DNA from: Roseitranquillus sediminis
GTDB lineage: Bacteria; Pseudomonadota; Alphaproteobacteria; Rhodobacterales; Rhodobacteraceae
Reading direction: 5' to 3'
Assembly (NCBI RefSeq): GCF_016918935.1
Contig: NZ_JAFFOB010000018.1
Span: forward strand, 259,915 to 323,914
DNA: 64,000 nt
Below the pieces are notes generated by a model. That model saw nothing but the letters and a program-made list of their open reading frames with translations, was not told the DNA's origin and ran no database searches. Made by a program: the position numbers and the translations under genes. How positions within the stretch are numbered: the first letter of the stretch is position 1; each line of letters opens with the position of its first letter. Of the stretch, positions 1 to 64,000 are shown in pieces.

Positions 1-1
1 C

Positions 2-517
2 GGCCGTGCGGTGATCCTGTCGGGCTCCTGCTCACGCGCGACCCGGGCGCAGATCGAGACGCATCTCGCCACCGGCGCGCCGGCGCTGGAAGTTTCGGTC
101 GACGATGCAGTGGCGGGCGACATCACCGCAGAAGACGTGGTGGACTTCGCGCTCGGCCACGCCGACGCCCTGCCGCTCGTTTATTCCTCCGCCTCGCCCG
201 AAGTGGTGCGCGCCGCGCAGGAGCGGCACGGACGCGAGGTGGCATCGGACGCGCTGGAGAGGCTCTTTGCCGAAGCCGCGCGCCGCCTCGTCGAGGCCGG
301 CTTCTCGCGGATCGTCGTCGCCGGGGGCGAAACCTCTGGTGCTGTGGCGCAGGCGATCGCGCCCAGCGCGCTGCGCATCGGCCCGGAGATCGATGCGGGC
401 GTGCCGGTGCTCGTCTCGAACGACCCCGAAGTCGCGCTGGCGCTCAAGTCCGGCAACTTCGGCGGCCCCGACTTCTTCGCCCGCGCCGCAAGACGGCTTG
501 CAGGAGATGCGTCGTGA
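2..517 (+). CDS. otnK: 3-oxo-tetronate kinase, C-terminal part (5' truncated by window)
   Basis: The reading frame is open from the first bases, so the gene begins upstream of the window. About 171 residues remain, matching the C-terminal nucleotide-binding domain of the DUF1537/four-carbon acid sugar kinase family. Visible hallmarks are the start of the domain with LSGSCS, the glycine-rich VVAGGETSG stretch and the closing KSGNFGGPDFF motif. The family phosphorylates 3-oxo-tetronate (from threonate or erythronate) at C4 in the cytoplasm. Its stop overlaps the next start (GTGA), and the next two genes encode the decarboxylase and isomerase of the same route, which supports the otnK name over other DUF1537 kinases. 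The exact sugar-acid stereochemistry cannot be read from this fragment. Confidence 0.85.
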   Translation, partial: GRAVILSGSCSRATRAQIETHLATGAPALEVSVDDAVAGDITAEDVVDFALGHADALPLVYSSASPEVVRAAQERHGREVASDALERLFAEAARRLVEAGFSRIVVAGGETSGAVAQAIAPSALRIGPEIDAGVPVLVSNDPEVALALKSGNFGGPDFFARAARRLAGDAS

Positions 518-1155
518 CAGGAGAACTGACGCGCCACCGAGACCGCATCGCCCGGATGGGACAGCTTCTCTACGGGCGCGGGCTTGCGCACGGGAGCGCG
601 GGGAACATCTCGCTCCGCCTGGATGACGGTTCGCTCCTCGTGACGCCGACAAACACCTGCCTCGGGATGCTGGATCCTGCCCGTATCTCCCATGTCGCGC
701 CGGACGGCACGCTGCTCTCCGGGGACAAACCGTCGAAGGAGACCTTCTTTCACCTCGCCATGTACGCCGAACGCGAGAGCGCCCGCTCGGTGGTGCATCT
801 GCACTGCACCCATGCGGTCGGCGTCTCCTGCCTCGACCATGAGAACGAGGCGGACGTGCTGCCGCCGGTCACCGCCTATCACGTGATGAAGGTCGGCAAG
901 CTGCCGCTGGTCCCCTACTTCCGCCCCGGCGACAAGGGGCTCGCGGAGGCGGTGCGCGCCGCGGCCCGCGGCCATCACGCCATGCTGCTGGCGAACCACG
1001 GTCCCGTCGTCGCCGGCAAGTCGCTGGAGGACGCGGTCTGGACCAGCGAGGAGCTGGAGGAGAGCGCGAAGCTCTTCTTCCTGCTCTCCGGCCAAAGGAC
1101 GCGCCTGCTGGACGCCGAGAAGATCGCAGAGCTGGAGAGGGTCTTCCCCTCGTGA
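514..1155 (+). CDS. otnC: 3-oxo-tetronate 4-phosphate decarboxylase (class II aldolase family)
   Basis: This 213-residue class II aldolase/adducin protein would convert 3-oxo-tetronate 4-phosphate to dihydroxyacetone phosphate and CO2, following OtnK. Zinc ligands are visible as the HLHCTH motif near residues 92-97 and the histidine of LLANHGP near residue 160; the substrate-binding GSAGNIS and GDKPSKET segments are intact. The start is GTG at 514, overlapping the otnK stop by 4 bp, and the end overlaps the next gene in the same way. The gene sits between kinase and isomerase, so the otn assignment rests on both family and neighbourhood; an L-fuculose- or ribulose-phosphate aldolase is the main alternative for the fold. 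Confidence 0.88.
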   Translation: MTGELTRHRDRIARMGQLLYGRGLAHGSAGNISLRLDDGSLLVTPTNTCLGMLDPARISHVAPDGTLLSGDKPSKETFFHLAMYAERESARSVVHLHCTHAVGVSCLDHENEADVLPPVTAYHVMKVGKLPLVPYFRPGDKGLAEAVRAAARGHHAMLLANHGPVVAGKSLEDAVWTSEELEESAKLFFLLSGQRTRLLDAEKIAELERVFPS

Positions 1156-1958
1156 CTCAACGATGGACGATCAGCGCGCATGTCCGCTGGCTTTTCACCG
1201 AGCTGCCGTTCGAGGAGCGCGTGGAGGCCGCCGCGCGTGCAGGGTTCGGCGCGGTCGAGGACCCGGAGGCGTGGCGCATTCCGGCCGAGGACTGGCGCGC
1301 GCGCCTATCCGCCGCTGAGCTGGGGCTTGCGCAGGTGGGCATCTACGGCGGCGACCGCGCCAAAGGCGAGAAGGGAATCGCCGGCCTGCCCGACCGCCGC
1401 GCCGAGTTCCGCGATACGTTCGATGAAGGGCTTGATTTCGCCGCCGCGGTCGGATCGCCGCTGGTCCATGTCATGGCCGGCATCGTCCCGCGGGCGAGCC
1501 GCGGAAGCGCGCATCTGGAATGCCTGGCCGAGAACCTCGCCCACGCTCAGACGCAGGCGGCGAGGCGCGGCCTGAGGGTGATCGTCGAGCCGATGTGCCG
1601 GGAGGCCGTGCCGGACTACCTGATCGCTACGCCGGCAGAAGCCACCGCAGTCATAGACGCCGCGGGCGTAGATGGGATCGGGCTGCTGCTGGACGTCTAC
1701 CACACCGCCGCCGAAGGGCTGGATCCGTCCGCGACGATCCGCGACCTTGGCTCGAGGATCGCCCACGTCCACCTGTCCGACTACCCCGGCCGGCATGAAC
1801 CCGGCACCGGCGGCGTCGACTTCGTCGCGCTCTGTGCCTCGCTGAGTGCCATCGGCTATTCCGGTGCGCTCGGCTGCGAATACGAACCTGCTCGCGCCAC
1901 AAGCGATGGCCTGGACTGGATTGACCGGCTGACCACGAAGGAAGGGATGATCTCATGA
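1152..1958 (+). CDS. otnI: 2-oxo-tetronate isomerase (hydroxypyruvate isomerase family)
   Basis: This 268-residue xylose-isomerase-like TIM barrel belongs to the hydroxypyruvate isomerase family, which includes OtnI, the isomerase of 2-oxo-tetronate to 3-oxo-tetronate. Metal and catalytic residues are recognisable: the glutamate of VIVEPM, the aspartate and histidine of LLLDVYHT, the histidine pair of IAHVHLSD and the glutamate of GCEYEP. It starts with GTG overlapping the stop of otnC and ends overlapping the cupin gene, so it is the third gene of one transcript. Family membership is firm. Choosing OtnI over hydroxypyruvate isomerase (Hyi) relies on the adjacent kinase and decarboxylase. Confidence 0.82.
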   Translation: MTQRWTISAHVRWLFTELPFEERVEAAARAGFGAVEDPEAWRIPAEDWRARLSAAELGLAQVGIYGGDRAKGEKGIAGLPDRRAEFRDTFDEGLDFAAAVGSPLVHVMAGIVPRASRGSAHLECLAENLAHAQTQAARRGLRVIVEPMCREAVPDYLIATPAEATAVIDAAGVDGIGLLLDVYHTAAEGLDPSATIRDLGSRIAHVHLSDYPGRHEPGTGGVDFVALCASLSAIGYSGALGCEYEPARATSDGLDWIDRLTTKEGMIS

Positions 1959-2353
1959 CCCGCACCCCCGCGATCCTGCGCCCGGACGAACGCCCCACCA
2001 AGGATCGGGGCAACGGTGCCCGCACCACGCAGCTGGTCACGCGCAAAATCGGATCGGAGGCGATGATCAACGGGATCACCGCCTTCGACCCAGGCGCCTC
2101 CATCGGCCTGCACTTTCACGACTGCGAAGAAAGCGTCATGGTGATCGAGGGGACCGGAACGGTCGAGATCGACGGCACCCGCCACGAGATGCGCACCGGC
2201 GACGTCACCTGGGTGCCGCCGGGCGTGCCGCACCGGTTCCTGAACGAGACAGACGCTCCGATGGCGATCTTCTGGACATACGCCTCAGCCGACGCGACGC
2301 GCACCCTGGTTGCGACCGGCGAGACCCGGAAGGTGGCTTCAGAGGAGGCCTAA
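1955..2353 (+). CDS. Small cupin-domain protein ending the otn operon
   Basis: A 132-residue single-domain cupin. The metal-binding pattern is visible as LHFHDCEESVMVIEG (motif 1, His-x-His followed by Glu) and GDVTWVPPGVPHRF (motif 2 with the final His). It starts with ATG overlapping the otnI stop, so it is translationally coupled to the tetronate pathway. No function can be assigned from sequence alone; small cupins beside sugar-acid genes may act as isomerases, lactonases or non-enzymatic binding proteins. It is the last gene of the operon, followed by a long poorly coding region. Confidence 0.8.
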   Translation: MTRTPAILRPDERPTKDRGNGARTTQLVTRKIGSEAMINGITAFDPGASIGLHFHDCEESVMVIEGTGTVEIDGTRHEMRTGDVTWVPPGVPHRFLNETDAPMAIFWTYASADATRTLVATGETRKVASEEA

Positions 2354-2535
2354 ACGACCGCGGGCCTGCGCACGCGCGAGTTGGATCGAGGCGCCCGGGA
2401 CATCGATGCATCGGAACTCGGAGCCGCCGTGGGGCATTACGTGACATCCGCAAATTGATGTGCTGGGACGTCCTGACAAGCCTCCTGCCGCATTGCCGCC
2501 CATGTTTTGCCGCGAAGATCCGGCAGGTACCTCGC
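2354..2535. other. Non-coding stretch after the otn operon
   Basis: No gene with recognisable protein character is visible between the cupin stop and the small hypothetical gene at 2536. No strong U-tract terminator is seen. Together with 2821-3030 and 3439-3688 it forms the least gene-dense part of the left third of the window. Confidence 0.5.
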
Positions 2536-2820
2536 ATGACGACGTATCAGACATTCAGCAGCGTGCGCGCCCTCGAGGACGCCCGCTCCGCCTTCGCCCG
2601 GCTCCTCGAAAAGGGCCAGGGCCGCTCCGACCGCGACCTCGCGCGAGATGCAGACTACCGCACGCTGCACAGGGCGGGCGTGCAGATCGCCGTTCAAGGC
2701 GGCGAAGCCGCCATCGAGAACGCGGCGCTGGACCTCTGCCGCTCCACCCAACTTGCCGGCGCGCAGTCCGAGCTCAACCGGTTCTGGTATGGCATTGGGC
2801 GGTGGAGCGAAGCTGGCTGA
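2536..2820 (+). CDS. Small hypothetical protein, possibly a gene remnant
   Basis: A 94-residue frame starting with ATG at 2536 (MTTYQTFSSV) and preceded by only a weak GGCAGGT Shine-Dalgarno-like sequence. Composition is protein-like and probably helical (ALEDARSAFARLLEK, then QGGEAAIENAALDLC), without a signal peptide or membrane segment. I do not recognise the family. It lies alone in a stretch that also contains a decayed hydrolase fragment, so it may itself be a remnant. Longer upstream in-frame extension to 2455 exists but reads as non-protein sequence. Confidence 0.4.
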   Translation: MTTYQTFSSVRALEDARSAFARLLEKGQGRSDRDLARDADYRTLHRAGVQIAVQGGEAAIENAALDLCRSTQLAGAQSELNRFWYGIGRWSEAG

Positions 2821-3029
2821 GGGGACACCCGGGGTCAGATGGCTGGCCAAAAGTCTGGGCCGGCGCGCTCTCGCGTTCCGCCGTGGTTTGATCCGACTGT
2901 CCGCCGGTGCCTCGCCCGCCAGCCCGTCTCCTCAGCGCCCGATCCCGGGAGCGCCGGGATCGGCAGCCGCAGCGCCGCCGCTCACGCGCTTCGCGCATGT
3001 TCTCGCCAGTGCGCGCGAGGACGCGACCG

Positions 3030-3438
3030 CTCCGCACGTGGTGAACGCGCCGTCGTCGATCGCAAGTTCACCGTTGACCATGCCGTAGGTCACGCCTTCT
3101 GCCAGGTGATGCGGATAACTGAACGTGCCGACTTCGCGCAGGCCCTTGAGATCGAAGACCATGATGTCGGCAATCAGCTCCTCGCGGATGAAGCGGCGGT
3201 CGCACATCCGGTAGATGGGGGGCCGGACAGGCCGGTCATGGAATGGATCGTCGTCGACACCGGCAGGACGCCCTCGCATCTTGACCGTGGTCTCGCTCGG
3301 ATCAAGCTCGGGATAAGCGCCGAGCAGATGCTGGTTGCCGAGGCGTCGTAAGGGTACTGGTCGACCCAGATCTCGAAGCCGTCCGCGTGCGCCCTCGATG
3401 CGTCGGATCACCACCTCGGAGAAGCCCCAGACGCGCAA
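3030..3438 (-). pseudogene. Decayed fragment resembling the C-terminus of an N-acyl-D-amino-acid deacylase
   Basis: On the minus strand, the residues encoded at about 3220-3050 read REELIADIMVFD, then YPHHLAEGVTYGMVNGE and LAIDDGAF. These match the conserved end of D-aminoacylase/N-acyl-D-amino-acid deacylases, where a typical family pattern is LADLVVFDP, PHQYPEGV, VLVNGE and VVxDG. The rest of the roughly 480-residue enzyme, including the metal-binding N-terminal half and the start, is absent; the upstream part of this frame (LRRLGNQHLLGAYPELD) I do not recognise. The fragment runs on into low-complexity sequence downstream. I read it as a degraded gene, left over next to a peptide/N-acyl-amino-acid type ABC operon; this interpretation is inference. 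Confidence 0.5.
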
Positions 3439-3688
3439 CCCGCGTCCACCTCATCGAGCCCGCCCCCTAAAGCGATGCGGTCCCCCCCCCCCCGCGCAGC
3501 GGGGGGCCTTCGCCAGGCTGCGTCGCCCCACCCGCCACCAGGACAGGTTTTCACCACGCCTGACGGGTTGACGTCACGGTTCTCGCGGCCTCTACTCGCC
3601 CGGCGACGTGCGGCAGGCATTGCCGCTGCCAGCACCACAAGGGCCGCTGATCTGCGGCCCTAATAATGAGCGCAACTGGGAGAACTTC
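3439..3688. other. Intergenic region upstream of the first dipeptide-type ABC operon, with a C12 tract
   Basis: This stretch holds an uninterrupted run of twelve C (3482-3493), followed seven bases later by six G (3501-3506), so CCCCCC and GGGGGG can pair as a short hairpin. The promoter of the following operon must lie between here and 3688, but I cannot pick convincing -35/-10 boxes. The binding-protein gene has a GGGAGAA-like ribosome site a few bases before its ATG at 3689. Confidence 0.5.
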
Positions 3689-5191
3689 ATGAAGCAAGGC
3701 ATCTACGGAGCGGCCTCTCTGGCCGTGGCACTCGGGCTGAGCGGAGCGGCACATGCCGGCAAGGAGGACGATACCGTCCGGTGGGCGTCCGACAGCCTTC
3801 CGTCAAGCATCGACTACTACCAGCACACGGTGCGCGAAGGCATCGTGATGATGTTCCACATCTGGGACTCGCTCATCTACAAGGATCCTCAGACCGGCGA
3901 GTACGTGCCGCACCTGGCCGAGTCGTGGGAGATCGTCGACGACACGACGATCGAGCTCAAGCTTCGCGAGGACGTGGTCTTCCACAACGGTGAGCCGTTC
4001 AACGCCGACGACGTCGTCTTCACCGTCGACTACGTCACGACGGAGACGCTTCCCCGCGACATCTTCTTCCTCTCCGGAGCCGAGAAGATCGACGACTACA
4101 CGGTCCGCCTGAACCTGACGGAGCCGTTCCCGCCGATTCTCGACTATCTCGTGAACATGCTGCCGATCTACCCGGACGAGTACTACGCCGAGGTCGGGCC
4201 GGACGGCATGTCGCGCGAGCCCGTCGGCACTGGCCCCTATCGCGTCACCGAGCTCGCCGCGGGCGACCGGATCGTGATGGAGAAGTTCGACGACTATTTC
4301 GGCGGCGCGAAGGGACAGCCCAGCATCGGCACGCTCGAATTCAGGCGCATCGGCGAGTTCAACACGCAGGCCATCGAGCTGATGACCGGCGGCCTCGACT
4401 GGATCTGGCGCGTGCCGCCCGACGCCGCGGAGCGGCTTGAAGCGGCGCCCGGGATCCAGGTCGACGCGGGCGAACTCATCCGCTTCGGCTTCATCGGGCT
4501 CGACGCCGCCGGCCGCAGCGGCGACAATCCGATGACCGACGTGCGCGTCCGCAGGGCGATCAACCACGCGATCAACCGCGAGGGGATCCGCGACGCGATG
4601 ATGGGCCCCGGCGCGAACCTGATCGACACCGCCTGCGCGCCGTCGCAGTTCGGTTGCATCGCCGACCAGACCGTCACCTACGAGTACGACCCCGAGAAGG
4701 CGCGGCAGCTCCTCGCCGAGGCGGGCTATCCCGACGGCTTCTCGACGGAGATCTACGGCTATCGCGAGCGTCCGATCGTAGAGGCGATCATCGGCGATCT
4801 GGCGGCAGTCGGCATCGACGTGAACCTGAACTACCTGCAGATCTCGGCGCTCTCGCCGCTCCGCGAGGAGGGCCAGCTGCCGATGTGGTACCAGGCGTGG
4901 GGTTCGACGTCGATCGGCGACATCCTGGCCAGCACCGGGCACTGGTTCCGCCACTCGGTGAACGACTATGCCCGCGACGACGAGGTCCTCGCGCTCTTCG
5001 AGAAGGGCGACACGATGGACGAGGACGTGCGCCGCGAGGCCTACGCAGAACTCCTCGGGATCATCTCCGAGCAGGCCTACATCGTGCCGATGTTCACATA
5101 CGCACTGATCTACGCCTACAATGACGAGCTGAACTTCACGCCGTCGCCGGACGAGGTCCCGCGCTTCTACAACGCGAGCTGGGCCGAGTAA
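3689..5191 (+). CDS. ABC transporter substrate-binding protein, family 5 (peptide/opine type)
   Basis: A 500-residue periplasmic binding protein of the DppA/OppA family. The start at ATG 3689 is chosen because it gives a clean Sec signal peptide (MKQGIYGAASLAVALG, cleavage after AHA near residue 23); the in-frame extension upstream has no protein character. Family hallmarks are the early HLAESWEIVDD and LREDVVFHNGEPFNADDVVFT segments, VGTGPYRV, and the VRRAINHAINREGI helix. Ligands of the family include di- and oligopeptides, opines and some sugars, and sequence alone does not choose. It opens an operon with two permeases and two ATPases and is separated from them by a perfect GC-rich hairpin. 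Confidence 0.93.
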   Translation: MKQGIYGAASLAVALGLSGAAHAGKEDDTVRWASDSLPSSIDYYQHTVREGIVMMFHIWDSLIYKDPQTGEYVPHLAESWEIVDDTTIELKLREDVVFHNGEPFNADDVVFTVDYVTTETLPRDIFFLSGAEKIDDYTVRLNLTEPFPPILDYLVNMLPIYPDEYYAEVGPDGMSREPVGTGPYRVTELAAGDRIVMEKFDDYFGGAKGQPSIGTLEFRRIGEFNTQAIELMTGGLDWIWRVPPDAAERLEAAPGIQVDAGELIRFGFIGLDAAGRSGDNPMTDVRVRRAINHAINREGIRDAMMGPGANLIDTACAPSQFGCIADQTVTYEYDPEKARQLLAEAGYPDGFSTEIYGYRERPIVEAIIGDLAAVGIDVNLNYLQISALSPLREEGQLPMWYQAWGSTSIGDILASTGHWFRHSVNDYARDDEVLALFEKGDTMDEDVRREAYAELLGIISEQAYIVPMFTYALIYAYNDELNFTPSPDEVPRFYNASWAE

Positions 5192-5201
5192 CATTCGATC
5201 C

Positions 5202-5230
5202 GCGGGCGCCTTCGCACCGAAGGCGCCCGC
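5202..5230 (+). terminator. GC-rich hairpin between binding-protein and permease genes
   Basis: A perfect 13-bp inverted repeat: GCGGGCGCCTTCG at 5202-5214 and its complement at 5218-5230, with a 3-base loop. No T run follows, so it is more likely an mRNA-stabilising or attenuating hairpin that keeps the binding protein in excess over membrane subunits than a full terminator. Equivalent hairpins occur after two other binding-protein genes in this window. Confidence 0.7.
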
Positions 5231-5260
5231 ACCTCCGGCCCGACGGAAAGGCGACGGTCC

Positions 5261-6175
5261 ATGTTCCGCTACCTTCTGCAACGACTGGCGCTGGCGCTGC
5301 TGGTGTGCCTCGCCGTGTCGCTGCTCACCTTCTTCCTTCTCAACTCGTCGGGCGACGTGGTCTCGGCCATCGCAGGCGAGGAGGCGACGCCCGAACAGGT
5401 CGCCGAGCTGCGCGCGAGCCTGGGGCTCGACCGACCATGGCCGGTCCGCTACCTGGCCTGGATCACCGACGCGGCGCAGGGTGACTTCGGCCGCTCGCTC
5501 TTCTTCCGCGAGACCGTGGCCGACCTGATCATGCACCGCCTGCCCAACACGCTGACGCTCGCGTCCATGTCGCTGCTGGTGATGCTCAGCCTCTCCATTC
5601 CGCTCGGCATCCTCGCCGCGTTCCGCCCGAACACCTGGCTCGACCGCGCGGCGCTGAGCCTGGCGGTCCTCGGGCAGGCGATGCCGAACTTCTGGTTCGG
5701 CCTCATCCTGATCGTGATCTTCGCGCTTCGCCTCGGCATCGCGCCGCCCTCGGGCTCGGAGACGATCGGGCACTTCATCTTGCCCGCGATCGCGCTCGGC
5801 TACTACGCCACCCCGCCGGTCATGCGCCTGACCCGCGCCGGCATGATCGAAGTGCTCGAGTCCGACTACATCCGCACCGCCTACGCGAAGGGACTCAGCA
5901 CCCGCGTCGTGCTCTTCAAGCACGCGCTCCGCAACGCGGTCATTCCTGTGGTGGCGCTGACGGCGGTTCAGTTCGGCAACATGCTCGGCGGCTCCGTCGT
6001 CATCGAGACCGTCTTCGGCATACAGGGCGTGGGCTACCTCGCCTGGGAATCGATCTCGCGCCTCGATGTGCCGGTCGTGCAGGCGATCCTGCTGATCGTG
6101 GCGGTCTTCTACATCGTGCTCGTGCTGCTCTCCGACTTCCTCAATGCGTGGCTCGACCCGAGGATCCGGCGATGA
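5261..6175 (+). CDS. Dipeptide-type ABC transporter permease, DppB-like
   Basis: A 304-residue inner-membrane permease of the DppB/OppB family. It begins with the family-typical MFRYLLQRLALALLVCLAVS membrane segment, followed by the periplasmic loop (ATPEQVAELRASLGLDRP) and the cytoplasmic coupling motif EVLESDYIRTAYAKGL with the EAA-type ALRNAVIPV segment. An SD-like GGAAAGG precedes the ATG at 5261. It overlaps the next permease by 4 bp (ATGA). It should pair with the DppC-like protein to form the translocation pore for the solute captured by the 3689 product. Confidence 0.93.
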   Translation: MFRYLLQRLALALLVCLAVSLLTFFLLNSSGDVVSAIAGEEATPEQVAELRASLGLDRPWPVRYLAWITDAAQGDFGRSLFFRETVADLIMHRLPNTLTLASMSLLVMLSLSIPLGILAAFRPNTWLDRAALSLAVLGQAMPNFWFGLILIVIFALRLGIAPPSGSETIGHFILPAIALGYYATPPVMRLTRAGMIEVLESDYIRTAYAKGLSTRVVLFKHALRNAVIPVVALTAVQFGNMLGGSVVIETVFGIQGVGYLAWESISRLDVPVVQAILLIVAVFYIVLVLLSDFLNAWLDPRIRR

Positions 6176-7092
6176 CCTTCAAGGAACTCTCCTCACCCGA
6201 AGACGCCGCCACGCCACCGGCACCGGCCAAGCCAAGATGGCGCGACGGCCAATTCCTGCGCCGCGCATTCAAGCACTCGGCCTTCATGGTCGGCGTGGTC
6301 ATATTCGTCCTGATCGTGCTGATGGCGCTGGCGGCACCGCTGCTCGCGCCGCACGATCCCTACGTGCAGAGCATGACGAACCGCCTCGTCCCGCCGATCT
6401 GGATGGAAAACGGCACGTGGGAGCATCCGCTCGGCACCGACGGACTCGGGCGCGACTACCTCAGCCGCATCCTCTATGGCGCGCGCATCTCGCTGATCAT
6501 CGGCATCTTCACCGTCATCACCTCCGGCCTCATCGGCACCACGCTCGGCGTGCTGGCCGGCTACTTCGGCGGGCGGGTCGACCTCGTGGTCAACTTCGTG
6601 GTGATGACGCGCCTCACGCTGCCCGTCATCATGGTGGCGCTGGCGATCGTCTCGATCGTCGGCGGCAGCCTGATCGTGGTCATCCTCGTGCTCGGCCTGC
6701 TGCTCTGGGACCGCTTCGCCGTCGTCATGCGCAGCGCGACGATGCAGGTCAGGTCGCAGGAATACGTGCTCGCGGCGCGTGCGGTGGGCTGTTCGACGCC
6801 CTACATCATCATCCGCGAAATCCTCCCCAACATCTTTGGCAGTCTCGTCGTGATCGGCACGTTCGAGATGGCCAACGCCATCCTGCTCGAGGCCGCGCTG
6901 TCGTTCCTCGGACTCGGGGTGCAGCCGCCGACGCCGTCTTGGGGCCTGATGGTTGCCGAGGGCCGCCAGTACCTCCTGTTCGAGCCCTGGCTGATCATGG
7001 TGCCCGGCGCGGCGATCTTCGCCCTTGTGCTGGCGATCAACCTCCTCGGCGACGGGCTTCGCGACATCCTGACACCGGAGAACCGCAGTTGA
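6172..7092 (+). CDS. Dipeptide-type ABC transporter permease, DppC-like
   Basis: A 306-residue permease. The ATG at 6172 overlaps the DppB-like stop and is preferred over an upstream in-frame methionine. An N-terminal cytoplasmic tail rich in Pro/Ala is followed by a first membrane segment and HPLGTDGLGRDYLSRILYGARISL, the hallmark of DppC/OppC proteins. The coupling loop SQEYVLAARAVGCSTPYIIIREILPN and the closing LLGDGLRDIL motif are intact. Five or six membrane segments are expected. It overlaps the following ATPase gene, in line with one coupled operon. Confidence 0.93.
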   Translation: MTFKELSSPEDAATPPAPAKPRWRDGQFLRRAFKHSAFMVGVVIFVLIVLMALAAPLLAPHDPYVQSMTNRLVPPIWMENGTWEHPLGTDGLGRDYLSRILYGARISLIIGIFTVITSGLIGTTLGVLAGYFGGRVDLVVNFVVMTRLTLPVIMVALAIVSIVGGSLIVVILVLGLLLWDRFAVVMRSATMQVRSQEYVLAARAVGCSTPYIIIREILPNIFGSLVVIGTFEMANAILLEAALSFLGLGVQPPTPSWGLMVAEGRQYLLFEPWLIMVPGAAIFALVLAINLLGDGLRDILTPENRS

Positions 7093-8093
7093 GCAAAGTG
7101 CTTGAAGTCGAGAACCTGCGCGTCGACATCCCCGTCGCCGGAGGCGTCCTTCATGCGGTGCGCGGCGTCTCCTTCTCGCTCGAGAAGGGAGAAACGCTCT
7201 GCATCGTCGGCGAGTCGGGGTGCGGCAAGTCTCTGACTTCCCTCGCCTTGATGGGCCTGCTGCCGCGTGCGGCGCGCCGCACGGCCGACAAGCTCATCTT
7301 CGACGGCATCGACCTCCAAAGCGCCTCGCGGCGTCAGATGCAGACGATCCGCGGCGATCGGCTGAGCATGATCTTCCAGGAGCCGATGACGAGCCTCAAT
7401 CCCGCCTACACAATCGGCGACCAGCTGATGGAGGCGATGCTGTGGCACAAGCGCGTCTCGCGGGCTGAGGCGCGCGAGCGCGCGATCTTCCTGCTGGAGA
7501 AGGTCGGGATCACCGGCGCGGCGAAGCGGCTCGGCCAGTACCCGCACCAGCTCTCTGGCGGTCTGCGCCAGCGGGTGATGATCGCCATGAGCCTGATGTG
7601 CGGCCCCGCCGTCATCATCGCCGACGAGCCGACAACTGCGCTCGACGTGACGATCCAAGCGCAGATCCTCCTCCTGCTGTCGGAACTTCAGGCCGAGTTC
7701 GGCATGGGGCTGGTGCTGATCACCCACGATCTGGGCGTCGTGGCCCGCATCGCCGACCGTGTGCTCGTTATGTATGCCGGTCAGGTCGTCGAGAACGGCA
7801 GCGCGCGCCAAGTCTTCGGCGCGCCGCTGCATCCCTATACGCGGGGCCTGCTGCGCTGCATGCCCATCCCGGGGCGGACGCGGCCAGGCGAGCGACTGGG
7901 CTCCATCCCCGGCATCGTGCCGAGCCTCATCGGCGAGATCCGGGGCTGTGCCTTCCGTGACCGCTGCGGGCACGCGCGATCCGCCTGCGCCGACTTCGAC
8001 CGCCTGCGCCACAACGAGACCGGGCACGAATGGCGCTGCATCATGGACGAGGCCGAGAGCCTGAGCCGCGCCGACGAGCTGGAGGACGTCTGA
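7089..8093 (+). CDS. Dipeptide-type ABC transporter ATPase, DppD-like
   Basis: A 334-residue ATPase starting at a TTG (7089) that overlaps the permease stop; the protein then reads SKVLEVENLRVDI. A GTG nine bases later is the alternative start. Walker A is GESGCGKS, the Q-loop lies in [11 protein letters not shown], the signature is LSGGLRQRV, Walker B is [12 protein letters not shown] and the switch His is in LITHDLG. The C-terminal extension carries the oligopeptide/dipeptide domain with a cysteine cluster (GCAFRDRCGHARSAC), which in this family can bind an iron-sulfur cluster. It works as a heterodimer with the 8095 product. Confidence 0.92.
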   Translation: MSKVLEVENLRVDIPVAGGVLHAVRGVSFSLEKGETLCIVGESGCGKSLTSLALMGLLPRAARRTADKLIFDGIDLQSASRRQMQTIRGDRLSMIFQEPMTSLNPAYTIGDQLMEAMLWHKRVSRAEARERAIFLLEKVGITGAAKRLGQYPHQLSGGLRQRVMIAMSLMCGPAVIIADEPTTALDVTIQAQILLLLSELQAEFGMGLVLITHDLGVVARIADRVLVMYAGQVVENGSARQVFGAPLHPYTRGLLRCMPIPGRTRPGERLGSIPGIVPSLIGEIRGCAFRDRCGHARSACADFDRLRHNETGHEWRCIMDEAESLSRADELEDV

Positions 8094-8094
8094 C

Positions 8095-9087
8095 ATGAAC
8101 GAAATGGTGCTGGAGGCGCGGGACGTCACCCGCCGCTTCACGATCGGCGCGAGCCTCTTCAAGCGGGCGACCACCTTCTCGGCGGTCAAGGGGGTGTCGC
8201 TCAGCCTGCGGCAGGGCGAGGTGCTGGGACTTGTCGGCGAGTCCGGCTGCGGCAAGTCCACACTGGCCAACATGCTGCTCGGCCTGCTCGACCCGAGCGA
8301 GGGCGAGGTGCTCGTCGGCGGCAAGGCGATCTCGCGGTCGAGCCCGCTCGAGCGGGCGCGGCGCATCCAGCCGATCTTTCAGAACCCGTACTCCTCGCTC
8401 AACCCGCGCAAGTCGGTCGAGGACATCGTCTCGCTGCCGCTCCGCATCCATAATGTCGGGTCGGCGTCCGAGCGGCGCGCGAAGGTTGCCGAGATGCTCG
8501 ACATGGTTGGCCTCTCGCGGCGCTACCTCGACAGCTATCCCAACCAGCTCTCGGGCGGGCAGCGGCAGCGCGTCGCGATCGCGCGCGCGCTCATCATGCG
8601 CCCGGAGGTGGTCATCTGCGACGAGCCGACCTCGGCCCTCGACGTCTCGGTGCAGTCCCAGATCCTGAACCTGCTGCTCGACATCAAGGACGAGCTGAAC
8701 GTCAGCTATGTCCTGATCAGCCACAACCTCGCGGTGGTCCAGCACATCGCGACGAGGGTCGCGGTGATGTATCTCGGCCGGATCGTCGAGGAGCAGCCGA
8801 CGGAGCAGCTCTTCGCCAACCCGCGCCATCCCTACACGGAGGCGCTGCTGAGCTCGGTGCTGACGCCCGAGCCGGAGCTCGGCATTCCGGACACGCACCT
8901 GGGCGCGGCGTTCCCGAACCCGATGGACCCGCCGCCGGGTTGCAGCTTTCACCCGCGATGCCCGCACGCGATGCCGCACTGCTCGACCCTGCACCCGCGT
9001 CCGCTCAGCGACGGCGACCGGATGGTGGAATGCCACCTCTACGACGAAGCCGCGGCGCAGGCGGCGCGAGAGCCGCAACCGGCCTGA
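8095..9087 (+). CDS. Dipeptide-type ABC transporter ATPase, DppF-like
   Basis: A 330-residue ATPase beginning one base after the DppD-like stop. Walker [11 protein letters not shown]-loop [13 protein letters not shown], signature LSGGQRQRV, Walker [15 protein letters not shown] and switch His LISHNLA are all intact. The C-terminal domain ends with [15 protein letters not shown], the cysteine cluster of oligopeptide/dipeptide ATPases. It completes a full ABCDF-type transporter. The spacing to the next gene (20 bp with a GGGAAGGAG ribosome site) suggests that the metabolic genes downstream are on the same transcript. Confidence 0.93.
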
Positions 9088-9107
9088 CGGCGGGAAGGAG
9101 TCCAGCG

Positions 9108-10208
9108 ATGACAACGCGTATCGGCGACATCCGCGCCAGCGTGCACCGGCATGTCGCCGACCTGCCGCTCAAGCCCGGCTCGGCGCGCGGCTCAACCCGC
9201 GTCATCTGCGAGGTCGAGACCGATGACGGGCGCGTGGGGGTCGGCATGACGGGCAGGTTCCTCTGCCATGCCACCGTGACCGCCATTACCCGCCACATCC
9301 TGCCGGCCATCAAGGGCATGGACATCCGCGACCTTGAAGCAATCCACGGCCGCCTGCGCAAGGTGCTGTCCGAGCGCGGTCGGCAGTCCGGCGTCAACCT
9401 CTGGGCGCTCAGCGCGGTCGACCTCGCCCTGTGGGACCTGATCGGTCAGGTGAGCGGTCGCCCGGTCGCGGGTCTGCTCGGCGGCCATCGCGACCATGCC
9501 GACGTCTACGTCACCTTCGGCTTTGGCGACTACGAGCCGGACGAGCTGGTCGAGGTGGCGCGGATGCTGATCGCGCAAGGCCACACACGCCTGAAGATGC
9601 TGGTGGGTGTGGCAAAGGATGGCCTGCCCGGCGACGTCCGCCGCGTCCATCACGTGCGCGACGCGCTCGGCGACGACATCCTGCTCGCCATCGACGCCAA
9701 CGAGAGCATCACCCTCGACTATGCGCGCCGCCTCTGCCGCCGGATCGAGGAGTGCGACATTGCTTGGTTCGAGGACCCGGTGCGCGGCAACGATCCGCGC
9801 GACCTGGCGGCTTTGAGGCGCGGCACCTCGATCCCGCTCTCGGCCGGACAGATGGACGGGCACGCGACCCGCTTTCGCGAGTGGGTTGAGGCGGACGCCA
9901 TTGACATCTTCATGCCCAACAGCCTCTACGCCGGCGGCATGACTGAGGTCCGCCGTGTCGGCGCCATCGCCCAGATCTACGAGCGGCCGATCTCGGACGC
10001 GGGCGGCGGCGGGGTCTACTCCATGCACCACGTCGCCGGCCTGCGCGGCGGCACGCTTGCCGAATGCCACCTCGGCACCGACGCGTGGGAGCGCATGATC
10101 TACCTCGACGCGCCCGAACCCGAAGCGGGGCGACTGCATGTCCCCGACCGCCCCGGCTTCGGCGTGACGCTGAACCGCGAAGCAATGAAAGAAACGCTCG
10201 TCCCCTGA
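9108..10208 (+). CDS. Enolase-superfamily enzyme (mandelate racemase/muconate lactonizing type)
   Basis: A 366-residue enolase-superfamily protein with a strong GGGAAGGAG site before ATG 9108. The barrel shows the catalytic lysine at K163 (preceded by R161, so RxK rather than KxK), metal ligands D196 (AIDAN) and E222 (FEDP), and a late His in SMHHVAG. The third metal-ligand position, normally Glu or Asp, reads SAGQMDG with Q248 and D250. Members are racemases, epimerases, dehydratases or cycloisomerases. Placement behind a peptide-type transporter and before a peptidase suggests epimerisation or processing of an imported amino-acid derivative, but the substrate is unknown. Confidence 0.82.
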   Translation: MTTRIGDIRASVHRHVADLPLKPGSARGSTRVICEVETDDGRVGVGMTGRFLCHATVTAITRHILPAIKGMDIRDLEAIHGRLRKVLSERGRQSGVNLWALSAVDLALWDLIGQVSGRPVAGLLGGHRDHADVYVTFGFGDYEPDELVEVARMLIAQGHTRLKMLVGVAKDGLPGDVRRVHHVRDALGDDILLAIDANESITLDYARRLCRRIEECDIAWFEDPVRGNDPRDLAALRRGTSIPLSAGQMDGHATRFREWVEADAIDIFMPNSLYAGGMTEVRRVGAIAQIYERPISDAGGGGVYSMHHVAGLRGGTLAECHLGTDAWERMIYLDAPEPEAGRLHVPDRPGFGVTLNREAMKETLVP

Positions 10209-10232
10209 CGCCTGAGATGGAGTTCTGACCCT

Positions 10233-11615
10233 ATGTCCCGTGCCGACGCCATCGCCGCAGCTCGCCGCCACGTCACCGACGGGCACTTCGCCTCCGAGCT
10301 GGCGCGGCGCGTCGCCATCCCGTCCGAGAGCCCGCGCGAGGACAGCGGTGCCGACCACCGGCGCTACCTCGAGGACGAGATGCGCCCCTGGCTCGAGAGT
10401 ATGGGCTTCTCATGCCGCATCCTCGAGAACCCGTCCATCGACCGCCTGCCGGCCCTCTTCGCCGAGCGGCACGAGGGCGACGACCTGCCGACCGTGCTGA
10501 CCTACGGCCATGGCGACGTGCTCTGGGGCATGGCAGGCGACTGGGACGAGGGCCTCGACCCCTGGAAGCTGGTCGAGCGCGACGGGCGGCTCTACGGGCG
10601 CGGCACCGTCGACAACAAGGGGCAGCACGCGATCAACCTGGCGGCGCTGTCGGCGGTGCTGGAGGCGCGCGGCCGGCTCGGCTTCAACGTGAAGGTGATC
10701 ATCGAGATGGGCGAGGAGTCGGGCTCGCCGGGCCTGCAGGAGCTCGCCGAGACGCACCGCGACCTCCTCTCGGCTGACGTGCTGATCGCCTCGGACGGTC
10801 CGCGCATCGGGGCGGACAGGCCGACCGTCTTCCTCGGCGCGCGCGGCTCGCTGAACTTCCACCTCATCTGCGAATGCCGCGAAGGCGCGCACCATTCAGG
10901 CAATTGGGGCGGCGTGCTGACGAACCCCGGTATCCGCCTCGCCCATGCGCTGGCGACGCTGACGGATGCGAACGGGCGGATCCAGATCGATGCGTGGCGT
11001 CCGCCCTCGATTCCGGAGAACGTGCGGGCGGCACTCGACCAGCTGGCCTTCGAACCCGGTCCGAACGACCCCCAGCTCAACCCCGACTGGGGCGAGCCCG
11101 GCCTGCAGGGACCTGCGCAGGTGATGGGCTTCAGCAGCTTTGAGGTGCTGGCCTTCCTCTGCGGGCGGCCGGAGGCGCCGGTGAACGCCGTGCCCGGCTG
11201 GGCCCGCGCGACCTGCCAGCTGCGCTACGTCGTCGGCGTCGACGGCGAACAGATCCTCCCCGCGCTCCGCGAGCATCTCGACGCGCACGGCTTCAGCGAC
11301 ATCAAGGTCGAGCGCATGAAGCGCGGCTTCTTCAGCGCGACGCGTACGGACCCCGACAACGACTGGGTCCGCCTCGTCCGCGCCTCGGTCGAGGAGACGA
11401 CGGGCAAGCCGGTCAGCCTGCTGCCGAACCTCGGCGGCTCGTTGCCGAACGAGGTCTTCGCCGAGACGCTCGGGATGCCGACCGTCTGGGTGCCGCACTC
11501 GCACCCCGCCTGCTCGCAGCACGCGCCGAACGAGCACATGCTGGCGAGCGTCGCCGAGGAGGGGATGGCGATGATGGCCGGCGTCTGGTGGGACATCGGC
11601 GAGCGGAGGGCGTAG
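10233..11615 (+). CDS. M20-family metallopeptidase/deacylase
   Basis: A 460-residue cytoplasmic M20 dizinc hydrolase. The metal set is visible in order: His in TYGHGDV, bridging Asp in GRGTVDNKGQH, the catalytic Glu pair in MGEESGSPG, Asp in ASDGPR and the final His in CSQHAPNEH. The central dimerisation domain is present, so the length is typical for carboxypeptidase/dipeptidase-like M20 members. It has no signal peptide. It follows the enolase-superfamily gene by 24 bp and is co-oriented with the transporter, so it probably hydrolyses an imported dipeptide or N-acyl amino acid. A close paralogue faces it at 12443-13840. Confidence 0.9.
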   Translation: MSRADAIAAARRHVTDGHFASELARRVAIPSESPREDSGADHRRYLEDEMRPWLESMGFSCRILENPSIDRLPALFAERHEGDDLPTVLTYGHGDVLWGMAGDWDEGLDPWKLVERDGRLYGRGTVDNKGQHAINLAALSAVLEARGRLGFNVKVIIEMGEESGSPGLQELAETHRDLLSADVLIASDGPRIGADRPTVFLGARGSLNFHLICECREGAHHSGNWGGVLTNPGIRLAHALATLTDANGRIQIDAWRPPSIPENVRAALDQLAFEPGPNDPQLNPDWGEPGLQGPAQVMGFSSFEVLAFLCGRPEAPVNAVPGWARATCQLRYVVGVDGEQILPALREHLDAHGFSDIKVERMKRGFFSATRTDPDNDWVRLVRASVEETTGKPVSLLPNLGGSLPNEVFAETLGMPTVWVPHSHPACSQHAPNEHMLASVAEEGMAMMAGVWWDIGERRA

Positions 11616-11619
11616 CGCC

Positions 11620-12402
11620 ATGGCACGGCTGCAACGGGACGGCTGCCGCCTCTACTACGAGATTCATGGCCGCGAGGGGCCGGCGCTGGTCTTCGCCCAC
11701 GGCCGCGGCGGCTGCGCGGCGAGCTGGTTCAACCAAGTGCCGGTCTTCGCAGCCGATCACCGGGTGGTGGTCTTCGACCATCGCGGCTTCGCCCGTTCGA
11801 CCTGCGCCGAGGACGGTCCGCACCTGCGCTTCTTTGTCGACGACCTCGAGGCGCTGCTCGACGCCGAGGGGATCGAGCGTGCGGTGCTCGTGGGCCAGTC
11901 CATGGGCGGGCGCACCTGCCTGGGCTTCACCGCGCGTCATCCCGAGAGGGTCCGCGGGCTGGTCCTGTCGAGCACTCCGGGCGGGCTGATGATTCCGGCG
12001 GTGCTCGAGACGCAGGAGGCGCGGCGGAAGATCCCGCGCGGCGTCGAGGCGCCCACCGCGGCACTCGCACCCGCCTTTCGCGAGGGGCGTCCGGACCTGA
12101 CGTTCCTCTACGAGCAGCTCCGCGCCTTGACCGAGCCGCCGGGGCCGCTCTTCCGCAAGAGTCTCGAGACGCTGGAAGGCGGCACGACGCCGGAGACGCT
12201 GGCGGGCTACGGTACACCGACCCTGATCCTTTCGGGCGAAGAGGACGTGCTCTACCCGCCGGCGATCCTCGAGGCCGTTCGGGATGCGATTCCCGGTGCG
12301 CGGCTCCACCGGATGCCGGGCGTGGGCCATTCGCCCTACTGGGAGACGCCAGAGGCGTTTAACGCCGTCCTGAAAGAGTTCCTGACCACGCTCCGCGACT
12401 GA
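11620..12402 (+). CDS. Alpha/beta-hydrolase fold protein
   Basis: A 260-residue alpha/beta hydrolase. The oxyanion segment FAHGRGG, the nucleophile elbow VGQSMGG with the catalytic serine near residue 94, the acid in SGEEDVLYPP and the catalytic His in GVGHSPYWE are all recognisable. No signal peptide is present, so it acts in the cytoplasm. It starts 4 bases after the M20 stop, so it belongs to the same operon. The family covers esterases, amidases, C-C hydrolases and lactonases; no specific substrate can be named. Its stop is followed directly by a perfect hairpin separating it from the convergent second M20 gene. Confidence 0.85.
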   Translation: MARLQRDGCRLYYEIHGREGPALVFAHGRGGCAASWFNQVPVFAADHRVVVFDHRGFARSTCAEDGPHLRFFVDDLEALLDAEGIERAVLVGQSMGGRTCLGFTARHPERVRGLVLSSTPGGLMIPAVLETQEARRKIPRGVEAPTAALAPAFREGRPDLTFLYEQLRALTEPPGPLFRKSLETLEGGTTPETLAGYGTPTLILSGEEDVLYPPAILEAVRDAIPGARLHRMPGVGHSPYWETPEAFNAVLKEFLTTLRD

Positions 12403-12403
12403 G

Positions 12404-12432
12404 CCGGCGCGGCGGGCATGCCGTCGCGCCGG
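12404..12432. terminator. Hairpin between convergent genes, likely bidirectional terminator
   Basis: A 12-bp stem (12404-12415 with 12421-12432; one G-U wobble, loop GCATG) fills the gap between the alpha/beta hydrolase stop and the convergent M20 stop. The GC-rich stem and the convergent position suggest termination from both sides, though no T tract is seen. Confidence 0.6.
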
Positions 12433-12442
12433 GAGATGCACG

Positions 12443-13840
12443 TCAGGTCGCCGGGCGATCCGCCAGGTCCCAGAAGACGCCGGCCATCACGCCCAGCCCC
12501 TCGCCGAAGAGCGACTTGAGCCCGTGCTCGTTCGGGCCGTGCTGCTTGCATCCGCTGTAGGAGTGCGGGATCCAGATGACCGGCGTGCCGAGCTCGTCGA
12601 TGAACATCTGGCTCGGGTTGCTGCCGGCCGAGCACGGCTTGACGTTCGGTGCCGTACCGGTGGTGCGCTCGACCGAGTCCGCCACGAACCTGACCCACGG
12701 ATCGTTCGGGTCCGTGCGCGAAGGCGCGAATTGCTCGCGCTCGACGGTCGGCACGATCTGGACCCCGCCGAAGCCGCGCTCGTCCAGATGGCGCCGCAGC
12801 GCAGGCATCAGGACATCTGCCGGCACGTCGACGGTGTGGCGGATCTGGCAGGTGGCAACGGCGCGGCTCGGCACAGAGTTGACCGGGTTTTCGGGGTTTC
12901 CGGTCTTGAAGGCGAGGATGATGAAGCTGGTCCAGGCAAAGACCTTCTGCGCCCGACTGAGGCTGGTCTCGCCCCACTCTGGATCCGGCTCGGGCATTCC
13001 TTCGACGTGGTCGACCTTCAGCGCCTTGGCGGCCTCCATGACGGAATCCGGCACCGACTTCGGCAGCCAGTCCTCGACTAGGATGCGGCCCTGCGGCGTG
13101 GTCAGGGTCGAGATCGCGTGTGCCAGGATGATGCCCGCGTCCGGCAGCACGCCGCCCCAGTGCCCCGAATGCAGCCCGCCCGAACGGTCGAGGTCGACGA
13201 CCAGGTCGAAGCGGTAGCCGCCCCGGCAGCCGAGCGTCAGGTCCATACGGTCGAACGACATCCGCGGCCCGTCAAGGCCGATGAAGACGTCGGACGCGAA
13301 GGCCTCGCGGTTCTCGTGGAGGACCTGCTGCAGCCCGGGCGAGCCCTGCTCCTCGCCCGTCTCGATGATGAACTTCATGTTGCAGCGAGGCTCGCCGCCG
13401 TTCTCCTCGGCGACGGCCTGCGCCGCGCGCATGGCGACGGTGTGCTGGCCCTTGTTGTCGACAGTGCCGCGGCCGTAGACGCGATCGCCGTCCTCGGTGA
13501 GGTTCCAGGGATTGAGCCCCTCGTCCCAGGTCTCTTCCAGCCCGCGGACCACGTCGCCGTGGCCGTAGACGAGCGCAGTCGGCAGTGACGGATCGACCTG
13601 GCGCTCCGCAAGCAGGACGGGTCCGCGCTCATCGACCGGGTTGTCGAAGACGCGCCACGTGTAGCCCATCCTGTCGAACGAGGGTCCGATCTCGTCGGTC
13701 ACGTAGCGATAGAGCTCCGGGCGGCGGGACAGGATCTGGCTCTCAGTGGGGATCGCGACGCGCCGGGCAAGATCCTCCAGGAAAGTACCGTCCTCGATGG
13801 ACGCTTCGGCTCGAGCGCAGGCCTCTGATCTGGATCCCAT
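12443..13840 (-). CDS. Second M20-family metallopeptidase/deacylase
   Basis: A 465-residue M20 protein clearly paralogous to the 10233 product. The same metal motifs appear: VYGHGDV, GRGTVDNKGQH, TGEEQGSPG, GLDGPR and CKQHGPNEH. ATG at 13840 has a GAGGG ribosome site. It is transcribed toward the first peptide operon from its own promoter, somewhere in 13841-14089, and so can be controlled separately. Two similar enzymes next to one importer suggest complementary specificities for related peptides or N-acylated amino acids; this is inference. Confidence 0.9.
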   Translation of the reverse strand: MGSRSEACARAEASIEDGTFLEDLARRVAIPTESQILSRRPELYRYVTDEIGPSFDRMGYTWRVFDNPVDERGPVLLAERQVDPSLPTALVYGHGDVVRGLEETWDEGLNPWNLTEDGDRVYGRGTVDNKGQHTVAMRAAQAVAEENGGEPRCNMKFIIETGEEQGSPGLQQVLHENREAFASDVFIGLDGPRMSFDRMDLTLGCRGGYRFDLVVDLDRSGGLHSGHWGGVLPDAGIILAHAISTLTTPQGRILVEDWLPKSVPDSVMEAAKALKVDHVEGMPEPDPEWGETSLSRAQKVFAWTSFIILAFKTGNPENPVNSVPSRAVATCQIRHTVDVPADVLMPALRRHLDERGFGGVQIVPTVEREQFAPSRTDPNDPWVRFVADSVERTTGTAPNVKPCSAGSNPSQMFIDELGTPVIWIPHSYSGCKQHGPNEHGLKSLFGEGLGVMAGVFWDLADRPAT

Positions 13841-14089
13841 GGTTCCCTCATGTTGTTACGATGTGTTCGTGCACGACGCGCACCGGGCAGCGAAGTGCTG
13901 ATTTTCACGATACTAATTGTCTGGAAGAACTGAATACCCAACTCGCGCTGCGAAATAAATTTCTCGGCGACGGGCTGCTGGAATGGCGTCAGCCCGGCAG
14001 ACAGCCGGCGCTTGGCTTGCGAAGCCGCTAGTCGCTAGCCCATGCCAAGGCATTCGTTCTGGAGCTAAGCCGACCTTGTGAGGCGCTTT
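13841..14089. other. Intergenic region between amino-sugar operon end and M20 gene
   Basis: This 249-bp gap is more AT-rich than its surroundings (around 13905-13965), which fits a promoter for the minus-strand M20 gene. A small palindrome ATGCC-AA-GGCAT lies at 14042-14053. No convincing terminator with a T run is visible for the operon ending at 14090. Confidence 0.4.
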
Positions 14090-15190
<1,101 letters not shown>

Positions 15191-15194
15191 GGCG

Positions 15195-16442
15195 TCAGTT
15201 TGCTTTCGTCGTTCTGGAGGCGAGCCGCTCTGCCACGTCGGCCGCGGCCAGAAGGCTCAGCCCGGTATGATATCCCGGATCTAGACACGGTGTTGCGGGA
15301 ACGTAGTCGATGGGGCCGTCGGGCGTGAGGCACTGGACCGCGATCGGCGGCGTGCCGCGCCAGTAATCCTTAAAGAAGGTCCGGTCCGCCTTCTGCCAGA
15401 GACGCAAGGTGTCTGCGCTGCCGCTTCGTGCGTGCGCCAGCGCGGCGCTGCGGATCGTCTCGGGCAGAGACCACCAGGGGCAGTAGGGGCTGACTGGCCG
15501 GCCCGTCCCGGCCGAGACGGTCAGCCGGATGCCGGGGCCCTGGAAGCCCATGTCGAACGAGGCGACGAGGATTGCCTCCAGTCTCGCGACGGTCTCCGGG
15601 TCCGCATCCGGCGGCAGGTGATCGAGCGCAAATCCTACGAACTCGATGCCGTGACCCACGTTGCAGTCGTCTTCGCCGGGGACATTGCGGAGCAGGCTCG
15701 TCGCGGGGTCGTGGTGGCGGTCGAGGATGTGTCCGATGAAGCGGTCAGCGTATTTCGTCTCGCCGCCAAGGCCTAGCCGCGCCAGCATTCCGGCGGCGCC
15801 CAGCAGGATCATGCGCGGTCCGAAGTCTGCAGGCTCCGCGTGGGCGGTGGCCGGATCCAAAGCGACCTTTTCGGCCATCTGGAAGCGGTCGTCGTCAATC
15901 GCCTCGATCACCTTCGCGAGCGAGCGGAGATGTCGCGGCACATCGTCCGGCGCATAGCGTGCCGCGCCGCAGATCAGTCCCTTGGCGAAGAAGGCGTCGG
16001 AATAGGTGTAGACGTCGCCGCACAGCGTCTGCGGCGCCACGCCGTCGTTGGTCGGGTAGACGGGCCGCAGGTCGCGATCGTAGCAGAAGTAGCCGTGCCC
16101 ATCCCGCGACCAGAGCTCGTCGAGCGCGGTGTAGAGCGAGCGCCCGGCCTCATCGAGCCTGGCGGCGAAGTCCGGGTCCGTCTCCTCATAGCGGCGGGCA
16201 TGTGTCGTCACCGCTTCCAGCCCACGCCCCTGGATCCAGCCGTAGAGCCAGTCCGGCCCGCGCATGCCGTCGCTCGGCCCATAGTCCAACAGGGTCAGCG
16301 GGTTCAGCTTGGTGTTTAGAAAACGCCCGTGCAGCCGCGGCCGCTCCAGCATCCAGTTCAGCGTCGCCGCATTCGACGTGAGGTAGCGACTTGTCACTCG
16401 CGCCAGGAAATCGTCGGCCGTTCCCGGCCCCGCATCGTTCAT
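15195..16442 (-). CDS. AGE-family sugar epimerase/isomerase
   Basis: A 415-residue (alpha/alpha)6-barrel protein of the N-acylglucosamine 2-epimerase family. Recognisable positions are NVGHGIEFVGFALDH (catalytic His region), PWWSLPETIRSAALAH and DPGYHTGLSLLA near the C-terminus. Family members epimerise N-acetylglucosamine to N-acetylmannosamine or isomerise free hexoses. Here it lies inside an ABC sugar operon between a permease and the ATPase, in a regulon with NagA and NagB-like genes, so an N-acylated amino sugar is the likeliest substrate. It is cytoplasmic, with no signal peptide. Exact specificity cannot be read from sequence. Confidence 0.82.
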   Translation of the reverse strand: MNDAGPGTADDFLARVTSRYLTSNAATLNWMLERPRLHGRFLNTKLNPLTLLDYGPSDGMRGPDWLYGWIQGRGLEAVTTHARRYEETDPDFAARLDEAGRSLYTALDELWSRDGHGYFCYDRDLRPVYPTNDGVAPQTLCGDVYTYSDAFFAKGLICGAARYAPDDVPRHLRSLAKVIEAIDDDRFQMAEKVALDPATAHAEPADFGPRMILLGAAGMLARLGLGGETKYADRFIGHILDRHHDPATSLLRNVPGEDDCNVGHGIEFVGFALDHLPPDADPETVARLEAILVASFDMGFQGPGIRLTVSAGTGRPVSPYCPWWSLPETIRSAALAHARSGSADTLRLWQKADRTFFKDYWRGTPPIAVQCLTPDGPIDYVPATPCLDPGYHTGLSLLAAADVAERLASRTTKAN

Positions 16443-16446
16443 CGCG

Positions 16447-17361
16447 TCACTCCTTCAGGCCAGTGCTCGCCACGCCCTGCACAAGGTTGCGACGCAGGAA
16501 GATGAAGATCGTGACTGAGGGGACCAGGACCAGTGCGGAGGCCGCGCTGAGCCGGCCGAGATCGATGGTGAAGCCCGTCTGGAAGAGCGCTAGGCCGACC
16601 TCGATCGTGTAGCTTTCCTTGGTCGTGGCCACGATGATCGGCCACGCGAATGCGGTCCACGCCTGGAAGAACGCGAGCACGAAGAGGGCGCCGAGAGCCC
16701 CGCGCAGCAGCGGCACGACGACCCGGACGAAGATCCAGATCTCGCCCGCTCCGTCGATGCGCGCGGCCTCGAGCAGCTCGTCCGGGATCGAGTGGATCAC
16801 GTTCTGCCGGATAAGGAAGATGCCGAAGCTCATTACCAGGTAGCCCAGCAGCAGCCCGGGCAGCGAGTTCAGGATGCCGAGCGCCTGCGCCTGAAAGTAG
16901 AGCGGGATCATGTAGACCTCGAACGGCACGATAGCCGTCGCCAGGATCACCGCGAAGAGGACGCTCATCGTGCGCGACGGGAACTTCGCCATGAGGTAGC
17001 CCGCGATTGCCGAAGTGACCGAGATCGCAATGGCCGACGAGAGCGCGAAGGCGAGGCTGTTGAAGATCCAGCGCAGCAGCGGCGTTGACGAGAGCACCGA
17101 CGTGAAATTCGAGATCGTCGGCTCGCGCGGCACCAGAGTCGGCGGCCAGGCGAGCATCTCCTCCGGCGTCTTGAAGGCGTTCGCGATCAGCAGGAGCAGC
17201 GGCAGCACCATGAAGAAGCCGAAGAGCAACAGGAACACGTCGATGGCACGGTCGGCCAGCGGCGTCTTCTTCCGCCGGTGCGGCAGGTCGGGCAGCACGC
17301 CGCCGGTGCCGGTGGCAGGCGCCTCGACCTTGACGCCGTGTATGTCTGGACGCGACGTCAT
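16447..17361 (-). CDS. Sugar ABC transporter permease, UgpE/MalG-like
   Basis: A 304-residue permease with a Pro-rich cytoplasmic N-terminus, six predicted membrane segments and the coupling motif DELLEAARIDGAGEIWIFVRVVVPLLRGA (EAA loop). It overlaps the other permease gene by 4 bp on the minus strand. It forms the MalG-like half of the channel fed by the binding protein at 18294-19604. Confidence 0.92.
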   Translation of the reverse strand: MTSRPDIHGVKVEAPATGTGGVLPDLPHRRKKTPLADRAIDVFLLLFGFFMVLPLLLLIANAFKTPEEMLAWPPTLVPREPTISNFTSVLSSTPLLRWIFNSLAFALSSAIAISVTSAIAGYLMAKFPSRTMSVLFAVILATAIVPFEVYMIPLYFQAQALGILNSLPGLLLGYLVMSFGIFLIRQNVIHSIPDELLEAARIDGAGEIWIFVRVVVPLLRGALGALFVLAFFQAWTAFAWPIIVATTKESYTIEVGLALFQTGFTIDLGRLSAASALVLVPSVTIFIFLRRNLVQGVASTGLKE

Positions 17362-18245
17362 GCGCGGCTCCGGCGTTCCCGCAGCAGGCGGAACTGGACC
17401 AGGGTGAGCAGGAGAACGATGAGCAGCAGGATCACTGCCTCAGAGGCCGCGTATCCGATGCGGTAGTTGCGGAAGCTGTTCTCGAGCATGTCGAGGACCA
17501 GCACCCGCACCTGCCGGCCCGGCGCTCCCTGCGCGTCGGAAGCGAGGACGTAGACCTGCGCATAGACGTTGAACGACGTGACCAGCGTGATCACCGAGAC
17601 GTAGAGCGTGATCGGCTTCAACATCGGCACCGAGATGTTCCAGAAGGACTGCAGGCCCGACGCCCCGTCGAGCTTGGCCGCCTCGAAGAGCGAGTTCGGC
17701 AGGTTTTTGAACCCGACGAGGTAGATTAGAACGCAGTAGCCCAGCGCCTGCCATGAACAGAGTACGATCACGCAGACCAGCGACAGGACGGGGTCGAAGA
17801 GCCAGGCCTTGGGCTCGACCCCGAAGACGGAGAGGAGCGCGTTCAGCGGGCCGAGCTGGGCGTCGAAGATCCACTTCCACGCCATCGCCGCCGGCACGAG
17901 CGAGACGACATGCGGGATGAAGACGGTGGTCTCGTAGAACCCGGCAAAGCGGCTGCGGGTGCGATGGTAGATCAGGGCGGCCAGCGTCATAGACAGCGGC
18001 ACCGTGATCGCCAGCACGCCGAAGGCGATGATGGAGGTGTTCAGCAGCGCCTCGTGAAACAGGCGGTCCCCCATCAACTCGCGAAAGTTCGCGAGGCCGA
18101 TGAAGGGCTTGGCGACCGAGAGGATGTCCCACTTGTGGACGCTCAGCCGCAGGATCTCGACGATGGGAAAGACCCGCACATAGGCGAAGATCGCCAGCAC
18201 GGGCAAAATCGCCACGATCGAGAATAGCCACCGACGACGCTGCAC
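17358..18245 (-). CDS. Sugar ABC transporter permease, UgpA/MalF-like
   Basis: A 295-residue permease with an early membrane segment (WLFSIVAILPVLAIFAYV), a periplasmic loop and further helices, and the EAA coupling loop NSLFEAAKLDGASGLQSFWNISVPML. It is the first membrane component downstream of the binding-protein gene, separated from it by 48 bp that hold a perfect hairpin. It pairs with the 16447 permease. Confidence 0.92.
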   Translation of the reverse strand: MQRRRWLFSIVAILPVLAIFAYVRVFPIVEILRLSVHKWDILSVAKPFIGLANFRELMGDRLFHEALLNTSIIAFGVLAITVPLSMTLAALIYHRTRSRFAGFYETTVFIPHVVSLVPAAMAWKWIFDAQLGPLNALLSVFGVEPKAWLFDPVLSLVCVIVLCSWQALGYCVLIYLVGFKNLPNSLFEAAKLDGASGLQSFWNISVPMLKPITLYVSVITLVTSFNVYAQVYVLASDAQGAPGRQVRVLVLDMLENSFRNYRIGYAASEAVILLLIVLLLTLVQFRLLRERRSRA

Positions 18246-18262
18246 GCTCGCCCCCTCTCGCA

Positions 18263-18286
18263 GTCCCCGGGCCGTGGCCCGGGGAC
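18263..18286 (-). terminator. Perfect GC-rich hairpin between sugar-binding protein and permease genes
   Basis: An 11-bp perfect inverted repeat, GTCCCCGGGCC at 18263-18273 and its complement at 18276-18286, with a 2-base formal loop. It lies just after the binding-protein stop (18294). There is no T tract, so partial termination or mRNA protection is more likely than full termination. Confidence 0.7.
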
Positions 18287-18293
18287 GCTGATG

Positions 18294-19604
18294 TTACCGC
18301 TCGCCGAGGATGCCCTCGCGATCGAGGAGCGCGTTGATCTCGTCGTCCGTCTCCTGGAGGAAGGCGCCGATCGCCTCGTCGTCGCCCGCGAGCGACGGAT
18401 CGGCGAAGGCCTGTTCCAGCTTGGATGCCATGCGGGCCATCACCTCTTCGATCGGACCAATGGCCGGCGTGGTGAAGAAGGCGTAGTCCTCCGGATAGTC
18501 CACGAACGCGCCGAAGGCGGGTTTTGCGGCAACGATCTCGGAATAGTCGAGGCCGGCACGGTTCGGCAGCCAGCCTACATTGTCGAGCAGCCAGAGCAGG
18601 TTCTCGGGCTGCTGCGCGGCCAGCGCAAAGTCCCACGCGGCCTGCTCTTCCTCGCCGTCGCCCGAGATGTAGAGGTTCACTGCCGAGACAATCGATCCTT
18701 CCGGCAGCGTTGCGGTGGCGTAGTTCAGGTCCGGCGCCTTTGCGGCGATGTCGCCGATAACCCACGACTCCCGGATCAGCATCGCGCTCTGCTCGCGCTC
18801 GAACGCCTCGGCGTCGGCCGGCAGGTCGATCGTCACCGTCTCGGTTTCGTAGAGGTTGTGCAGGTACTGCTGCAGCGCCGCGCGCCCGGCCTCGGTGTTG
18901 AGGCGCGAGACCCACTTGCCCTCGGACGTCTCGACCAGTGGGAATTCGCCGTGCTGGAACATGTTGATCCAGAACTTCTCGGCGATGCCCGCGCCACCGC
19001 CCGACAGGCGCAGCGTCCATCCCGAAACGACCGGGTCGCCCGCCTCGTTCCGCTGCGTCAGCTGCTCGGCGTAGGTATCGAACTCCTCCATGGTCTGCGG
19101 CGGGCCGTCCAGCCCGGCCTCGGCAAGCATGTCGGTGTTGTAGTAGAGCGCGCTCTGGCCGCGGAACAGCGGCACGCCGTAGATCTCGCCGTCCCAGGTG
19201 ACGCCTTCGAGGAAGAACTCGCTGAAGTTCTCTGGGTTGGTGACAAACTCGCTCACCTCGTCGGGTGCCTGGTTCAGCAGTCCGGCGGCGAGGTAGCGGC
19301 TGGCGAGCGCGCTGGCGAGCTCGATCACCTCGGCCGCCTCGCCAGACGTCAGGCCGAGGGCGACGCGGCGCTCGTGGTCGCGCAGGTTGATTGCCTCCAC
19401 CGTGACCTCGAGATCAGGGTATTCATCCGCCATCCCCTCGGCCACGTGCTCGTAGAACGGAGCGAGTTCCGGATACCCGCTCCAGACCTGGATCGACTGC
19501 GCGCCCGCGTCATCGCTGGCGGCCGTGAGCCCGAGCCCGGACACGGTAGCAAAGAGCGCCGTCTTCCTGAGTGGCACGGCCAGTCCATTGGCAAGAAACT
19601 TCAT
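18294..19604 (-). CDS. Sugar ABC transporter substrate-binding protein, family 1
   Basis: A 436-residue family-1 (MalE/UgpB-type) extracellular binding protein. The ATG at 19604 is chosen because a GGAGAGG ribosome site precedes it and it gives a signal peptide (MKFLANGLAVPLRKTALFAT, cleavage near DAGAQS). An in-frame extension to 19697 would put the operator inside the coding sequence and is rejected. Body motifs include IQVWSGYPEL, VPLFRGQSALYYNTDML and AAWDFALAAQQPENL. It should capture the sugar for the permeases downstream. A palindromic operator lies 60-72 bp upstream of the start. Confidence 0.92.
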   Translation of the reverse strand: MKFLANGLAVPLRKTALFATVSGLGLTAASDDAGAQSIQVWSGYPELAPFYEHVAEGMADEYPDLEVTVEAINLRDHERRVALGLTSGEAAEVIELASALASRYLAAGLLNQAPDEVSEFVTNPENFSEFFLEGVTWDGEIYGVPLFRGQSALYYNTDMLAEAGLDGPPQTMEEFDTYAEQLTQRNEAGDPVVSGWTLRLSGGGAGIAEKFWINMFQHGEFPLVETSEGKWVSRLNTEAGRAALQQYLHNLYETETVTIDLPADAEAFEREQSAMLIRESWVIGDIAAKAPDLNYATATLPEGSIVSAVNLYISGDGEEEQAAWDFALAAQQPENLLWLLDNVGWLPNRAGLDYSEIVAAKPAFGAFVDYPEDYAFFTTPAIGPIEEVMARMASKLEQAFADPSLAGDDEAIGAFLQETDDEINALLDREGILGER

Positions 19605-19662
19605 CGGGACCTCTCCTGTGTTATAATTTGTTTGAAGGATGCTGGCGGAATTCCGGCCTTTC

Positions 19663-19676
19663 CGCAACCGGTTGCG
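19663..19676. promoter_or_regulatory. Palindromic LacI-type operator, copy 1 (CGCAACCGGTTGCG)
   Basis: A perfect 14-bp palindrome upstream of the binding-protein gene. Its 12-bp core GCAACCGGTTGC recurs exactly at 23729-23740, in front of the divergent LacI regulator gene. A central CpG-containing even palindrome of this kind is the usual form of LacI/GalR-family operators. I infer that the regulator at 23834 binds both sites. Confidence 0.75.
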
Positions 19677-19703
19677 TAGCCGTCTCTGACCTCGCATCGG
19701 GCT

Positions 19704-20999
19704 TCATCCTGCCGTCTCCTTGGAAGCCACCGCTCCGCCGCTCGACAGGAGGTCGAGGGCGGTCGCCGCGAGCCGCTCGGCCGAGCCTCGCGCAAAGGCG
19801 GCTGGCATGCCGATGAAGCGATGCGCCTCTTCGACCTCGTACCCCCCGAAGGAAAACTCGTCCGCGGGCGGGATGTAGCCCGGAAAGGAGTCGGCATAGC
19901 CGAGCACGAAAGCCGCCGTGTCTCCGCACGCCGCCCGGATGGAAAGACCCGTCTGAGCGAAAATCTCACCCGGCAACGCGACGATGGGTACGCCGGCCCA
20001 TCGCAGGGCCGAGACGCGCGCGGTCCAGGAACCCGGAGGAGTGTCGGCGTAGGTCTCGGCCCAGCGGATCCAATGCTCCAGCACGACGCGCCGAACCTCG
20101 TCGGCGGTCTCGGCTTCGGCCCGCCACTTGCGCGCAAGGTTCGGAAGGTCCGCCTCGCGCCGGGCGAGGTCGAGGGTGACAAGGGCGTCCAGTGCCTCGG
20201 TCGGTCCTTCGGCGGGTCTCTCCGAGGCGGCGAGGGCGGCCTCCGCGATCGCCACACCCGCCTTCTCGGCGGCGCGAAAGCTGCGGGCGTCGGTCGCGCG
20301 AAGCGACAGCGAGTCCTGCGCGCTGTGCCCCGTGTTGGCATCTCCCGCACAGCCGGTGAGGAACAGAGCAACCGCTTCGGGGTGTGCAGCACGCACCCGC
20401 TCGCGGACGTAGTGTGGGTAGTCGGCGGTGATGCGCCGGTTGTCCGGGCCCAGGACCACCGGGTGGCAGGCGTATGCGACGATGACCGCCACCACGGTGC
20501 CGTCGTCGCTCCGCAGCCGCAGTATCGGCACGGCGCCGTCCACGTCTCCGCCTCGATGCCGGCGATTGCGGGCGACGCCGGGGTCGACCCCCTGCCCCAC
20601 GGTCAGCGTGACAGGCTGCCTTGCGGCACAGGCGCCGTCGAGGGCGGCGACGCAGGCGTCCTCGATCGAACGGAGGAATTCGGCTTCCGGCTCCGCGCCC
20701 AGCCGCCCCTGGACCGAGGCTGGGGCGCCATGCGTGTGTGTCGACGTCACGACGACGTTCGCGTCTGGCAAAGCGCACCGGGCGCGGATGCGGGCGCTGG
20801 TCTCCTCGTGCAGGCCGATCACGTCGACGACCACGATGGCGGTGTCTTCGACCACGACGGCTCGTGCGGCGAGCGGGTCATGGACGCCGGTCGCGGGCTC
20901 GGTGCGGGCGGCGAAGCCGGCGAGGCACAGGCCACGACCCAGCAGCTCGGGCGTAGGCGTGATCTCGACCTCCATTGCGCCGGCCACGAGCTTGCTCAT
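19704..20999 (-). CDS. Neutral/alkaline ceramidase-like metal hydrolase
   Basis: A 431-residue protein of the neutral/alkaline non-lysosomal ceramidase-like family, but lacking a signal peptide (it begins MSKLVAGAMEVEITP). The zinc-site histidines are visible in TSTHTHGAP and YACHPVVLG, and GCAGDANTG corresponds to the conserved glycine/aspartate loop. Full ceramidases are longer and secreted; this shorter cytoplasmic form is common in bacteria and is usually of unknown substrate. Its start overlaps the nagA stop by 4 bp, tying it to amino-sugar catabolism. An amide hydrolase acting on an N-acyl amino sugar is plausible but unproven. Confidence 0.75.
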   Translation of the reverse strand: MSKLVAGAMEVEITPTPELLGRGLCLAGFAARTEPATGVHDPLAARAVVVEDTAIVVVDVIGLHEETSARIRARCALPDANVVVTSTHTHGAPASVQGRLGAEPEAEFLRSIEDACVAALDGACAARQPVTLTVGQGVDPGVARNRRHRGGDVDGAVPILRLRSDDGTVVAVIVAYACHPVVLGPDNRRITADYPHYVRERVRAAHPEAVALFLTGCAGDANTGHSAQDSLSLRATDARSFRAAEKAGVAIAEAALAASERPAEGPTEALDALVTLDLARREADLPNLARKWRAEAETADEVRRVVLEHWIRWAETYADTPPGSWTARVSALRWAGVPIVALPGEIFAQTGLSIRAACGDTAAFVLGYADSFPGYIPPADEFSFGGYEVEEAHRFIGMPAAFARGSAERLAATALDLLSSGGAVASKETAG

Positions 21000-22132
21000 T
21001 GCCGTTGCCCTTTGACCCAGGTTTCCCGAATCTTCAGCGTGCGCGCCCCGGACGACCAGTCAAACAGGATGAGGTCCGCGGACGCTCCGACCGCGAGGCA
21101 GCCGCGATGGCCGACATACCGGCCGGGGTTAACGGTGGCGAGGCTCAGCGCTTGCGCCAGCGTCAGGCCGGCGAGGTCTGCCGCGATCGCCACGTCCTCG
21201 TCGAGCGAACGCGAGGCACCGGCCAGATAGACGGTCCCGGACGTGCCGAGCCAACCGTCCGCGCGCAGCTCCACGCGACCGCCGATCGGCTGTTCGTAGA
21301 GGCCCGGCGGCATCCCCGCGAGCGCCGCGCTGTCCGAGACGAGGATGCTGCGCGCGAGCCCCTTCGCTCGGATCATCGCGGTCAGGACGTCGGCCGGCAG
21401 ATGGTGACCGTCGGCAATGAAGCTCGCCGAAAGCCTGTCCTCTGCGAGCTGCGTCCAGATCATGTTCGGGTGGCGCGGCAGCATCGCCGCCGCACCGTTG
21501 CCGAGGTGAGTCGAGAACGTCGCGCCGGCGTCCACCGCGGCACGGATCTGCTCGGGCGTCGCATGGGTATGGCCGAGGGCCACGACGATCCCCTGGTCCG
21601 TGACGCCGCGGACGAACTCCGCCGCGCCGTCCCAGTGCGGCGACATGGTGATCATGCTGACCAGCCCGCCGCTGGCCTCCTGCCAGCGCGCCACCTCGTC
21701 GAGGTCGGGCGGGCGGACATGGGCGCGTGGATGGGCACCGCGCGGGCCGTCATCGGGTGAGATCGCCGGCCCCTCGACATGGACGCCTAGAATCGTATGG
21801 GCGACCAGCGCATCTTGCTCGCGCGCGGCGGCGATAGCCTTCAATGCGCGGATCAAGGTCGGTTCGGCGGCGGTGATCAGCGTGGGGAGGTAGGTCGTGG
21901 TGCCCCGTGACCAGAGCAAGCGCGTCAGCCGCGCCACGTCATCGGCCGAAAGCTTATCGCCGGCCAGATCGATCCCGCTGTGGCCGTTGACCTGAAGGTC
22001 GACAAGTCCCGCGGACAGGTAGTTCTTTGGTGCCTCCGCCGTCTCGTTCACCGCGACGATCACGCCGTCCGCGACATCGACCGCAAGGCCACGTCCGGTT
22101 GCCGGATCGCATCCGAAGAGATGTCCGGTCAA
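20996..22132 (-). CDS. nagA: N-acetylglucosamine-6-phosphate deacetylase
   Basis: A 378-residue amidohydrolase of the NagA family. Hallmarks are LVDLQVNGHSG at the start of the barrel, the metal-binding Glu in GVHVEGPAISP, GHTHATPEQ and FSTHLGNGAA with the two metal/catalytic His positions, and the catalytic Asp in LVSDSAALAG. It removes the acetyl group from GlcNAc-6-P or a related amino-sugar phosphate. The canonical FIDxHxHG metal motif is replaced by QVNG, as is usual for NagA. It overlaps both neighbours, so it is in one operon with the SIS and ceramidase-like genes. Confidence 0.88.
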   Translation of the reverse strand: MTGHLFGCDPATGRGLAVDVADGVIVAVNETAEAPKNYLSAGLVDLQVNGHSGIDLAGDKLSADDVARLTRLLWSRGTTTYLPTLITAAEPTLIRALKAIAAAREQDALVAHTILGVHVEGPAISPDDGPRGAHPRAHVRPPDLDEVARWQEASGGLVSMITMSPHWDGAAEFVRGVTDQGIVVALGHTHATPEQIRAAVDAGATFSTHLGNGAAAMLPRHPNMIWTQLAEDRLSASFIADGHHLPADVLTAMIRAKGLARSILVSDSAALAGMPPGLYEQPIGGRVELRADGWLGTSGTVYLAGASRSLDEDVAIAADLAGLTLAQALSLATVNPGRYVGHRGCLAVGASADLILFDWSSGARTLKIRETWVKGQRQ

Positions 22133-22893
22133 AGCCGCGGCACCCTGCCTTGGAAGCGGTCGAGGAAGCGGGCGTTCGCCTCGTCCCCGCCGGGCGCGTT
22201 GCCGCTGCGCCAGACAGGAGACTCGATGCCCCGCGTCTTCAACTCGGCCACCGTCCGGATGACGAGGTTGTTCAGCGCAAAAGCGTTGGCGAAGGTCGAG
22301 ACCGCGCCGATCCTTTCGCCTACCCCATCGATCTCCACCAGCGCGTCGCCGACTGGCACCTTGCAGTCGATGGCGATGTCGACGAGGTCGTGCAGGTTCG
22401 CCTTGCTCGGATGCCGGGCCGGGTGATCCGGCGAAGTGCTCTCGGCATGCGAACGGCTGCTGACGCCGATCAGGAAGACGCCCCGCTCCCGCGCCGTCAT
22501 CGCCGCATCGATCAGCGCGGCGTTGATACCGTAGGCATTCACGAGGAGGAGGACGTCGCCCTCGCCAAGTCCCTGGTCGGCGATGACGATCCTCCCGTAG
22601 CCCGGCAGCCGCTCCACCTGCATCGAGCGAAGCGCGCCGTTCGACAAGAGCGTTCCTTCGTCCAGGATGGCGCTGACATGCATCAGGCCGCCGGCACGGA
22701 AAAAGATCTCCTGCGCCGCAAGGTTCGAATGCCCGCCGGGACCGTAGACGTGGATCAGACGGTCGGCGGCGATCTGGTCGGCCAGACGCGATGCCGCTCT
22801 GGCCAACGGCTCAGCCTCCTCGTCCCGGATCCGCCGCATCAGCGCAGTGACTTGGTCGAAGTATTCGGCCGATAGATCCTCGCCGTCACGCAT
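22129..22893 (-). CDS. SIS-domain sugar-phosphate isomerase-like protein
   Basis: A 254-residue protein with one SIS (sugar isomerase) domain. The N-terminal helix LMRRIRDEEAEPLARAASRLADQI is followed by the phosphosugar-binding strand RLIHVYGPGGHSNLAAQEIFFRAGG; a later segment reads VFLIGVSSRSHAES. This resembles the phosphoheptose-isomerase-like proteins often found beside NagA. It could isomerise or bind an amino-sugar phosphate, or act as a partner of the variant NagB; sequence does not decide. It overlaps the NagB-like gene by 8 bp and nagA by 4 bp. Confidence 0.8.
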   Translation of the reverse strand: MRDGEDLSAEYFDQVTALMRRIRDEEAEPLARAASRLADQIAADRLIHVYGPGGHSNLAAQEIFFRAGGLMHVSAILDEGTLLSNGALRSMQVERLPGYGRIVIADQGLGEGDVLLLVNAYGINAALIDAAMTARERGVFLIGVSSRSHAESTSPDHPARHPSKANLHDLVDIAIDCKVPVGDALVEIDGVGERIGAVSTFANAFALNNLVIRTVAELKTRGIESPVWRSGNAPGGDEANARFLDRFQGRVPRL

Positions 22894-23644
22894 CGGGGTC
22901 CGACTCCGGCTCGAGGTAAAGGGTGCAGGCCGGGTGCCGGCGCAAAACCGACGCGGGGCAGTCGCCGGTGATCGGCCCGTGCAGGGCCGCGTGCGTGGCG
23001 GCGCGCTTGGCCTTGGTCGGGACGATGCAGAAGAGCCGCTCGGCGCGCATCATGCATGGCACCGTCAGGGTCAGCGCCTGGCGCGGCACGTCCTCGATCC
23101 GCGCGAAGCACGCGTCGTCGACCTGCTGCTGGCGGCAGGTCCGGTCCAGTTCGACGACCCTGACGTCCAGCGGGTCATCCAGGTCCGCCGGCGGATCGTT
23201 GAAGGCGATGTGACCATTGGTGCCTATACCGAGGCCGATGACGTCGATCGGCGCCTCGTTCAGCAGAGCTGCGTAGTCCCTTGCCGCACGCTCGGGTTCC
23301 GCCCCTGGATCCAGCCGGTGAACGGCCGCGAACGGCTGGCGAGAAAAGACCCGCGGCTCGAGCCAGTTGGCGAAGCGTTGCGGGGCGTCGGACGGCAGGC
23401 CAATGTAGTCGTCCATGTGGAAGGCCGTCACCCGGCTCCAGTCGATGCCCGGTGCGTTCATCAGGGCCTCCAGCGTATCCTCCTGGCTGGGCGCCGCGGC
23501 GAAGACCATCCGGACCGCGGGCTTCGCGGCCAGGCGCTGCCGCAGCTCTGCCGCCATGTCCGCGGCCGCCGTCTCGGCCATTGCGGCACGGCTGGGGAAG
23601 CTGATGATCTCGAGTCGGTCGACCTGGCGCCTCTTCACTTCCAC
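22886..23644 (-). CDS. NagB-like glucosamine-6-phosphate deaminase/6-phosphogluconolactonase family protein
   Basis: A 252-residue member of the NagB/RpiA fold superfamily. The substrate-loop aspartates are present (FHMDDYIG, D78/D79). In the active-site stretch the usual DGHIAFNEP of GlcN-6-P deaminase reads NGHIAFNDP: N143 replaces the catalytic Asp, H145 is kept and D150 replaces Glu. It may therefore act on a different amino-sugar phosphate or use altered chemistry. It is first in the operon, with the second operator copy 85 bp upstream. The final residues overlap the SIS gene. Confidence 0.82.
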   Translation of the reverse strand: MEVKRRQVDRLEIISFPSRAAMAETAAADMAAELRQRLAAKPAVRMVFAAAPSQEDTLEALMNAPGIDWSRVTAFHMDDYIGLPSDAPQRFANWLEPRVFSRQPFAAVHRLDPGAEPERAARDYAALLNEAPIDVIGLGIGTNGHIAFNDPPADLDDPLDVRVVELDRTCRQQQVDDACFARIEDVPRQALTLTVPCMMRAERLFCIVPTKAKRAATHAALHGPITGDCPASVLRRHPACTLYLEPESDPDA

Positions 23645-23727
23645 CGTACCACTCCTGTCCCACCCACCTCGTTGCCACTGATCCGCAGCCAGAGCGCTGC
23701 CTCCGGCGAACGTGGGGAACAGTCTCG

Positions 23728-23740
23728 CGCAACCGGTTGC
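23728..23740. promoter_or_regulatory. Palindromic LacI-type operator, copy 2 (GCAACCGGTTGC core)
   Basis: The 12-bp palindrome at 23729-23740, with one further shared base on the left, is identical to the core of the site at 19664-19675. It lies between the divergent NagB-like gene (start 23644) and the LacI-family gene (start 23834), well placed to control both the catabolic operon and the regulator itself. Confidence 0.78.
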
Positions 23741-23833
23741 ACGTCAACCCTATGCGGCTCGGCATCAGCCGTCTGCTTGACGCCCGCCTCGCTTGCGGCG
23801 ACTGCATGGATGGCTCCGACGAAGGCAAACGGG

Positions 23834-24865
23834 ATGACGAGTCGCGACGACGCTCCACCGGCTCCTCTCCCGCTCGCTCGCGAGCGGCCGACGATGGCGG
23901 ACCTGGCCCGGGCCGTCGGCGTCTCCAAATCCACCGTGTCGCGCGCCTTCTCGCGCCCCGACATGTTGAACCCCGAGACCGTCGACCGGATCGCCGAGGT
24001 GGCGGCCCGGATCGGCTACCGGCCGAACCGCGCCGCGCGGGCGCTCAGCACCGGGCGCCACGGCAACATCGGCATGGTCGTGCCCGACATCGCCAACCCG
24101 TTCTTTCCACCGCTGATCCGCGCGGGTCAGGTCGAGGCCGACCGCTCCGACTTCTGCGTCTTCCTCGGCAACTCCGACGAGGATCCGGAACAGGAGGACC
24201 GGCTCGTCAGCCATTTTCTGAGCCAGGTTTCCGGGCTGCTTCTCATCGCCTCGCGGCTCGACGAGGACCGGATACGCGCCTATGCGGACCTTTGCCCGCT
24301 GGTGCTCGTCAACCGCGACGTGGCGGGCATCCCGCGGATCCTGATCGACAGCGGCCCGGCCGTCGCCGAAGCCGTCCGCCACCTCCATTCCCTCGGCCAC
24401 GAACGCATCATCTACGTGAGCGGACCGCCCAAGTCCTGGTCGGAACAGGAGCGCCGCGCGGCGGCGAAGGCGGAGGCTGAGCGGCTCGGGATGTCACTCA
24501 CGGTGGTGCCGGTGACGAAGCCCGCCTACGAGACCGGGCTGGAACTGGCACCGCCCGTGCTGGACAGCGGCGCGACCGCCGCTGTCGCCTTCGACGACAT
24601 CACCGCCCACGGGCTGATGACGGGCCTGTCCCATCGCGGCGTCGCGATCCCGAAAGATTTCTCGCTCGTGGGGTGCGACGACGTGCTGGGCGCGCGGACC
24701 AACCCGCCGATGACGACCGTCACCACCTCCTCGGAAGAAGCCGGCAGGTGCGCCATTGCAATGCTCCTGGCACTAATCGCGGGGGCGGTCCCGCAGGGGA
24801 CACTGCGGACGATCTCCACGAGGCTCGTCCTGCGCGGGACGACGGGCCCTGCGCCTCAGCGGTAG
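23834..24865 (+). CDS. LacI-family transcriptional regulator of the amino-sugar regulon
   Basis: A 343-residue LacI/GalR-family repressor. The helix-turn-helix is near residues 18-40 (TMADLARAVGVSKSTVSRAF), the hinge helix follows (RIGYRPNRAARALSTGR), and a periplasmic-binding-protein-like domain fills the rest (IGMVVPDIANPFF, LVNRDVAG, VAFDDITAHGLM, SLVGCDD). ATG 23834 is preferred because GAAGG precedes it; ATG 23810 is an in-frame alternative. It diverges from the catabolic operon and most likely binds the two identical palindromes, with an imported sugar or its phosphate as inducer. Its 3' end overlaps the convergent gene by 10 bp. Confidence 0.9.
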   Translation: MTSRDDAPPAPLPLARERPTMADLARAVGVSKSTVSRAFSRPDMLNPETVDRIAEVAARIGYRPNRAARALSTGRHGNIGMVVPDIANPFFPPLIRAGQVEADRSDFCVFLGNSDEDPEQEDRLVSHFLSQVSGLLLIASRLDEDRIRAYADLCPLVLVNRDVAGIPRILIDSGPAVAEAVRHLHSLGHERIIYVSGPPKSWSEQERRAAAKAEAERLGMSLTVVPVTKPAYETGLELAPPVLDSGATAAVAFDDITAHGLMTGLSHRGVAIPKDFSLVGCDDVLGARTNPPMTTVTTSSEEAGRCAIAMLLALIAGAVPQGTLRTISTRLVLRGTTGPAPQR

Positions 24866-25653
24866 CGGCGCTCGACCCGCGCGGGGGCGCGCTCCGGCGC
24901 GGACTCGCGCGCCTCTTCCAGCTCGGCCTCGTTCCGCGACAGACGGCCGTTCAGTCTCAGCCCTCCGTGCGAGATGTTGAAGCTGAGCGCGACCTCGTCC
25001 CCGGCTTCCACCCAGTGCGGGGTCAGCAGCACGTTCCACAGCCGCTCGCCTGGACGCATGTCGTAGCAGAGCGCATCCTCCTCGCGGATCCCGTCCGGGC
25101 GGGAGAAGGACTTCGGGTCGTACGCCACCCGCGCCCCCCGGTCGGCCCAGCGATCAGGGTCGCGCAAGCCACAGAAGCGCTTGGTCCCGTAGACCTGCCA
25201 TGCGAGCACGTGCGAGACGTCCATGTGGTAATTCGTGGCGCATCCGCGCCCGCTGACGAAGGCGATGGGGTAGCAGCGCTCCCAGGTGAAGCCGGCGTCG
25301 GCGAGCGCCGCCTCCCAGGGATCGAGCACCGCCTCCCCGAAGCCGTGGAGGAAGCGACCTGGCGCATCGAAGCGGCCAAGGTCGAAGTGGGCCAGCGCGA
25401 AGGGCACCTCCATCGCCCGCTCAATCGGCATGGCTCGGAAGACGTCCGGCGACAGGACCTCCAGGTCGAGCCGATCCGAGCGGGTTCCGCGCTTTATCGT
25501 GACCCCCTCGTCGTGCCGAAGCTCGTCCACGATCCGGTTGAGCGGAGGTGGCTGCCACTCCCACGCCGCGACCTCACCCGTCAGCCGGAAGTTCGTCGGC
25601 CCCGCCCAATGCTTGCGAAAGTCCGTCCAGTTCGCGACCGTCCTGTGCATCAC
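24856..25653 (-). CDS. JmjC/cupin-8-like putative Fe(II)/2-oxoglutarate oxygenase
   Basis: A 265-residue protein I place in the cupin-8/JmjC-like fold on the basis of H143-x-D145 in NYHMDVSHVLAWQVYGTKRF, the lysine at 158 as a possible 2-oxoglutarate ligand, and H213 in LLTPHWVEAGDE followed by SFNISHG. These are the positions expected for a facial-triad iron site. There is no signal peptide. It is divergent from the AraC regulator at 25710, which suggests control by that protein. Its stop region overlaps the end of the lacI-family gene by 10 bp. Substrate unknown; a non-catalytic cupin is the alternative. Confidence 0.6.
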   Translation of the reverse strand: MMHRTVANWTDFRKHWAGPTNFRLTGEVAAWEWQPPPLNRIVDELRHDEGVTIKRGTRSDRLDLEVLSPDVFRAMPIERAMEVPFALAHFDLGRFDAPGRFLHGFGEAVLDPWEAALADAGFTWERCYPIAFVSGRGCATNYHMDVSHVLAWQVYGTKRFCGLRDPDRWADRGARVAYDPKSFSRPDGIREEDALCYDMRPGERLWNVLLTPHWVEAGDEVALSFNISHGGLRLNGRLSRNEAELEEARESAPERAPARVERRYR

Positions 25654-25709
25654 CTGCCCCCCGTTCTCGCTCCTGCCGCCATTCCTGTCACGAGCCTGCC
25701 GGACGGGCC

Positions 25710-26576
25710 ATGGACGCGCTCACTCCAGATTTGTACTTTTTCTCCTCAACTTCAGAGTGGGCGGAGAGCTTGATCGACATCGGACATGGCTGGGCCTTCT
25801 CCCTGCACTCGATCCGGCACGTAGCCTACGGACCTCGGGACGCTTTCGACGCGGTGCCGCAGTGGACACAGGATTTGCATCTTGTCCACACCATCGCGGG
25901 AGCGGGGTGGCTGAACATCGGCAGCGTGCGGGTGGAGGCGCGACCGGGCGTTGTGGTCGTGCCGCCGCCGTTCGTGAGGTGCCGCTGGGAAAAGCTCGCG
26001 GGCGTGGGGTGGGAGATGGTCAACCTGCACGTCGGCATCACCTCGCCCGCCGGCGTCCCGCTGCACGAACGGGACTTGCTGCCGATCGCATTCCCTCTGC
26101 CGGACGGCGGCCCGCGGGAGCTCACAGACCTTTACCATCGCTGGAATGCAGATTCGGAGCTGCTACGCCTTGAAGCCGCGGCCGAGGCGGTAGCTCTTGC
26201 CGTGCGGCACGTCCGCAGCGCCGGGCAGGTGGACGCGGCGGTGAGGCGCAATGACCCGGAGATGATCCGTGCCCGTCGCATCGTCGAGGCGCACGCCGAT
26301 CGATTCATCACGGCATCCGCCCTGGCGGCGAAGGCCGGATTGGGTCCGCGGGAGTTCGACCGCCGCTTCCGCGCCTGCTGGGGCGTGACGCCGAAGAGCT
26401 ACTGGCAGAGTTGCCGGTTCGGACTGGCACAGTCGCGCCTCATCTCGACCTCGGCGCATGTCGGCCGGATTGCGGAGGAGCTCGGCTTCACCGACGTCTA
26501 CTACTTCTCCCGATGGTTCCGAAGTCGCGCAGGATTGTCGCCCAGCGAATTCCGACGGCGCAGCCGCGCCATGTGA
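25710..26576 (+). CDS. AraC-family transcriptional regulator
   Basis: A 288-residue regulator with an N-terminal cupin-like sensor region (residues about 20-120, including HTIAGAGWLNIG and ARPGVVVVPPPFV) and a C-terminal double helix-turn-helix (FITASALAAKAGLGPREFDRRF, then HVGRIAEELGFTDVYYFSRWF). ATG 25710 is chosen because upstream in-frame sequence has no protein character. It diverges from the JmjC-like gene over a 56-bp gap that must hold both promoters. The inducer is unknown. Confidence 0.9.
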   Translation: MDALTPDLYFFSSTSEWAESLIDIGHGWAFSLHSIRHVAYGPRDAFDAVPQWTQDLHLVHTIAGAGWLNIGSVRVEARPGVVVVPPPFVRCRWEKLAGVGWEMVNLHVGITSPAGVPLHERDLLPIAFPLPDGGPRELTDLYHRWNADSELLRLEAAAEAVALAVRHVRSAGQVDAAVRRNDPEMIRARRIVEAHADRFITASALAAKAGLGPREFDRRFRACWGVTPKSYWQSCRFGLAQSRLISTSAHVGRIAEELGFTDVYYFSRWFRSRAGLSPSEFRRRSRAM

Positions 26577-26712
26577 TGCCAAAAGTCCCGCGCCGCGTCG
26601 GCAGGCAGATGCAGTCCGCGTCACGGCCGCTCGCTTTCCTTCAGTCGGCCCGGCATCGGCGAAAATGGCGTTCGATTTGACCCGCCGGAACGGTCGCCCT
26701 GACAGTCGCCCG

Positions 26713-27438
26713 TCAGATTCCGGCGGGCGACTGCAGATGCCGATATACCGAGGTGAGGTGTGTGCGCATCGCGGTCTCGGCACCGCGGGCATCCCGCTCC
26801 AGTATCGCCTGCACGATGAGGTCATGCTCATTCGCCACCTCCGCCCGCCGCGCCTCAGAGAACGCGTTGCGGCGAAAGGCGCGCCATTCAGCCTGACGCA
26901 GCACCGACATCAGCGTCTCGAACATGGCGAGGAACAGCGAGTTGTTCGCCCCCTGCGAGATGCTGCGGTGGAAGGCGGCATCGGTGCTCTCGAAAGCATA
27001 TGCGCTGTCGGCGGCGGCGGCATGCTCGGCGGCCTCGCGGATGCGCTGCAACTGCGGCTTGGTCGCGCGCAGGGCGCAGAAGCGGGCGATGACCGGCTCG
27101 AGCTCGAGCCGGACCTCGGTGACTTCCGCGGGACTCGTGTTCGCCGCCACGTCCGAAAGGTGGTCGGCATGCGGCGGGTGCAGCGCGGAGACGAAGGTGC
27201 CCTTGCCCTGCCGCCTCCAGATGATGCCTTCGTCCTCAAGGCGCGCAAGCACGTGGCGGAGCGAGCGCCGTCCGGTCGCCATCGCCTGCGCGAGCTCCCG
27301 CTCGGGCAGGAGCCGGCCGCCCTCCACGACCTCACCGGAGTCGATGGCGCCGCGGAGACGCTGGGTCAACGAGTTCGCCTCGCCGTCGCCTTCCGTTCCA
27401 TTGCCGCGTGGCGCGGAAAGATCAGAGCTACCGCACAT
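26713..27438 (-). CDS. GntR-family regulator with FCD effector domain
   Basis: A 241-residue FadR-subfamily repressor. The winged helix-turn-helix covers residues about 25-85 (RLLPERELAQAMATGRRSL, LEDEGIIWRRQGKGTFVS). The C-terminal FCD domain has VRLELEPVIARFCA, the metal/effector positions in TDAAFHRSISQGA and EHDLIVQAILERD. ATG 27438 has an AAGAGAG ribosome site; the much longer upstream frame is not protein-like. It diverges from the second dipeptide-type ABC operon across 202 bp containing several inverted repeats, and probably represses that operon. Confidence 0.88.
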   Translation of the reverse strand: MCGSSDLSAPRGNGTEGDGEANSLTQRLRGAIDSGEVVEGGRLLPERELAQAMATGRRSLRHVLARLEDEGIIWRRQGKGTFVSALHPPHADHLSDVAANTSPAEVTEVRLELEPVIARFCALRATKPQLQRIREAAEHAAAADSAYAFESTDAAFHRSISQGANNSLFLAMFETLMSVLRQAEWRAFRRNAFSEARRAEVANEHDLIVQAILERDARGAETAMRTHLTSVYRHLQSPAGI

Positions 27439-27489
27439 CGAGCTCTCTTGCCTCGATTGATCGCGGCGTGTCCAGCACGTGGATGCCAA

Positions 27490-27602
27490 ACCAATCGCGA
27501 TGAAATCTCGAGCATTGGTCCTGATCGCACTTGACGTGTCAACAAGCTTTGGCTCCATTCCACTCGAGTGGCCGCAGAGGGCGGACCAAACGGCGCTTTG
27601 GT
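27490..27602. promoter_or_regulatory. Divergent control region with three inverted repeats (candidate GntR operators)
   Basis: Between the GntR gene and the binding-protein gene I see ACCAAT (27490-27495) paired with ATTGGT (27514-27519), a perfect 12-bp palindrome CCACTCGAGTGG (27560-27571), and ACCAAA (27585-27590) paired with TTTGGT (27597-27602) around a 6-base spacer. The ACCAA/TTGGT arms recur and resemble the TGGT/ACCA half-sites of FadR-type operators. Which of them is bound is not shown by sequence alone. Confidence 0.4.
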
Positions 27603-27640
27603 TCCACCTGCTGTACCGGGCGCGGCAACAGGAGAATGAC

Positions 27641-29146
27641 ATGATCAAGGCACCCATCGCACTCGGCCTGACGCTGGCGCTCGCTGCCACGGCCGCCTCC
27701 GCGCAGGAGCTTCGCATCGGCATGCGGGACGATCCGGGCTCGCTCGACCCGGCAACCAATGCCAGCTTCGTCGGCCGCGTCTCGCTGCAGTCGGTTTGCG
27801 ACAAGCTGTTCGACATCGATCCGCAGGGCACGCTGGTCCCGATGCTGGTCGAGAGCTGGGAGTGGGCCGACGACAAGCTCTCCGTCACGCTGAACCTGCG
27901 CCAGGGCGTGACCTTCCAGGACGGTACGACCTTCGATGCGGACGCGGTGAAGTGGAACATCGAGCGCTTCAAGACGATGGAGGGCTCGCGCCGCGCTGCG
28001 GAGCTCGAGTCGATCGATGCGGTGGAGGTGGTAGATGACCACACGGTCGTCCTGCGCCTCGCCGAGCCGAACGTCGCGCTGCTCACGCAGATGACAGACC
28101 GGGCGGGCATGATGGTCAGCCCCGCCGCCTATGAGGACAGCACGCAGGAGGCCTTCGAAAGCGCACCTGTCTGCGCCGGTCCCTACAGCGTTGCCGAATA
28201 CCGTCCGCAGGAGGTGGTGATCCTCGAGAAGTTCGAGGACCACTGGAACGCCGATGCCTTCCACTTCGGCACGGTCCGCTTCGTCGCGCTGCCCGACAGC
28301 AACGTGCGCTTGCTGAACCTGCGGTCGGGTGACCTTGATCTGGTGGAGAACGTGCCGCCCGCCGACCTCCCCGCGCTCGAGGCCGATGGCGACATCGAGA
28401 TCGCGTTCGCCGAGCAGCCGGCTTACGAGATGATCATGTTCAACCTCGAAGGGTCCGGCGCCGACCCCGACTTCGCCGAGCACCCGGAGGTCCGTAAGGC
28501 CTTCTCGCTCGCGCTCGACCGCGAGGCCATCAATCAGGTGGTGTTTGATGGGCGCTACAGCGCCGGCAACCAGATGTTCCCGCCAACCAACCCCTGGTAC
28601 AACGAGGAATATCCGGTGCCCGCGCGCGACGTCGAGGCGGCGCGCGCGCTGCTCGCCGAGGCGGGCGTCGAGAATCCGGAACTCGACCTGCTGATCTCCA
28701 CCTCGCCGGAGCGTCTTGCCGTGGCCGAGATGATGCAGGCGATGGTGGGCGAGGTCGGCATCACGCTGAACGTGCTGCCGACCGAGTTCATCTCGATGCG
28801 CCAGCAGGCCGCCGACGGCAACTTTGAGGCCTACGTGATCGGCTCCTCGGGCCGGGTCGACCCCGACCTCAACATCTCGCTCACGCTCCGCTGCGGCACC
28901 GCCAACAACGTGGGCGGCTACTGCAACGAGGAGCTCGACGCGCTCCTCGACGAGGCGAAGAGCCTGTCGGACGACGCGGCTCGCAAGCCGATCTACGACC
29001 AGATCATCTCGATGGTCATGGAGGAGCAGCCGGTGGTCTACATCCACAACGCCCGCTCCGCCTACGCACACGACGCCGATATCGAGGGCTTCCGGACCTA
29101 TCCCGACGCCATCATCCGGCTCGACGACGTTCGGCCCGCCGATTGA
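27641..29146 (+). CDS. ABC transporter substrate-binding protein, family 5 (second dipeptide-type system)
   Basis: A 501-residue DppA/OppA-family binding protein with an ACAGGAGAA ribosome site, ATG 27641 and a standard signal peptide (MIKAPIALGLTLALAATAAS, cleavage at SAQ). Family segments include GSLDPATNASFVGRV, LRQGVTFQDGTTFDADAVKWN, CAGPYSVAEY and VRKAFSLALDREAINQVVF. Unlike the first system, no hairpin separates it from the next gene; the stop codon overlaps the ATPase start (TGATG). The downstream gamma-glutamyltransferase-like and oxidase genes suggest a gamma-glutamyl or other modified amino compound as ligand. Confidence 0.92.
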   Translation: MIKAPIALGLTLALAATAASAQELRIGMRDDPGSLDPATNASFVGRVSLQSVCDKLFDIDPQGTLVPMLVESWEWADDKLSVTLNLRQGVTFQDGTTFDADAVKWNIERFKTMEGSRRAAELESIDAVEVVDDHTVVLRLAEPNVALLTQMTDRAGMMVSPAAYEDSTQEAFESAPVCAGPYSVAEYRPQEVVILEKFEDHWNADAFHFGTVRFVALPDSNVRLLNLRSGDLDLVENVPPADLPALEADGDIEIAFAEQPAYEMIMFNLEGSGADPDFAEHPEVRKAFSLALDREAINQVVFDGRYSAGNQMFPPTNPWYNEEYPVPARDVEAARALLAEAGVENPELDLLISTSPERLAVAEMMQAMVGEVGITLNVLPTEFISMRQQAADGNFEAYVIGSSGRVDPDLNISLTLRCGTANNVGGYCNEELDALLDEAKSLSDDAARKPIYDQIISMVMEEQPVVYIHNARSAYAHDADIEGFRTYPDAIIRLDDVRPAD

Positions 29147-30192
29147 TGATGCCACGGGCGGCGGTACTACCGCCGCCCGACTTCCTGCCGGAACCCGACA
29201 TGGCCGAGCCGCTCATCGAGGTGCAGAACCTCGCCGTCGACTTCCTCTCCGCAGAGGGTCCGCTGCGTGCCGTGGATGACGTCAGCCTGTCAGTCGAGCG
29301 CGGCCGCACCCTCGGCATCGTGGGCGAGTCCGGCAGCGGCAAGAGCGTCACGTCGCTGGCGCTGATGGGGCTCCTGCCCCGGCGCAGCGCGCGGGTCTCC
29401 GGCTCGGTCCGTCTGGATGGCCGCGAGCTCCTCGACCTGCCCGAGACGGCGCTGCGCGACCTGCGCGGCGATGTGATCTCGATGATCTTTCAGGAGCCGA
29501 TGACGTCGCTGAACCCGGCCTATCGGGTGGGCGACCAGATCGCCGAGGCGGTGGAACGCCATCGCGGTGGAAACGCCGCCGCGGCCTGGACGCGGGCGGT
29601 CGAGATGCTGCGCCGCGTCGGCGTGCCCTCGCCCGAGCTGCGCGCCCGCGACTACCCCCACCGCCTTTCGGGCGGCATGCGCCAGCGGGTGATGATCGCC
29701 ATGGCCCTCGCCTGCGACCCGGACCTGCTCATCGCGGACGAGCCCACCACCGCGCTCGACGTGACGATCCAGGCGCAGATCCTGCACCTGATGGGCGAGC
29801 TTCAGCGCGAGGCGGGCACCGGCATCATCCTCGTGAGCCACGACCTCAGCGTCATTGCCGAGACCTGCGACGAGGTGGCGGTAATGTATGCCGGCCAGGT
29901 GGTCGAGCGGGCGCCGGTGGCGGCGATCTTCGAGGCGCCGGAGCATCCCTACACGCTGGGCCTCCTCGGCGCGCTGCCCGCACGCCGGGCGCGGGCCGGC
30001 GGCGCACGGCAGCGACTGCCGGTGATCCCGGGCACGGTGCCGCAGCTGCACGAGATGCCGCGCGGCTGCCGCTTCCAAGGGCGCTGCCCGTTCCGCATCG
30101 CCCGCTGCGCCGAGCCGCCGCCGATGGAACCCGTCGGTCCGGGCCGCGAGAGCCGCTGCTGGCGCACTCCGCTCGAGGCGCTCGCGGCATGA
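29146..30192 (+). CDS. Dipeptide-type ABC transporter ATPase, DppD-like (second system)
   Basis: A 348-residue ATPase. The start is taken as ATG 29146, overlapping the preceding stop as TGATG; ATG 29200 ([11 protein letters not shown]) is a shorter alternative that begins where family members usually begin. Walker A is GESGSGKSV, the Q-loop lies in [12 protein letters not shown], the signature is LSGGMRQRV, Walker B is [12 protein letters not shown] and the switch His is in LVSHDLS. The C-terminal cysteine-containing segment [15 protein letters not shown] is present. It pairs with the next ATPase. Confidence 0.91.
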
Positions 30193-31256
30193 GCGCCCCG
30201 CAGGTGATCCGAGCGGAGGGCCTGTCGAAGTCCTTCGTCGTCGGCCGGGACCTTCTCGGCCGCCCGACACGCCGCGTGCGCGCAGTGGACGATGTGAGCC
30301 TCTCGGTCGGCGCACGCGAGACCTTGGCGCTCGTGGGCGAGTCCGGTTGCGGCAAGTCCACGCTCGGCCGGATGGTGATGTGCCTGATCCCACCCGATCA
30401 TGGCACCGTCGAGATGCACGGCCAGCCGGTCTCACACCGCTCCGAGCGCGACCTGCGCCAGGTGCGACGCAAGGCGCAGCTCGTGTTCCAGGATCCGTAT
30501 TCGGCCCTCAACCCGCGCATGACGGCAGGACAGCTCATCGGCGAGCCGCTGATGCTCCACGATCTCGTGCCGCGGGCGGACCGCGCCGCCCGTGTGGCGG
30601 AGCTGATGGAGGCGGTGGGCCTCGCCGCCCCGCAGGCGGACCGGTACCCGCACGAATTCTCCGGCGGCCAGCGTCAGCGGATCGTTATCGCCCGCGCGCT
30701 CGCCGCCGAGCCCGAAATCATCGTCTGCGACGAGCCGGTCTCCGCGCTCGACGTCTCGGTGCAGTCCCAGATCCTGAACCTGCTCGTCGACCTGCAGGAG
30801 CGGCTCGGCCTCAGCTACCTCTTCATCTCGCACGATCTCGGCGTGGTGCAGCAGATGGCCGACCGCGTCGCGGTGATGTACCTCGGCCGGATCGTCGAGA
30901 TCGGCACCGCGGCCGAGGTGCTGGACGCGCCGCGCCATCCCTATACACGCGCACTGGTGGCCTCGGCGCCGGTGGCGCGTCCGGGAAAGCGCCGCGGCTC
31001 GCCGCCGGTGGAGGGCGACCTGCCGAGCCCGGTGGCGCCGCCGCCCGGCTGCCACTTCCACACGCGCTGCCCCTTCGCCGAAGACATCTGCCGCCGCGAG
31101 GTGCCGGCGCTCATTTCCGGTGAGGCGGGCGGTGCCGCCGCGGCCTGCCACTTTCGCGACAGTCTGCCTCCCGCAGAGCCCCCTCGTCCCGCCGCGACGC
31201 CAAGCCCGGCGCTCGCGCGGCTCATGACGGCTTTCCATGCCGGGAGCGTCCCATGA
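30189..31256 (+). CDS. Dipeptide-type ABC transporter ATPase, DppF-like (second system)
   Basis: A 355-residue ATPase starting with ATG overlapping the DppD-like stop. Walker [11 protein letters not shown]-loop [14 protein letters not shown], signature FSGGQRQRI, Walker [15 protein letters not shown] and switch His FISHDLG are intact. The C-terminal cysteine motif [15 protein letters not shown] is present, followed by a Pro/Ala-rich tail of about 30 residues. It overlaps the permease gene by 4 bp. In this operon the ATPases precede the permeases, the reverse of the first dipeptide-type system, so the two systems are not a recent tandem duplication. Confidence 0.92.
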
Positions 31257-32194
31257 GCCGCATCATCCTGCGCCGTCTGATGGAGCTGGTGCCGACCCTC
31301 CTGATCCTCTCGGTGGTGATCTTCGGCCTGCAGCGGCTCCTGCCGGGTGACGCGGCGCTCGCCATGGCGGGCGAGGACGCCACGCCTGAGCTGATCGCGT
31401 CGCTCCGTGCTCAGTACGGGCTCGACCGCCCTCTGCCGGTGCAGTACCTCGACTGGCTCGGCAGCGTCCTGCAGGGTGATCTCGGTCGCTCGCTGCGGCT
31501 CAACGCGCCCGTGGGCCAGCTGCTGATCGACCGGCTGCCGGTGACGCTTCAGCTCGCGCTGATGTCGATGCTCTTCGCGCTCGCCATCGGCCTGACCACG
31601 GGTGTCATCTCGGCCGTCAAGCGCGACACGAGATGGGACCATGCGGCCAACGTCTCGGCGCTCATCGGCATCTCGGTGCCGAACTTCTGGCTCGGGATCA
31701 TGATGATCCTCGTCTTCTCCGTCGGGCTCGGCTGGCTTCCCGCATCGGGCTTCACGCCGCTCAGCGAAGGGCTCTGGCCCGGGCTCCGCTCCACGCTGAT
31801 GCCGGCGATCGTGCTCGGCACCGCGATCGCCGCGATCATCATGCGCCACACCCGCAGCGCGATGCTCCAGACGCTCGACAGCGACTACGTGCGCACCGCC
31901 CGCGCGAAGGGCCTGACCGAGCGCCGAGTCGTGATCCGCCACGCGATGCGCAACGCGCTGACGCCGGTCATCACCCTCACCGCGCTGGAATTCGGGGCGC
32001 TGATGTCCGGGGCGATCCTGACGGAGTCGATCTTCAATCTGCCCGGTTTCGGCAAGTTGATCGTCGACGCGGTCTACAATCGCGACTACGAGGTGGTGCA
32101 GGGCGTGGTGCTGGTGACGGCGCTGATCTTCGTTTTCGTCAACCTGCTCGCCGACATCGGCTACATCCTCGCGAACCCGAGGCTCCGCGAGTGA
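31253..32194 (+). CDS. Dipeptide-type ABC transporter permease, DppB-like (second system)
   Basis: A 313-residue permease beginning [19 protein letters not shown], with the DppB-type periplasmic loop (ATPELIASLRAQYGLDRP) and coupling motif TLDSDYVRTARAKGLTERRV plus HAMRNALTPVITL. It overlaps both neighbours by 4 bp. It forms the pore with the DppC-like protein downstream. Confidence 0.92.
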   Translation: MSRIILRRLMELVPTLLILSVVIFGLQRLLPGDAALAMAGEDATPELIASLRAQYGLDRPLPVQYLDWLGSVLQGDLGRSLRLNAPVGQLLIDRLPVTLQLALMSMLFALAIGLTTGVISAVKRDTRWDHAANVSALIGISVPNFWLGIMMILVFSVGLGWLPASGFTPLSEGLWPGLRSTLMPAIVLGTAIAAIIMRHTRSAMLQTLDSDYVRTARAKGLTERRVVIRHAMRNALTPVITLTALEFGALMSGAILTESIFNLPGFGKLIVDAVYNRDYEVVQGVVLVTALIFVFVNLLADIGYILANPRLRE

Positions 32195-33081
32195 GCACCG
32201 CGCTCTCGCAGTCGCCGGGCGCCGGTGCGCCGCGGAAGGCGCGCAGCCGCACCGGACTGATCTGGCGGATCGTGCGCCGACGGACGGCGGCCATCGGCCT
32301 TGGGTTCGTCGTTCTGATGATCGTGCTTGCGGTCTTCGCGCCGTGGACGGCGCCGTACGACCCGCTGGCGCAGGACTACACCGCCATCCGCCAGCCGCCG
32401 GGCTGGACCCACCCGTTCGGGACGGATGCGCTCGGGCGCGACATCCTCTCGCGCATCATCTGGGGCGCGCGCGCGTCGCTCCTTGCGGGGACGCTGTCGG
32501 TGATGATCGCCATGCTGATCGGCGTGCCCATCGGCCTTGCCGCCGGGTATCTCGGCGGCTGGACCGACCGCATCGTCAGCCGCTTCGTCGACGCGATCCT
32601 TGCGATCCCGTTCCTGATCCTCGCCATCGTGCTGGCGGCGGCGCTGGGCCCGAGCCTGCAAAACGCGATGATCGCGATCGGCGTCTCCGCCGCACCGCTC
32701 TTCGTGCGCCTTACCCGCGGGCAGGTGCTCGGCGCCAAGGCCGAGGATTACGTCGAGGCCGCGCGGGCGGTTGGGAACTCGCACCCGAGGATCGCGCTCC
32801 GCCACATCCTGCCTAACATCCTGCCGGCACTCATCGTGCAGGCCACCCTAACGCTCGCGGCGGCCATCGTCTTCGAGGCGAGCCTGTCGTTCCTCGGCCT
32901 CGGCCAGACGCCGCCGAATCCTTCGTGGGGGTCGATGCTGAACGACGCGCAGCGGTCGCTCTCGCGGGCGCCCTGGATCGCCGTCTGGCCCGGCATGGCA
33001 ATCTTTCTCACGGTGCTCAGCTTCAACCTGCTCGGCGACGGGCTGCGCGACGCGCTCGACCCGCGCCGCGGATCAACCTGA
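32191..33081 (+). CDS. Dipeptide-type ABC transporter permease, DppC-like (second system)
   Basis: A 296-residue permease starting at GTG 32191, which overlaps the DppB-like stop. The first membrane segment follows a basic tail (RRRTAAIGLGFVVLMIVLAV), then the family motif HPFGTDALGRDILSRIIWGA, the coupling loop KAEDYVEAARAVGNSHPRIALRHILPN and the end LLGDGLRDALDPR. It is the last transporter gene; the oxidase follows after 14 bp with its own AAAGGAG site. Confidence 0.92.
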   Translation: MSTALSQSPGAGAPRKARSRTGLIWRIVRRRTAAIGLGFVVLMIVLAVFAPWTAPYDPLAQDYTAIRQPPGWTHPFGTDALGRDILSRIIWGARASLLAGTLSVMIAMLIGVPIGLAAGYLGGWTDRIVSRFVDAILAIPFLILAIVLAAALGPSLQNAMIAIGVSAAPLFVRLTRGQVLGAKAEDYVEAARAVGNSHPRIALRHILPNILPALIVQATLTLAAAIVFEASLSFLGLGQTPPNPSWGSMLNDAQRSLSRAPWIAVWPGMAIFLTVLSFNLLGDGLRDALDPRRGST

Positions 33082-33095
33082 AAGGAGACCTCCCC

Positions 33096-34196
33096 ATGCG
33101 CGCAGTCGTTGTGGGCGCCGGCATCTTCGGCGCGAGCGCGGCCTACACCCTCGCGCAGGCGGGGGCTGAGGTGGTCGTGGTGGACCGGGAGCACGAGGGC
33201 AAGGCTACCCTGGCCGGCGCCGGCATCGTCTGCCCCTGGGCCACGAAGCAGGAGGAGCCGCGGTTCCTGCGCTTCTACACCGCCGGGGCGGAGTTCTATC
33301 CCGGCCTACTGGAGGAGTTGGCCGAAGCGGGCATTGACGACTGCGGCTACCGGCGCGTCGGTTGCCTTGTGCTCGCGCGTGACACGGCTGGCCTCGAGGC
33401 CGCGGAAGCGCGGATCCTGCCGCGGGTGCAGGGCTCGCGCACGGCTGGAGAGGTACGACGGGTGTCCGAGGCCGATGCACGGGAGATGTTCCCGCCACTC
33501 GCCGAGGGCTACCAGGCGCTCCGCATCGCGGGCGGCGCCCGGGTCGAGGCGCGGACGGTGGCAAGCGCGCTCCTGGAGGCGGCGTGGCGCAGGGGCGCCG
33601 AAGTGCGCCGCGGCCTCGTCGACCTGCGGCTCGCCGGCAGCGGGGCGGAGGCGCTCGTGGACGGAACGCCGGTTGAGGCGGACGTCATCGTCGTCACCGC
33701 CGGCGCATGGGCGAACGCGATCCTGGGAAAGCTCGGCCGCGAGATTGCGGTCGCGCCGCAGCGGGGGCAGATCGCACATCTCCGTCTGGAAGGCACCGAT
33801 ACGTCGCGGTGGCCGGTGCTGCTGCCACAAGGGAGCCACTACATGCTGGCCTTTGACGCAGGGCGCGTGGTGGCCGGCGCGACGCGCGAGAGCGGCGCAG
33901 GCTTTGACTACCGTCTCACGGCGGCGGGTCAGGCGGAGGTGCTGAACTTCGCGCTGGGCCTCGCGCCGGGTCTGGCGAGCGCGACGCATATCGAGACGCG
34001 GATCGGATTCCGCCCGCACTCAGAGAGCCTTCTGCCGATGATCGGCGGCGTCTCGGGCATCGACAACCTCTTCGTCGGCAACGGGCTGGGCGCTGGCGGC
34101 CTGACGATGGGTCCGCTTGCCGGCCGGCTTCTCGCGCAGGCGGCGCTGGGGCAGTCGCCCGACTTCGACCTTGCCGACTACGCGGTGGCCGCATGA
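33096..34196 (+). CDS. FAD-dependent amino-acid/amine oxidase (DAO family)
   Basis: A 366-residue flavoprotein of the D-amino-acid oxidase/glycine oxidase/DadA family. The N-terminal dinucleotide-binding motif is VVVGAGIFGASAAYTLAQAG, with the acidic end VVVDRE; the FAD-binding C-terminal motif is NLFVGNGLGAGGLTMGPLAGRL. It has no signal peptide. Such enzymes oxidise an amine or amino acid to an imine, which RidA at the end of this operon could hydrolyse. The strong AAAGGAG site and close spacing to the permease indicate co-expression with the importer. The exact amine is unknown. Confidence 0.87.
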   Translation: MRAVVVGAGIFGASAAYTLAQAGAEVVVVDREHEGKATLAGAGIVCPWATKQEEPRFLRFYTAGAEFYPGLLEELAEAGIDDCGYRRVGCLVLARDTAGLEAAEARILPRVQGSRTAGEVRRVSEADAREMFPPLAEGYQALRIAGGARVEARTVASALLEAAWRRGAEVRRGLVDLRLAGSGAEALVDGTPVEADVIVVTAGAWANAILGKLGREIAVAPQRGQIAHLRLEGTDTSRWPVLLPQGSHYMLAFDAGRVVAGATRESGAGFDYRLTAAGQAEVLNFALGLAPGLASATHIETRIGFRPHSESLLPMIGGVSGIDNLFVGNGLGAGGLTMGPLAGRLLAQAALGQSPDFDLADYAVAA

Positions 34197-35905
34197 ACGC
34201 CGTGTCCCCGACGCGGGCGCGCATCATCGGCACCCGGCACATGGTCGCCGCCGGCCACTATCTGGCCGCGCAGGCAGGGTTCCAGATGCTCGAGGCAGGC
34301 GGCAACGCCACCGATGCCGGCGTGGCGGCGGGCCTCGCCCTCTGCGTGGTGCAGAGCGAGTATGTCAGCTTCGGCGGCGTCGCTCCGATCATGATCCACG
34401 ACGCGGCGAGCGGGCGGACGACGACGATCAGCGGCCTGGGCACCTGGCCCGCGCGGACCGACCCGGAACTCTTCCTGCGCGAGTACGGCGGGCGCATCCC
34501 GCGGGGCGTGCTTCGCTCGATCGTCCCCGGTGCGCCCGACGCCTGGATCACCGCGCTGGAACTCCACGGCACGATGAGCTTCTCCGACGCGGCCGCCCCT
34601 GCCCTCGGCTTCGCGCGCGATGGCTTCCCGGTGCCGGAGCTCATGGCGAGGATCCTCGCCGACTACGGAGACGAGCTGACGCAGTTCCCGGGCACCGCCG
34701 CGATCTGGCACCCGGGCGGGGCGGCGCCAAAGACCGGCGACATCTTCGTGCAAAGTGATTTGGCCGAGACGTTCTCGATTCTCATCGAGGCGGAGCGCCG
34801 GGCGGCGGGCGACCGGAGCGCCGGCCTCGCCGCGGCACGCGACGCCTTCTACCGCGGCGAAATCGCCCAGCGGATCGCCGCGCACCAGCGCCACGAAGGC
34901 GGATGGCTCGACGAGGGGGACCTCGCGGGCTTTCGCGTCGACGTCGAGGCGGCGCTCTCCACCTCCTTCGGCGCGGCCGAGGTCTTCATGTGCGCCCCCT
35001 GGTGCCAAGGCCCGGTTCTGGGCCAGACGCTTGCCATGCTCGACGGCGACAACCTCGCCGCGCTCGGCCACAATACGCCGGCCTACGTCCACAGGCTCGT
35101 CGAGGCGCTGAAGCTCTCCTACGCCGACCGCCACGCGCTCTACGGCGATCCGACGTTCGTCGATGTGCCGACGGAAACGCTCTTGTCGGCCAGCTATGCC
35201 CGCGCGCGAGCCGGGCGGATCGACCCGCACCGCGCGCATCCGGGGATGCCCGACCCGGGTCTCGCGAGCAACTGGGGCCTGGGAACGGACCGAGAGCCGG
35301 AGAAACGCGATCCGGGCGAACTCGACACCTCCTATGTCTGCGTGGTGGACCGGCAGGGCAACGTCTTCTCCGCCACGCCGAGCGACGGACCCGCCGGCGG
35401 GCCCGTGGTGCCCGGCCTCGGCTTCGTCGTGTCCGGCCGCGGCGTCCAGTCCTTCACCGACCCGGCCGCGCCGGCGCGCGTCGGACCGGGCCGCAGGCCG
35501 CGCCTCACCCCCAGCCCGGCCCTCTTCCGGCATCGCGACGGCGACTGGATCATGCCGATCGGCAGCCCCGGCAACGACGTGCAGCCGCAGGCGATCCTGC
35601 AGGCCTTCCTGAACATGGAGGTCTTCGGAATGACGCCGCAGGAGGCGGTCGAGGCGCCCCGCTTCGCCACCTTCAGCTATCCGCGCTCGTCGGTGCCGCA
35701 CCCCTTCCTCGCCGGGCTCCTTCGTCTCGAGGAGCGGATCGGCGTGGAAACGCGGGAGGCGCTGCGGGCGCTGGGGCATGACGCGCGCGACTGGCCGGAC
35801 TGGGACTTCGCCGCCGGCGGTGTCTGCACGATCAGGCGCGAGCGGAACGGACGCATGGAGGGCGGCGCGGACCCGCGCCGTCCGGGAGCAGTAGCGGGAT
35901 GGTGA
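34193..35905 (+). CDS. Gamma-glutamyltransferase-like Ntn hydrolase 1 (no signal peptide)
   Basis: A 570-residue protein of the gamma-glutamyltransferase family, which self-cleaves before a nucleophilic Thr. Here that residue is T379 in GELDTSYVCVVDRQGN, so the small subunit would be about 190 residues. Early segments ATDAGVAAGLALCVVQ and late GSPGNDVQPQAILQAFLNMEV fit the family. Unlike periplasmic GGT, no signal peptide is visible, so it probably works in the cytoplasm on solutes imported by the adjacent transporter. It overlaps the oxidase gene by 4 bp and the second GGT-like gene by 7 bp. Glutathione hydrolase, acylase and amidohydrolase activities are all possible. Confidence 0.86.
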   Translation: MNAVSPTRARIIGTRHMVAAGHYLAAQAGFQMLEAGGNATDAGVAAGLALCVVQSEYVSFGGVAPIMIHDAASGRTTTISGLGTWPARTDPELFLREYGGRIPRGVLRSIVPGAPDAWITALELHGTMSFSDAAAPALGFARDGFPVPELMARILADYGDELTQFPGTAAIWHPGGAAPKTGDIFVQSDLAETFSILIEAERRAAGDRSAGLAAARDAFYRGEIAQRIAAHQRHEGGWLDEGDLAGFRVDVEAALSTSFGAAEVFMCAPWCQGPVLGQTLAMLDGDNLAALGHNTPAYVHRLVEALKLSYADRHALYGDPTFVDVPTETLLSASYARARAGRIDPHRAHPGMPDPGLASNWGLGTDREPEKRDPGELDTSYVCVVDRQGNVFSATPSDGPAGGPVVPGLGFVVSGRGVQSFTDPAAPARVGPGRRPRLTPSPALFRHRDGDWIMPIGSPGNDVQPQAILQAFLNMEVFGMTPQEAVEAPRFATFSYPRSSVPHPFLAGLLRLEERIGVETREALRALGHDARDWPDWDFAAGGVCTIRRERNGRMEGGADPRRPGAVAGW

Positions 35906-37488
35906 CAATGGACTTTTCGACCTTCTACCCAGTGCGGCGGGTGCCGCTGCTGGCGCGCAACGTGGTGGCAACGTCGCAACCGCTGGCCGCGCAGGCGGGG
36001 CTGTCTATGCTCCACGCCGGCGGCAACGCCGTCGACGCCGCTCTCGCGGCAGCGATCACGCTCACCGTCGTGGAGCCCACCGGCAACGGCGTCGGCTCGG
36101 ACGCCTTCGCCATCATCTGGGACGGCTCGGAGCTCCACGGTCTCAACTCATCGGGCCGCTCTCCCGCAGGCTGGACGCCCGCGCGCTTCGCCGGCGGATC
36201 AGCCATGCCGCAGCGCGGCTGGGAAAGCGTCACCGTGCCCGGCGCCGTAGCAGCCTGGATCGAGCTCTCCGAGCGCTTCGGCACCCTGCCCTTCGAGGCG
36301 CTGTTCGCCCCGGCGATCCGCTACGCGCGCGACGGCTTCGCTCTGTCGCCCACCGTCGCCACCGTCTGGGCCAAGGGCGCCGAGGCCCTCAAGGACCAGC
36401 CCGGTTTCGCGGATCACTTCATGCCGGACGGCCGCGCGCCGCGCGCCGGTGAGCTCTTCCGGAACCCCGATCTCGCCCGCACCCTGGAGGCCATCGCCGA
36501 GAGCCGGGGCCGCGCGCTCTACGAAGGTGCGCTGGCGGAGGCACTCGTGGCCAACGCGACGCAGCACGGCGCGGCGCTGACGTTGGATGACCTCGCGGCG
36601 CACCAGGCGGATTGGTGCGGCACGCTTTCGACTTCGTTCGCGGGCGCAGAGCTGCACGAGATCCCGCCCAACGGTCAGGGCATCGCCGCGCTGATGGCGC
36701 TGGGCATCCTGCGCCACACGCAACTTGCGGACCACGCGCCTGACAGCGTGCAGAGCATGCACCTGCAGATCGAGGCGACGAAGCTCGCTCTCGCCGACCT
36801 CGACCGGTACGTGTCCGACCCGGCGACGATGCAGGTGAGCTACGATGCGCTGCTTGAGGATGACTACCTTGCCAGCCGCGCAGCGCTGATAGGGACCACC
36901 GCCGGCGATCCCGGAGCAGGAGCGCCCAAGGCCGGTGGCACGGTCTTCCTGACCGCGGCCGACGAGGCGGGGCGCATGATCTCGTTCATTCAGTCCAACT
37001 ACTCGGGCTTCGGCTCGGGTGTCGTGGTGCCGGGCACCGGCATCCACCTGCAGAACCGCGGCAGCGGCTTCACGCTCGAGCCAGGGCACCCGAACGAGGT
37101 GGGCCCGCGCAAGCGGCCCTTCCACACGATCATCCCCGGCTTCGTGATGCGCGACGGCGCCCCCGCCATGAGCTTCGGCGTGATGGGCGGACCGATGCAG
37201 GCGCAGGGCCACGTGCAGATGATGGTGCGAACCGCGCTCCACGGCCAGAACCCGCAGGCCGCAAGCGACGCGCCGCGTTGGCGCGTCACCGAAGGGCGCG
37301 AGCTGGCCATCGAGTGGGAAATGCCGTCGGAGACGGTCGACGGCCTGGGCGCCCTCGGCCACAGCATCAAGCGCGAGGCGCCCGACAACGCCTTCGGCTT
37401 TGGCGGAGCACAGCTGATCGCCCGCACCGAAGCCGGCTACGTCGCCGGCTCGGATCACCGCAAGGACGGCTGCGCCGTCGGATTCTGA
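35899..37488 (+). CDS. Gamma-glutamyltransferase-like Ntn hydrolase 2 (no signal peptide)
   Basis: A 529-residue second GGT-family protein directly overlapping the first. The expected cleavage and nucleophile position is T348 in AGGTVFLTAADEAGR; VDAALAAAITLTVVEP and MGGPMQAQGHVQMM are further family segments. It is clearly diverged from the 34193 product, for example in the residues around the nucleophile (DTSYV versus GGTVF), so the pair is not a recent duplication. It also lacks a signal peptide. ATG 35908 is a second possible start. The two may have different substrates or form a mixed complex; both are inference. Confidence 0.86.
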   Translation: MVTMDFSTFYPVRRVPLLARNVVATSQPLAAQAGLSMLHAGGNAVDAALAAAITLTVVEPTGNGVGSDAFAIIWDGSELHGLNSSGRSPAGWTPARFAGGSAMPQRGWESVTVPGAVAAWIELSERFGTLPFEALFAPAIRYARDGFALSPTVATVWAKGAEALKDQPGFADHFMPDGRAPRAGELFRNPDLARTLEAIAESRGRALYEGALAEALVANATQHGAALTLDDLAAHQADWCGTLSTSFAGAELHEIPPNGQGIAALMALGILRHTQLADHAPDSVQSMHLQIEATKLALADLDRYVSDPATMQVSYDALLEDDYLASRAALIGTTAGDPGAGAPKAGGTVFLTAADEAGRMISFIQSNYSGFGSGVVVPGTGIHLQNRGSGFTLEPGHPNEVGPRKRPFHTIIPGFVMRDGAPAMSFGVMGGPMQAQGHVQMMVRTALHGQNPQAASDAPRWRVTEGRELAIEWEMPSETVDGLGALGHSIKREAPDNAFGFGGAQLIARTEAGYVAGSDHRKDGCAVGF

Positions 37489-37504
37489 AGAAGGAGAGAA
37501 AGCA

Positions 37505-37867
37505 ATGCTGGAACGGATGCGCCGTGGGAAGTCGCTGCACGGGGTCACCATTCACGGCGACACGGTCTACACCGCAGGCCTCGCCGCCGACGACATCGAC
37601 ACCGACATGGAGGGGCAGACGCGCCAGGTCTGCGCCAAGATCGACACGATCCTCGGCATGGCCGGCACCGATCGCCGGCACATCATCCGGGCGCAGATCT
37701 TCATCACCGACATGGCGGCGAAACCCCGAATGGACGCGGCGTGGCTCGACTGGCTTGATGCCGAGGACCTGCCCTGCCGCGCCACGATCGGCGTGGCCGA
37801 TCTGGGCGACCCCCGCCGGCTGATCGAGGTCGTGGTCACCGCGGCCCGTCCGGCCAACGACGGCTGA
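37505..37867 (+). CDS. RidA-family imine/enamine deaminase
   Basis: A 120-residue RidA/YjgF-family protein with a GAAGGAGAG ribosome site before ATG 37505. The family arginine is present in PCRATIGVADL, and the GDTVYTAGLAADD and HIIRAQIFITDM segments fit the fold. RidA proteins hydrolyse reactive imines released by amino-acid oxidases and PLP enzymes; here the partner is probably the FAD oxidase at 33096. It is the last gene of the operon and is followed by a long hairpin. Confidence 0.88.
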   Translation: MLERMRRGKSLHGVTIHGDTVYTAGLAADDIDTDMEGQTRQVCAKIDTILGMAGTDRRHIIRAQIFITDMAAKPRMDAAWLDWLDAEDLPCRATIGVADLGDPRRLIEVVVTAARPANDG

Positions 37868-37914
37868 CCTGCTGAGAAGCTCTGGCGCAAATGTGCCGGG
37901 GGACGCTTCCGGCC

Positions 37915-37950
37915 CCGTGGAGAAAGGGCGATGCCGCCCCTTCTCCGCGG
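37915..37950 (+). terminator. Long hairpin after the GGT/RidA operon
   Basis: A 16-position stem (37915-37930 with 37935-37950, loop ATGC) with one A-C mismatch and one G-U wobble, built on GGAGAA and TTCTCC plus GC-rich ends. It lies 48 bp after the ridA stop. A run of T is missing, but position and stability make it the likely end of the transcript. Confidence 0.65.
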
Positions 37951-38111
37951 ACCGGCAGGCCGGAGCCGGGGTGCCAGCACGTCGGTCTTCGCTCTCCCCC
38001 TCATAACGTCGATCCATCGTGACGTTCAGAGACCCGGCTCGCCGCGCCGGTGACCGCCGCCTTCCAGACCAGCGGCCGCCCGGCACGGTTCTTCGCACTT
38101 GCGGCCCTGAC

Positions 38112-38735
38112 TCAGTCCGTGGCGAAGCAGTAGAAGAGGCCGTCCCCTCCGGTTCCCTGCAAGGCGGCGAGGCTACATCCGCGCGACGGGTGCGAGGAGT
38201 TCCACGACCGGGACGCGGCCGAGTCGTCGAGGCCCATGCGGTCGTGGTGCCCCACCATCCCGGACGAGTCGTCGCTGCTGCTCGTCCAGTCCTCGCAGGT
38301 CTGCTCGGCAGCCGTGCCGTCCGAGGCCGAGCCGGTCAGGATGTCATGCCGGTTCGGGTCGTCGCCGCGGCCGTTGACTATCGCGCCGGTCTCATCGAGC
38401 CCGGTCTCCTTGCCTATGGCGTTGTCGGCGCTGTGCAGCGATCCGACATCAGCGGCGATTTCGGTTCCGGCGGCGTTGTACCATGGGCCTTCGCCGATCC
38501 GGTCCCGCGCGTCCTCGCTGCTGGTGGAGAGGTAGGCGCGCCACGTCTTGCCCGTGACGCCGGCTGCTTCGGCCAGAGCAGCACAATGAGCGTCTGCGCC
38601 TTCGAGGCCGCCCAGGTCACCACCCTGCCCCGGATTGGCGCTTGTCACGAAGAAGCTCATGGCGCTGTCCTGCGCATGGGCGGCTCCCAACGAGCATGCA
38701 AGTCCGATAACCGCCAGAACCGTGGTCGTCTTCAT
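38112..38735 (-). CDS. Secreted lectin/endostatin-like protein of unknown function
   Basis: A 207-residue protein with a clear signal peptide (MKTTTVLAVIGLACSLGAAH, cleavage at AHA-QD). The mature part has FFVTSANPGQGGDLGGLEGADAHCAALAEAAG, TWRAYLSTS, and a C-terminal half rich in Ser, Asp and Gly with SWNSSHPSRGCSLAALQGTGGDGLFYCF. This resembles periplasmic endostatin/lectin-like domains, with four Cys that could form disulfides. It diverges from the PQQ glucose-type dehydrogenase gene. Its function is not known. Confidence 0.75.
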   Translation of the reverse strand: MKTTTVLAVIGLACSLGAAHAQDSAMSFFVTSANPGQGGDLGGLEGADAHCAALAEAAGVTGKTWRAYLSTSSEDARDRIGEGPWYNAAGTEIAADVGSLHSADNAIGKETGLDETGAIVNGRGDDPNRHDILTGSASDGTAAEQTCEDWTSSSDDSSGMVGHHDRMGLDDSAASRSWNSSHPSRGCSLAALQGTGGDGLFYCFATD

Positions 38736-38988
38736 ATCAACGCCTCCTCCAGACTGTTGCGCGGGTCAGGCTAGCATCGGTCGAGCAATCTGCGGAGGAA
38801 ATTTTCCGACGCGGCCCGCCCGCGGGCCAACGCGCCGCGGGCCAGCCCTCCCGACGCACGACCAGCGCCTGCCGTGGAACTCTCGGCCGATCGTCTGCTT
38901 CTTCCTTCAGAAAGATGCGGCCGTTGGCGTGCGATTGCCTTGGTGCGAACGGGCGCGACTGACCGCCAGGCAAGACCGGAGGTCCGAG

Positions 38989-41556
38989 GTGAAGGACAAA
39001 GACGCGCGGCCCGCTCGAAGCGGGCTTGGATACTGGTACATCGTCGGCGTGGGCATCCTCCTCGCGGTCATCGGGATGGCACTCGTGGCGGGCGGCATAT
39101 GGCTCATCCTCCTTGGCGGCTCCTGGTACTACGCGCTTGCCGGGGGCGGCCTGTTGGTGGCCGGCGTGCTGCTGATCCGGCCCGCGATTGCAGGCCTCTG
39201 GGTCTATCTCGTCACTTGGCTGCTTACCCTCATCTGGGCGGTTTGGGAGGTCGGGCTGGACCTCTGGCCGCTGGTGCCGCGCGTCGTTGCACCCACAGTC
39301 CTGCTCGTCCTGGTGCTGCTCTGCATTCCGCCGATCCGTCGTCGCCAGGTTCAGGACAGCCCGCGCGGGAGCGTCGGTCCGGTGGCCGCTGCGGTGACCG
39401 CTCTCATCGGCGGAACCGCGCTTCTGGCGCTGAACTCCACCGCCCTCGTCGCGCAGGAACCGCGTGAGGCTCCTGACGCCCAGCTCGCGCCGTCGCCGGA
39501 GGAGCAGGCGGCGGAAAGCGAGCCAGACCGACTGACGGCGCCCGCAGGTACGCCCGCCGAGGAAGCCCCAGCGAACGCAGGGCGACTGACGCCTACCGGC
39601 CTACCCGTTCGCGCCGCCGCCGAGGCGTTCGCCACCGGAGAGAACTGGCCGGCTTATGGCGGCACCTATCACGGCACCCGCCATTCGCCGCTCGACCAGA
39701 TCACCCGCGAGAACGTGGAGGATCTCGAGCGGGTCTGGACCTACCGCACCGGCGACATGCCACCCGAGGAGGGCGACGTAGCATGGTCGCCCGAGACGAC
39801 GCCACTCAAGGTCGGCGATGACCTCTACCTCTGCACGCCCACGAACATCGTGCTGGCCGTCGATGCCCGGACCGGGCGGGAGGAATGGCGCTTCGACCCG
39901 CAGGTCTCGTACGACGCGATACCTCACGCGGCCGCTTGCCGCGGCGTCGCCTACTACGCCGATCCGGACGCCGATGATCCCGATGCCCTCTGCGCCGAAC
40001 GCGTCCTGGTGGCAACGCTCGACGCGCGGCTGATCGCGGTCGACGCCGGTCTGGGGCAGCCGTGTACCGGGTTCGGCCTGAACGGCGAGGTCGACCTGGA
40101 GGAAGGACTGGGCGATACAGTGCCCGGCTGGGTCGCCGTCACGTCGCCGCCGACCATCGTGCGCGGCATCGCGGTTGTCGGTCACCAGGTGAACGACAAC
40201 GAGGCCGAGGACTCACCGTCGGGCGTCGTGCGCGGCTACGATGCGGTGACGGGCGAACTCGCCTGGGCCTGGGATCTCGGCCAGCCGGACCTGAACGGCG
40301 AACCGCCTGAAGGCGAGACCTACACGCGCGGCACTCCCAACATGTGGACAACCGCCGCCGCCGACGAGGAGTTGGGCCTCGTCTACCTGCCTCTCGGTAA
40401 TTCGGCGGTCGACTATTACGGGTCGAACCGGAGCGAGGCGGAGAACGAGTATGCCACGTCCCTCGTCGCGGTCGACGTCACCACCGGCGAAGACGTATGG
40501 CATTTCCAGACGGTCTACCGCGACGTCTGGGACTACGACCTCGGCAGCCAGCCGGCGCTCGTGGACTTTCCAATGGAGGGCGGCACGGTGCCCGCCATCA
40601 TCGTCTCGTCGAAGCAGGGTGACATCTACGTCCTGAACCGCGAAACCGGCGAGCCTCTGCACGAGGTCGATGAGCGAGAGGTGCCGCAGGGCGGGGTCGA
40701 GCCCGACTACCTCTCGCCGGTGCAGCCCTTTTCGGGCTATCACAGCCTCGCCTTCGACCCGATTGAGCCGGAGGACATGTGGGGCATGAGCCCCCTCGAC
40801 CAGCTCTGGTGCCGCATCCAGTACCACCGCGCCACGTACCAAGGCATCTACACGCCGCCGACCCATGAGACCCGTTGGATCCAATATCCGGGCTACAATG
40901 GCGGGCAGGACTGGGGCTCGCTTGCGGTGGACGAGCAGCGCGGCATCCTCGTCGCCAACTACAACGACGTTCCGAACTTCAACCGGCTGCTCGGTCGCGA
41001 CGAAGTCGACGAGGAGGGCATGCTCGCCGTAACCGACCCCGAGGGCGACGTGGGCGACCCGCAGCTCGGCGCGCCATACGGCATATCGGTGAACGCCGGC
41101 TGGCGCCTCTTCACCGGTCTCCTTTGCAAGGAGCCGCCCTATGGAGGCATCCGCGGCGTCGACCTCGCGACCGGCGAGACGATCTGGGATCAGCCCTTTG
41201 GCTCGGCGCGCAAGAACGGCCCCTTCGGCATCCCGACCTACCTGCCTCTCACCATCGGTACGCCGAACAACGGCGGCCCGATCGTGACGGCAGGCGGCCT
41301 CATCTTCATTGCCGCGACGACTGACGACATGATCCGCGCCTTCGATATCGAGACGGGCGAGGAATTGTGGAGCGACACCCTGCCGGCCGGAGGGCAGGCC
41401 ACGCCAATTACCTACGAGGAGGATGGCCGCCAATACCTCGTCCTCATGGCCGGGGGTCATGAGTTCATGGAGACGCCCAAGGGAGACTACGTCATCGCCT
41501 GGGCGCTGCCGGAGCAGGGCCGGACCGCCGTCAACACCGAGGGCGAAGACCCCTGA
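38989..41556 (+). CDS. Membrane-bound PQQ-dependent glucose/quinate-type dehydrogenase
   Basis: An 855-residue quinoprotein of the glucose/quinate/shikimate dehydrogenase family. GTG 38989 is preceded by GGAGGT; the first 120 residues give about four to five membrane segments (YWYIVGVGILLAVIGMALVA onward), then a Pro/Ala/Glu-rich periplasmic linker, then the eight-bladed PQQ propeller from about residue 215. The catalytic Asp is in VWDYD (D515) and the PQQ lysine in SSKQGD (K542); SPLDQITREN and GGQDWGS are also typical. It oxidises a sugar or cyclic alcohol in the periplasm and passes electrons to ubiquinone. The sugar cannot be told from sequence. Confidence 0.9.
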   Translation: MKDKDARPARSGLGYWYIVGVGILLAVIGMALVAGGIWLILLGGSWYYALAGGGLLVAGVLLIRPAIAGLWVYLVTWLLTLIWAVWEVGLDLWPLVPRVVAPTVLLVLVLLCIPPIRRRQVQDSPRGSVGPVAAAVTALIGGTALLALNSTALVAQEPREAPDAQLAPSPEEQAAESEPDRLTAPAGTPAEEAPANAGRLTPTGLPVRAAAEAFATGENWPAYGGTYHGTRHSPLDQITRENVEDLERVWTYRTGDMPPEEGDVAWSPETTPLKVGDDLYLCTPTNIVLAVDARTGREEWRFDPQVSYDAIPHAAACRGVAYYADPDADDPDALCAERVLVATLDARLIAVDAGLGQPCTGFGLNGEVDLEEGLGDTVPGWVAVTSPPTIVRGIAVVGHQVNDNEAEDSPSGVVRGYDAVTGELAWAWDLGQPDLNGEPPEGETYTRGTPNMWTTAAADEELGLVYLPLGNSAVDYYGSNRSEAENEYATSLVAVDVTTGEDVWHFQTVYRDVWDYDLGSQPALVDFPMEGGTVPAIIVSSKQGDIYVLNRETGEPLHEVDEREVPQGGVEPDYLSPVQPFSGYHSLAFDPIEPEDMWGMSPLDQLWCRIQYHRATYQGIYTPPTHETRWIQYPGYNGGQDWGSLAVDEQRGILVANYNDVPNFNRLLGRDEVDEEGMLAVTDPEGDVGDPQLGAPYGISVNAGWRLFTGLLCKEPPYGGIRGVDLATGETIWDQPFGSARKNGPFGIPTYLPLTIGTPNNGGPIVTAGGLIFIAATTDDMIRAFDIETGEELWSDTLPAGGQATPITYEEDGRQYLVLMAGGHEFMETPKGDYVIAWALPEQGRTAVNTEGEDP

Positions 41557-42037
41557 CGGCATGCCTGATGATCTGAGCACATGACGCACCAGAACAAGGG
41601 CTGCGCTGCAGGATCAGGGCAGGTCCATCCGCGACGTCCTCCAGTTGGCTGCGCTCGCGTTCCGGCCAGGCGCTCTGAAACTTGCAAGAAGCGCCCGGTG
41701 CGTCTGTGGAGTGTTACCGGGTCTGGTGGCTTGGGTCTTGGCGAATGCGGTGGAGGCCGTGCCGGTTCGGGCTGATCTGCTAGGCGGTGCACACAGCGCT
41801 CTGGTTACTAGATCCTGCGGGGCGGCGTCGGTCGCGGGGCCTGCTCCGCCCGCCATCTGGCGGGTGCCGTCGTCGCGCCTGCGCGGCGACTGCCGCCCGC
41901 CCGCGACTGCAGCGCCGGCGGAAGCGAACATACAATGGCGCTTCCGGATAATCTGGCAAGAAAGCTTGCTCTCGCTTGGAAAACGTCATGTCATGGCGCG
42001 ACAGCCGCTACGTTGCGGAAGGTTCGGGGGGAGACCG
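41557..42037. other. Intergenic region upstream of the von Willebrand gene
   Basis: This 480-bp gap holds no frame with protein character on either strand. A GGGGGAGA ribosome site closes it. The section near 41930-42010 is relatively AT-rich and is the likely promoter area, but I cannot define boxes. No strong terminator for the dehydrogenase gene is seen. Confidence 0.5.
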
Positions 42038-42949
42038 ATGCTGAGTAACAATCCACGAGCGCCTCGGCGCCACCACCGGAATGATGTGTCGCATGACGCA
42101 GCGGGGTGCTCCGGCACGTCGGCTCCGGCCTCCGAGTCTCAGGCCGGTCAAGACCCACGGGCCAATGCCGAGGTGCGGCGGCGGACACCGTGGCTGACGG
42201 GGGTCGCGGCGATGATGGCGCCAGCTATCGTGCTCGGCAGTGCCGCCGACGCAGCTTGCCGGCAGGCTCTCGTTTTCGCCCTCGACGTTTCCTCATCGGT
42301 GGACACCGAGGAATATCGCCAGCAACTGGAAGGCCTTGCGGGGGCGCTTCAGGAACCGGACGTTCTGGATGCGATCCTGTTCGATCCCGAGGCGCCGATG
42401 GCCGTTGCCGCCTTCGAGTGGTCGAGCCGGGAGTACTCGTCGCTGATCGTGGATTGGACGCTGCTGAGGAGCGAGGCCGACGTGACGCAGGTCGCGACCC
42501 GGCTCAGCGGCTGGAACCGGCATCACGCCCCTACAGAGACGGGATTGGGTACGGGCCTGCGCGTCGCGGCGGATCTATTGGCCAAGGCGCCCGACTGCTG
42601 GGAGCACACGATCGACATCTCCGCCGACGGAAAGAACAACGATGGCCCGTCGCCGATTTCGGTGCATCAGTCGGGCGCTCTCGAAGAGGTGACGGTGAAC
42701 GCGCTGGTGGTGGGCTCCACCGCCGGCGCTCGCGCCGAAGCGGAGCTTGAGGACGTCAGCGCTTACCTTCGCGAAAATGTGGCAAGTGGTCCCGGAGCGT
42801 TCGTCGTCGTTGCGCAGTCCTATGCGGACTATGCGTCGGCGATGAGAAGGAAACTGCTCAAGGAGATCGCGCAGGGCACTTCCGCTCGGCCGCTGGATCA
42901 CGGCGGCATGAAGTCGGCGGTGGAAGATGGGGCCGATCCCAAGGGTTGA
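42038..42949 (+). CDS. DUF1194 von Willebrand factor A-domain protein, exported
   Basis: A 303-residue protein as started at ATG 42038 (GGGGGAGA ribosome site). A GTG at 42173 is a good alternative because it would place the signal-like sequence (RRRTPWLTGVAAMMAPAIVL, then AADA) at the very N-terminus. The mature part is a vWA domain of the DUF1194 type with the metal-site motif FALDVSSSVD (DxSxS) and a following threonine in HHAPTETGLGTGL. DUF1194 and related vWA proteins occur beside PQQ dehydrogenases, where vWA proteins such as MxaC/MxaL are linked to maturation or metal insertion. It lies upstream of the cytochrome and alcohol dehydrogenase genes. Confidence 0.82.
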   Translation: MLSNNPRAPRRHHRNDVSHDAAGCSGTSAPASESQAGQDPRANAEVRRRTPWLTGVAAMMAPAIVLGSAADAACRQALVFALDVSSSVDTEEYRQQLEGLAGALQEPDVLDAILFDPEAPMAVAAFEWSSREYSSLIVDWTLLRSEADVTQVATRLSGWNRHHAPTETGLGTGLRVAADLLAKAPDCWEHTIDISADGKNNDGPSPISVHQSGALEEVTVNALVVGSTAGARAEAELEDVSAYLRENVASGPGAFVVVAQSYADYASAMRRKLLKEIAQGTSARPLDHGGMKSAVEDGADPKG

Positions 42950-43118
42950 GTCAAGCACTGCGGCCCGCACTTGTCGTGGAGCGACGAGCCGCTTTCCTTC
43001 ACTCTCATCGGCGTGCAACATGCGCTCCGTGCGGAAGCGCTTCGAGCTCTACGACGCGGCAACGCGAAGTCGGGTACTGCTGGCCTACGGGCGTTAAACT
43101 CATGGAGGAAACAAGCAA

Positions 43119-43514
43119 ATGCGAACAGTCGTTCGGGCGAAGACAACCGCGGCCACGCTGGTGGCGGCGCTGCTGGCGAGCCTTGGCACCATCAATCCGG
43201 CGCTCGCTCAGGATGAGTCATTGTCCGAGCTCATGGCCGAGGGACGCCCCCTCTACCAGGACAACTGCGCCGCATGTCACGGCGACAGAGGGCAAGGCAC
43301 CGGCACCGCTCCGGCGCTCGACGGCAATGTCAACCTGGAGTCGCGGCCGCTCATCATCAACCAGGTGCTGTGGGGCTCCTCCGAGCACGGCATGCCGCCG
43401 TTTGCGGACGTGATGACCGACCGGGAGATCGCTGCCGTGACCAGCTTCGTGAGGAACGCTTGGGAGAACGAGTTCGGGATCGTGTTCCCGCGCTCCGTCG
43501 AATTGAGGCGCTGA
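43119..43514 (+). CDS. Periplasmic cytochrome c
   Basis: A 131-residue protein with a GGAGGAAA site before ATG 43119, a signal peptide (cleavage after ALA at residue 30) and one heme-binding site CAACH (C50, C53, H54). A methionine in HGMPPFADV is the likely distal ligand. The size and position directly before the PQQ dehydrogenase suggest that it takes electrons from that enzyme in the periplasm and hands them to a terminal oxidase. Confidence 0.9.
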   Translation: MRTVVRAKTTAATLVAALLASLGTINPALAQDESLSELMAEGRPLYQDNCAACHGDRGQGTGTAPALDGNVNLESRPLIINQVLWGSSEHGMPPFADVMTDREIAAVTSFVRNAWENEFGIVFPRSVELRR

Positions 43515-43720
43515 GCGGCCCCGAACCGCAAAACGCCCTGCGCTGCAGCCATCGATCCCGAAGCTGCAGCGCACTTCGCGCTCGCAAGCCAGACACGAAC
43601 GAGCGCGCGCGACTTCTGACACCGAGCGAACTTGACCGCAGGCTCACGCTGACCCTACGATAACATCGTTGGCGGAGGGAAACGTGACAAAGCCACGTTG
43701 GTCCGCGGGAGGAGAAGATC

Positions 43721-45700
43721 ATGACAAAGAGAAGAAATCGTTGGTGCGCATCGGCATCGGCGCTGGCCATGTGCGTCGTCGCGGGCTCTGCCCTCGCGAA
43801 CGAAGACGTATTGCGCCTTCAGGAGGAAGAGGGCGTCGTCGTGATGCCCAGCATCACCTATAACGGCTGGAACTACAGCCCGCTGGACCAGATCAACACC
43901 GACAACGTCGACGACCTGGTCATGAAGTGGACGGTCCAGCTCGGCATTACCGACGAATTCGAGGCGCCGCCGCTCATCGTGAACGACACGATGTACATCA
44001 TCACGCCCGAGCCGAACCACGTCTATGCCCTCGACCTGACGGATAACGGGAAGATCCTCTGGGAGTATCGCCCGCCGTTCTCGGACGAGGAGCTGAGCGC
44101 TGCGCTGGAAGTGGCCTGCTGTGGCTCGCAGACCCGGGGCCTCAACTACGCCGAGGGCAAGCTCTTCATGCAGACGCTCGGCGGCAAGGTCATCGCGCTC
44201 GACGCCGAGACCGGCGAGGAGCTCTGGCTGACCGAGGCTGCGGACCAGATCTACGGCGAGACGATGGTCGGCAACGGGATCGTCATTGGTGATCTTTACA
44301 TCGCCGGTAACGCCGGAGGTGAGTACGGCGCGCGCGGTGCGGTCACGGCGTTCGACATCAACACCGGCGACATCCAGTGGAAGTACTACAACATGGGGCC
44401 GAACAACGAGGTCGGCATCACGGACCGCTTCCAGCCGTTCTACGCGGATGACCAGATCGAGAACCCGGCCCTGGCCTCGTGGAAAGGTGACTCGTGGAAG
44501 CGCGGCGGCGGCACATCGTGGGGATACTTCACCTACGACCCCGACCTGAACATGTTCTACTACTCGACCGGGAACTGCGGCCCCTGGAACCCCGACTATC
44601 GTCGGGAGTGGGGTCAGGTTGACCTGGACGACGCCGGCGGACTCGAGACCTACCGGAACAACTACTGCGCATCGCAGCTGGCGCGGGACGCAACCACCGG
44701 CGAGCTGATCTGGGCGTACAACATCACGCCGCAGGACCAGTGGGACCTCGACGAGCCCCTGATCACGCCGCTCGTGGATCTCGAAATGAACGGCGAGACC
44801 CGGAAGGTTGCGCTGAAAGCCGCACGCAACGGCTACTTCTACGTCTGGGATCGCGAGACGGGCGAGATTGTCAACGACCCCTGGCCGTTCCAGTACGTCG
44901 ACTTCATGACGGGCGTAGACAAGGAGACGGGCCGCGCCCTCTACGACATCGGCAAGATGATGTTCACCAACGAGGAGGATCGTCGCCAGTACACTCAGGC
45001 CGGCGTTCTCAGCGAGGAGGAGATCGCACTGCAGGAGGAAGAGGCGGCGCTCTACGGCACCGAGGAGGAGGCCGAGCAGGTCGCCCGCGGGGGCACGGAC
45101 GTGTCCTGGTGCCCCGGCATCGCAGCCAGGAACTGGGAGAACGACGCGTATTCGCCGCAAACCGGCCTGCTCTACACTGCGACGCAGACCGAGTGCCGCA
45201 CGATGCGCGTGACGGAAGGCGAGTTCACCGTGCCTCAGACCGCAGAGGGCTACCGTCTGCGGGAGTACGTCGGCGAACCCTACAACGTCGACGTCAACGG
45301 GAATCCGACGGAGCACAAGTCGGAGCTCCAGGCCAATGATCCCGTCAGCGGCGAGACCGTGTGGCGCATCGAGTGGATGGAGAGCAACCGTACGCCGATC
45401 CTTGCGACGGCGGGTAACCTGGTGTTCCAGGGAGGCGAGGACGCGGGCACCTTCCGCGCGATCGACGCCACGAACGGCGACATCCTGTGGGAGTTCCGCA
45501 CAGGCACCGGATTCGGAGTGACGCCCGTCACCTACATCTCTCCAGAGGGTGAGCAGCACGTCGCCATCATCGGCAGCAACCGTGGCGCTGACGAGAAGGT
45601 CGAGGCGAACGCCGAGCCGGACGCCGCCAACCGCTACAAGCGGCAAGGCAGCACGCTCTACGTCTTCGGACTGCAGCGCGACATGGCATCCGCGAACTGA
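43721..45700 (+). CDS. PQQ-dependent alcohol dehydrogenase with lanthanide-type Asp pair
   Basis: A 659-residue soluble periplasmic quinoprotein with a GGAGGAGAAG site, signal peptide (cleavage near ALA, residue 26) and eight-bladed propeller. The adjacent cysteines C133-C134 (ACCGSQTRG) form the ring disulfide of methanol/ethanol dehydrogenases. The catalytic Asp is D342 in QWDLDEP; a second Asp two residues on (D344) is the position that coordinates a lanthanide in XoxF/PedH-type enzymes and is Ala, Ser or Thr in calcium types. Residues 417-458 form an unusual Glu-rich insertion. There is no C-terminal cytochrome domain, so the adjacent cytochrome is the likely acceptor. The alcohol is unknown. 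Confidence 0.92.
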   Translation: MTKRRNRWCASASALAMCVVAGSALANEDVLRLQEEEGVVVMPSITYNGWNYSPLDQINTDNVDDLVMKWTVQLGITDEFEAPPLIVNDTMYIITPEPNHVYALDLTDNGKILWEYRPPFSDEELSAALEVACCGSQTRGLNYAEGKLFMQTLGGKVIALDAETGEELWLTEAADQIYGETMVGNGIVIGDLYIAGNAGGEYGARGAVTAFDINTGDIQWKYYNMGPNNEVGITDRFQPFYADDQIENPALASWKGDSWKRGGGTSWGYFTYDPDLNMFYYSTGNCGPWNPDYRREWGQVDLDDAGGLETYRNNYCASQLARDATTGELIWAYNITPQDQWDLDEPLITPLVDLEMNGETRKVALKAARNGYFYVWDRETGEIVNDPWPFQYVDFMTGVDKETGRALYDIGKMMFTNEEDRRQYTQAGVLSEEEIALQEEEAALYGTEEEAEQVARGGTDVSWCPGIAARNWENDAYSPQTGLLYTATQTECRTMRVTEGEFTVPQTAEGYRLREYVGEPYNVDVNGNPTEHKSELQANDPVSGETVWRIEWMESNRTPILATAGNLVFQGGEDAGTFRAIDATNGDILWEFRTGTGFGVTPVTYISPEGEQHVAIIGSNRGADEKVEANAEPDAANRYKRQGSTLYVFGLQRDMASAN

Positions 45701-45753
45701 GTGCTCAAAAACGCCGGGGCCGCCTCAGCGGCGGCCTCGGACCAAACGATCAA

Positions 45754-45786
45754 GGAGCAGGGCTGTCCGGCCCTGCTCCGTTTTCT
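45754..45786 (+). terminator. Rho-independent terminator after the PQQ alcohol dehydrogenase
   Basis: A perfect 10-bp stem, GGAGCAGGGC (45754-45763) and its complement (45770-45779), is followed by GTTTTCT. This is the clearest intrinsic terminator in the window. A second hairpin, GGCCGCC/GGCGGCC (45718-45736), lies just upstream. Confidence 0.85.
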
Positions 45787-45857
45787 GAGAAGAGCCCTGC
45801 ATGGCGGTTCCATCGAGGGCCGTCGTCTCGAACGGGCGTCAGAAGCGAGGCGCGACG

Positions 45858-46706
45858 ATGACAGTCCTGAAGTCGAGGCGGCAGGTTTCCGCACTCAAGC
45901 TGGTCCTGCTGGCATTGGCCAACATCGCCTTCGGAGCGGCGGGCGCAGCGAGCGCCTGGGAGATGCGGGTCTGCTCCGACCCGGACTACATGCCCTTCTC
46001 GAACCGCGACCTGGAGGGCCTGGAGAATCGGATCGCGACCATTCTCGCCGACGAGATGGGCGCCGAACTTGCTTACAAGTGGTGGCCGCAGGTGCCTTCG
46101 ATGGTCACCGACATGCTGCGCGAGGGCGAGTGCGACATGATCATGGGCGTCCCTGACAGCCAGAAGGGGTTGCTGCCGTCCCTCGCCTATTACCAGAGCC
46201 CTTACGTTTTCGTCTATCGCGCAGACGCCGACTACGAGATCTCGAGCTTCGACGACCCGGATCTGGAGCACCTGAAACTGGGCGTTCAGTCCACGAACGA
46301 TCGCGCCCACACCGCGCTCGGCAAACGCGGGCTCAACGACAACGTCGCGCTCCAGTTCATCGCCCGTCCCGAGGATGAGGACGGACCCTTCGCTCCACTC
46401 GTCGAGGCCGTGGCCAGCGGCGAGATCGACGTCGCGGTGCCCTGGGGGCCGGTGGGCGGCTACTATGCGGCACGCCAGCCGGTCGAGCTGACGGTGACAC
46501 AAGCGCCTCACTTCGACCTGCCGTTCACGCCCATGTTCATCAGCGTCGTGATCGGCGTCCGCCGCGGGGACGAGGCGCTGCGCGATCGCCTGGACATCGC
46601 CCTCGCCAGCAGGTGGGACGACGTGCTTTCCGTGCTCGAAGAGTACGACGTGCCGACCATACCGCTTGCCCGACCGATCGAGAGCCTGGAGAGCGCCGCC
46701 CCATGA
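45858..46706 (+). CDS. XoxJ/MxaJ-like quinoprotein-associated binding protein
   Basis: A 282-residue family-3-type periplasmic binding protein of the quinoprotein-dehydrogenase-associated (MoxJ/XoxJ) group. ATG 45858 gives a signal peptide cleaved near AASA-WEMRV. Family segments are RVCSDPDYMPFSNRDLEGLENRIA, ECDMIMGVPDSQKG, YYQSPYVFVYR and AVPWGPVGGYYA. XoxJ-type proteins are thought to help activate the apo-dehydrogenase rather than feed a transporter. It follows the terminator, so it may start its own transcript, and overlaps the next gene by 4 bp. Confidence 0.87.
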   Translation: MTVLKSRRQVSALKLVLLALANIAFGAAGAASAWEMRVCSDPDYMPFSNRDLEGLENRIATILADEMGAELAYKWWPQVPSMVTDMLREGECDMIMGVPDSQKGLLPSLAYYQSPYVFVYRADADYEISSFDDPDLEHLKLGVQSTNDRAHTALGKRGLNDNVALQFIARPEDEDGPFAPLVEAVASGEIDVAVPWGPVGGYYAARQPVELTVTQAPHFDLPFTPMFISVVIGVRRGDEALRDRLDIALASRWDDVLSVLEEYDVPTIPLARPIESLESAAP

Positions 46707-47989
46707 ACAAGTTCGGATCCGCTATCGGTGCCCTCGCGCTCCTCGCCGTTACGACTCCTGCGCTCGCGCAGGATGCGGGCCTTCGCCCTCTGCGCATCGG
46801 AGTCGTCATCCCGTCCCGGACCGGCGAGATTCCCATCGTCTCGTCCGTCAACGATTACGTCGGCGAAGGCGCGCTGATGGGCGCGCGGCTGGCGGAAGCG
46901 CGGCTTGCAAGCGAGGCGGAGGAGAGCGGCATACATCTCGACCCGCTGCTCGCCAATTCTCCCACGGCAGCCGCCGCGGAGCGCGCCGCGCGCCGGCTTG
47001 TCGAGATCGAGGACGTCGACGCGCTCGTCGGCGGGATCGGCGAAGGTCAGGCCGAGGTGCTGATGCAGGTGGCCGAGGATGCGCGCATCCCCTTCCTCAA
47101 CATCGGATCCACAGATGACCTCCTGCGGGGTCGCGACTGCAGCCGCTATACCTTCCATGTGGAGGCGAGCGACGCGATGTATCTCGATGCCATGGCGGCG
47201 CTCTCGGTTGTCGAGGGCAACACGCGCTGGTTCGTCGTACACCCCAACGACGCACGCGGAACGGCACTGATGCGACGGGCGGAGCAGTCGCTGGCGAAGA
47301 TCGCCGCGAATGGTGAGATCGTCGGAAGCGCGGCAGTGCCCGCGGGGCTTCCGTCCTACCACGCCGAGATCGCCGCTGCCGGAAACCTGGGGGCCGATGC
47401 CATCGTGCTTCTGCTCGACCCGATGGACCAGATGGTATTCCTGACGCAGAAGGAAGAAGAGAACTCGGATCTGCCGACGCTCAGCTTCCCGCACACCTTG
47501 ACCCAGACACGCGACTACATCGCCGCCGCACGACACGTCGCGCCGAAAGCAAACCCGCGCCAGCGCCTGGCGCTCTGGGAGACGACGCTGGACGAGCCTT
47601 ACAACGACATCTTCCGTTCTCGGTGGGGTGAGCCTACGGACCCCACCGCATGGAGCGCCTACCACGCGATCAAGATCATCCTCGACGCGGCCAAGTCGTC
47701 CGGAGACTTTGAAGGCGAAGAACTCGTAGCCGCGCTCGAAGGCGAGGTCGGGTTCGAAGTGCTGAAGGGTCCGGGAACGTCCTTCCGCAAGTGGGACCAC
47801 CAACTGCGGCAGCCGCTCTATGCGGTTACCGTGGACAGGGAGGTGGTGTGGGAGCGGATGTCGCTGCCAACGCGCATCGCGATCGCCGGCAATCCGGCTG
47901 TCCTGCCCCCGGCTGTTCCTGGCGTCGATCCCGTCGCGCGACTCGATCTGTTGGGCGACACGGCCGAGACCTCCGCCTGCACGTTCTGA
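46703..47989 (+). CDS. PQQ-associated ABC transporter substrate-binding protein, copy 1
   Basis: A 428-residue branched-chain-amino-acid-type binding protein resembling the family found with PQQ alcohol dehydrogenase systems. It has a signal peptide (MNKFGSAIGALALLAVTTPA, cleavage at LAQ). Segments are RIGVVIPSRTGE, VGGIGEGQAEVLMQVAED, IPFLNIGSTDDLLRG and FRKWDHQLRQPLYAVTVDRE. It overlaps the XoxJ-like gene and is convergent with the ABC permease gene 13 bp away. A homologue lies at 51917-53182. The ligand is unknown; a role in alcohol, cofactor or metal handling is inferred from context. Confidence 0.86.
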   Translation: MNKFGSAIGALALLAVTTPALAQDAGLRPLRIGVVIPSRTGEIPIVSSVNDYVGEGALMGARLAEARLASEAEESGIHLDPLLANSPTAAAAERAARRLVEIEDVDALVGGIGEGQAEVLMQVAEDARIPFLNIGSTDDLLRGRDCSRYTFHVEASDAMYLDAMAALSVVEGNTRWFVVHPNDARGTALMRRAEQSLAKIAANGEIVGSAAVPAGLPSYHAEIAAAGNLGADAIVLLLDPMDQMVFLTQKEEENSDLPTLSFPHTLTQTRDYIAAARHVAPKANPRQRLALWETTLDEPYNDIFRSRWGEPTDPTAWSAYHAIKIILDAAKSSGDFEGEELVAALEGEVGFEVLKGPGTSFRKWDHQLRQPLYAVTVDREVVWERMSLPTRIAIAGNPAVLPPAVPGVDPVARLDLLGDTAETSACTF

Positions 47990-48002
47990 TCCGGCGGGAA
48001 CG

Positions 48003-48875
48003 TCACCTGCTGGTGGTCATCCGTTTCATGGCGTGGGCGGACGCAATTACCGCGAGGGGCGGCGACAGCAGAATTACGCCGAGATCCAGGGCCAGGGGCA
48101 GTTGCCGAAAATCCAGCAGGACGAACCGCAATGTGTCGAGCATGTAGCTGACCGGATTCGCATAGACGAGAACCTGCAGCCAAACTGGCAGCTGCACCAC
48201 CCAGCCGCCGCCAATCGCGTAGATCCCGAGTTGACGTAGCTCGACCCGCAGATGCTCGGGGATATCGAGGAAACCGACGCCACCGACCACGCCGCGGAGC
48301 GGAAAGATCGAGCCCGACAAGAAGTAGAGCGGCTGAATCACGCCGTTCGAGATGGCGCCGAAACCCTCGAACGTCCTGAGTCGCGAAGCGAGGACGATGC
48401 CCGCTCCGGTCAACGTGATCCCCATCGAGAAGATCACGACCAGTGCCAGGAGGAAGGCCGCCAGCGTCACCTCAACGCCGATCAGCGGCGTGAACAGGAA
48501 TGGGATGATCCCCTGCACCAGCGCGATGGTCGCACCGCCGAGGAGCTTGCCCAGCGCCACGGAAAGCATCGGCGCCGGAGAGATCACCACTTCGCGCAGC
48601 AAGCCCACCTGCCGGTCCCAGATCAGGGCGATCGCGCATTGCATCGATGCGAAGAGCACGTTCAGCGTAATCACGCCCGGCAGAATGAACTGCGCGTATG
48701 TGTAACCCTCGATTTCCCGCAGCGCGGCGCCGAGGCCAAGTCCCAGGATCACCAGCCAAAGGATGGTGCGGGAGATGCCGCCGAACAGTTGCGACGTGTC
48801 GCGTACGTAGCGCAGCACCTCGCGCCGCCACATCACGAGGATGACCGCAGGTGCAATTCCGGGCAGTAGATTCAT
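48003..48875 (-). CDS. PQQ-associated ABC-2 type permease
   Basis: A 290-residue ABC-2 membrane protein with six predicted membrane segments. It starts MNLLPGIAPAVILVMWRREVLRYVRDTSQLFGG and carries the exporter-type FILPGVITLNVLFASM and PLYFLSGSIFPL segments. ATG 48875 overlaps the ATPase stop as ATGA. ABC-2 permeases are usually exporters, so pairing with binding-protein genes is atypical. Related ATPase/permease pairs recur beside PQQ alcohol dehydrogenases, and a comparable cassette next to the ped genes of Pseudomonas putida has been linked to lanthanide-dependent growth. Confidence 0.87.
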   Translation of the reverse strand: MNLLPGIAPAVILVMWRREVLRYVRDTSQLFGGISRTILWLVILGLGLGAALREIEGYTYAQFILPGVITLNVLFASMQCAIALIWDRQVGLLREVVISPAPMLSVALGKLLGGATIALVQGIIPFLFTPLIGVEVTLAAFLLALVVIFSMGITLTGAGIVLASRLRTFEGFGAISNGVIQPLYFLSGSIFPLRGVVGGVGFLDIPEHLRVELRQLGIYAIGGGWVVQLPVWLQVLVYANPVSYMLDTLRFVLLDFRQLPLALDLGVILLSPPLAVIASAHAMKRMTTSR

Positions 48876-49681
48876 CGCGTGTGCTCTCCGCCTCGACGAG
48901 CGAAACTCACCATGAGGTCGCGCGCAGTCGCATTCTCGTCGCGCAGCTGCCGACCCGTCAGGGCGATGAACACATCCTCCAGCGTCGCCCCTTCGCCGCC
49001 GTTCGCGGCGATAAGCTCTCCGGGGCTGCCCACGGCGATCAGCTTTCCCCTGTCGAGGATACCGACACGGTCGCAAGTTTCAGCTTCGGGCAGGTTGTGC
49101 GTGGTCATCAGGACCGTCATCCCATTGGCTCGCAGGCTCGAGATGCGTTCCCAGAGGTTCAGCCGGCCCTGTGGGTCGAGCCCGATCGTTGGCTCGTCCA
49201 GGATCAACAGCCTCGGATCGTGGAGGAGCGCGCGCGCGAGTTCGAGCCGCCGCTTCATGCCGCCGGAGTATGTCCTCACGAGCCGCTTTGCCGCCTCTTC
49301 GAGCGCGGCCCAGGCAACTGCCCTCTGCACCGCTTCGGCTCTGCGACGGCGCGGCAGCCCATAGAGCACGGCATGGATCTCGAGGTTTTCGACCGCCGTG
49401 AGGCGATCGTCGAGCGCGGGGTCCTGGAACACGACCCCCAGAAGGCGGCGAACGGCCTCGGGCTGCTTGGCCACGTCGTGCCCAAGCACCCACGCTTGGC
49501 CGCCGTCGGGTGGCAGCAGCGTCATCAGCAGGTTGACCAAGGTGGTCTTGCCCGCACCGTTCGGGCCAAGGAGGGCGAAGAACTCTCCTTCGTAGATCTC
49601 GAGTGAGACCTCACTGAGGGCCTGAACGTCCCCGTAGCGGTGAGACAGACCTGCTGTCTCGACCGCGTTCTTTCGTGTCAT
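48872..49681 (-). CDS. PQQ-associated ABC transporter ATPase
   Basis: A 269-residue exporter-type ATPase. Walker A is GPNGAGKTT, the Q-loop is in VVFQDPALDDRLT, the signature is YSGGMKRRL, Walker B is LLILDEPTIGLDPQ and the switch His is in MTTHNLPEAE. It is the partner of the ABC-2 permease, with a 4-bp overlap. The orphan acidic protein gene ends 8 bp upstream, so ATPase and permease are expressed with that protein and the propeller. Confidence 0.92.
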   Translation of the reverse strand: MTRKNAVETAGLSHRYGDVQALSEVSLEIYEGEFFALLGPNGAGKTTLVNLLMTLLPPDGGQAWVLGHDVAKQPEAVRRLLGVVFQDPALDDRLTAVENLEIHAVLYGLPRRRRAEAVQRAVAWAALEEAAKRLVRTYSGGMKRRLELARALLHDPRLLILDEPTIGLDPQGRLNLWERISSLRANGMTVLMTTHNLPEAETCDRVGILDRGKLIAVGSPGELIAANGGEGATLEDVFIALTGRQLRDENATARDLMVSFARRGGEHTR

Positions 49682-49689
49682 ATCGACAA

Positions 49690-50817
49690 TCAGCCCCCCA
49701 AGGCGCTCCCGATGTCGGAAAGCGTTTCCGAGAGGGCTGCGCAGGCGGCGGCGTGCGCGCTCGGGTCCGCCGGGGCCGTGTCCGACTCCTCTGTCTGTTC
49801 TCCGTCCTCGGCCTCGTCGTCCTCGCCTTCCTCTTCCCCCTCGTCGTCGTCGTCTTCGCCGAGTTCAGCGAGGGTTGGGAAAAGCTCCTGCGCCTCCGCG
49901 TGCGCCTCTGGCGCAAACAGACCAGCGGTCGCCGCGAGCTCGCCCTCGTAGAGATCGTGGACGGCAATTATGGCCTCCACGCCGATAGCGTCGTCTCCGA
50001 CCTCGTATGCCGCGCAAGATGCGCCGGTGGTCTCGGCAAGGTGCGCGGCCAGTCGCGCGAAATCTCGGCCAGGAAAGAGGTCGGCACCGACGACGCTCTC
50101 GACTATGCCGGCCAGACGCTGAGCCGGCGCCTCCGCCTCCTCTGGGTTCCACCCCACCACGGAGCCCGGAGGCCCGGCATCGGGATAGAGTGCGTGAAGA
50201 GCTGCCAGCATCTCCTCGGCGTCGCCGCGATGCTCCTCCGTCGCCAGCGACTGGATCTCCGCCCAGAGCAGGTCGACCCGCTGCAAGGTCGTCCAGCCGG
50301 ATGGATACTCCCAGACCTCTTCGACGGCTTCCTCGTAGCCTTCCGCTACGCCACCTTCGGCCAACAGCAGATCCACCAGAACCGCGGCCTTGAACGCCGG
50401 CGCCTCGCGGACCTCCTGGTCGAGGACCACCTCGCGCGCGCGCGCTAGCAAGGAGGCAGCCTCGGCCGCCGCGGCGCTTGGATCCTCCCCCTCCTCTGCC
50501 GCCTCTGCCATCTCCGCGAGCGCTGCGGCCAGCTCTTCTGCCAGCTGCGCGTCCCGCTCCGCAAGCGTTCCGCCGAACCGCGCGAGGAGCGGCCCCGCCG
50601 CCGCCTCCAGCTGCTCCACGAGTTCCTCGTCGAAGGGCGGCGCGAAATGGTCGGCCAAGGTGAGTCGCGAAGCGATCATCTCGAGCCCGAAGGCGCGGCT
50701 TTCCTCGACGGTCCAGTCGAGGAAAGGAGCGGAGCCGTCCTGTGCCGGAGCCGCCGTCGCGAGGCTCGCCAGAGCCGGCGACAGGAGGGCGAGCCGACTG
50801 ATGCGATCAGCCTTCAT
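49690..50817 (-). CDS. Secreted orphan protein with Asp/Glu-rich C-terminal tail
   Basis: A 375-residue protein I do not recognise. ATG 50817 gives a signal peptide (MKADRISRLALLSPALASLA, cleavage at APAQ), so it is periplasmic. The body is alpha-helical and very acidic (QLAEELAAALAEMAEAAEEGED, EEAVEEVWEYPSGW). A tail from residue about 321 to 346 is almost entirely Asp, Glu and Gly, then the protein ends with a Ser/Ala-rich helix containing one Cys. The gene overlaps the propeller gene by 11 bp and precedes the ATPase by 8 bp, so it is embedded in the PQQ-associated ABC operon. A metal-binding role is plausible from composition but unproven. Confidence 0.78.
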   Translation of the reverse strand: MKADRISRLALLSPALASLATAAPAQDGSAPFLDWTVEESRAFGLEMIASRLTLADHFAPPFDEELVEQLEAAAGPLLARFGGTLAERDAQLAEELAAALAEMAEAAEEGEDPSAAAAEAASLLARAREVVLDQEVREAPAFKAAVLVDLLLAEGGVAEGYEEAVEEVWEYPSGWTTLQRVDLLWAEIQSLATEEHRGDAEEMLAALHALYPDAGPPGSVVGWNPEEAEAPAQRLAGIVESVVGADLFPGRDFARLAAHLAETTGASCAAYEVGDDAIGVEAIIAVHDLYEGELAATAGLFAPEAHAEAQELFPTLAELGEDDDDEGEEEGEDDEAEDGEQTEESDTAPADPSAHAAACAALSETLSDIGSALGG

Positions 50818-51823
50818 TGGGGATCCTCCCGACGATGGCGGAGTGGGCACCGCGGCCGACGGCGATGTTGTCGATGACGCTGAGCGTCTCGGTATCGATG
50901 ACCGAGACGCTGTCCGAGAGACCGTTGGCGGTGTAAACCCTGCTGCCGTCGGGACTGATGGCGATGCCCCAAGGGCGCCGGCCCATCTGCTCGCGGATCG
51001 TCGCGATGACCTCGTTCTCCTCAGTGTCGATGACATAGACGGCACTCGTTCCGCCGCCGGCCACATAGAGGCGGTCGCCCTCCGGGGCGACTGCGATCTC
51101 GACCGGTCGGGAGTCGAGTCCCAGGTTGATGGTGTCGATCACCGTGTGGTCTTGCGTGTCAATCACCGACACCGTTCCGCCGATTTCGGCCGTGACGTAG
51201 GCGCGCGTGCCGTCATTCGAGAACTCCACCACCCGCGGCCTGTTGCCGACGAGGCGGTGGGTGACAACGCTGAGGTTTTCTGCGTCGATGACGGTCACGC
51301 TGTGGGTGGCCTCGGCCGTGACGTATACCCAGCGCCCGTCCGGGCTGACGGCCACGCCCTCGGCCTCCACGCCGACGGGGAACCGGGCGATCTCCGATCC
51401 GTCCTCGACCTTGTAGCCGGCGCCCTGCGCCAGCGCTTCGAGCGAGGCCCAGACTTCCTCCCCGTCCGGGCTCACCGCCAGGCGCTCCGGGTTTCCACCC
51501 GCGCGGAACTCGCTGAGGATCTCGTTCGTCTCGACGTCGATCGCGACGATCTTGTCCTCCGGCGTCTCCACCTGCGGGTTGAAGTCGCTGACCGAGATGT
51601 AGACGGTTCGCCCGTCCGGGCTGACAGCGACGCCGCGCGGGCGCACCTCGCCAGGCCGGCCCGAAATCGGCAGCGTTGCCATGACGGTGTTCGTGGCCGG
51701 ATCGATGACCGAGACATCAGCGTTGTACTCGTTCGATACGTAGACGCGGTAGTCTTCATTCTGCGCCTGCGCCGGGATCCCAAGCAGGGCCGCTACGGCG
51801 ACTCCTGCAAGCGCGGTTTTCAT
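50807..51823 (-). CDS. PQQ-associated YVTN beta-propeller protein
   Basis: A 338-residue periplasmic propeller with an AGGAGG site, ATG 51823 and signal peptide (MKTALAGVAVAALLGIPAQA). It has about seven repeats of the type VYVSNEYNADVSVID, VYISVSDFNPQ, VYVTAEATHSVTVID, LYVAGGGTSAVYVID, each followed by a TxxVxATI-like strand. It resembles the beta-propeller protein that recurs with PQQ alcohol dehydrogenase ABC systems. It probably binds a small ligand or partner protein; an enzymatic role is not indicated. It leads the minus-strand operon with the acidic protein, ATPase and permease. Confidence 0.88.
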   Translation of the reverse strand: MKTALAGVAVAALLGIPAQAQNEDYRVYVSNEYNADVSVIDPATNTVMATLPISGRPGEVRPRGVAVSPDGRTVYISVSDFNPQVETPEDKIVAIDVETNEILSEFRAGGNPERLAVSPDGEEVWASLEALAQGAGYKVEDGSEIARFPVGVEAEGVAVSPDGRWVYVTAEATHSVTVIDAENLSVVTHRLVGNRPRVVEFSNDGTRAYVTAEIGGTVSVIDTQDHTVIDTINLGLDSRPVEIAVAPEGDRLYVAGGGTSAVYVIDTEENEVIATIREQMGRRPWGIAISPDGSRVYTANGLSDSVSVIDTETLSVIDNIAVGRGAHSAIVGRIPNEG

Positions 51824-51916
51824 TCCTCCTGGTGATCTCACCCTTCTCTCCTCCCTGTGGTCAATGTAGGCCGTGGCCGCCGGTTCAAGCCAGTTTGCCC
51901 GCCCTTCGCGCGAATT

Positions 51917-53182
51917 TCATTCTTGAAAGCCTCGGCACCTACTTGCGTGCTCGAGGTCGCCGAGTTGATCGAGCCGTTCGACCGGATCAGTACCGGGCAT
52001 GTAGATGGCGGGCAACTCGCCTACCAGCAAAGCGGCATCGAGCCGGTCGGATGACGTCTCGTTGATCTTCACCAGGTAGAGCGACTGCCGCATCTGGTGA
52101 TCCCACGGCCTGAACGACGCCCCGATCCCCTTCCAGAGATCGAAGATTGTGTTCTCGGCACCCAGATACGCCGCGACATCCTCGGGCTCGGCCGAGCCGC
52201 CCATGACGATTGCCTCGTAGAGGATCTTGACCGCCTGAAATCCGGCCCAGGCGCCCGCCTCCATCGGTTCGCCCCAACGCTGAAGATACCGGGCGTTCAG
52301 CTCCCGCGCGCCGTAGGCATCGAGCGTCGGCTCCCAGGAGGTGGCGCGAAAGCCGCTGCCGAGCCCCGGGGCGGCATTGCGCGAGGCATCGAAGAAGGCC
52401 CTCGTCTGTGCCGCAGGATACGGGAAGCCGGTGGTCATCACCTCGACGCCCGCGGCATCGAGACTCGACAGAGCTTCCAGCTGATCCGGGGCCGGGAGCA
52501 GCAGCATGATGAGGTCCGCTCCCGATGCTGCGATCTCTCCCGCCAGCGCGCCGTAGTCGGTCGCGCTCTCCCACACGGAGCTGCCAACTTCCCGCGCCGC
52601 GAAGTGTCTCTCCTCGAGGGCGCTGACGAGCCGCTCGTGCTGATCCTGCGCTTCGCTCGAGTCATTGCGGACGATGAACCACCGCCGAAAGCCGGATCGC
52701 ACGAACCAGCCAGCGAGGGCATCGATGTACATCGCCGCGCTCGGGGCGAGGTGGAACGTCATCGCACCGCACTCGTCGGCCCTGAGGAGATCGCTCGTCG
52801 CGGCGACGTTGACGAATGGCACTCCGCTCTCCTCGGCCCAAGCGCTCAGTTCGCCAGCATCTCCGCGACCGATCCCGCCAACCACCGCGGCAACGCCATG
52901 TTCCTGCCGAAGCCGTGCGGCGGTCTCCCGCGCAGCAGGCGAATGTTCGACCACGACCTGGAAGTCGATTCCGAACAGGGAGGCGTTCATCGAGAACTCT
53001 TCGGCCGCCATTACCGCACCCTGTTCAACGTCTTCGACGAGAGCCGCACGCAGACTCTCGTCTTGGCCGACTTCGGGCAGGATCACGCCGACAACGCCGC
53101 GCACCGCAACATCTTCCTGCGCCTGAACGGCTGGTACCAGCATGCAGAGGATCAGAAGAGCACGGCCGAGGCCGTTGGTCAT
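51917..53182 (-). CDS. PQQ-associated ABC transporter substrate-binding protein, copy 2
   Basis: A 421-residue protein paralogous to the 46703 product. Shared landmarks are VVGGIGRGDAGELSAWAEE, VPFVNVAATSDLLRADEC, FHLAPSAAMYIDALAG and FRPWDHQMRQSLYLVKINE. ATG 53182 gives a compact signal peptide (TNGLGRALLILCMLVPAVQA); a TTG at 53206 with AGGA eight bases upstream is an in-frame alternative eight codons longer. It is the first gene of the run reading into the propeller, 93 bp away. Two copies of one binding-protein family for a single ATPase/permease pair suggest two ligands or two conditions. Confidence 0.85.
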   Translation of the reverse strand: MTNGLGRALLILCMLVPAVQAQEDVAVRGVVGVILPEVGQDESLRAALVEDVEQGAVMAAEEFSMNASLFGIDFQVVVEHSPAARETAARLRQEHGVAAVVGGIGRGDAGELSAWAEESGVPFVNVAATSDLLRADECGAMTFHLAPSAAMYIDALAGWFVRSGFRRWFIVRNDSSEAQDQHERLVSALEERHFAAREVGSSVWESATDYGALAGEIAASGADLIMLLLPAPDQLEALSSLDAAGVEVMTTGFPYPAAQTRAFFDASRNAAPGLGSGFRATSWEPTLDAYGARELNARYLQRWGEPMEAGAWAGFQAVKILYEAIVMGGSAEPEDVAAYLGAENTIFDLWKGIGASFRPWDHQMRQSLYLVKINETSSDRLDAALLVGELPAIYMPGTDPVERLDQLGDLEHASRCRGFQE

Positions 53183-53339
53183 CCCGGAGAGCAGCCCCGA
53201 GATCAAGGTTTCAGTCCTGTAGAGGAATCCAAAGTTCTTCCCGGCATGGTCGTTAGAAGTACCGAAGGAGGATCACCTTCGGCACTTCACTACGTCAAGA
53301 GCCGAGTTGTCGCGCACCTCCGTGCGCTGCGGCAGATGA

Positions 53340-53651
53340 TTAGCCCGGATTGTCCATGGCGTTCTGGAACGCCTCCATCGCGGTCATCTCGGGGGCGACC
53401 TCGCAATCGGTCGTCATTGTTGCCAGGTGCATCGCCTGGGTCTGATCATCGGCTTCCTGCTCGCTCATGCCGATCTCGGTCGCCAGCGCCTCCATCGCCT
53501 GCGTCCGCCCCTCCTCGTCAAGTTCGTTGAATTGCGCGCAGGTCATTTCGAGGTCGAATGCCTCGCCCTCCTGCTGCTCCTGTGCCATCGCAGCTATGGG
53601 AAGCTGCACAGCGATCAGGGCCCCGACGAGCGTTGTGGATATGTAAGACAT
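53340..53651 (-). CDS. Small HdeA-like periplasmic protein
   Basis: A 103-residue protein with a signal peptide (MSYISTTLVGALIAVQLPIA, cleavage near AMAQ). The mature part is short, helical and acidic with two cysteines (EMTCAQFNELDEEGRTQAMEAL and MTTDCEVAP), matching the size and cysteine layout of HdeA/HdeB acid-stress chaperone-like proteins. Such a protein would suit a periplasm acidified by sugar and alcohol oxidation. A GGAGGA site precedes ATG 53651. The assignment is by pattern and is tentative. Confidence 0.65.
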   Translation of the reverse strand: MSYISTTLVGALIAVQLPIAAMAQEQQEGEAFDLEMTCAQFNELDEEGRTQAMEALATEIGMSEQEADDQTQAMHLATMTTDCEVAPEMTAMEAFQNAMDNPG

Positions 53652-53949
53652 GTTGGGTCCTCCTCCTCTGACCCAGCGTCAACTCCTCCCGTTCACTTTG
53701 GTTGCAGTTCGATCTGACGCCGAGCGCCGCTGCGCTCATATCCAGACAGTGCTGCGCCTCGGTCGAGATCGGTGCGCCGGCTCGAGGACGTGCATTGGCG
53801 GCCGGCCTCGGGACTTGCCGGGCACCTCGCCAGAAGGTGCGCGAAGAGAGGGTTCCCCCGGAGAGGCTTGCCTGCCCCGGGAGAACGCGATCACCGGGAA
53901 TGTCCCGGCTGGCACAGAAGTAGTCAGAGCGCTTGATTTCGCGACGGTC
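53652..53949. other. Intergenic region upstream of the HdeA-like gene
   Basis: I see no gene, strong hairpin or repeat in this 298-bp gap. It should carry the promoter of the HdeA-like gene near 53660-53720 and the end of the propeller transcript from the other side. Confidence 0.4.
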
Positions 53950-54948
53950 TCAGTTGCCGCCGGAGGCTTCGAGAGGCACCAGCGCCAGGGCGTTGTTCGG
54001 GTTCATCGGGATGGCGAGTTGGTTCGCACCGGCGTCGTAGCACATGGAGGCTGCGCTGGGGATTCCGACGGCGATCAGTTCGGCTTCACCATCGGGCGGG
54101 ATGCGCGATACGCCGCCCCGCCGGACGCTGCTCACGTACTTGGTCCCGTCCGGCATGATGACGAGGCCATCACTGCCGGGCTGCGCCGCCTTTTCGGTGT
54201 TCAGCAGTTCGCCCTCCGGCGAGTAGGTCAGTACGTCGTCGCTCTCGATATTGACCACCACCACGTTGCCGTCGCCGTCGAATGCGACCCCGTTCGGCCG
54301 AGCAAGGGGCGCGCCCTCGACGATGATCGTCGCCTCGCCCTCGGGCGTGATGCGGTAGAGCCGCCAGCTGGTGGGGTCGGCATCCGGGCCGCTATCGCCG
54401 CTCTGGCTGGCGTAGACGGTTCCATCCTCGGCAACCTCGATATCGTTGAGCCAAGGCGAACCCTCGACGCGCATCTCGCCCGCCGGTGCCCCGCTCTCGA
54501 GGTCGAACATGCGTATCACCGCCACCGTCGGCTCATCCTCGGAGGTGCCGCCGTCGCGGTCGGCCACGTAGAGCATGCCGCCTCCGATGTCGCTGCCGAG
54601 CGGATCGTTCAGCACCAGCCCGTCGCGACTGGCGCCAATCCATTTTGCGGTGTGTACCGAGCCGTCGTGATTGATGAGCGAGACGAAGCCGTCGTTCGGG
54701 ATCTGCGCCTGGCCGGCGCCGCGGTTGACCACGATGATCAGGTCGCGGCCCTCGTCGTAGCTGCAGCTCTCGGCGAAGATGAACGAGCCGAAGACCTTGA
54801 CGTTGTCCGACATCGCGGTCGTCTCGCCGTCGGTTGTAACGCCAAGCGGCTCGCCGGCGACGAACCCGCCCTCTGCCGGTGCCTGCTGCGCAGTGCCAGC
54901 GGAGGCGGCAAGCGCAAGTATGGTGGTGGTAACAAGAAGCTGTCGCAT
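53950..54948 (-). CDS. SMP-30/gluconolactonase-like periplasmic beta-propeller
   Basis: A 332-residue exported protein with a GGGAGGA site, ATG 54948 and signal peptide (MRQLLVTTTILALAASAGTA). Propeller strands and metal-type positions follow the SMP-30/strictosidine-synthase-like pattern: IFAESCSYDEGRDLIIVVN, GSPWLNDIEVAEDGTVYASQ, ARPNGVAFDGDGNVVVVN and GSDGLVIMPDGTKYVSS. SMP-30 enzymes hydrolyse sugar lactones, and a periplasmic lactonase would fit downstream of the PQQ sugar dehydrogenase at 38989. Non-enzymatic propellers of this class also exist. Confidence 0.78.
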   Translation of the reverse strand: MRQLLVTTTILALAASAGTAQQAPAEGGFVAGEPLGVTTDGETTAMSDNVKVFGSFIFAESCSYDEGRDLIIVVNRGAGQAQIPNDGFVSLINHDGSVHTAKWIGASRDGLVLNDPLGSDIGGGMLYVADRDGGTSEDEPTVAVIRMFDLESGAPAGEMRVEGSPWLNDIEVAEDGTVYASQSGDSGPDADPTSWRLYRITPEGEATIIVEGAPLARPNGVAFDGDGNVVVVNIESDDVLTYSPEGELLNTEKAAQPGSDGLVIMPDGTKYVSSVRRGGVSRIPPDGEAELIAVGIPSAASMCYDAGANQLAIPMNPNNALALVPLEASGGN

Positions 54949-55293
54949 GTGGTCCTCCCAAAGTGCGCATCGCTGCGGGCCCGGTGCGCCGGCAGCAGCT
55001 GCGTGTGTGCCTGTACGTGGCTCGATCACACTAGAGGGCTTGCGATCTGACTCCAGATGTTTCTCGCCCACGACGTGCATCGGTCGAGGCGGCATACACG
55101 CGGTATCGGGGTCAATGGGCGAAACCACGCCGACTGGGGATGCGGCGCGAGCGACCTGTTATACGTTTGCATTCAGCTGGATATCCGGCATTGTCGCGGT
55201 GATGAAGAGGATCGGCTGCCTCGATGTGGAGAGGCCGAGCATTTGTTCCCTCCGCACGGGCCTCGCCCAGCCAAACACGTGGAGACCGCATGA
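54949..55293. other. Divergent intergenic region, SMP-30-like and thioesterase genes
   Basis: This 345-bp region must carry promoters for both genes. It has an AT-richer patch near 55155-55185, but I see no clear operator palindrome. No small gene is evident. Confidence 0.4.
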
Positions 55294-55743
55294 ATGACTG
55301 ACGCCGCCCATAAAAGTGAAAGCCCGTTCCTCGACCTTCTCGGCACACGAGTGGAGGAGTGGCGCGACGGCTTCGCACGGATTTCCCTGGAAGTGCAGCC
55401 GCATCACCTCAACCGCGCAGGAGTGGTGCACGGCGGGGTCCTCGCCACGCTCCTCGACCACGGCGCCGGCTTCTGCGGGCTCTACTGCACGGTGCCGGGC
55501 AATCGGCGCTATGGTGTAACCCTGTCGCTTACCTGCAATTTCGTGGCGCAGACGCGCGCAGGGGTTCTGACCGTCACCGGAAGGCGGAAGTTTGCCGGGC
55601 GGAAGATCTACTTTGCCGACACCGAGGTCCATTCCGAGGACGGTACGCTCGTGGCGAGCGGCACCAGCGTCCACCGCTTCCGAAGCGGCAGCGAGGCGCC
55701 GGAGGGAGTCGCTCCCAAAGCGCCGGGCGGGGCTGCGGGGTGA
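55294..55743 (+). CDS. PaaI-type hotdog thioesterase
   Basis: A 149-residue hotdog-fold protein of the PaaI/YdiI type. The family segment HHLNRAGVVHGGVLATLLDHGAG contains the HGG motif at the start of the central helix, and GVTLSLTCNFVAQTRAG and FADTEVHSEDGTLVASGTSVHRF follow. Such enzymes hydrolyse acyl- or aryl-CoA thioesters in the cytoplasm. A GTGGAGA ribosome site precedes ATG 55294. The AbrB-family gene follows after 38 bp in the same direction. Confidence 0.87.
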   Translation: MTDAAHKSESPFLDLLGTRVEEWRDGFARISLEVQPHHLNRAGVVHGGVLATLLDHGAGFCGLYCTVPGNRRYGVTLSLTCNFVAQTRAGVLTVTGRRKFAGRKIYFADTEVHSEDGTLVASGTSVHRFRSGSEAPEGVAPKAPGGAAG

Positions 55744-55781
55744 CTCTCCGCAACTGCCGGCGCAGGACGGAATTGGAATGA

Positions 55782-56828
55782 GTGCGAGCCGCAGGTAATG
55801 TCGCCGCCGCATTCGCGGTGGGGGCGCTTGGCGGCAGCGCGTTCTGGCTCGCCGGGCTTCCCCTGCCATGGATGCTGGGCTCTCTGACAGCCTCCGCCAT
55901 TGTCGCCGTGAACGGTCGGCCATGGCTGATGCCTGTCGCGATCAGAGATCTCGCGCGTCCGGTCATCGGTCTGCTCGCGGGCAGCGCCTTCACGCCGGCC
56001 GTCATGGCCAGCCTGCCGCTCTGGTGGCCGGCGCTGCTGCTCGTCCTTTGCTTCACCCTCGCCTCGCTCGGCGCGGGGTATTTCTACTTCACGAGGTTCG
56101 CCAAGCTTGATCGGGCGACCGCGTTCTTCGCTTCGTCGCCCGGAGGACTGGCCGAACTCACCTTGCTCGGCGGGACACTGGGCGGGGATGTTCGAGGTCT
56201 CGTCATGGTGCATGCGCTGCGGATCGTTGTCGTGGTGACGTTGCTGCCCCTGATGGTCCAGACGCTCCTCGGTCAGGACCTGTCAGGCTCTGCCGCCCCG
56301 GCAAGGCCTAATCAAGACGGCGCCCTGTTCGACTGGCTGGTCCTCGGGGCATGCGGCGTTGCGGGATACATCCTGGCCAGGCGCGTCCGGGTCCCGGGCG
56401 GCGTCATGGTGACGACGCTGGTATTCAGCGCGCTCGTGCACGGGCTGGGGGTGACGGAGATGTCGCCACCTGCCTGGATCGTCTCCCTGGTGCTGGTGGT
56501 GATCGGCGCGTCCACCGGCGCACGATTCGTCGGCATCCGCTGGCGCGAGGTCGGAGGCCTGCTGACGCACGGCCTGATCTGGACCGCAATCCTGCTCGGC
56601 CTGTCTCTGTCGTTGGCGGCGGCGGGCATGCTTCTGACCGATCAGCCGTATTTGGCCCTCGTTCTGGCGTTCAGTCCCGGCGGAACCGCGGAGATGACCA
56701 TTATCGCCTATGCTATCGGCGTCGAGGCCGCCTTCGTCATCGCCTGCCAGGTCAGCCGCATCTTCATGGTCTACACAATCGCGCCGCTGCTGTTCCCGGT
56801 GCTGCGCCGGTCGGACGGCGCACTCTAG
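55782..56828 (+). CDS. AbrB-family integral membrane protein
   Basis: A 348-residue polytopic membrane protein of the AbrB family (not the transition-state regulator), with about nine to ten helices in two similar halves: each half has the motif LPWMLGSLTAS or VPGGVMVTTLV, and each contains an SPGG loop (ASSPGGLAELTLL and AFSPGGTAEMTII). The GTG 55782 start is the best available after the thioesterase gene. The family has been annotated as ammonia-monooxygenase-like or transport-related without firm function. The gene converges with the TctA-TctB fusion gene, with one base between them. Confidence 0.82.
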   Translation: MRAAGNVAAAFAVGALGGSAFWLAGLPLPWMLGSLTASAIVAVNGRPWLMPVAIRDLARPVIGLLAGSAFTPAVMASLPLWWPALLLVLCFTLASLGAGYFYFTRFAKLDRATAFFASSPGGLAELTLLGGTLGGDVRGLVMVHALRIVVVVTLLPLMVQTLLGQDLSGSAAPARPNQDGALFDWLVLGACGVAGYILARRVRVPGGVMVTTLVFSALVHGLGVTEMSPPAWIVSLVLVVIGASTGARFVGIRWREVGGLLTHGLIWTAILLGLSLSLAAAGMLLTDQPYLALVLAFSPGGTAEMTIIAYAIGVEAAFVIACQVSRIFMVYTIAPLLFPVLRRSDGAL

Positions 56829-56829
56829 C

Positions 56830-58794
56830 TCAGGCCATCCACCAGGGCAGGTCGATGAAGCGGTCGATCAGGCCGTTCGGATAGTCGAGGATCAGGAAGT
56901 AGGAGAGTGTCAGCAGCACGCCCGTGCTGAAGATCGCCAGCGCCGCCGTCAGCCAGAATGGCGCGTCGGTCTTCGCGCGGGTAAAGACGATCACGAAGGC
57001 CGCGGCGCCGAGCGGGAAGCCCACCAGCCCGACGAGACAGAGAAAGCCGACGAGCCAGATCAGGTAGTGCAGGTTTCCCCGCGCATATTCGTCCTGGCCC
57101 TCGTCGTCCTGCAGCGCGGGTCCGACTGTCCGCTGCATCGCTTGTGTACGAAGCACCATGAGGAGGATCGCGAGCGTGATCAGGCCTGCCGTGAGCGGAA
57201 AGATCCGCCCGAGGTAGCTCGTCTGAAGCGCCTCGGCGATCACCGCGAGCGTGAAGGCGATCAGCGCTCCGGTGAAGACGAGCTGCGGGAGGCGCGCGAC
57301 CAGCGGAGGCGCCGGCTCAGCCGCCTTTGTGGAATCGGGTCGCGGCCGGCTGCGCCAGGCCACGAGGATTGAGAGGACCGTAAGCGCAATGATGACGAGC
57401 ACGATCGGGCGCTCGAGGAACGAGAAGCCATAGACCTGCGCCACGCGGTAGAACGAGCTCTCGAGCCCCGTCGACAGAACGAAGCCGATCAGGAGCGCGG
57501 GGCGCGGCCAGCCGAAGCGCTTCATGTAGATGCCGACAATGCCGATCCCGAGAAGCGCGAAGAAATCTGCCCAGCCGCGCGTAGCCTGAAACGCGCCGAA
57601 GAAGATGATGACGATCATCACCGGCCCGATCAGCGCGTAAGGAATGGTGGTTAGCCGCGCCACCGGATTGGCGATGAGAAAGCAGAGCCCCGCGCCGGCG
57701 ACATTGGCTATGGCCAGCGACCAGATGATGGTGAAGGTGAGATCCGCATTGCTGGATATCATGCTCGGTCCGGGCTGGATGCCGATCATGATGAAGCCAC
57801 CGACCAGGATCGCCATGCTGCCGGACCCCGGGATGCCGAAGAGTAGCGTCGGGATCATCGCGCCGCCGGTAATGGCATTGTTGGCCGATTCCGGCGCGAT
57901 CACGCCGCGAATGTCGCCCTTGCCGAACCGGCTCTTGTCGCGGCTCGACTGCACGACGTGGCCATAGGTGATCCAATCTGCGACGGAGCCGCCAAGGCCG
58001 GGCAGCGCGCCGAGGATGCAGCCCAGGATCGAGCAACGGATCACGATCCACCGGTGCCGGATCGTATCTCGAAGCCCCTCCATCCAGCCGCTGCCCAGCC
58101 GGCCGCTCTCGGAGATCGTCCCGTGCCGGCGCAGCAGCTCGACGATCTCCGGTAGCGCGAAGAGCCCGAGGCCGACGATCACCAGGGCGAAGCCGTCGCC
58201 GAGGTAGACCGTGCCGAAGTGCAGGCGGAACTCACCCGTCGCCGGGGCGCCCCCGATGGTGCCGACCAGCAGGCCGACACCGGCGGCCGCGACGCCCTTG
58301 AGCGGGCTGGCCCCGGTCAGCATGCCGACCATCGAGAGCGCGAAGATCGTCAGCATCATCAGTTCGCCGAACCCCATCGCGAGTATGATCGGTTGCGCAC
58401 CGAAGACGGCTACGGTCAGTACCAGCGAGCCGATGAGTCCGCCGATCATCGAAGCGCTGAAGGCCGCGGCGAGGGCACGCGCCGCCTCGCCCTGCTTCGA
58501 CAGCGGAAACCCGTCCAGCACCGTGGCCTGTGCCGAGGCCGTGCCCGGAATGCCCATCAAGATTGCGGGAAAGGAGTCGGAGGTGTGCATCGGCGCAAGG
58601 ATGCCTACCATCATCGCCAGCGCCAACGACGGGTCCATCCCGAAGGTGAAGGGCAGGATGAGCGACAGCCCGGCGATGCCGCCCAGTCCCGGCAGGATGC
58701 CCACCGTCAGGCCCATGACCACACCGAGGCCCAGCATTCCGAGATGCGACAGCGTCAGGAGGTTGAAGAGTGCGGGAATCAGCGCGTCGATCAT
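56830..58794 (-). CDS. Tripartite tricarboxylate transporter, TctA-TctB fusion
   Basis: A 654-residue membrane protein. Residues 1-500 form a TctA unit with GLTVGILPGLGGIAGLSL, PGTASAQATVLDGFPL and the repeated counterpart LGALPGLGGSVADWITYG and ESANNAITGGAMIPTLLFGIPGS. A Pro-rich linker (RPRPDSTKAAEPAPP) joins it to about 150 residues with four membrane helices of TctB character. TctA (about 500 residues) and TctB (about 150) are normally separate genes, so this is a fusion. It is downstream of the TctC-like gene on the minus strand, separated by a perfect hairpin. The substrate is probably a carboxylate, not further defined. Confidence 0.88.
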   Translation of the reverse strand: MIDALIPALFNLLTLSHLGMLGLGVVMGLTVGILPGLGGIAGLSLILPFTFGMDPSLALAMMVGILAPMHTSDSFPAILMGIPGTASAQATVLDGFPLSKQGEAARALAAAFSASMIGGLIGSLVLTVAVFGAQPIILAMGFGELMMLTIFALSMVGMLTGASPLKGVAAAGVGLLVGTIGGAPATGEFRLHFGTVYLGDGFALVIVGLGLFALPEIVELLRRHGTISESGRLGSGWMEGLRDTIRHRWIVIRCSILGCILGALPGLGGSVADWITYGHVVQSSRDKSRFGKGDIRGVIAPESANNAITGGAMIPTLLFGIPGSGSMAILVGGFIMIGIQPGPSMISSNADLTFTIIWSLAIANVAGAGLCFLIANPVARLTTIPYALIGPVMIVIIFFGAFQATRGWADFFALLGIGIVGIYMKRFGWPRPALLIGFVLSTGLESSFYRVAQVYGFSFLERPIVLVIIALTVLSILVAWRSRPRPDSTKAAEPAPPLVARLPQLVFTGALIAFTLAVIAEALQTSYLGRIFPLTAGLITLAILLMVLRTQAMQRTVGPALQDDEGQDEYARGNLHYLIWLVGFLCLVGLVGFPLGAAAFVIVFTRAKTDAPFWLTAALAIFSTGVLLTLSYFLILDYPNGLIDRFIDLPWWMA

Positions 58795-58877
58795 GAGGAT
58801 CCGGTGGTCTTGGCATTGAGAGTGGCACGTTCAACGGCCGGGCGGAGCCGGCGCCGGTCACGTCCGAACGCGTCGGT

Positions 58878-58906
58878 GAGGCGCCGGCGGAGATCGCCGG
58901 CGCCTC
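58878..58906 (-). terminator. Perfect GC-rich hairpin between TctC-like and TctA-TctB genes
   Basis: A perfect 12-bp stem, GAGGCGCCGGCG at 58878-58889 and its complement at 58895-58906, with loop GAGAT. It lies immediately after the binding-protein stop at 58913, as in the two ABC operons at 5202 and 18263. Confidence 0.7.
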
Positions 58907-58912
58907 CCTGCA

Positions 58913-60016
58913 TCACATCTGGATGTCGTACTTCTCGTTCAGCCAATCGACGACCCACTGGCGCGCCTCGTCGCTGATCGTCGTGGCGTTGCGCAGGCTC
59001 TCGCGCGCCGCCTCTCCAGTAAGCTGCGGGTAATCGCCGATGTAGGCCCCCGACTCCTCCTGGAACGCGGGATCGTTCACCAGAGCCTCCGCGGCGGCGT
59101 CGTAGGCCGCAATCACCTCGTCCGAGGCGCCGGACGGCAGGACCATCGCCTTGGAACTCATCACGCCCATGTAGAAAAGCGACTTCCAGGCATCGAAAGC
59201 CGGGCCCGACGGCGGCTCGCCATGTACGGTCTCGTAAGCCTCGACGAAGCTCGGCAGGTCGGGGAAGTTCGGGTCCCGCTCGATCTCGCCGGCCTCGTTG
59301 GCATAACCGAAGGCGAAGAGCGGCACGGCGGTGCCAGCGTCAACCAGCGGTTGCGCCATCTGGATGTAGGCCGAGGCCACGTCGGCGTTGGCAGTGAACT
59401 CGCCGCGCTCGAACGCCAGATGCTGGTCGCCGCCCATTGTCCCGAAGATTGGATTGATTTCCACGCCAAGCAGGTCGAGCGACAGCAGGCTCGGTAGGTC
59501 GCTCCCGGTGGGACTCTGCACACCCATGATCAGCTCGCCGTCGTAGCTCGCAAGATCCTCGATCGACTCGATGCCCGTCTTCTCGTGGACGTAGATCACC
59601 CGGCCCATCGGCGAGGCGAGAAACGCGTTCCAGTCCTTGGCGTCGAACTCGATGCGCGGATCGTCCGGCGTCATCGCGTAGGTGAGCGTCGTCGAGGTCG
59701 AAGCTACTGCGATGTGTGTGCCGTCGGTCTCGGCGTTCTGCGCGAACCAGTTGGCGCCGTTGACGGACCCGCCACCGGGAATGTTGCGCACGACGATGGT
59801 AGGTTCGCCGGCGAGCTTCGGCGCAAGTCTCTGCACCATGTAGCGCGAATAGGTGTCCGCTCCGCCGCCTTCGCCGAAAGGCACGATGGTCTCCACCCGC
59901 TTCCCCTCGAACGAGAGGCCTTCCTGGGCGGAGACCGTGTCCGCCGCGGCGGCCAAGACCGTCGCGGTCGCCACCGTGGCGACCAAACTGGATGCGATGT
60001 TGCCGTGTCGTGTCAT
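58913..60016 (-). CDS. Tripartite tricarboxylate transporter binding protein, TctC/Bug-like
   Basis: A 367-residue periplasmic protein with a GGGAGGAA site and a signal peptide (cleavage near TVSAQEG). The Bug-family start KRVETIVPFGEGGGADTYSRYM is followed by NIPGGGSVNGANWFAQ; IMGVQSPTGSDLPSLLSLDLLGVE is also typical. At 367 residues it is somewhat longer than the usual 320-330. It feeds the TctA-TctB fusion and diverges from a second tripartite system at 60334. Confidence 0.88.
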   Translation of the reverse strand: MTRHGNIASSLVATVATATVLAAAADTVSAQEGLSFEGKRVETIVPFGEGGGADTYSRYMVQRLAPKLAGEPTIVVRNIPGGGSVNGANWFAQNAETDGTHIAVASTSTTLTYAMTPDDPRIEFDAKDWNAFLASPMGRVIYVHEKTGIESIEDLASYDGELIMGVQSPTGSDLPSLLSLDLLGVEINPIFGTMGGDQHLAFERGEFTANADVASAYIQMAQPLVDAGTAVPLFAFGYANEAGEIERDPNFPDLPSFVEAYETVHGEPPSGPAFDAWKSLFYMGVMSSKAMVLPSGASDEVIAAYDAAAEALVNDPAFQEESGAYIGDYPQLTGEAARESLRNATTISDEARQWVVDWLNEKYDIQM

Positions 60017-60333
60017 GAAGTTCCTCCCTTTGGATGTGGGCTTCGGTCCGAACGACCGTTTCCGCTCACTCTATACGCTGTTGGCACACAGCTGTATGCG
60101 GAAGGATATCGGCATATTCTTGCGCTGCATAGCTCTGCTTCCCGCTTTTAGGCATTCCTTCCGCGCCAAATATTTCCAAAAGCTTCTACGTGCCGCCATG
60201 CGTCCCGGAACCTTGCGCCATCGAATCCTTGCCTGCACTGTGCGCGCTGGAATACAAGAATATCCATGAGAGCACGGACCGGAAACGGCGCTCCCGAAGA
60301 GGACGCTCTCGCGACACAGTGGAGGAAATTCAG
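60017..60333. promoter_or_regulatory. Divergent promoter region between two tripartite transporters
   Basis: This 317-bp region is clearly more AT-rich than the flanks. It holds a 16-bp near-palindrome GCACACAGCTGTATGC (60084-60099, one mismatched pair) and the inverted pair ATATTCTTG (60114-60122)/CAAGAATAT (60255-60263). Both transporters probably start here. The right end carries the GGAGG ribosome site of the 60334 gene. Confidence 0.5.
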
Positions 60334-61326
60334 GTGCAAGACTGGAATGATTGTACTGCTGCGGAATTGCGGCGTCAGATCCTGACGGCTGGCATGGCCG
60401 TGGTGGCCATGGCGGCGATCCCGGGCGCGAGCCTGGCTCAAGATGATTTCCCTGACCGGACCATCGACATCATGGTGCACGCCGGCGCGGGCGGCGGTAC
60501 CGACCTGACCGCCAACGCCGCGATCTCCGGGCTGCGCGAGACGGTGGGCTGGGACGCCGCGATCAACCGCAAGACTGGAGCCGGGGGCGCGGTCTCCCAC
60601 CAGTACGTGATGCAGCAGCCGTGCGACGGCTACAACGTGATCACGCTCACCAGCTCGCAGATCTCGACCATTGCGCAGGGCAAGTCGCCCTTCGGCATCG
60701 ATGATCTGGTCGGGATCGGACGGGCGACGGTCGACCCGATCTACCTGATGACCGCTGCTGACGGTCCCTATCCCACGGCGGAGGAGTTTCTCGCCGCCGC
60801 CAAGGAAGAGCCGCTCTCGATCGGCCTCGTGACAATCGGTGGCGGCGACCACATCACCGTCTTCCTTATGGCAGAGCGCGGAGACCTGATGCAGCCGCAG
60901 GCGGTGCCGTCCGACTCGGGTGGCACGGCCGCGGTCAGCGTCGTCGCAGGCGACCTCGATGCCGGCATGGTCGGGGTCAGCGAGGCGGGCGCCATGATCG
61001 ACGCGGGCGACATCAGGCCGATCATCGCGTTCACAGAGGAGCGGCAGGAGGATTTTCCCGACGTGCCCACCGCGAAGGAGCTGGGGATGGACCTCGTGCG
61101 TCCGACGCTGCGCGGCTTCGCCGTGCGCGACTGCACGCCCGAGGACCGGGTCGCGACCCTGCGGGACGGCTTCGCGCAGGCAATGGCGACGGAGGGCTAT
61201 CAGACCTATCTGCGCAACGCCGGCATTCCCCTCGACAGCGTCGCCTCGGGCGAGGTCTTCGAGGAGGCGATCCAGCGCGAACACGACGAGGCGGTCGAGG
61301 CGCTCACGGCGCTGGGCCTGATGTAG
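60334..61326 (+). CDS. Second TctC/Bug-like binding protein
   Basis: A 330-residue protein. GTG 60334 is chosen because GGAGG lies eight bases upstream and the product begins with a signal peptide carrying LRRQILTAG before the hydrophobic core (MAVVAMAAIPGASLA, cleavage at LAQ). The twin arginine could mark a Tat signal. Bug-family features are RTIDIMVHAGAGGGTDLTANAA and GAGGAVSHQYVMQQP. It has only low visible similarity to the divergent TctC-like protein, so the two systems probably take different carboxylates. tctB follows after 22 bp. Confidence 0.87.
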   Translation: MQDWNDCTAAELRRQILTAGMAVVAMAAIPGASLAQDDFPDRTIDIMVHAGAGGGTDLTANAAISGLRETVGWDAAINRKTGAGGAVSHQYVMQQPCDGYNVITLTSSQISTIAQGKSPFGIDDLVGIGRATVDPIYLMTAADGPYPTAEEFLAAAKEEPLSIGLVTIGGGDHITVFLMAERGDLMQPQAVPSDSGGTAAVSVVAGDLDAGMVGVSEAGAMIDAGDIRPIIAFTEERQEDFPDVPTAKELGMDLVRPTLRGFAVRDCTPEDRVATLRDGFAQAMATEGYQTYLRNAGIPLDSVASGEVFEEAIQREHDEAVEALTALGLM

Positions 61327-61348
61327 GCCGGGCGGGACATCACGCCCG

Positions 61349-61858
61349 ATGTCACGCAAGCGCTTCGGCCGGAGGTCGCCCGAGAGGGGCGGCCTCACGG
61401 CCCTGATATACTCGGACTTCACCGTTGCCGCCGTCGTGGCCGGGTTCTGCGCCTACGCCTACTACCTGAGCACCAGGATCGGGACGGTCCCAGACTCGCT
61501 CGCGCAGGGCATGCAGCCGGCCAGCTACCCGCAGGGCGTGATCCTTGTCATCCTACTGCTGGTGATCGGCATGCTGGTGGAGTCCCGGACGCGCGAGACG
61601 CACATCCCGGAACCGGTCCCCGCGCTCTCCTACGCCACCATGGCGGCAATGATCGTCTCGCTGGCGCTGGCGACCTGGATCGACTTCTTCGTCGGGATGA
61701 TCTTCTTCGTCGTGCTCTGCGTGCCGCTCTGGGGCATGCGGCGCTATCTCGCGACCTTCGCCTACGCCCTCGTGCTCGCCGCAGTGCTATACCTGATGTT
61801 CGGCACCTTTCTTCGCGTGCGCTTTCCCGAGGGTGTCCTCGTGAACCTGCTCCCTTAG
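61349..61858 (+). CDS. Tripartite tricarboxylate transporter small subunit, TctB-like
   Basis: A 169-residue inner-membrane protein with four predicted helices (SDFTVAAVVAGFCAYAYYL, VILVILLLVIGMLV, SYATMAAMIVSLALATWI, ALVLAAVLYLMFGTFL), the layout of TctB. The basic N-terminus (MSRKRFGRRSPERG) points to the cytoplasm. It lies between tctC- and tctA-like genes, 9 bp before the latter. Confidence 0.87.
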   Translation: MSRKRFGRRSPERGGLTALIYSDFTVAAVVAGFCAYAYYLSTRIGTVPDSLAQGMQPASYPQGVILVILLLVIGMLVESRTRETHIPEPVPALSYATMAAMIVSLALATWIDFFVGMIFFVVLCVPLWGMRRYLATFAYALVLAAVLYLMFGTFLRVRFPEGVLVNLLP

Positions 61859-61867
61859 GAATTGCTC

Positions 61868-63361
61868 ATGACTCCGTTTCTCGAGGGTCTCTCCGTCGTC
61901 GGCGACCCCTGGAACCTGTGCCTGATCCTGATCGGCCTGCTGATCGGCACCGGCATCGGCATCCTGCCGGGGATCGGAGCTACAATGACCACCGCTCTGC
62001 TCCTGCCCTTCACGATGATCATGGAGCCGGTTCCGGCGCTGGCGCTGCTCCTCTCGATCTACTGCTCCAACGCCTTTGCGGGGGCGATCTCGGCCATCCT
62101 CGTTAACGTGCCGGGCTCGTCATCGGCCATGGTGACCTGCCTCGACGGATATCCACTGGCGAAGAAGGGAGAGGCAGGCCGAGCCCTCGGCATCGCCACC
62201 GTGGCGAGCACGCTCGCGGGCATCTTCAGCGTCATCGTGTTCATCATCGGCGCCCCACTGCTGGCGCGGATGGCCTACGAGTTCGGCCCGCCGGAGTACT
62301 TCGCGCTGACCGTGTTCGGCCTGTCGATGGTTGCCTCGATCAGCGGCGAGGGATCGGCCAAGAACCTGATCGCCGCCGCATTCGGATTGCTGCTCGCGAC
62401 CGTGGGCATCGACTACGTCACGGGGATGGAGCGCTTCACATTCGGCTATCTGGAGATGACCGGCGGCCTGAAGGTCATCCCGATCCTGATCGGTCTCTTC
62501 GCCATAACCGAATTGCTGCGCCAGACCCACATGGTCGACGTCGTCGTCGAGCGGATCGCCATGAAGGCGATGAAGCTGCCGAGCTGGAGCGACTACAAGC
62601 GCATCTGGCGGGCGACGCTCGCGGGCTCGGGCATCGGCACCTTCATCGGCATATTGCCCGCCGAGGGCGGCACCGTCGCCTCGCTGGTGGCCTACAACGA
62701 GGTCCGGCGCTGGTCGAAGAACAAGGCCGAGTTTGGTCACGGCTCGATCGAGGGGCTGGCGGCGGCCGAGTCGGCGAACAACTCGGCGGTTGGCGGCGCC
62801 ATGATCCCTACCCTCGCCCTCGGCATTCCCGGCAGCTCCGTCACGGCGGTGATCCTCGTCGGGCTGACAGCCCAGGGCGTGCGGCCGGGCCCGTACCTTT
62901 TCAACCAGCAGCCCGAATTCATCTACGCGATCTTCGCCATCATGATGGTCTCGAACATCGCCTGGCTCGGCCTCGGGCTGCTCGGCGCAAAGTTCTTCGC
63001 CCTCCTGACGCTGGTGCCGAACGCGCTGCTCTGGCCCTCGGTTTTCTTCCTGGCCGTGATCGGCTCTTATTCGCTTGACCAGAGCATGCTCGACGTCTGG
63101 GTGATGCTGGGCTTCGGCATCCTCGGGTACTTCATGACCCGGTTCGGGTTCTCGGTCGTGCCGCTCGCGCTCGGCATCATCCTCGGCGACATCCTCGAGA
63201 CGTCGCTCAAGCGGTCGATGCTGATCTTCGAACAGGACGCCACGATGTTCCTAGAGCGGCCGATCGCGCTGGCCTTCTTCGCCTTCGCGCTGCTCGGCAT
63301 CTTCGCGCCCTACTTCTTTGGCTGGCTGAACCGGCGCCGCGACAAGTCGCTGCAGTCCTGA
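61868..63361 (+). CDS. Tripartite tricarboxylate transporter large subunit, TctA-like
   Basis: A 497-residue membrane protein. ATG 61868 has an AGGA site eight bases upstream; a TTG two codons earlier is possible but less likely. TctA signatures are GIGILPGIGATMTTALLLPFT, NVPGSSSAMVTCLDGYPL and the second-half AAESANNSAVGGAMIPTLALGIPGS. About eleven helices are expected. It ends with a basic tail. With the two preceding genes it makes a complete, unfused system, in contrast to the fused one on the other strand. Confidence 0.92.
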   Translation: MTPFLEGLSVVGDPWNLCLILIGLLIGTGIGILPGIGATMTTALLLPFTMIMEPVPALALLLSIYCSNAFAGAISAILVNVPGSSSAMVTCLDGYPLAKKGEAGRALGIATVASTLAGIFSVIVFIIGAPLLARMAYEFGPPEYFALTVFGLSMVASISGEGSAKNLIAAAFGLLLATVGIDYVTGMERFTFGYLEMTGGLKVIPILIGLFAITELLRQTHMVDVVVERIAMKAMKLPSWSDYKRIWRATLAGSGIGTFIGILPAEGGTVASLVAYNEVRRWSKNKAEFGHGSIEGLAAAESANNSAVGGAMIPTLALGIPGSSVTAVILVGLTAQGVRPGPYLFNQQPEFIYAIFAIMMVSNIAWLGLGLLGAKFFALLTLVPNALLWPSVFFLAVIGSYSLDQSMLDVWVMLGFGILGYFMTRFGFSVVPLALGIILGDILETSLKRSMLIFEQDATMFLERPIALAFFAFALLGIFAPYFFGWLNRRRDKSLQS

Positions 63362-63377
63362 CCGAACCCCTGGCGCC

Positions 63378-64000
63378 TCAGCACACCCGCACCAGAAGAT
63401 CGCGGTTCATTTCCGCCGGCTTGCGGATGCCGATGAGGCCCATGTTCCGCTCGACCTCGTCGGCAAGGATCCTGATTGCATAGGCCACCCCCGCGCGGCC
63501 GGCCAGCGACGCGGCATAAAGGAACGGGCGGCCGACGAAGACGAAGTCAGCGCCCAGCGCCAGCGCCTTCATCACGTCGGTGCCGCGTCGGATGCCGCCG
63601 TCCATCATCAGTGGCCAGTCGCCTACGGCATCACGCGAACGCTCAAGCACCCGCAGCGGCGAAATCGTTCCGTCGAGCTGGCGCCCGCCATGGTTCGACA
63701 GGATGACCCCGTCGGCACCCCGCGCACGTGCCGACACGGCATCCTCAACGCTGCTCACGCCCTTCAGCAGGAGGCGGCCCTTCCACTGCGCGCGGATCGC
63801 GTCGAAGTGGGTCCAGTTCAGGTGGTCGCGCTTGCTGAAGTCGCGCTCGACGTTGCGCGCAATGATCGGCGCGCCCCGGTGTGCAAACGAGTTCTCGAAG
63901 TGCGGCATGCCATGCAACAGGAGCGTGCGTGCCAGCGTGCCGACCGTCCAGCGTGGCCGGCAGATCCCATCCCACGCCAAGCGCAGGCCCGGCTTGAGAG
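63378..64000 (-). CDS. FMN-dependent alpha-hydroxy-acid dehydrogenase (5' end beyond window)
   Basis: About 207 C-terminal residues of an LldD/glycolate-oxidase-family TIM barrel; the start lies beyond 64000. Visible motifs are the catalytic-lysine strand RLLLKGVSSVEDA, the catalytic His with SNHGGRQLDG, and the FMN-phosphate site MMDGGIRRGTDVMKALALGADFVFVGRPFLY. It oxidises a 2-hydroxy acid such as lactate or mandelate. It converges with the tctA-like gene, 16 bp apart, so a hydroxy-carboxylate may link it with the transporters; that is inference. Confidence 0.9.
   Translation of the reverse strand, partial: LKPGLRLAWDGICRPRWTVGTLARTLLLHGMPHFENSFAHRGAPIIARNVERDFSKRDHLNWTHFDAIRAQWKGRLLLKGVSSVEDAVSARARGADGVILSNHGGRQLDGTISPLRVLERSRDAVGDWPLMMDGGIRRGTDVMKALALGADFVFVGRPFLYAASLAGRAGVAYAIRILADEVERNMGLIGIRKPAEMNRDLLVRVC

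Follow-up and report, generated by a model that had tools for sequence, protein, structure and literature searches.

In the sections of the literature consulted here, two PQQ-associated ABC transporters are linked to growth with lanthanides. In Pseudomonas putida, PedA1A2BC is needed for normal La-dependent growth (PMC6839425). The same is described for LutAEF of Methylorubrum, where lutE and lutF mutants did not grow with La until suppressors appeared and lutA and lutB mutants grew slowly (PMC7391723). Methylorubrum LutD has been reported to bind lanthanides (PMC7391723, PMC9260416), and the small periplasmic lanthanide-binding proteins named in these sections are lanmodulin, landiscernin/LutD and lanpepsy.

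We analysed a 64,000-nucleotide stretch of Roseitranquillus sediminis DNA, here called the window. It contains, close to a PQQ dehydrogenase gene, four partner genes that correspond in kind and order to those of PedA1A2BC and LutAEF. Among them lies a gene for an exported helical protein of 375 aa, which we call protein X. In contrast to the described systems, the partners of X all score below curated cut-offs, and no X was found in 20 loci whose YVTN genes are more ordinary.

The operon encoding protein X

The minus strand of the window encodes a PedA1-like substrate-binding protein (SBP; 51917..53206; Peripla_BP_6; TIGR03863, E 1e-36), a PedA2-like YVTN beta-propeller protein (50807..51841; TIGR03866, E 5e-68), protein X (49690..50817), a PedB-like ABC ATPase (48872..49681; TIGR03864) and a PedC-like ABC-2 type permease (48183..49076; ABC2_membrane; TIGR03861), whose true start is probably inside this frame. 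Scores against the PQQ-ABC families were 126.6 bits (cut-off 414) for the SBP, 229.4 (287) for the YVTN protein, 233.2 (302) for the ATPase and 106.6 (241) for the permease. The ATPase and permease scored higher against the drug-export families DrrA (TIGR01188, 284 bits) and DrrB (TIGR01247, 121 bits), also below cut-off. Because the partners fall below the PQQ-ABC cut-offs and DrrA/DrrB score higher, we infer the substrate and the direction of transport. ABC-2 type permeases are commoner among exporters, so that import is here deduced from the mutants published for related systems.

The X frame has no internal stops. It shares 11 bp with the YVTN gene and is separated from the ATPase gene by 8 bp, so that the overlap and the spacing given in the initial annotation were confirmed from the coordinates. 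Facing the operon is a convergent plus-strand cluster consisting of a second PQQ-ABC-type SBP (46613..47989; TIGR03863, E 1e-20, below cut-off), a MoxJ-like quinoprotein-associated periplasmic protein (45801..46706; TIGR03871, 212.8 bits, just above the cut-off of 212.15) and a PQQ alcohol dehydrogenase (43721..45700; TIGR03075, 445.7 bits, cut-off 480). The dehydrogenase carries the motif WDLD, in agreement with the lanthanide-type site previously noted there. We take the second Asp of this motif to mark lanthanide use.

Distribution of X and the transporter branch that it marks

X had been regarded as an orphan. The single window sequence indeed found no relative among 60 other genomes. In one genome (G114), a YVTN gene 63% identical to that of the window was found with a 38%-identical X in the adjoining slot, and a further genome then yielded two more members. 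With the resulting four-row alignment as query, 15 loci were detected in 14 genomes, giving a family of 16 members in 15 genomes with the window included (names that denote the same gene or genome are L040/L048, L041/L051, L042/L049 (= L039), G114/G593 and G560/G585). X is thus no orphan. The genomes are labelled as Alphaproteobacteria or Proteobacteria, Deinococcota (two), Bacillota (one MAG) and, as a named species, Paracoccus tibetensis; the MAG labels are possibly wrong. The X profile matched in only 3/289 genomes of a class sample, one match being a protein of another family (family Y, below), so X is rare. Weak matches were seen in G503 (E 0.0012) and G513 (E 0.0095).

Pfam had no match to X itself, and the 16-member alignment gave one-off weak matches only; NCBIfam contained no model for the family. 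A PDB sequence search with X returned designed helical proteins only, X and its Paracoccus relative were both without a match in a plasmid collection, and no description of X was found among the open-licence PMC papers listed by the searches. Judged by these Pfam, NCBIfam, PDB and literature searches, X is a conserved and apparently undescribed protein family.

Of the 15 homologue loci, 12 have X in an operon of the SBP-YVTN-ATPase-permease type, which bears out the proposal that a PQQ-associated ABC operon has X as a constant member and answers the neighbourhood tabulation suggested with it. The order SBP-YVTN-X-ATPase-permease is found in nine of the 15; in L044 and L054 the order is YVTN-X-ATPase-permease, with no SBP found within the piece, and in L055 all operon genes are present in a changed order. 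At the other three loci (L045, L047 and L049) X is without operon partners: L047 ends at a contig edge just past X, and in L045 and L049 no transporter gene follows X. Counted by genome, an in-operon copy is present in 13/15, the window's included, the exceptions being the genomes of L045 and L047. Extra copies of X were found in L133-L136, with no matching SBP, YVTN or permease gene nearby, and in L133, L135 and L136 no transporter gene adjoins X. The convergent trio of second SBP, MoxJ-like protein and PQQ dehydrogenase is kept in L043, L048, L051, L053 and L056, and in L054 it reaches the edge of the piece. The second SBP itself is kept in six loci (L043, L048, L051, L053, L054 and L056).

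The fixed operon place and the gene overlap would suit a structural adaptor. In that role the helical body would hold the SBP or the YVTN propeller to the ABC-2 permease, or keep the complex stable, and would bind no metal; the acidic linker would serve only solubility or electrostatics. The X copies without transporter neighbours speak against such a role. We regard an adaptor as somewhat unlikely, and as the main rival to the metal hand-over reading set out below.

Every X genome (15/15) has TIGR03075 matches at E<=1e-20, the weakest best match being 1.4e-101, and X homologues in genomes lacking PQQ dehydrogenases, which had been named as evidence that would count against the metal-carrier proposal, were thus not encountered. 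In the class sample, such matches occur in 87/289 genomes (71 at 1e-100, counted from listed rows). Above the curated TIGR03075 cut-off there is no enrichment (3/15 X genomes vs 63/289 in the background); with so few above it, the dehydrogenases of X genomes are mostly divergent. The 15 genomes represent fewer than 15 independent events, and shared ancestry inflates the co-occurrence. Within the X genomes, to which the motif count is confined, Asp occupies the second, lanthanide-type position in all 43 dehydrogenase stretches aligned to WDLD, from 15/15 genomes, with some genes read twice among the 43. The first Asp is altered to Gly in L091 and to Glu in L105/L050.

We compared the X operons with a set of 20 loci from 18 genomes that were found via the YVTN protein and have more ordinary YVTN genes; 13 of them also have ATPase and permease matches. 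Among the 1129 ORFs of these loci, X had no match at E<=0.01. The YVTN proteins of X operons formed one group with support 100/100 (tree of 34 rows), as did the ATPases with 91/99 (tree of 31 rows, two long-branch rows flagged). As both trees give one group and X is absent from the ordinary loci, X marks, by these phylogenies, a separate and divergent branch of the PQQ-associated ABC transporter.

No gene lies between those of the YVTN protein and the ATPase in eight of the 20 ordinary loci. In L062, exported proteins of 174 and 80 aa are encoded between the two, and in L068 a single exported protein of 172 aa. Of the two proteins in L062, the one of 80 aa is a landiscernin homologue (PDB 9c8w, E 5e-19). 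We take landiscernin (LanD) to be LutD, META1p1781, in line with the gene order; if the YVTN protein corresponds to LutB, L062 would have the gene order lutA-B-C-D-E-F known from Methylorubrum. By gene position, X shares an operon slot with landiscernin. Both are exported and contain two Cys, and the gene of each lies after the YVTN gene and before the ATPase gene, whereas they differ in length (80 aa vs 375 aa) and have no sequence match. That X replaces landiscernin in this slot is our conjecture. The landiscernin-like query had no match in the window genome or the 14 other X genomes, its sole positive being its own genome; since it was found in only one of the 20 ordinary loci, its own, this absence from X genomes says little. 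The 174-aa protein of L062 (7819-8340), which has no Pfam match at 1e-5, and the 172-aa protein of L068 (5870-6388) look similar and are candidates for LutC.

The helical body and the acidic linker

The N-terminus of X (residues 1-26; 50740..50817 (-)) resembles a Sec signal peptide in a by-eye reading. It is followed by a conserved helical region (residues 28-245; 50083..50736 (-)), which gave a pLDDT of 94.5 when modelled on its own. An AlphaFold model of the whole protein from 16 sequences had a mean pLDDT of 88.0 and an all-helical body, mostly above 93, with values below 50 in residues 1-26 and 320-347. The body (residues 27-320) contains 60 D/E and 13 K/R. Sequence and model thus agree with the signal peptide and acidic helical body described previously. 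X carries a net charge of -67; per 100 residues this amounts to -17.9, compared with -7.0 for the neighbouring SBP and -7.3 for the YVTN protein. A C-terminal helix region, seen in alignment and model (residues 352-375; 49690..49764 (-)), bears Cys359. This residue and Cys268 are both kept in 15/16 members, L055 being without either, which suggests a possible disulfide. Internal duplication was not detected when the two halves were compared with hhalign (2.2% and 1.6%).

Another window protein is as acidic overall as X. It is an exported protein of 103 aa encoded just upstream of the X operon (53340-53651 (-)), with a net charge of -19 (-18.4 per 100 residues) and an HdeA/HdeB match at the gathering score; the ORFs gathered from other loci contained no match to it at E 1e-3.

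The initial annotation had described a tail of almost only Asp, Glu and Gly at about residues 321-346. This stretch (EDDDDEGEEEGEDDEAEDGEQTEESD; 49780..49857 (-)) holds 19 D/E and 3 G, so that 22/26 residues fit the description; in 12 other examined window proteins, no 26-residue stretch had more than 10 D/E. In members that have it, the tail separates the final helices of the body from the C-terminal helix bearing the second Cys. On this basis it had been proposed that the tail is the working part and buffers Ln3+ or Ca2+ in bulk in the periplasm, and both the composition and the disorder of the stretch in the model would suit this. Against this proposal, the stretch is unconserved. Only 5/16 members have a strong tail (14-20 D/E per 26 at that place); it is short in L045 and L049, the latter having a short acidic stretch near the C-terminus of its X copy; the others show a weak stretch or none at this position. 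Of the 11 members without a strong tail, eight sit in the transporter operon. We consider a tail buffer very improbable. As the tail is strong in few members, it is, from the alignment, an optional linker that is dispensable in evolution and cannot be the function common to the X family; the conserved part is the helical body. The initial annotation saw a real conserved component with good neighbourhood logic, but emphasised the tail where the body would have been the right choice. A variable linker, together with a strongly conserved body that has no recognisable metal motif, would also be compatible with the structural adaptor.

Distant relatives and a possible role in metal hand-over

A weak profile match in G160, at first a candidate X member, turned out to be a protein of another family from a genome outside the 87 with PQQ dehydrogenase matches. 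It led to a Deinococcus plasmid, to Indioceanicola and to five more class genomes. These eight exported proteins, grouped in this analysis and without a Pfam or NCBIfam model, are here called family Y. In hhalign, X and Y matched over 190 columns and X residues 29-238 with a probability of 96.5% (E 9.4e-10, score 77.3), compared with scores of 22.3 for the reversed control and 41.4 for the best of 150 block shuffles. Without L132 the score was 69.4; without L132 and the Deinococcus (Dtae) and Indioceanicola (L164) proteins it was 48.6 (84.5%, E 6.9e-6), which exceeds the best shuffle by little. The Y profile found the window X among the 16 members at E 1.6e-7 and seven of the 16 at E<=0.001, and missed some (L053, E 5.5).

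In Deinococcus taeanensis, the plasmid-borne Y gene (hypothetical protein) lies directly upstream of FTR1, the only seen member that FTR1 adjoins. In G127 the Y gene has a binding-protein-dependent ABC importer nearby, in G050 a TonB receptor and in G069 a CobW GTPase; in Indioceanicola it precedes a di-haem peroxidase/cupredoxin. By eye, no metal gene is beside Y in G173 and G141. The X body thus looks distantly related to exported proteins encoded beside FTR1 or near metal-uptake genes. X and Y are alike in profile and in being exported, Y being near metal-transport genes in several genomes, whereas the conserved HxxHP histidines of Y (7/8 members) are missing from X (0/16). An FTR1 with a fused N-terminal Y-like domain was looked for in the three longest FTR1 frames and not found. 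Searched against all ORFs of 22 FTR1 loci, the X profile gave one weak coil match (E 0.016).

Fold searches with the X model returned no Foldseek match at E <0.001, and the Z scores were inside the noise stated for helical bundles. In Foldseek, EfeM and EfeO ranked 11 and 12 with the whole model; with residues 28-245 their ranks were 2 and 4, and the matches were never significant. EfeM aligned to residues 28-245 over 188 residues (Z 7.5, rmsd 8.1), tied with many unrelated helical chains. Imelysin and EfeO-EfeM (Peptidase_M75) are helical, periplasmic and iron-uptake-linked, and they recur as weak fold matches. X differs from them in having no Pfam match and no GxHxxE (0/16 members), the motif of imelysin/Peptidase_M75 (PMC3143127).

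The place of Y before FTR1 in Deinococcus and near an ABC importer or TonB receptor elsewhere, the weak EfeM/EfeO similarity and the resemblance of the operon ATPase and permease to DrrA/DrrB would all be expected if X were a cousin of FTR1-linked proteins and, with its operon, handled a different cation (Fe2+/3+ or Ca2+) or some other substrate. The missing Y histidines, the lanthanide-type dehydrogenases read in X genomes and the lack of an FTR1 match in the window genome speak against this. In addition, the characterised operon relatives serve La3+ use (PMC6839425, PMC7391723). We hold another substrate to be quite improbable.

Our preferred reading, to which we give a probability of roughly 40%, is that X captures a metal in the periplasm and hands it over, as a subunit of a divergent importer of the lanthanide type. 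X would be an accessory subunit in a branch that diverges from the other Lut/Ped-type (PQQ-associated) ABC transporters, a type serving lanthanide-dependent PQQ alcohol dehydrogenases. The helical body may bind a hard trivalent cation in the periplasm, such as a light lanthanide, perhaps chelated, via conserved carboxylates, of which E159, E162, E226, E229, E240, D252 and E281 are candidate ligands. X would then pass the metal to the SBP and permease, or to the apo-dehydrogenase, and members with a poly-acidic linker would use it for additional, loose electrostatic capture. Metal binding, a lanthanide as the metal and action with the SBP or permease are steps that we infer. The hand-over role fits the apparent relatedness of X to proteins beside metal-uptake genes, which speaks against a metal-free adaptor. 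Lanmodulin, similarly, is a periplasmic protein linked to lanthanides; in contrast to lanmodulin with its EF-hand loops, X has no EF-hand-like loop (D.[DN].[DN]G in 0/16 members). Further points in favour of the hand-over reading are the place of X in the transporter operon at 12/15 loci, the single group formed by these operons and the absence of X from the ordinary loci, the dehydrogenase matches and lanthanide-type Asp in all X genomes, the landiscernin homologue in the corresponding slot of L062 and the published mutants of PedA1A2BC and LutAEF. Counting against it are the lack of a recognisable metal site in X, the partner scores below the PQQ-ABC cut-offs together with the higher DrrA/DrrB scores, the missing enrichment above the TIGR03075 cut-off, the X copies with no adjoining transporter gene and the absence of a confident fold match.

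A bolder version, which we consider unlikely, is that X founded a new class of periplasmic lanthanide carriers, recruited from an iron-import-linked family with histidines lost for carboxylates, and does the work of landiscernin or lanmodulin in a separate, multi-phylum importer branch. X is a concrete candidate for periplasmic lanthanide capture and hand-over, and its apparent relatedness to Y suggests how lanthanide handling might have evolved from the handling of iron. The X operon could also mark probable lanthanide use in uncultured lineages.

Two further features were observed. Four Y proteins (L164, L165, L168 and L169) have a Gly/Glu-rich low-complexity stretch of the GEGGEG type after the signal peptide, so that the superfamily contains a second acidic element of low complexity besides the X linker. 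The window genome (G000) has, at C4, C7 and C16 (L138-L140), more ATPase and permease genes like those of the X transporter, near PQQ dehydrogenases; these stretches had no SBP, YVTN or X match, and their ATPases group together.
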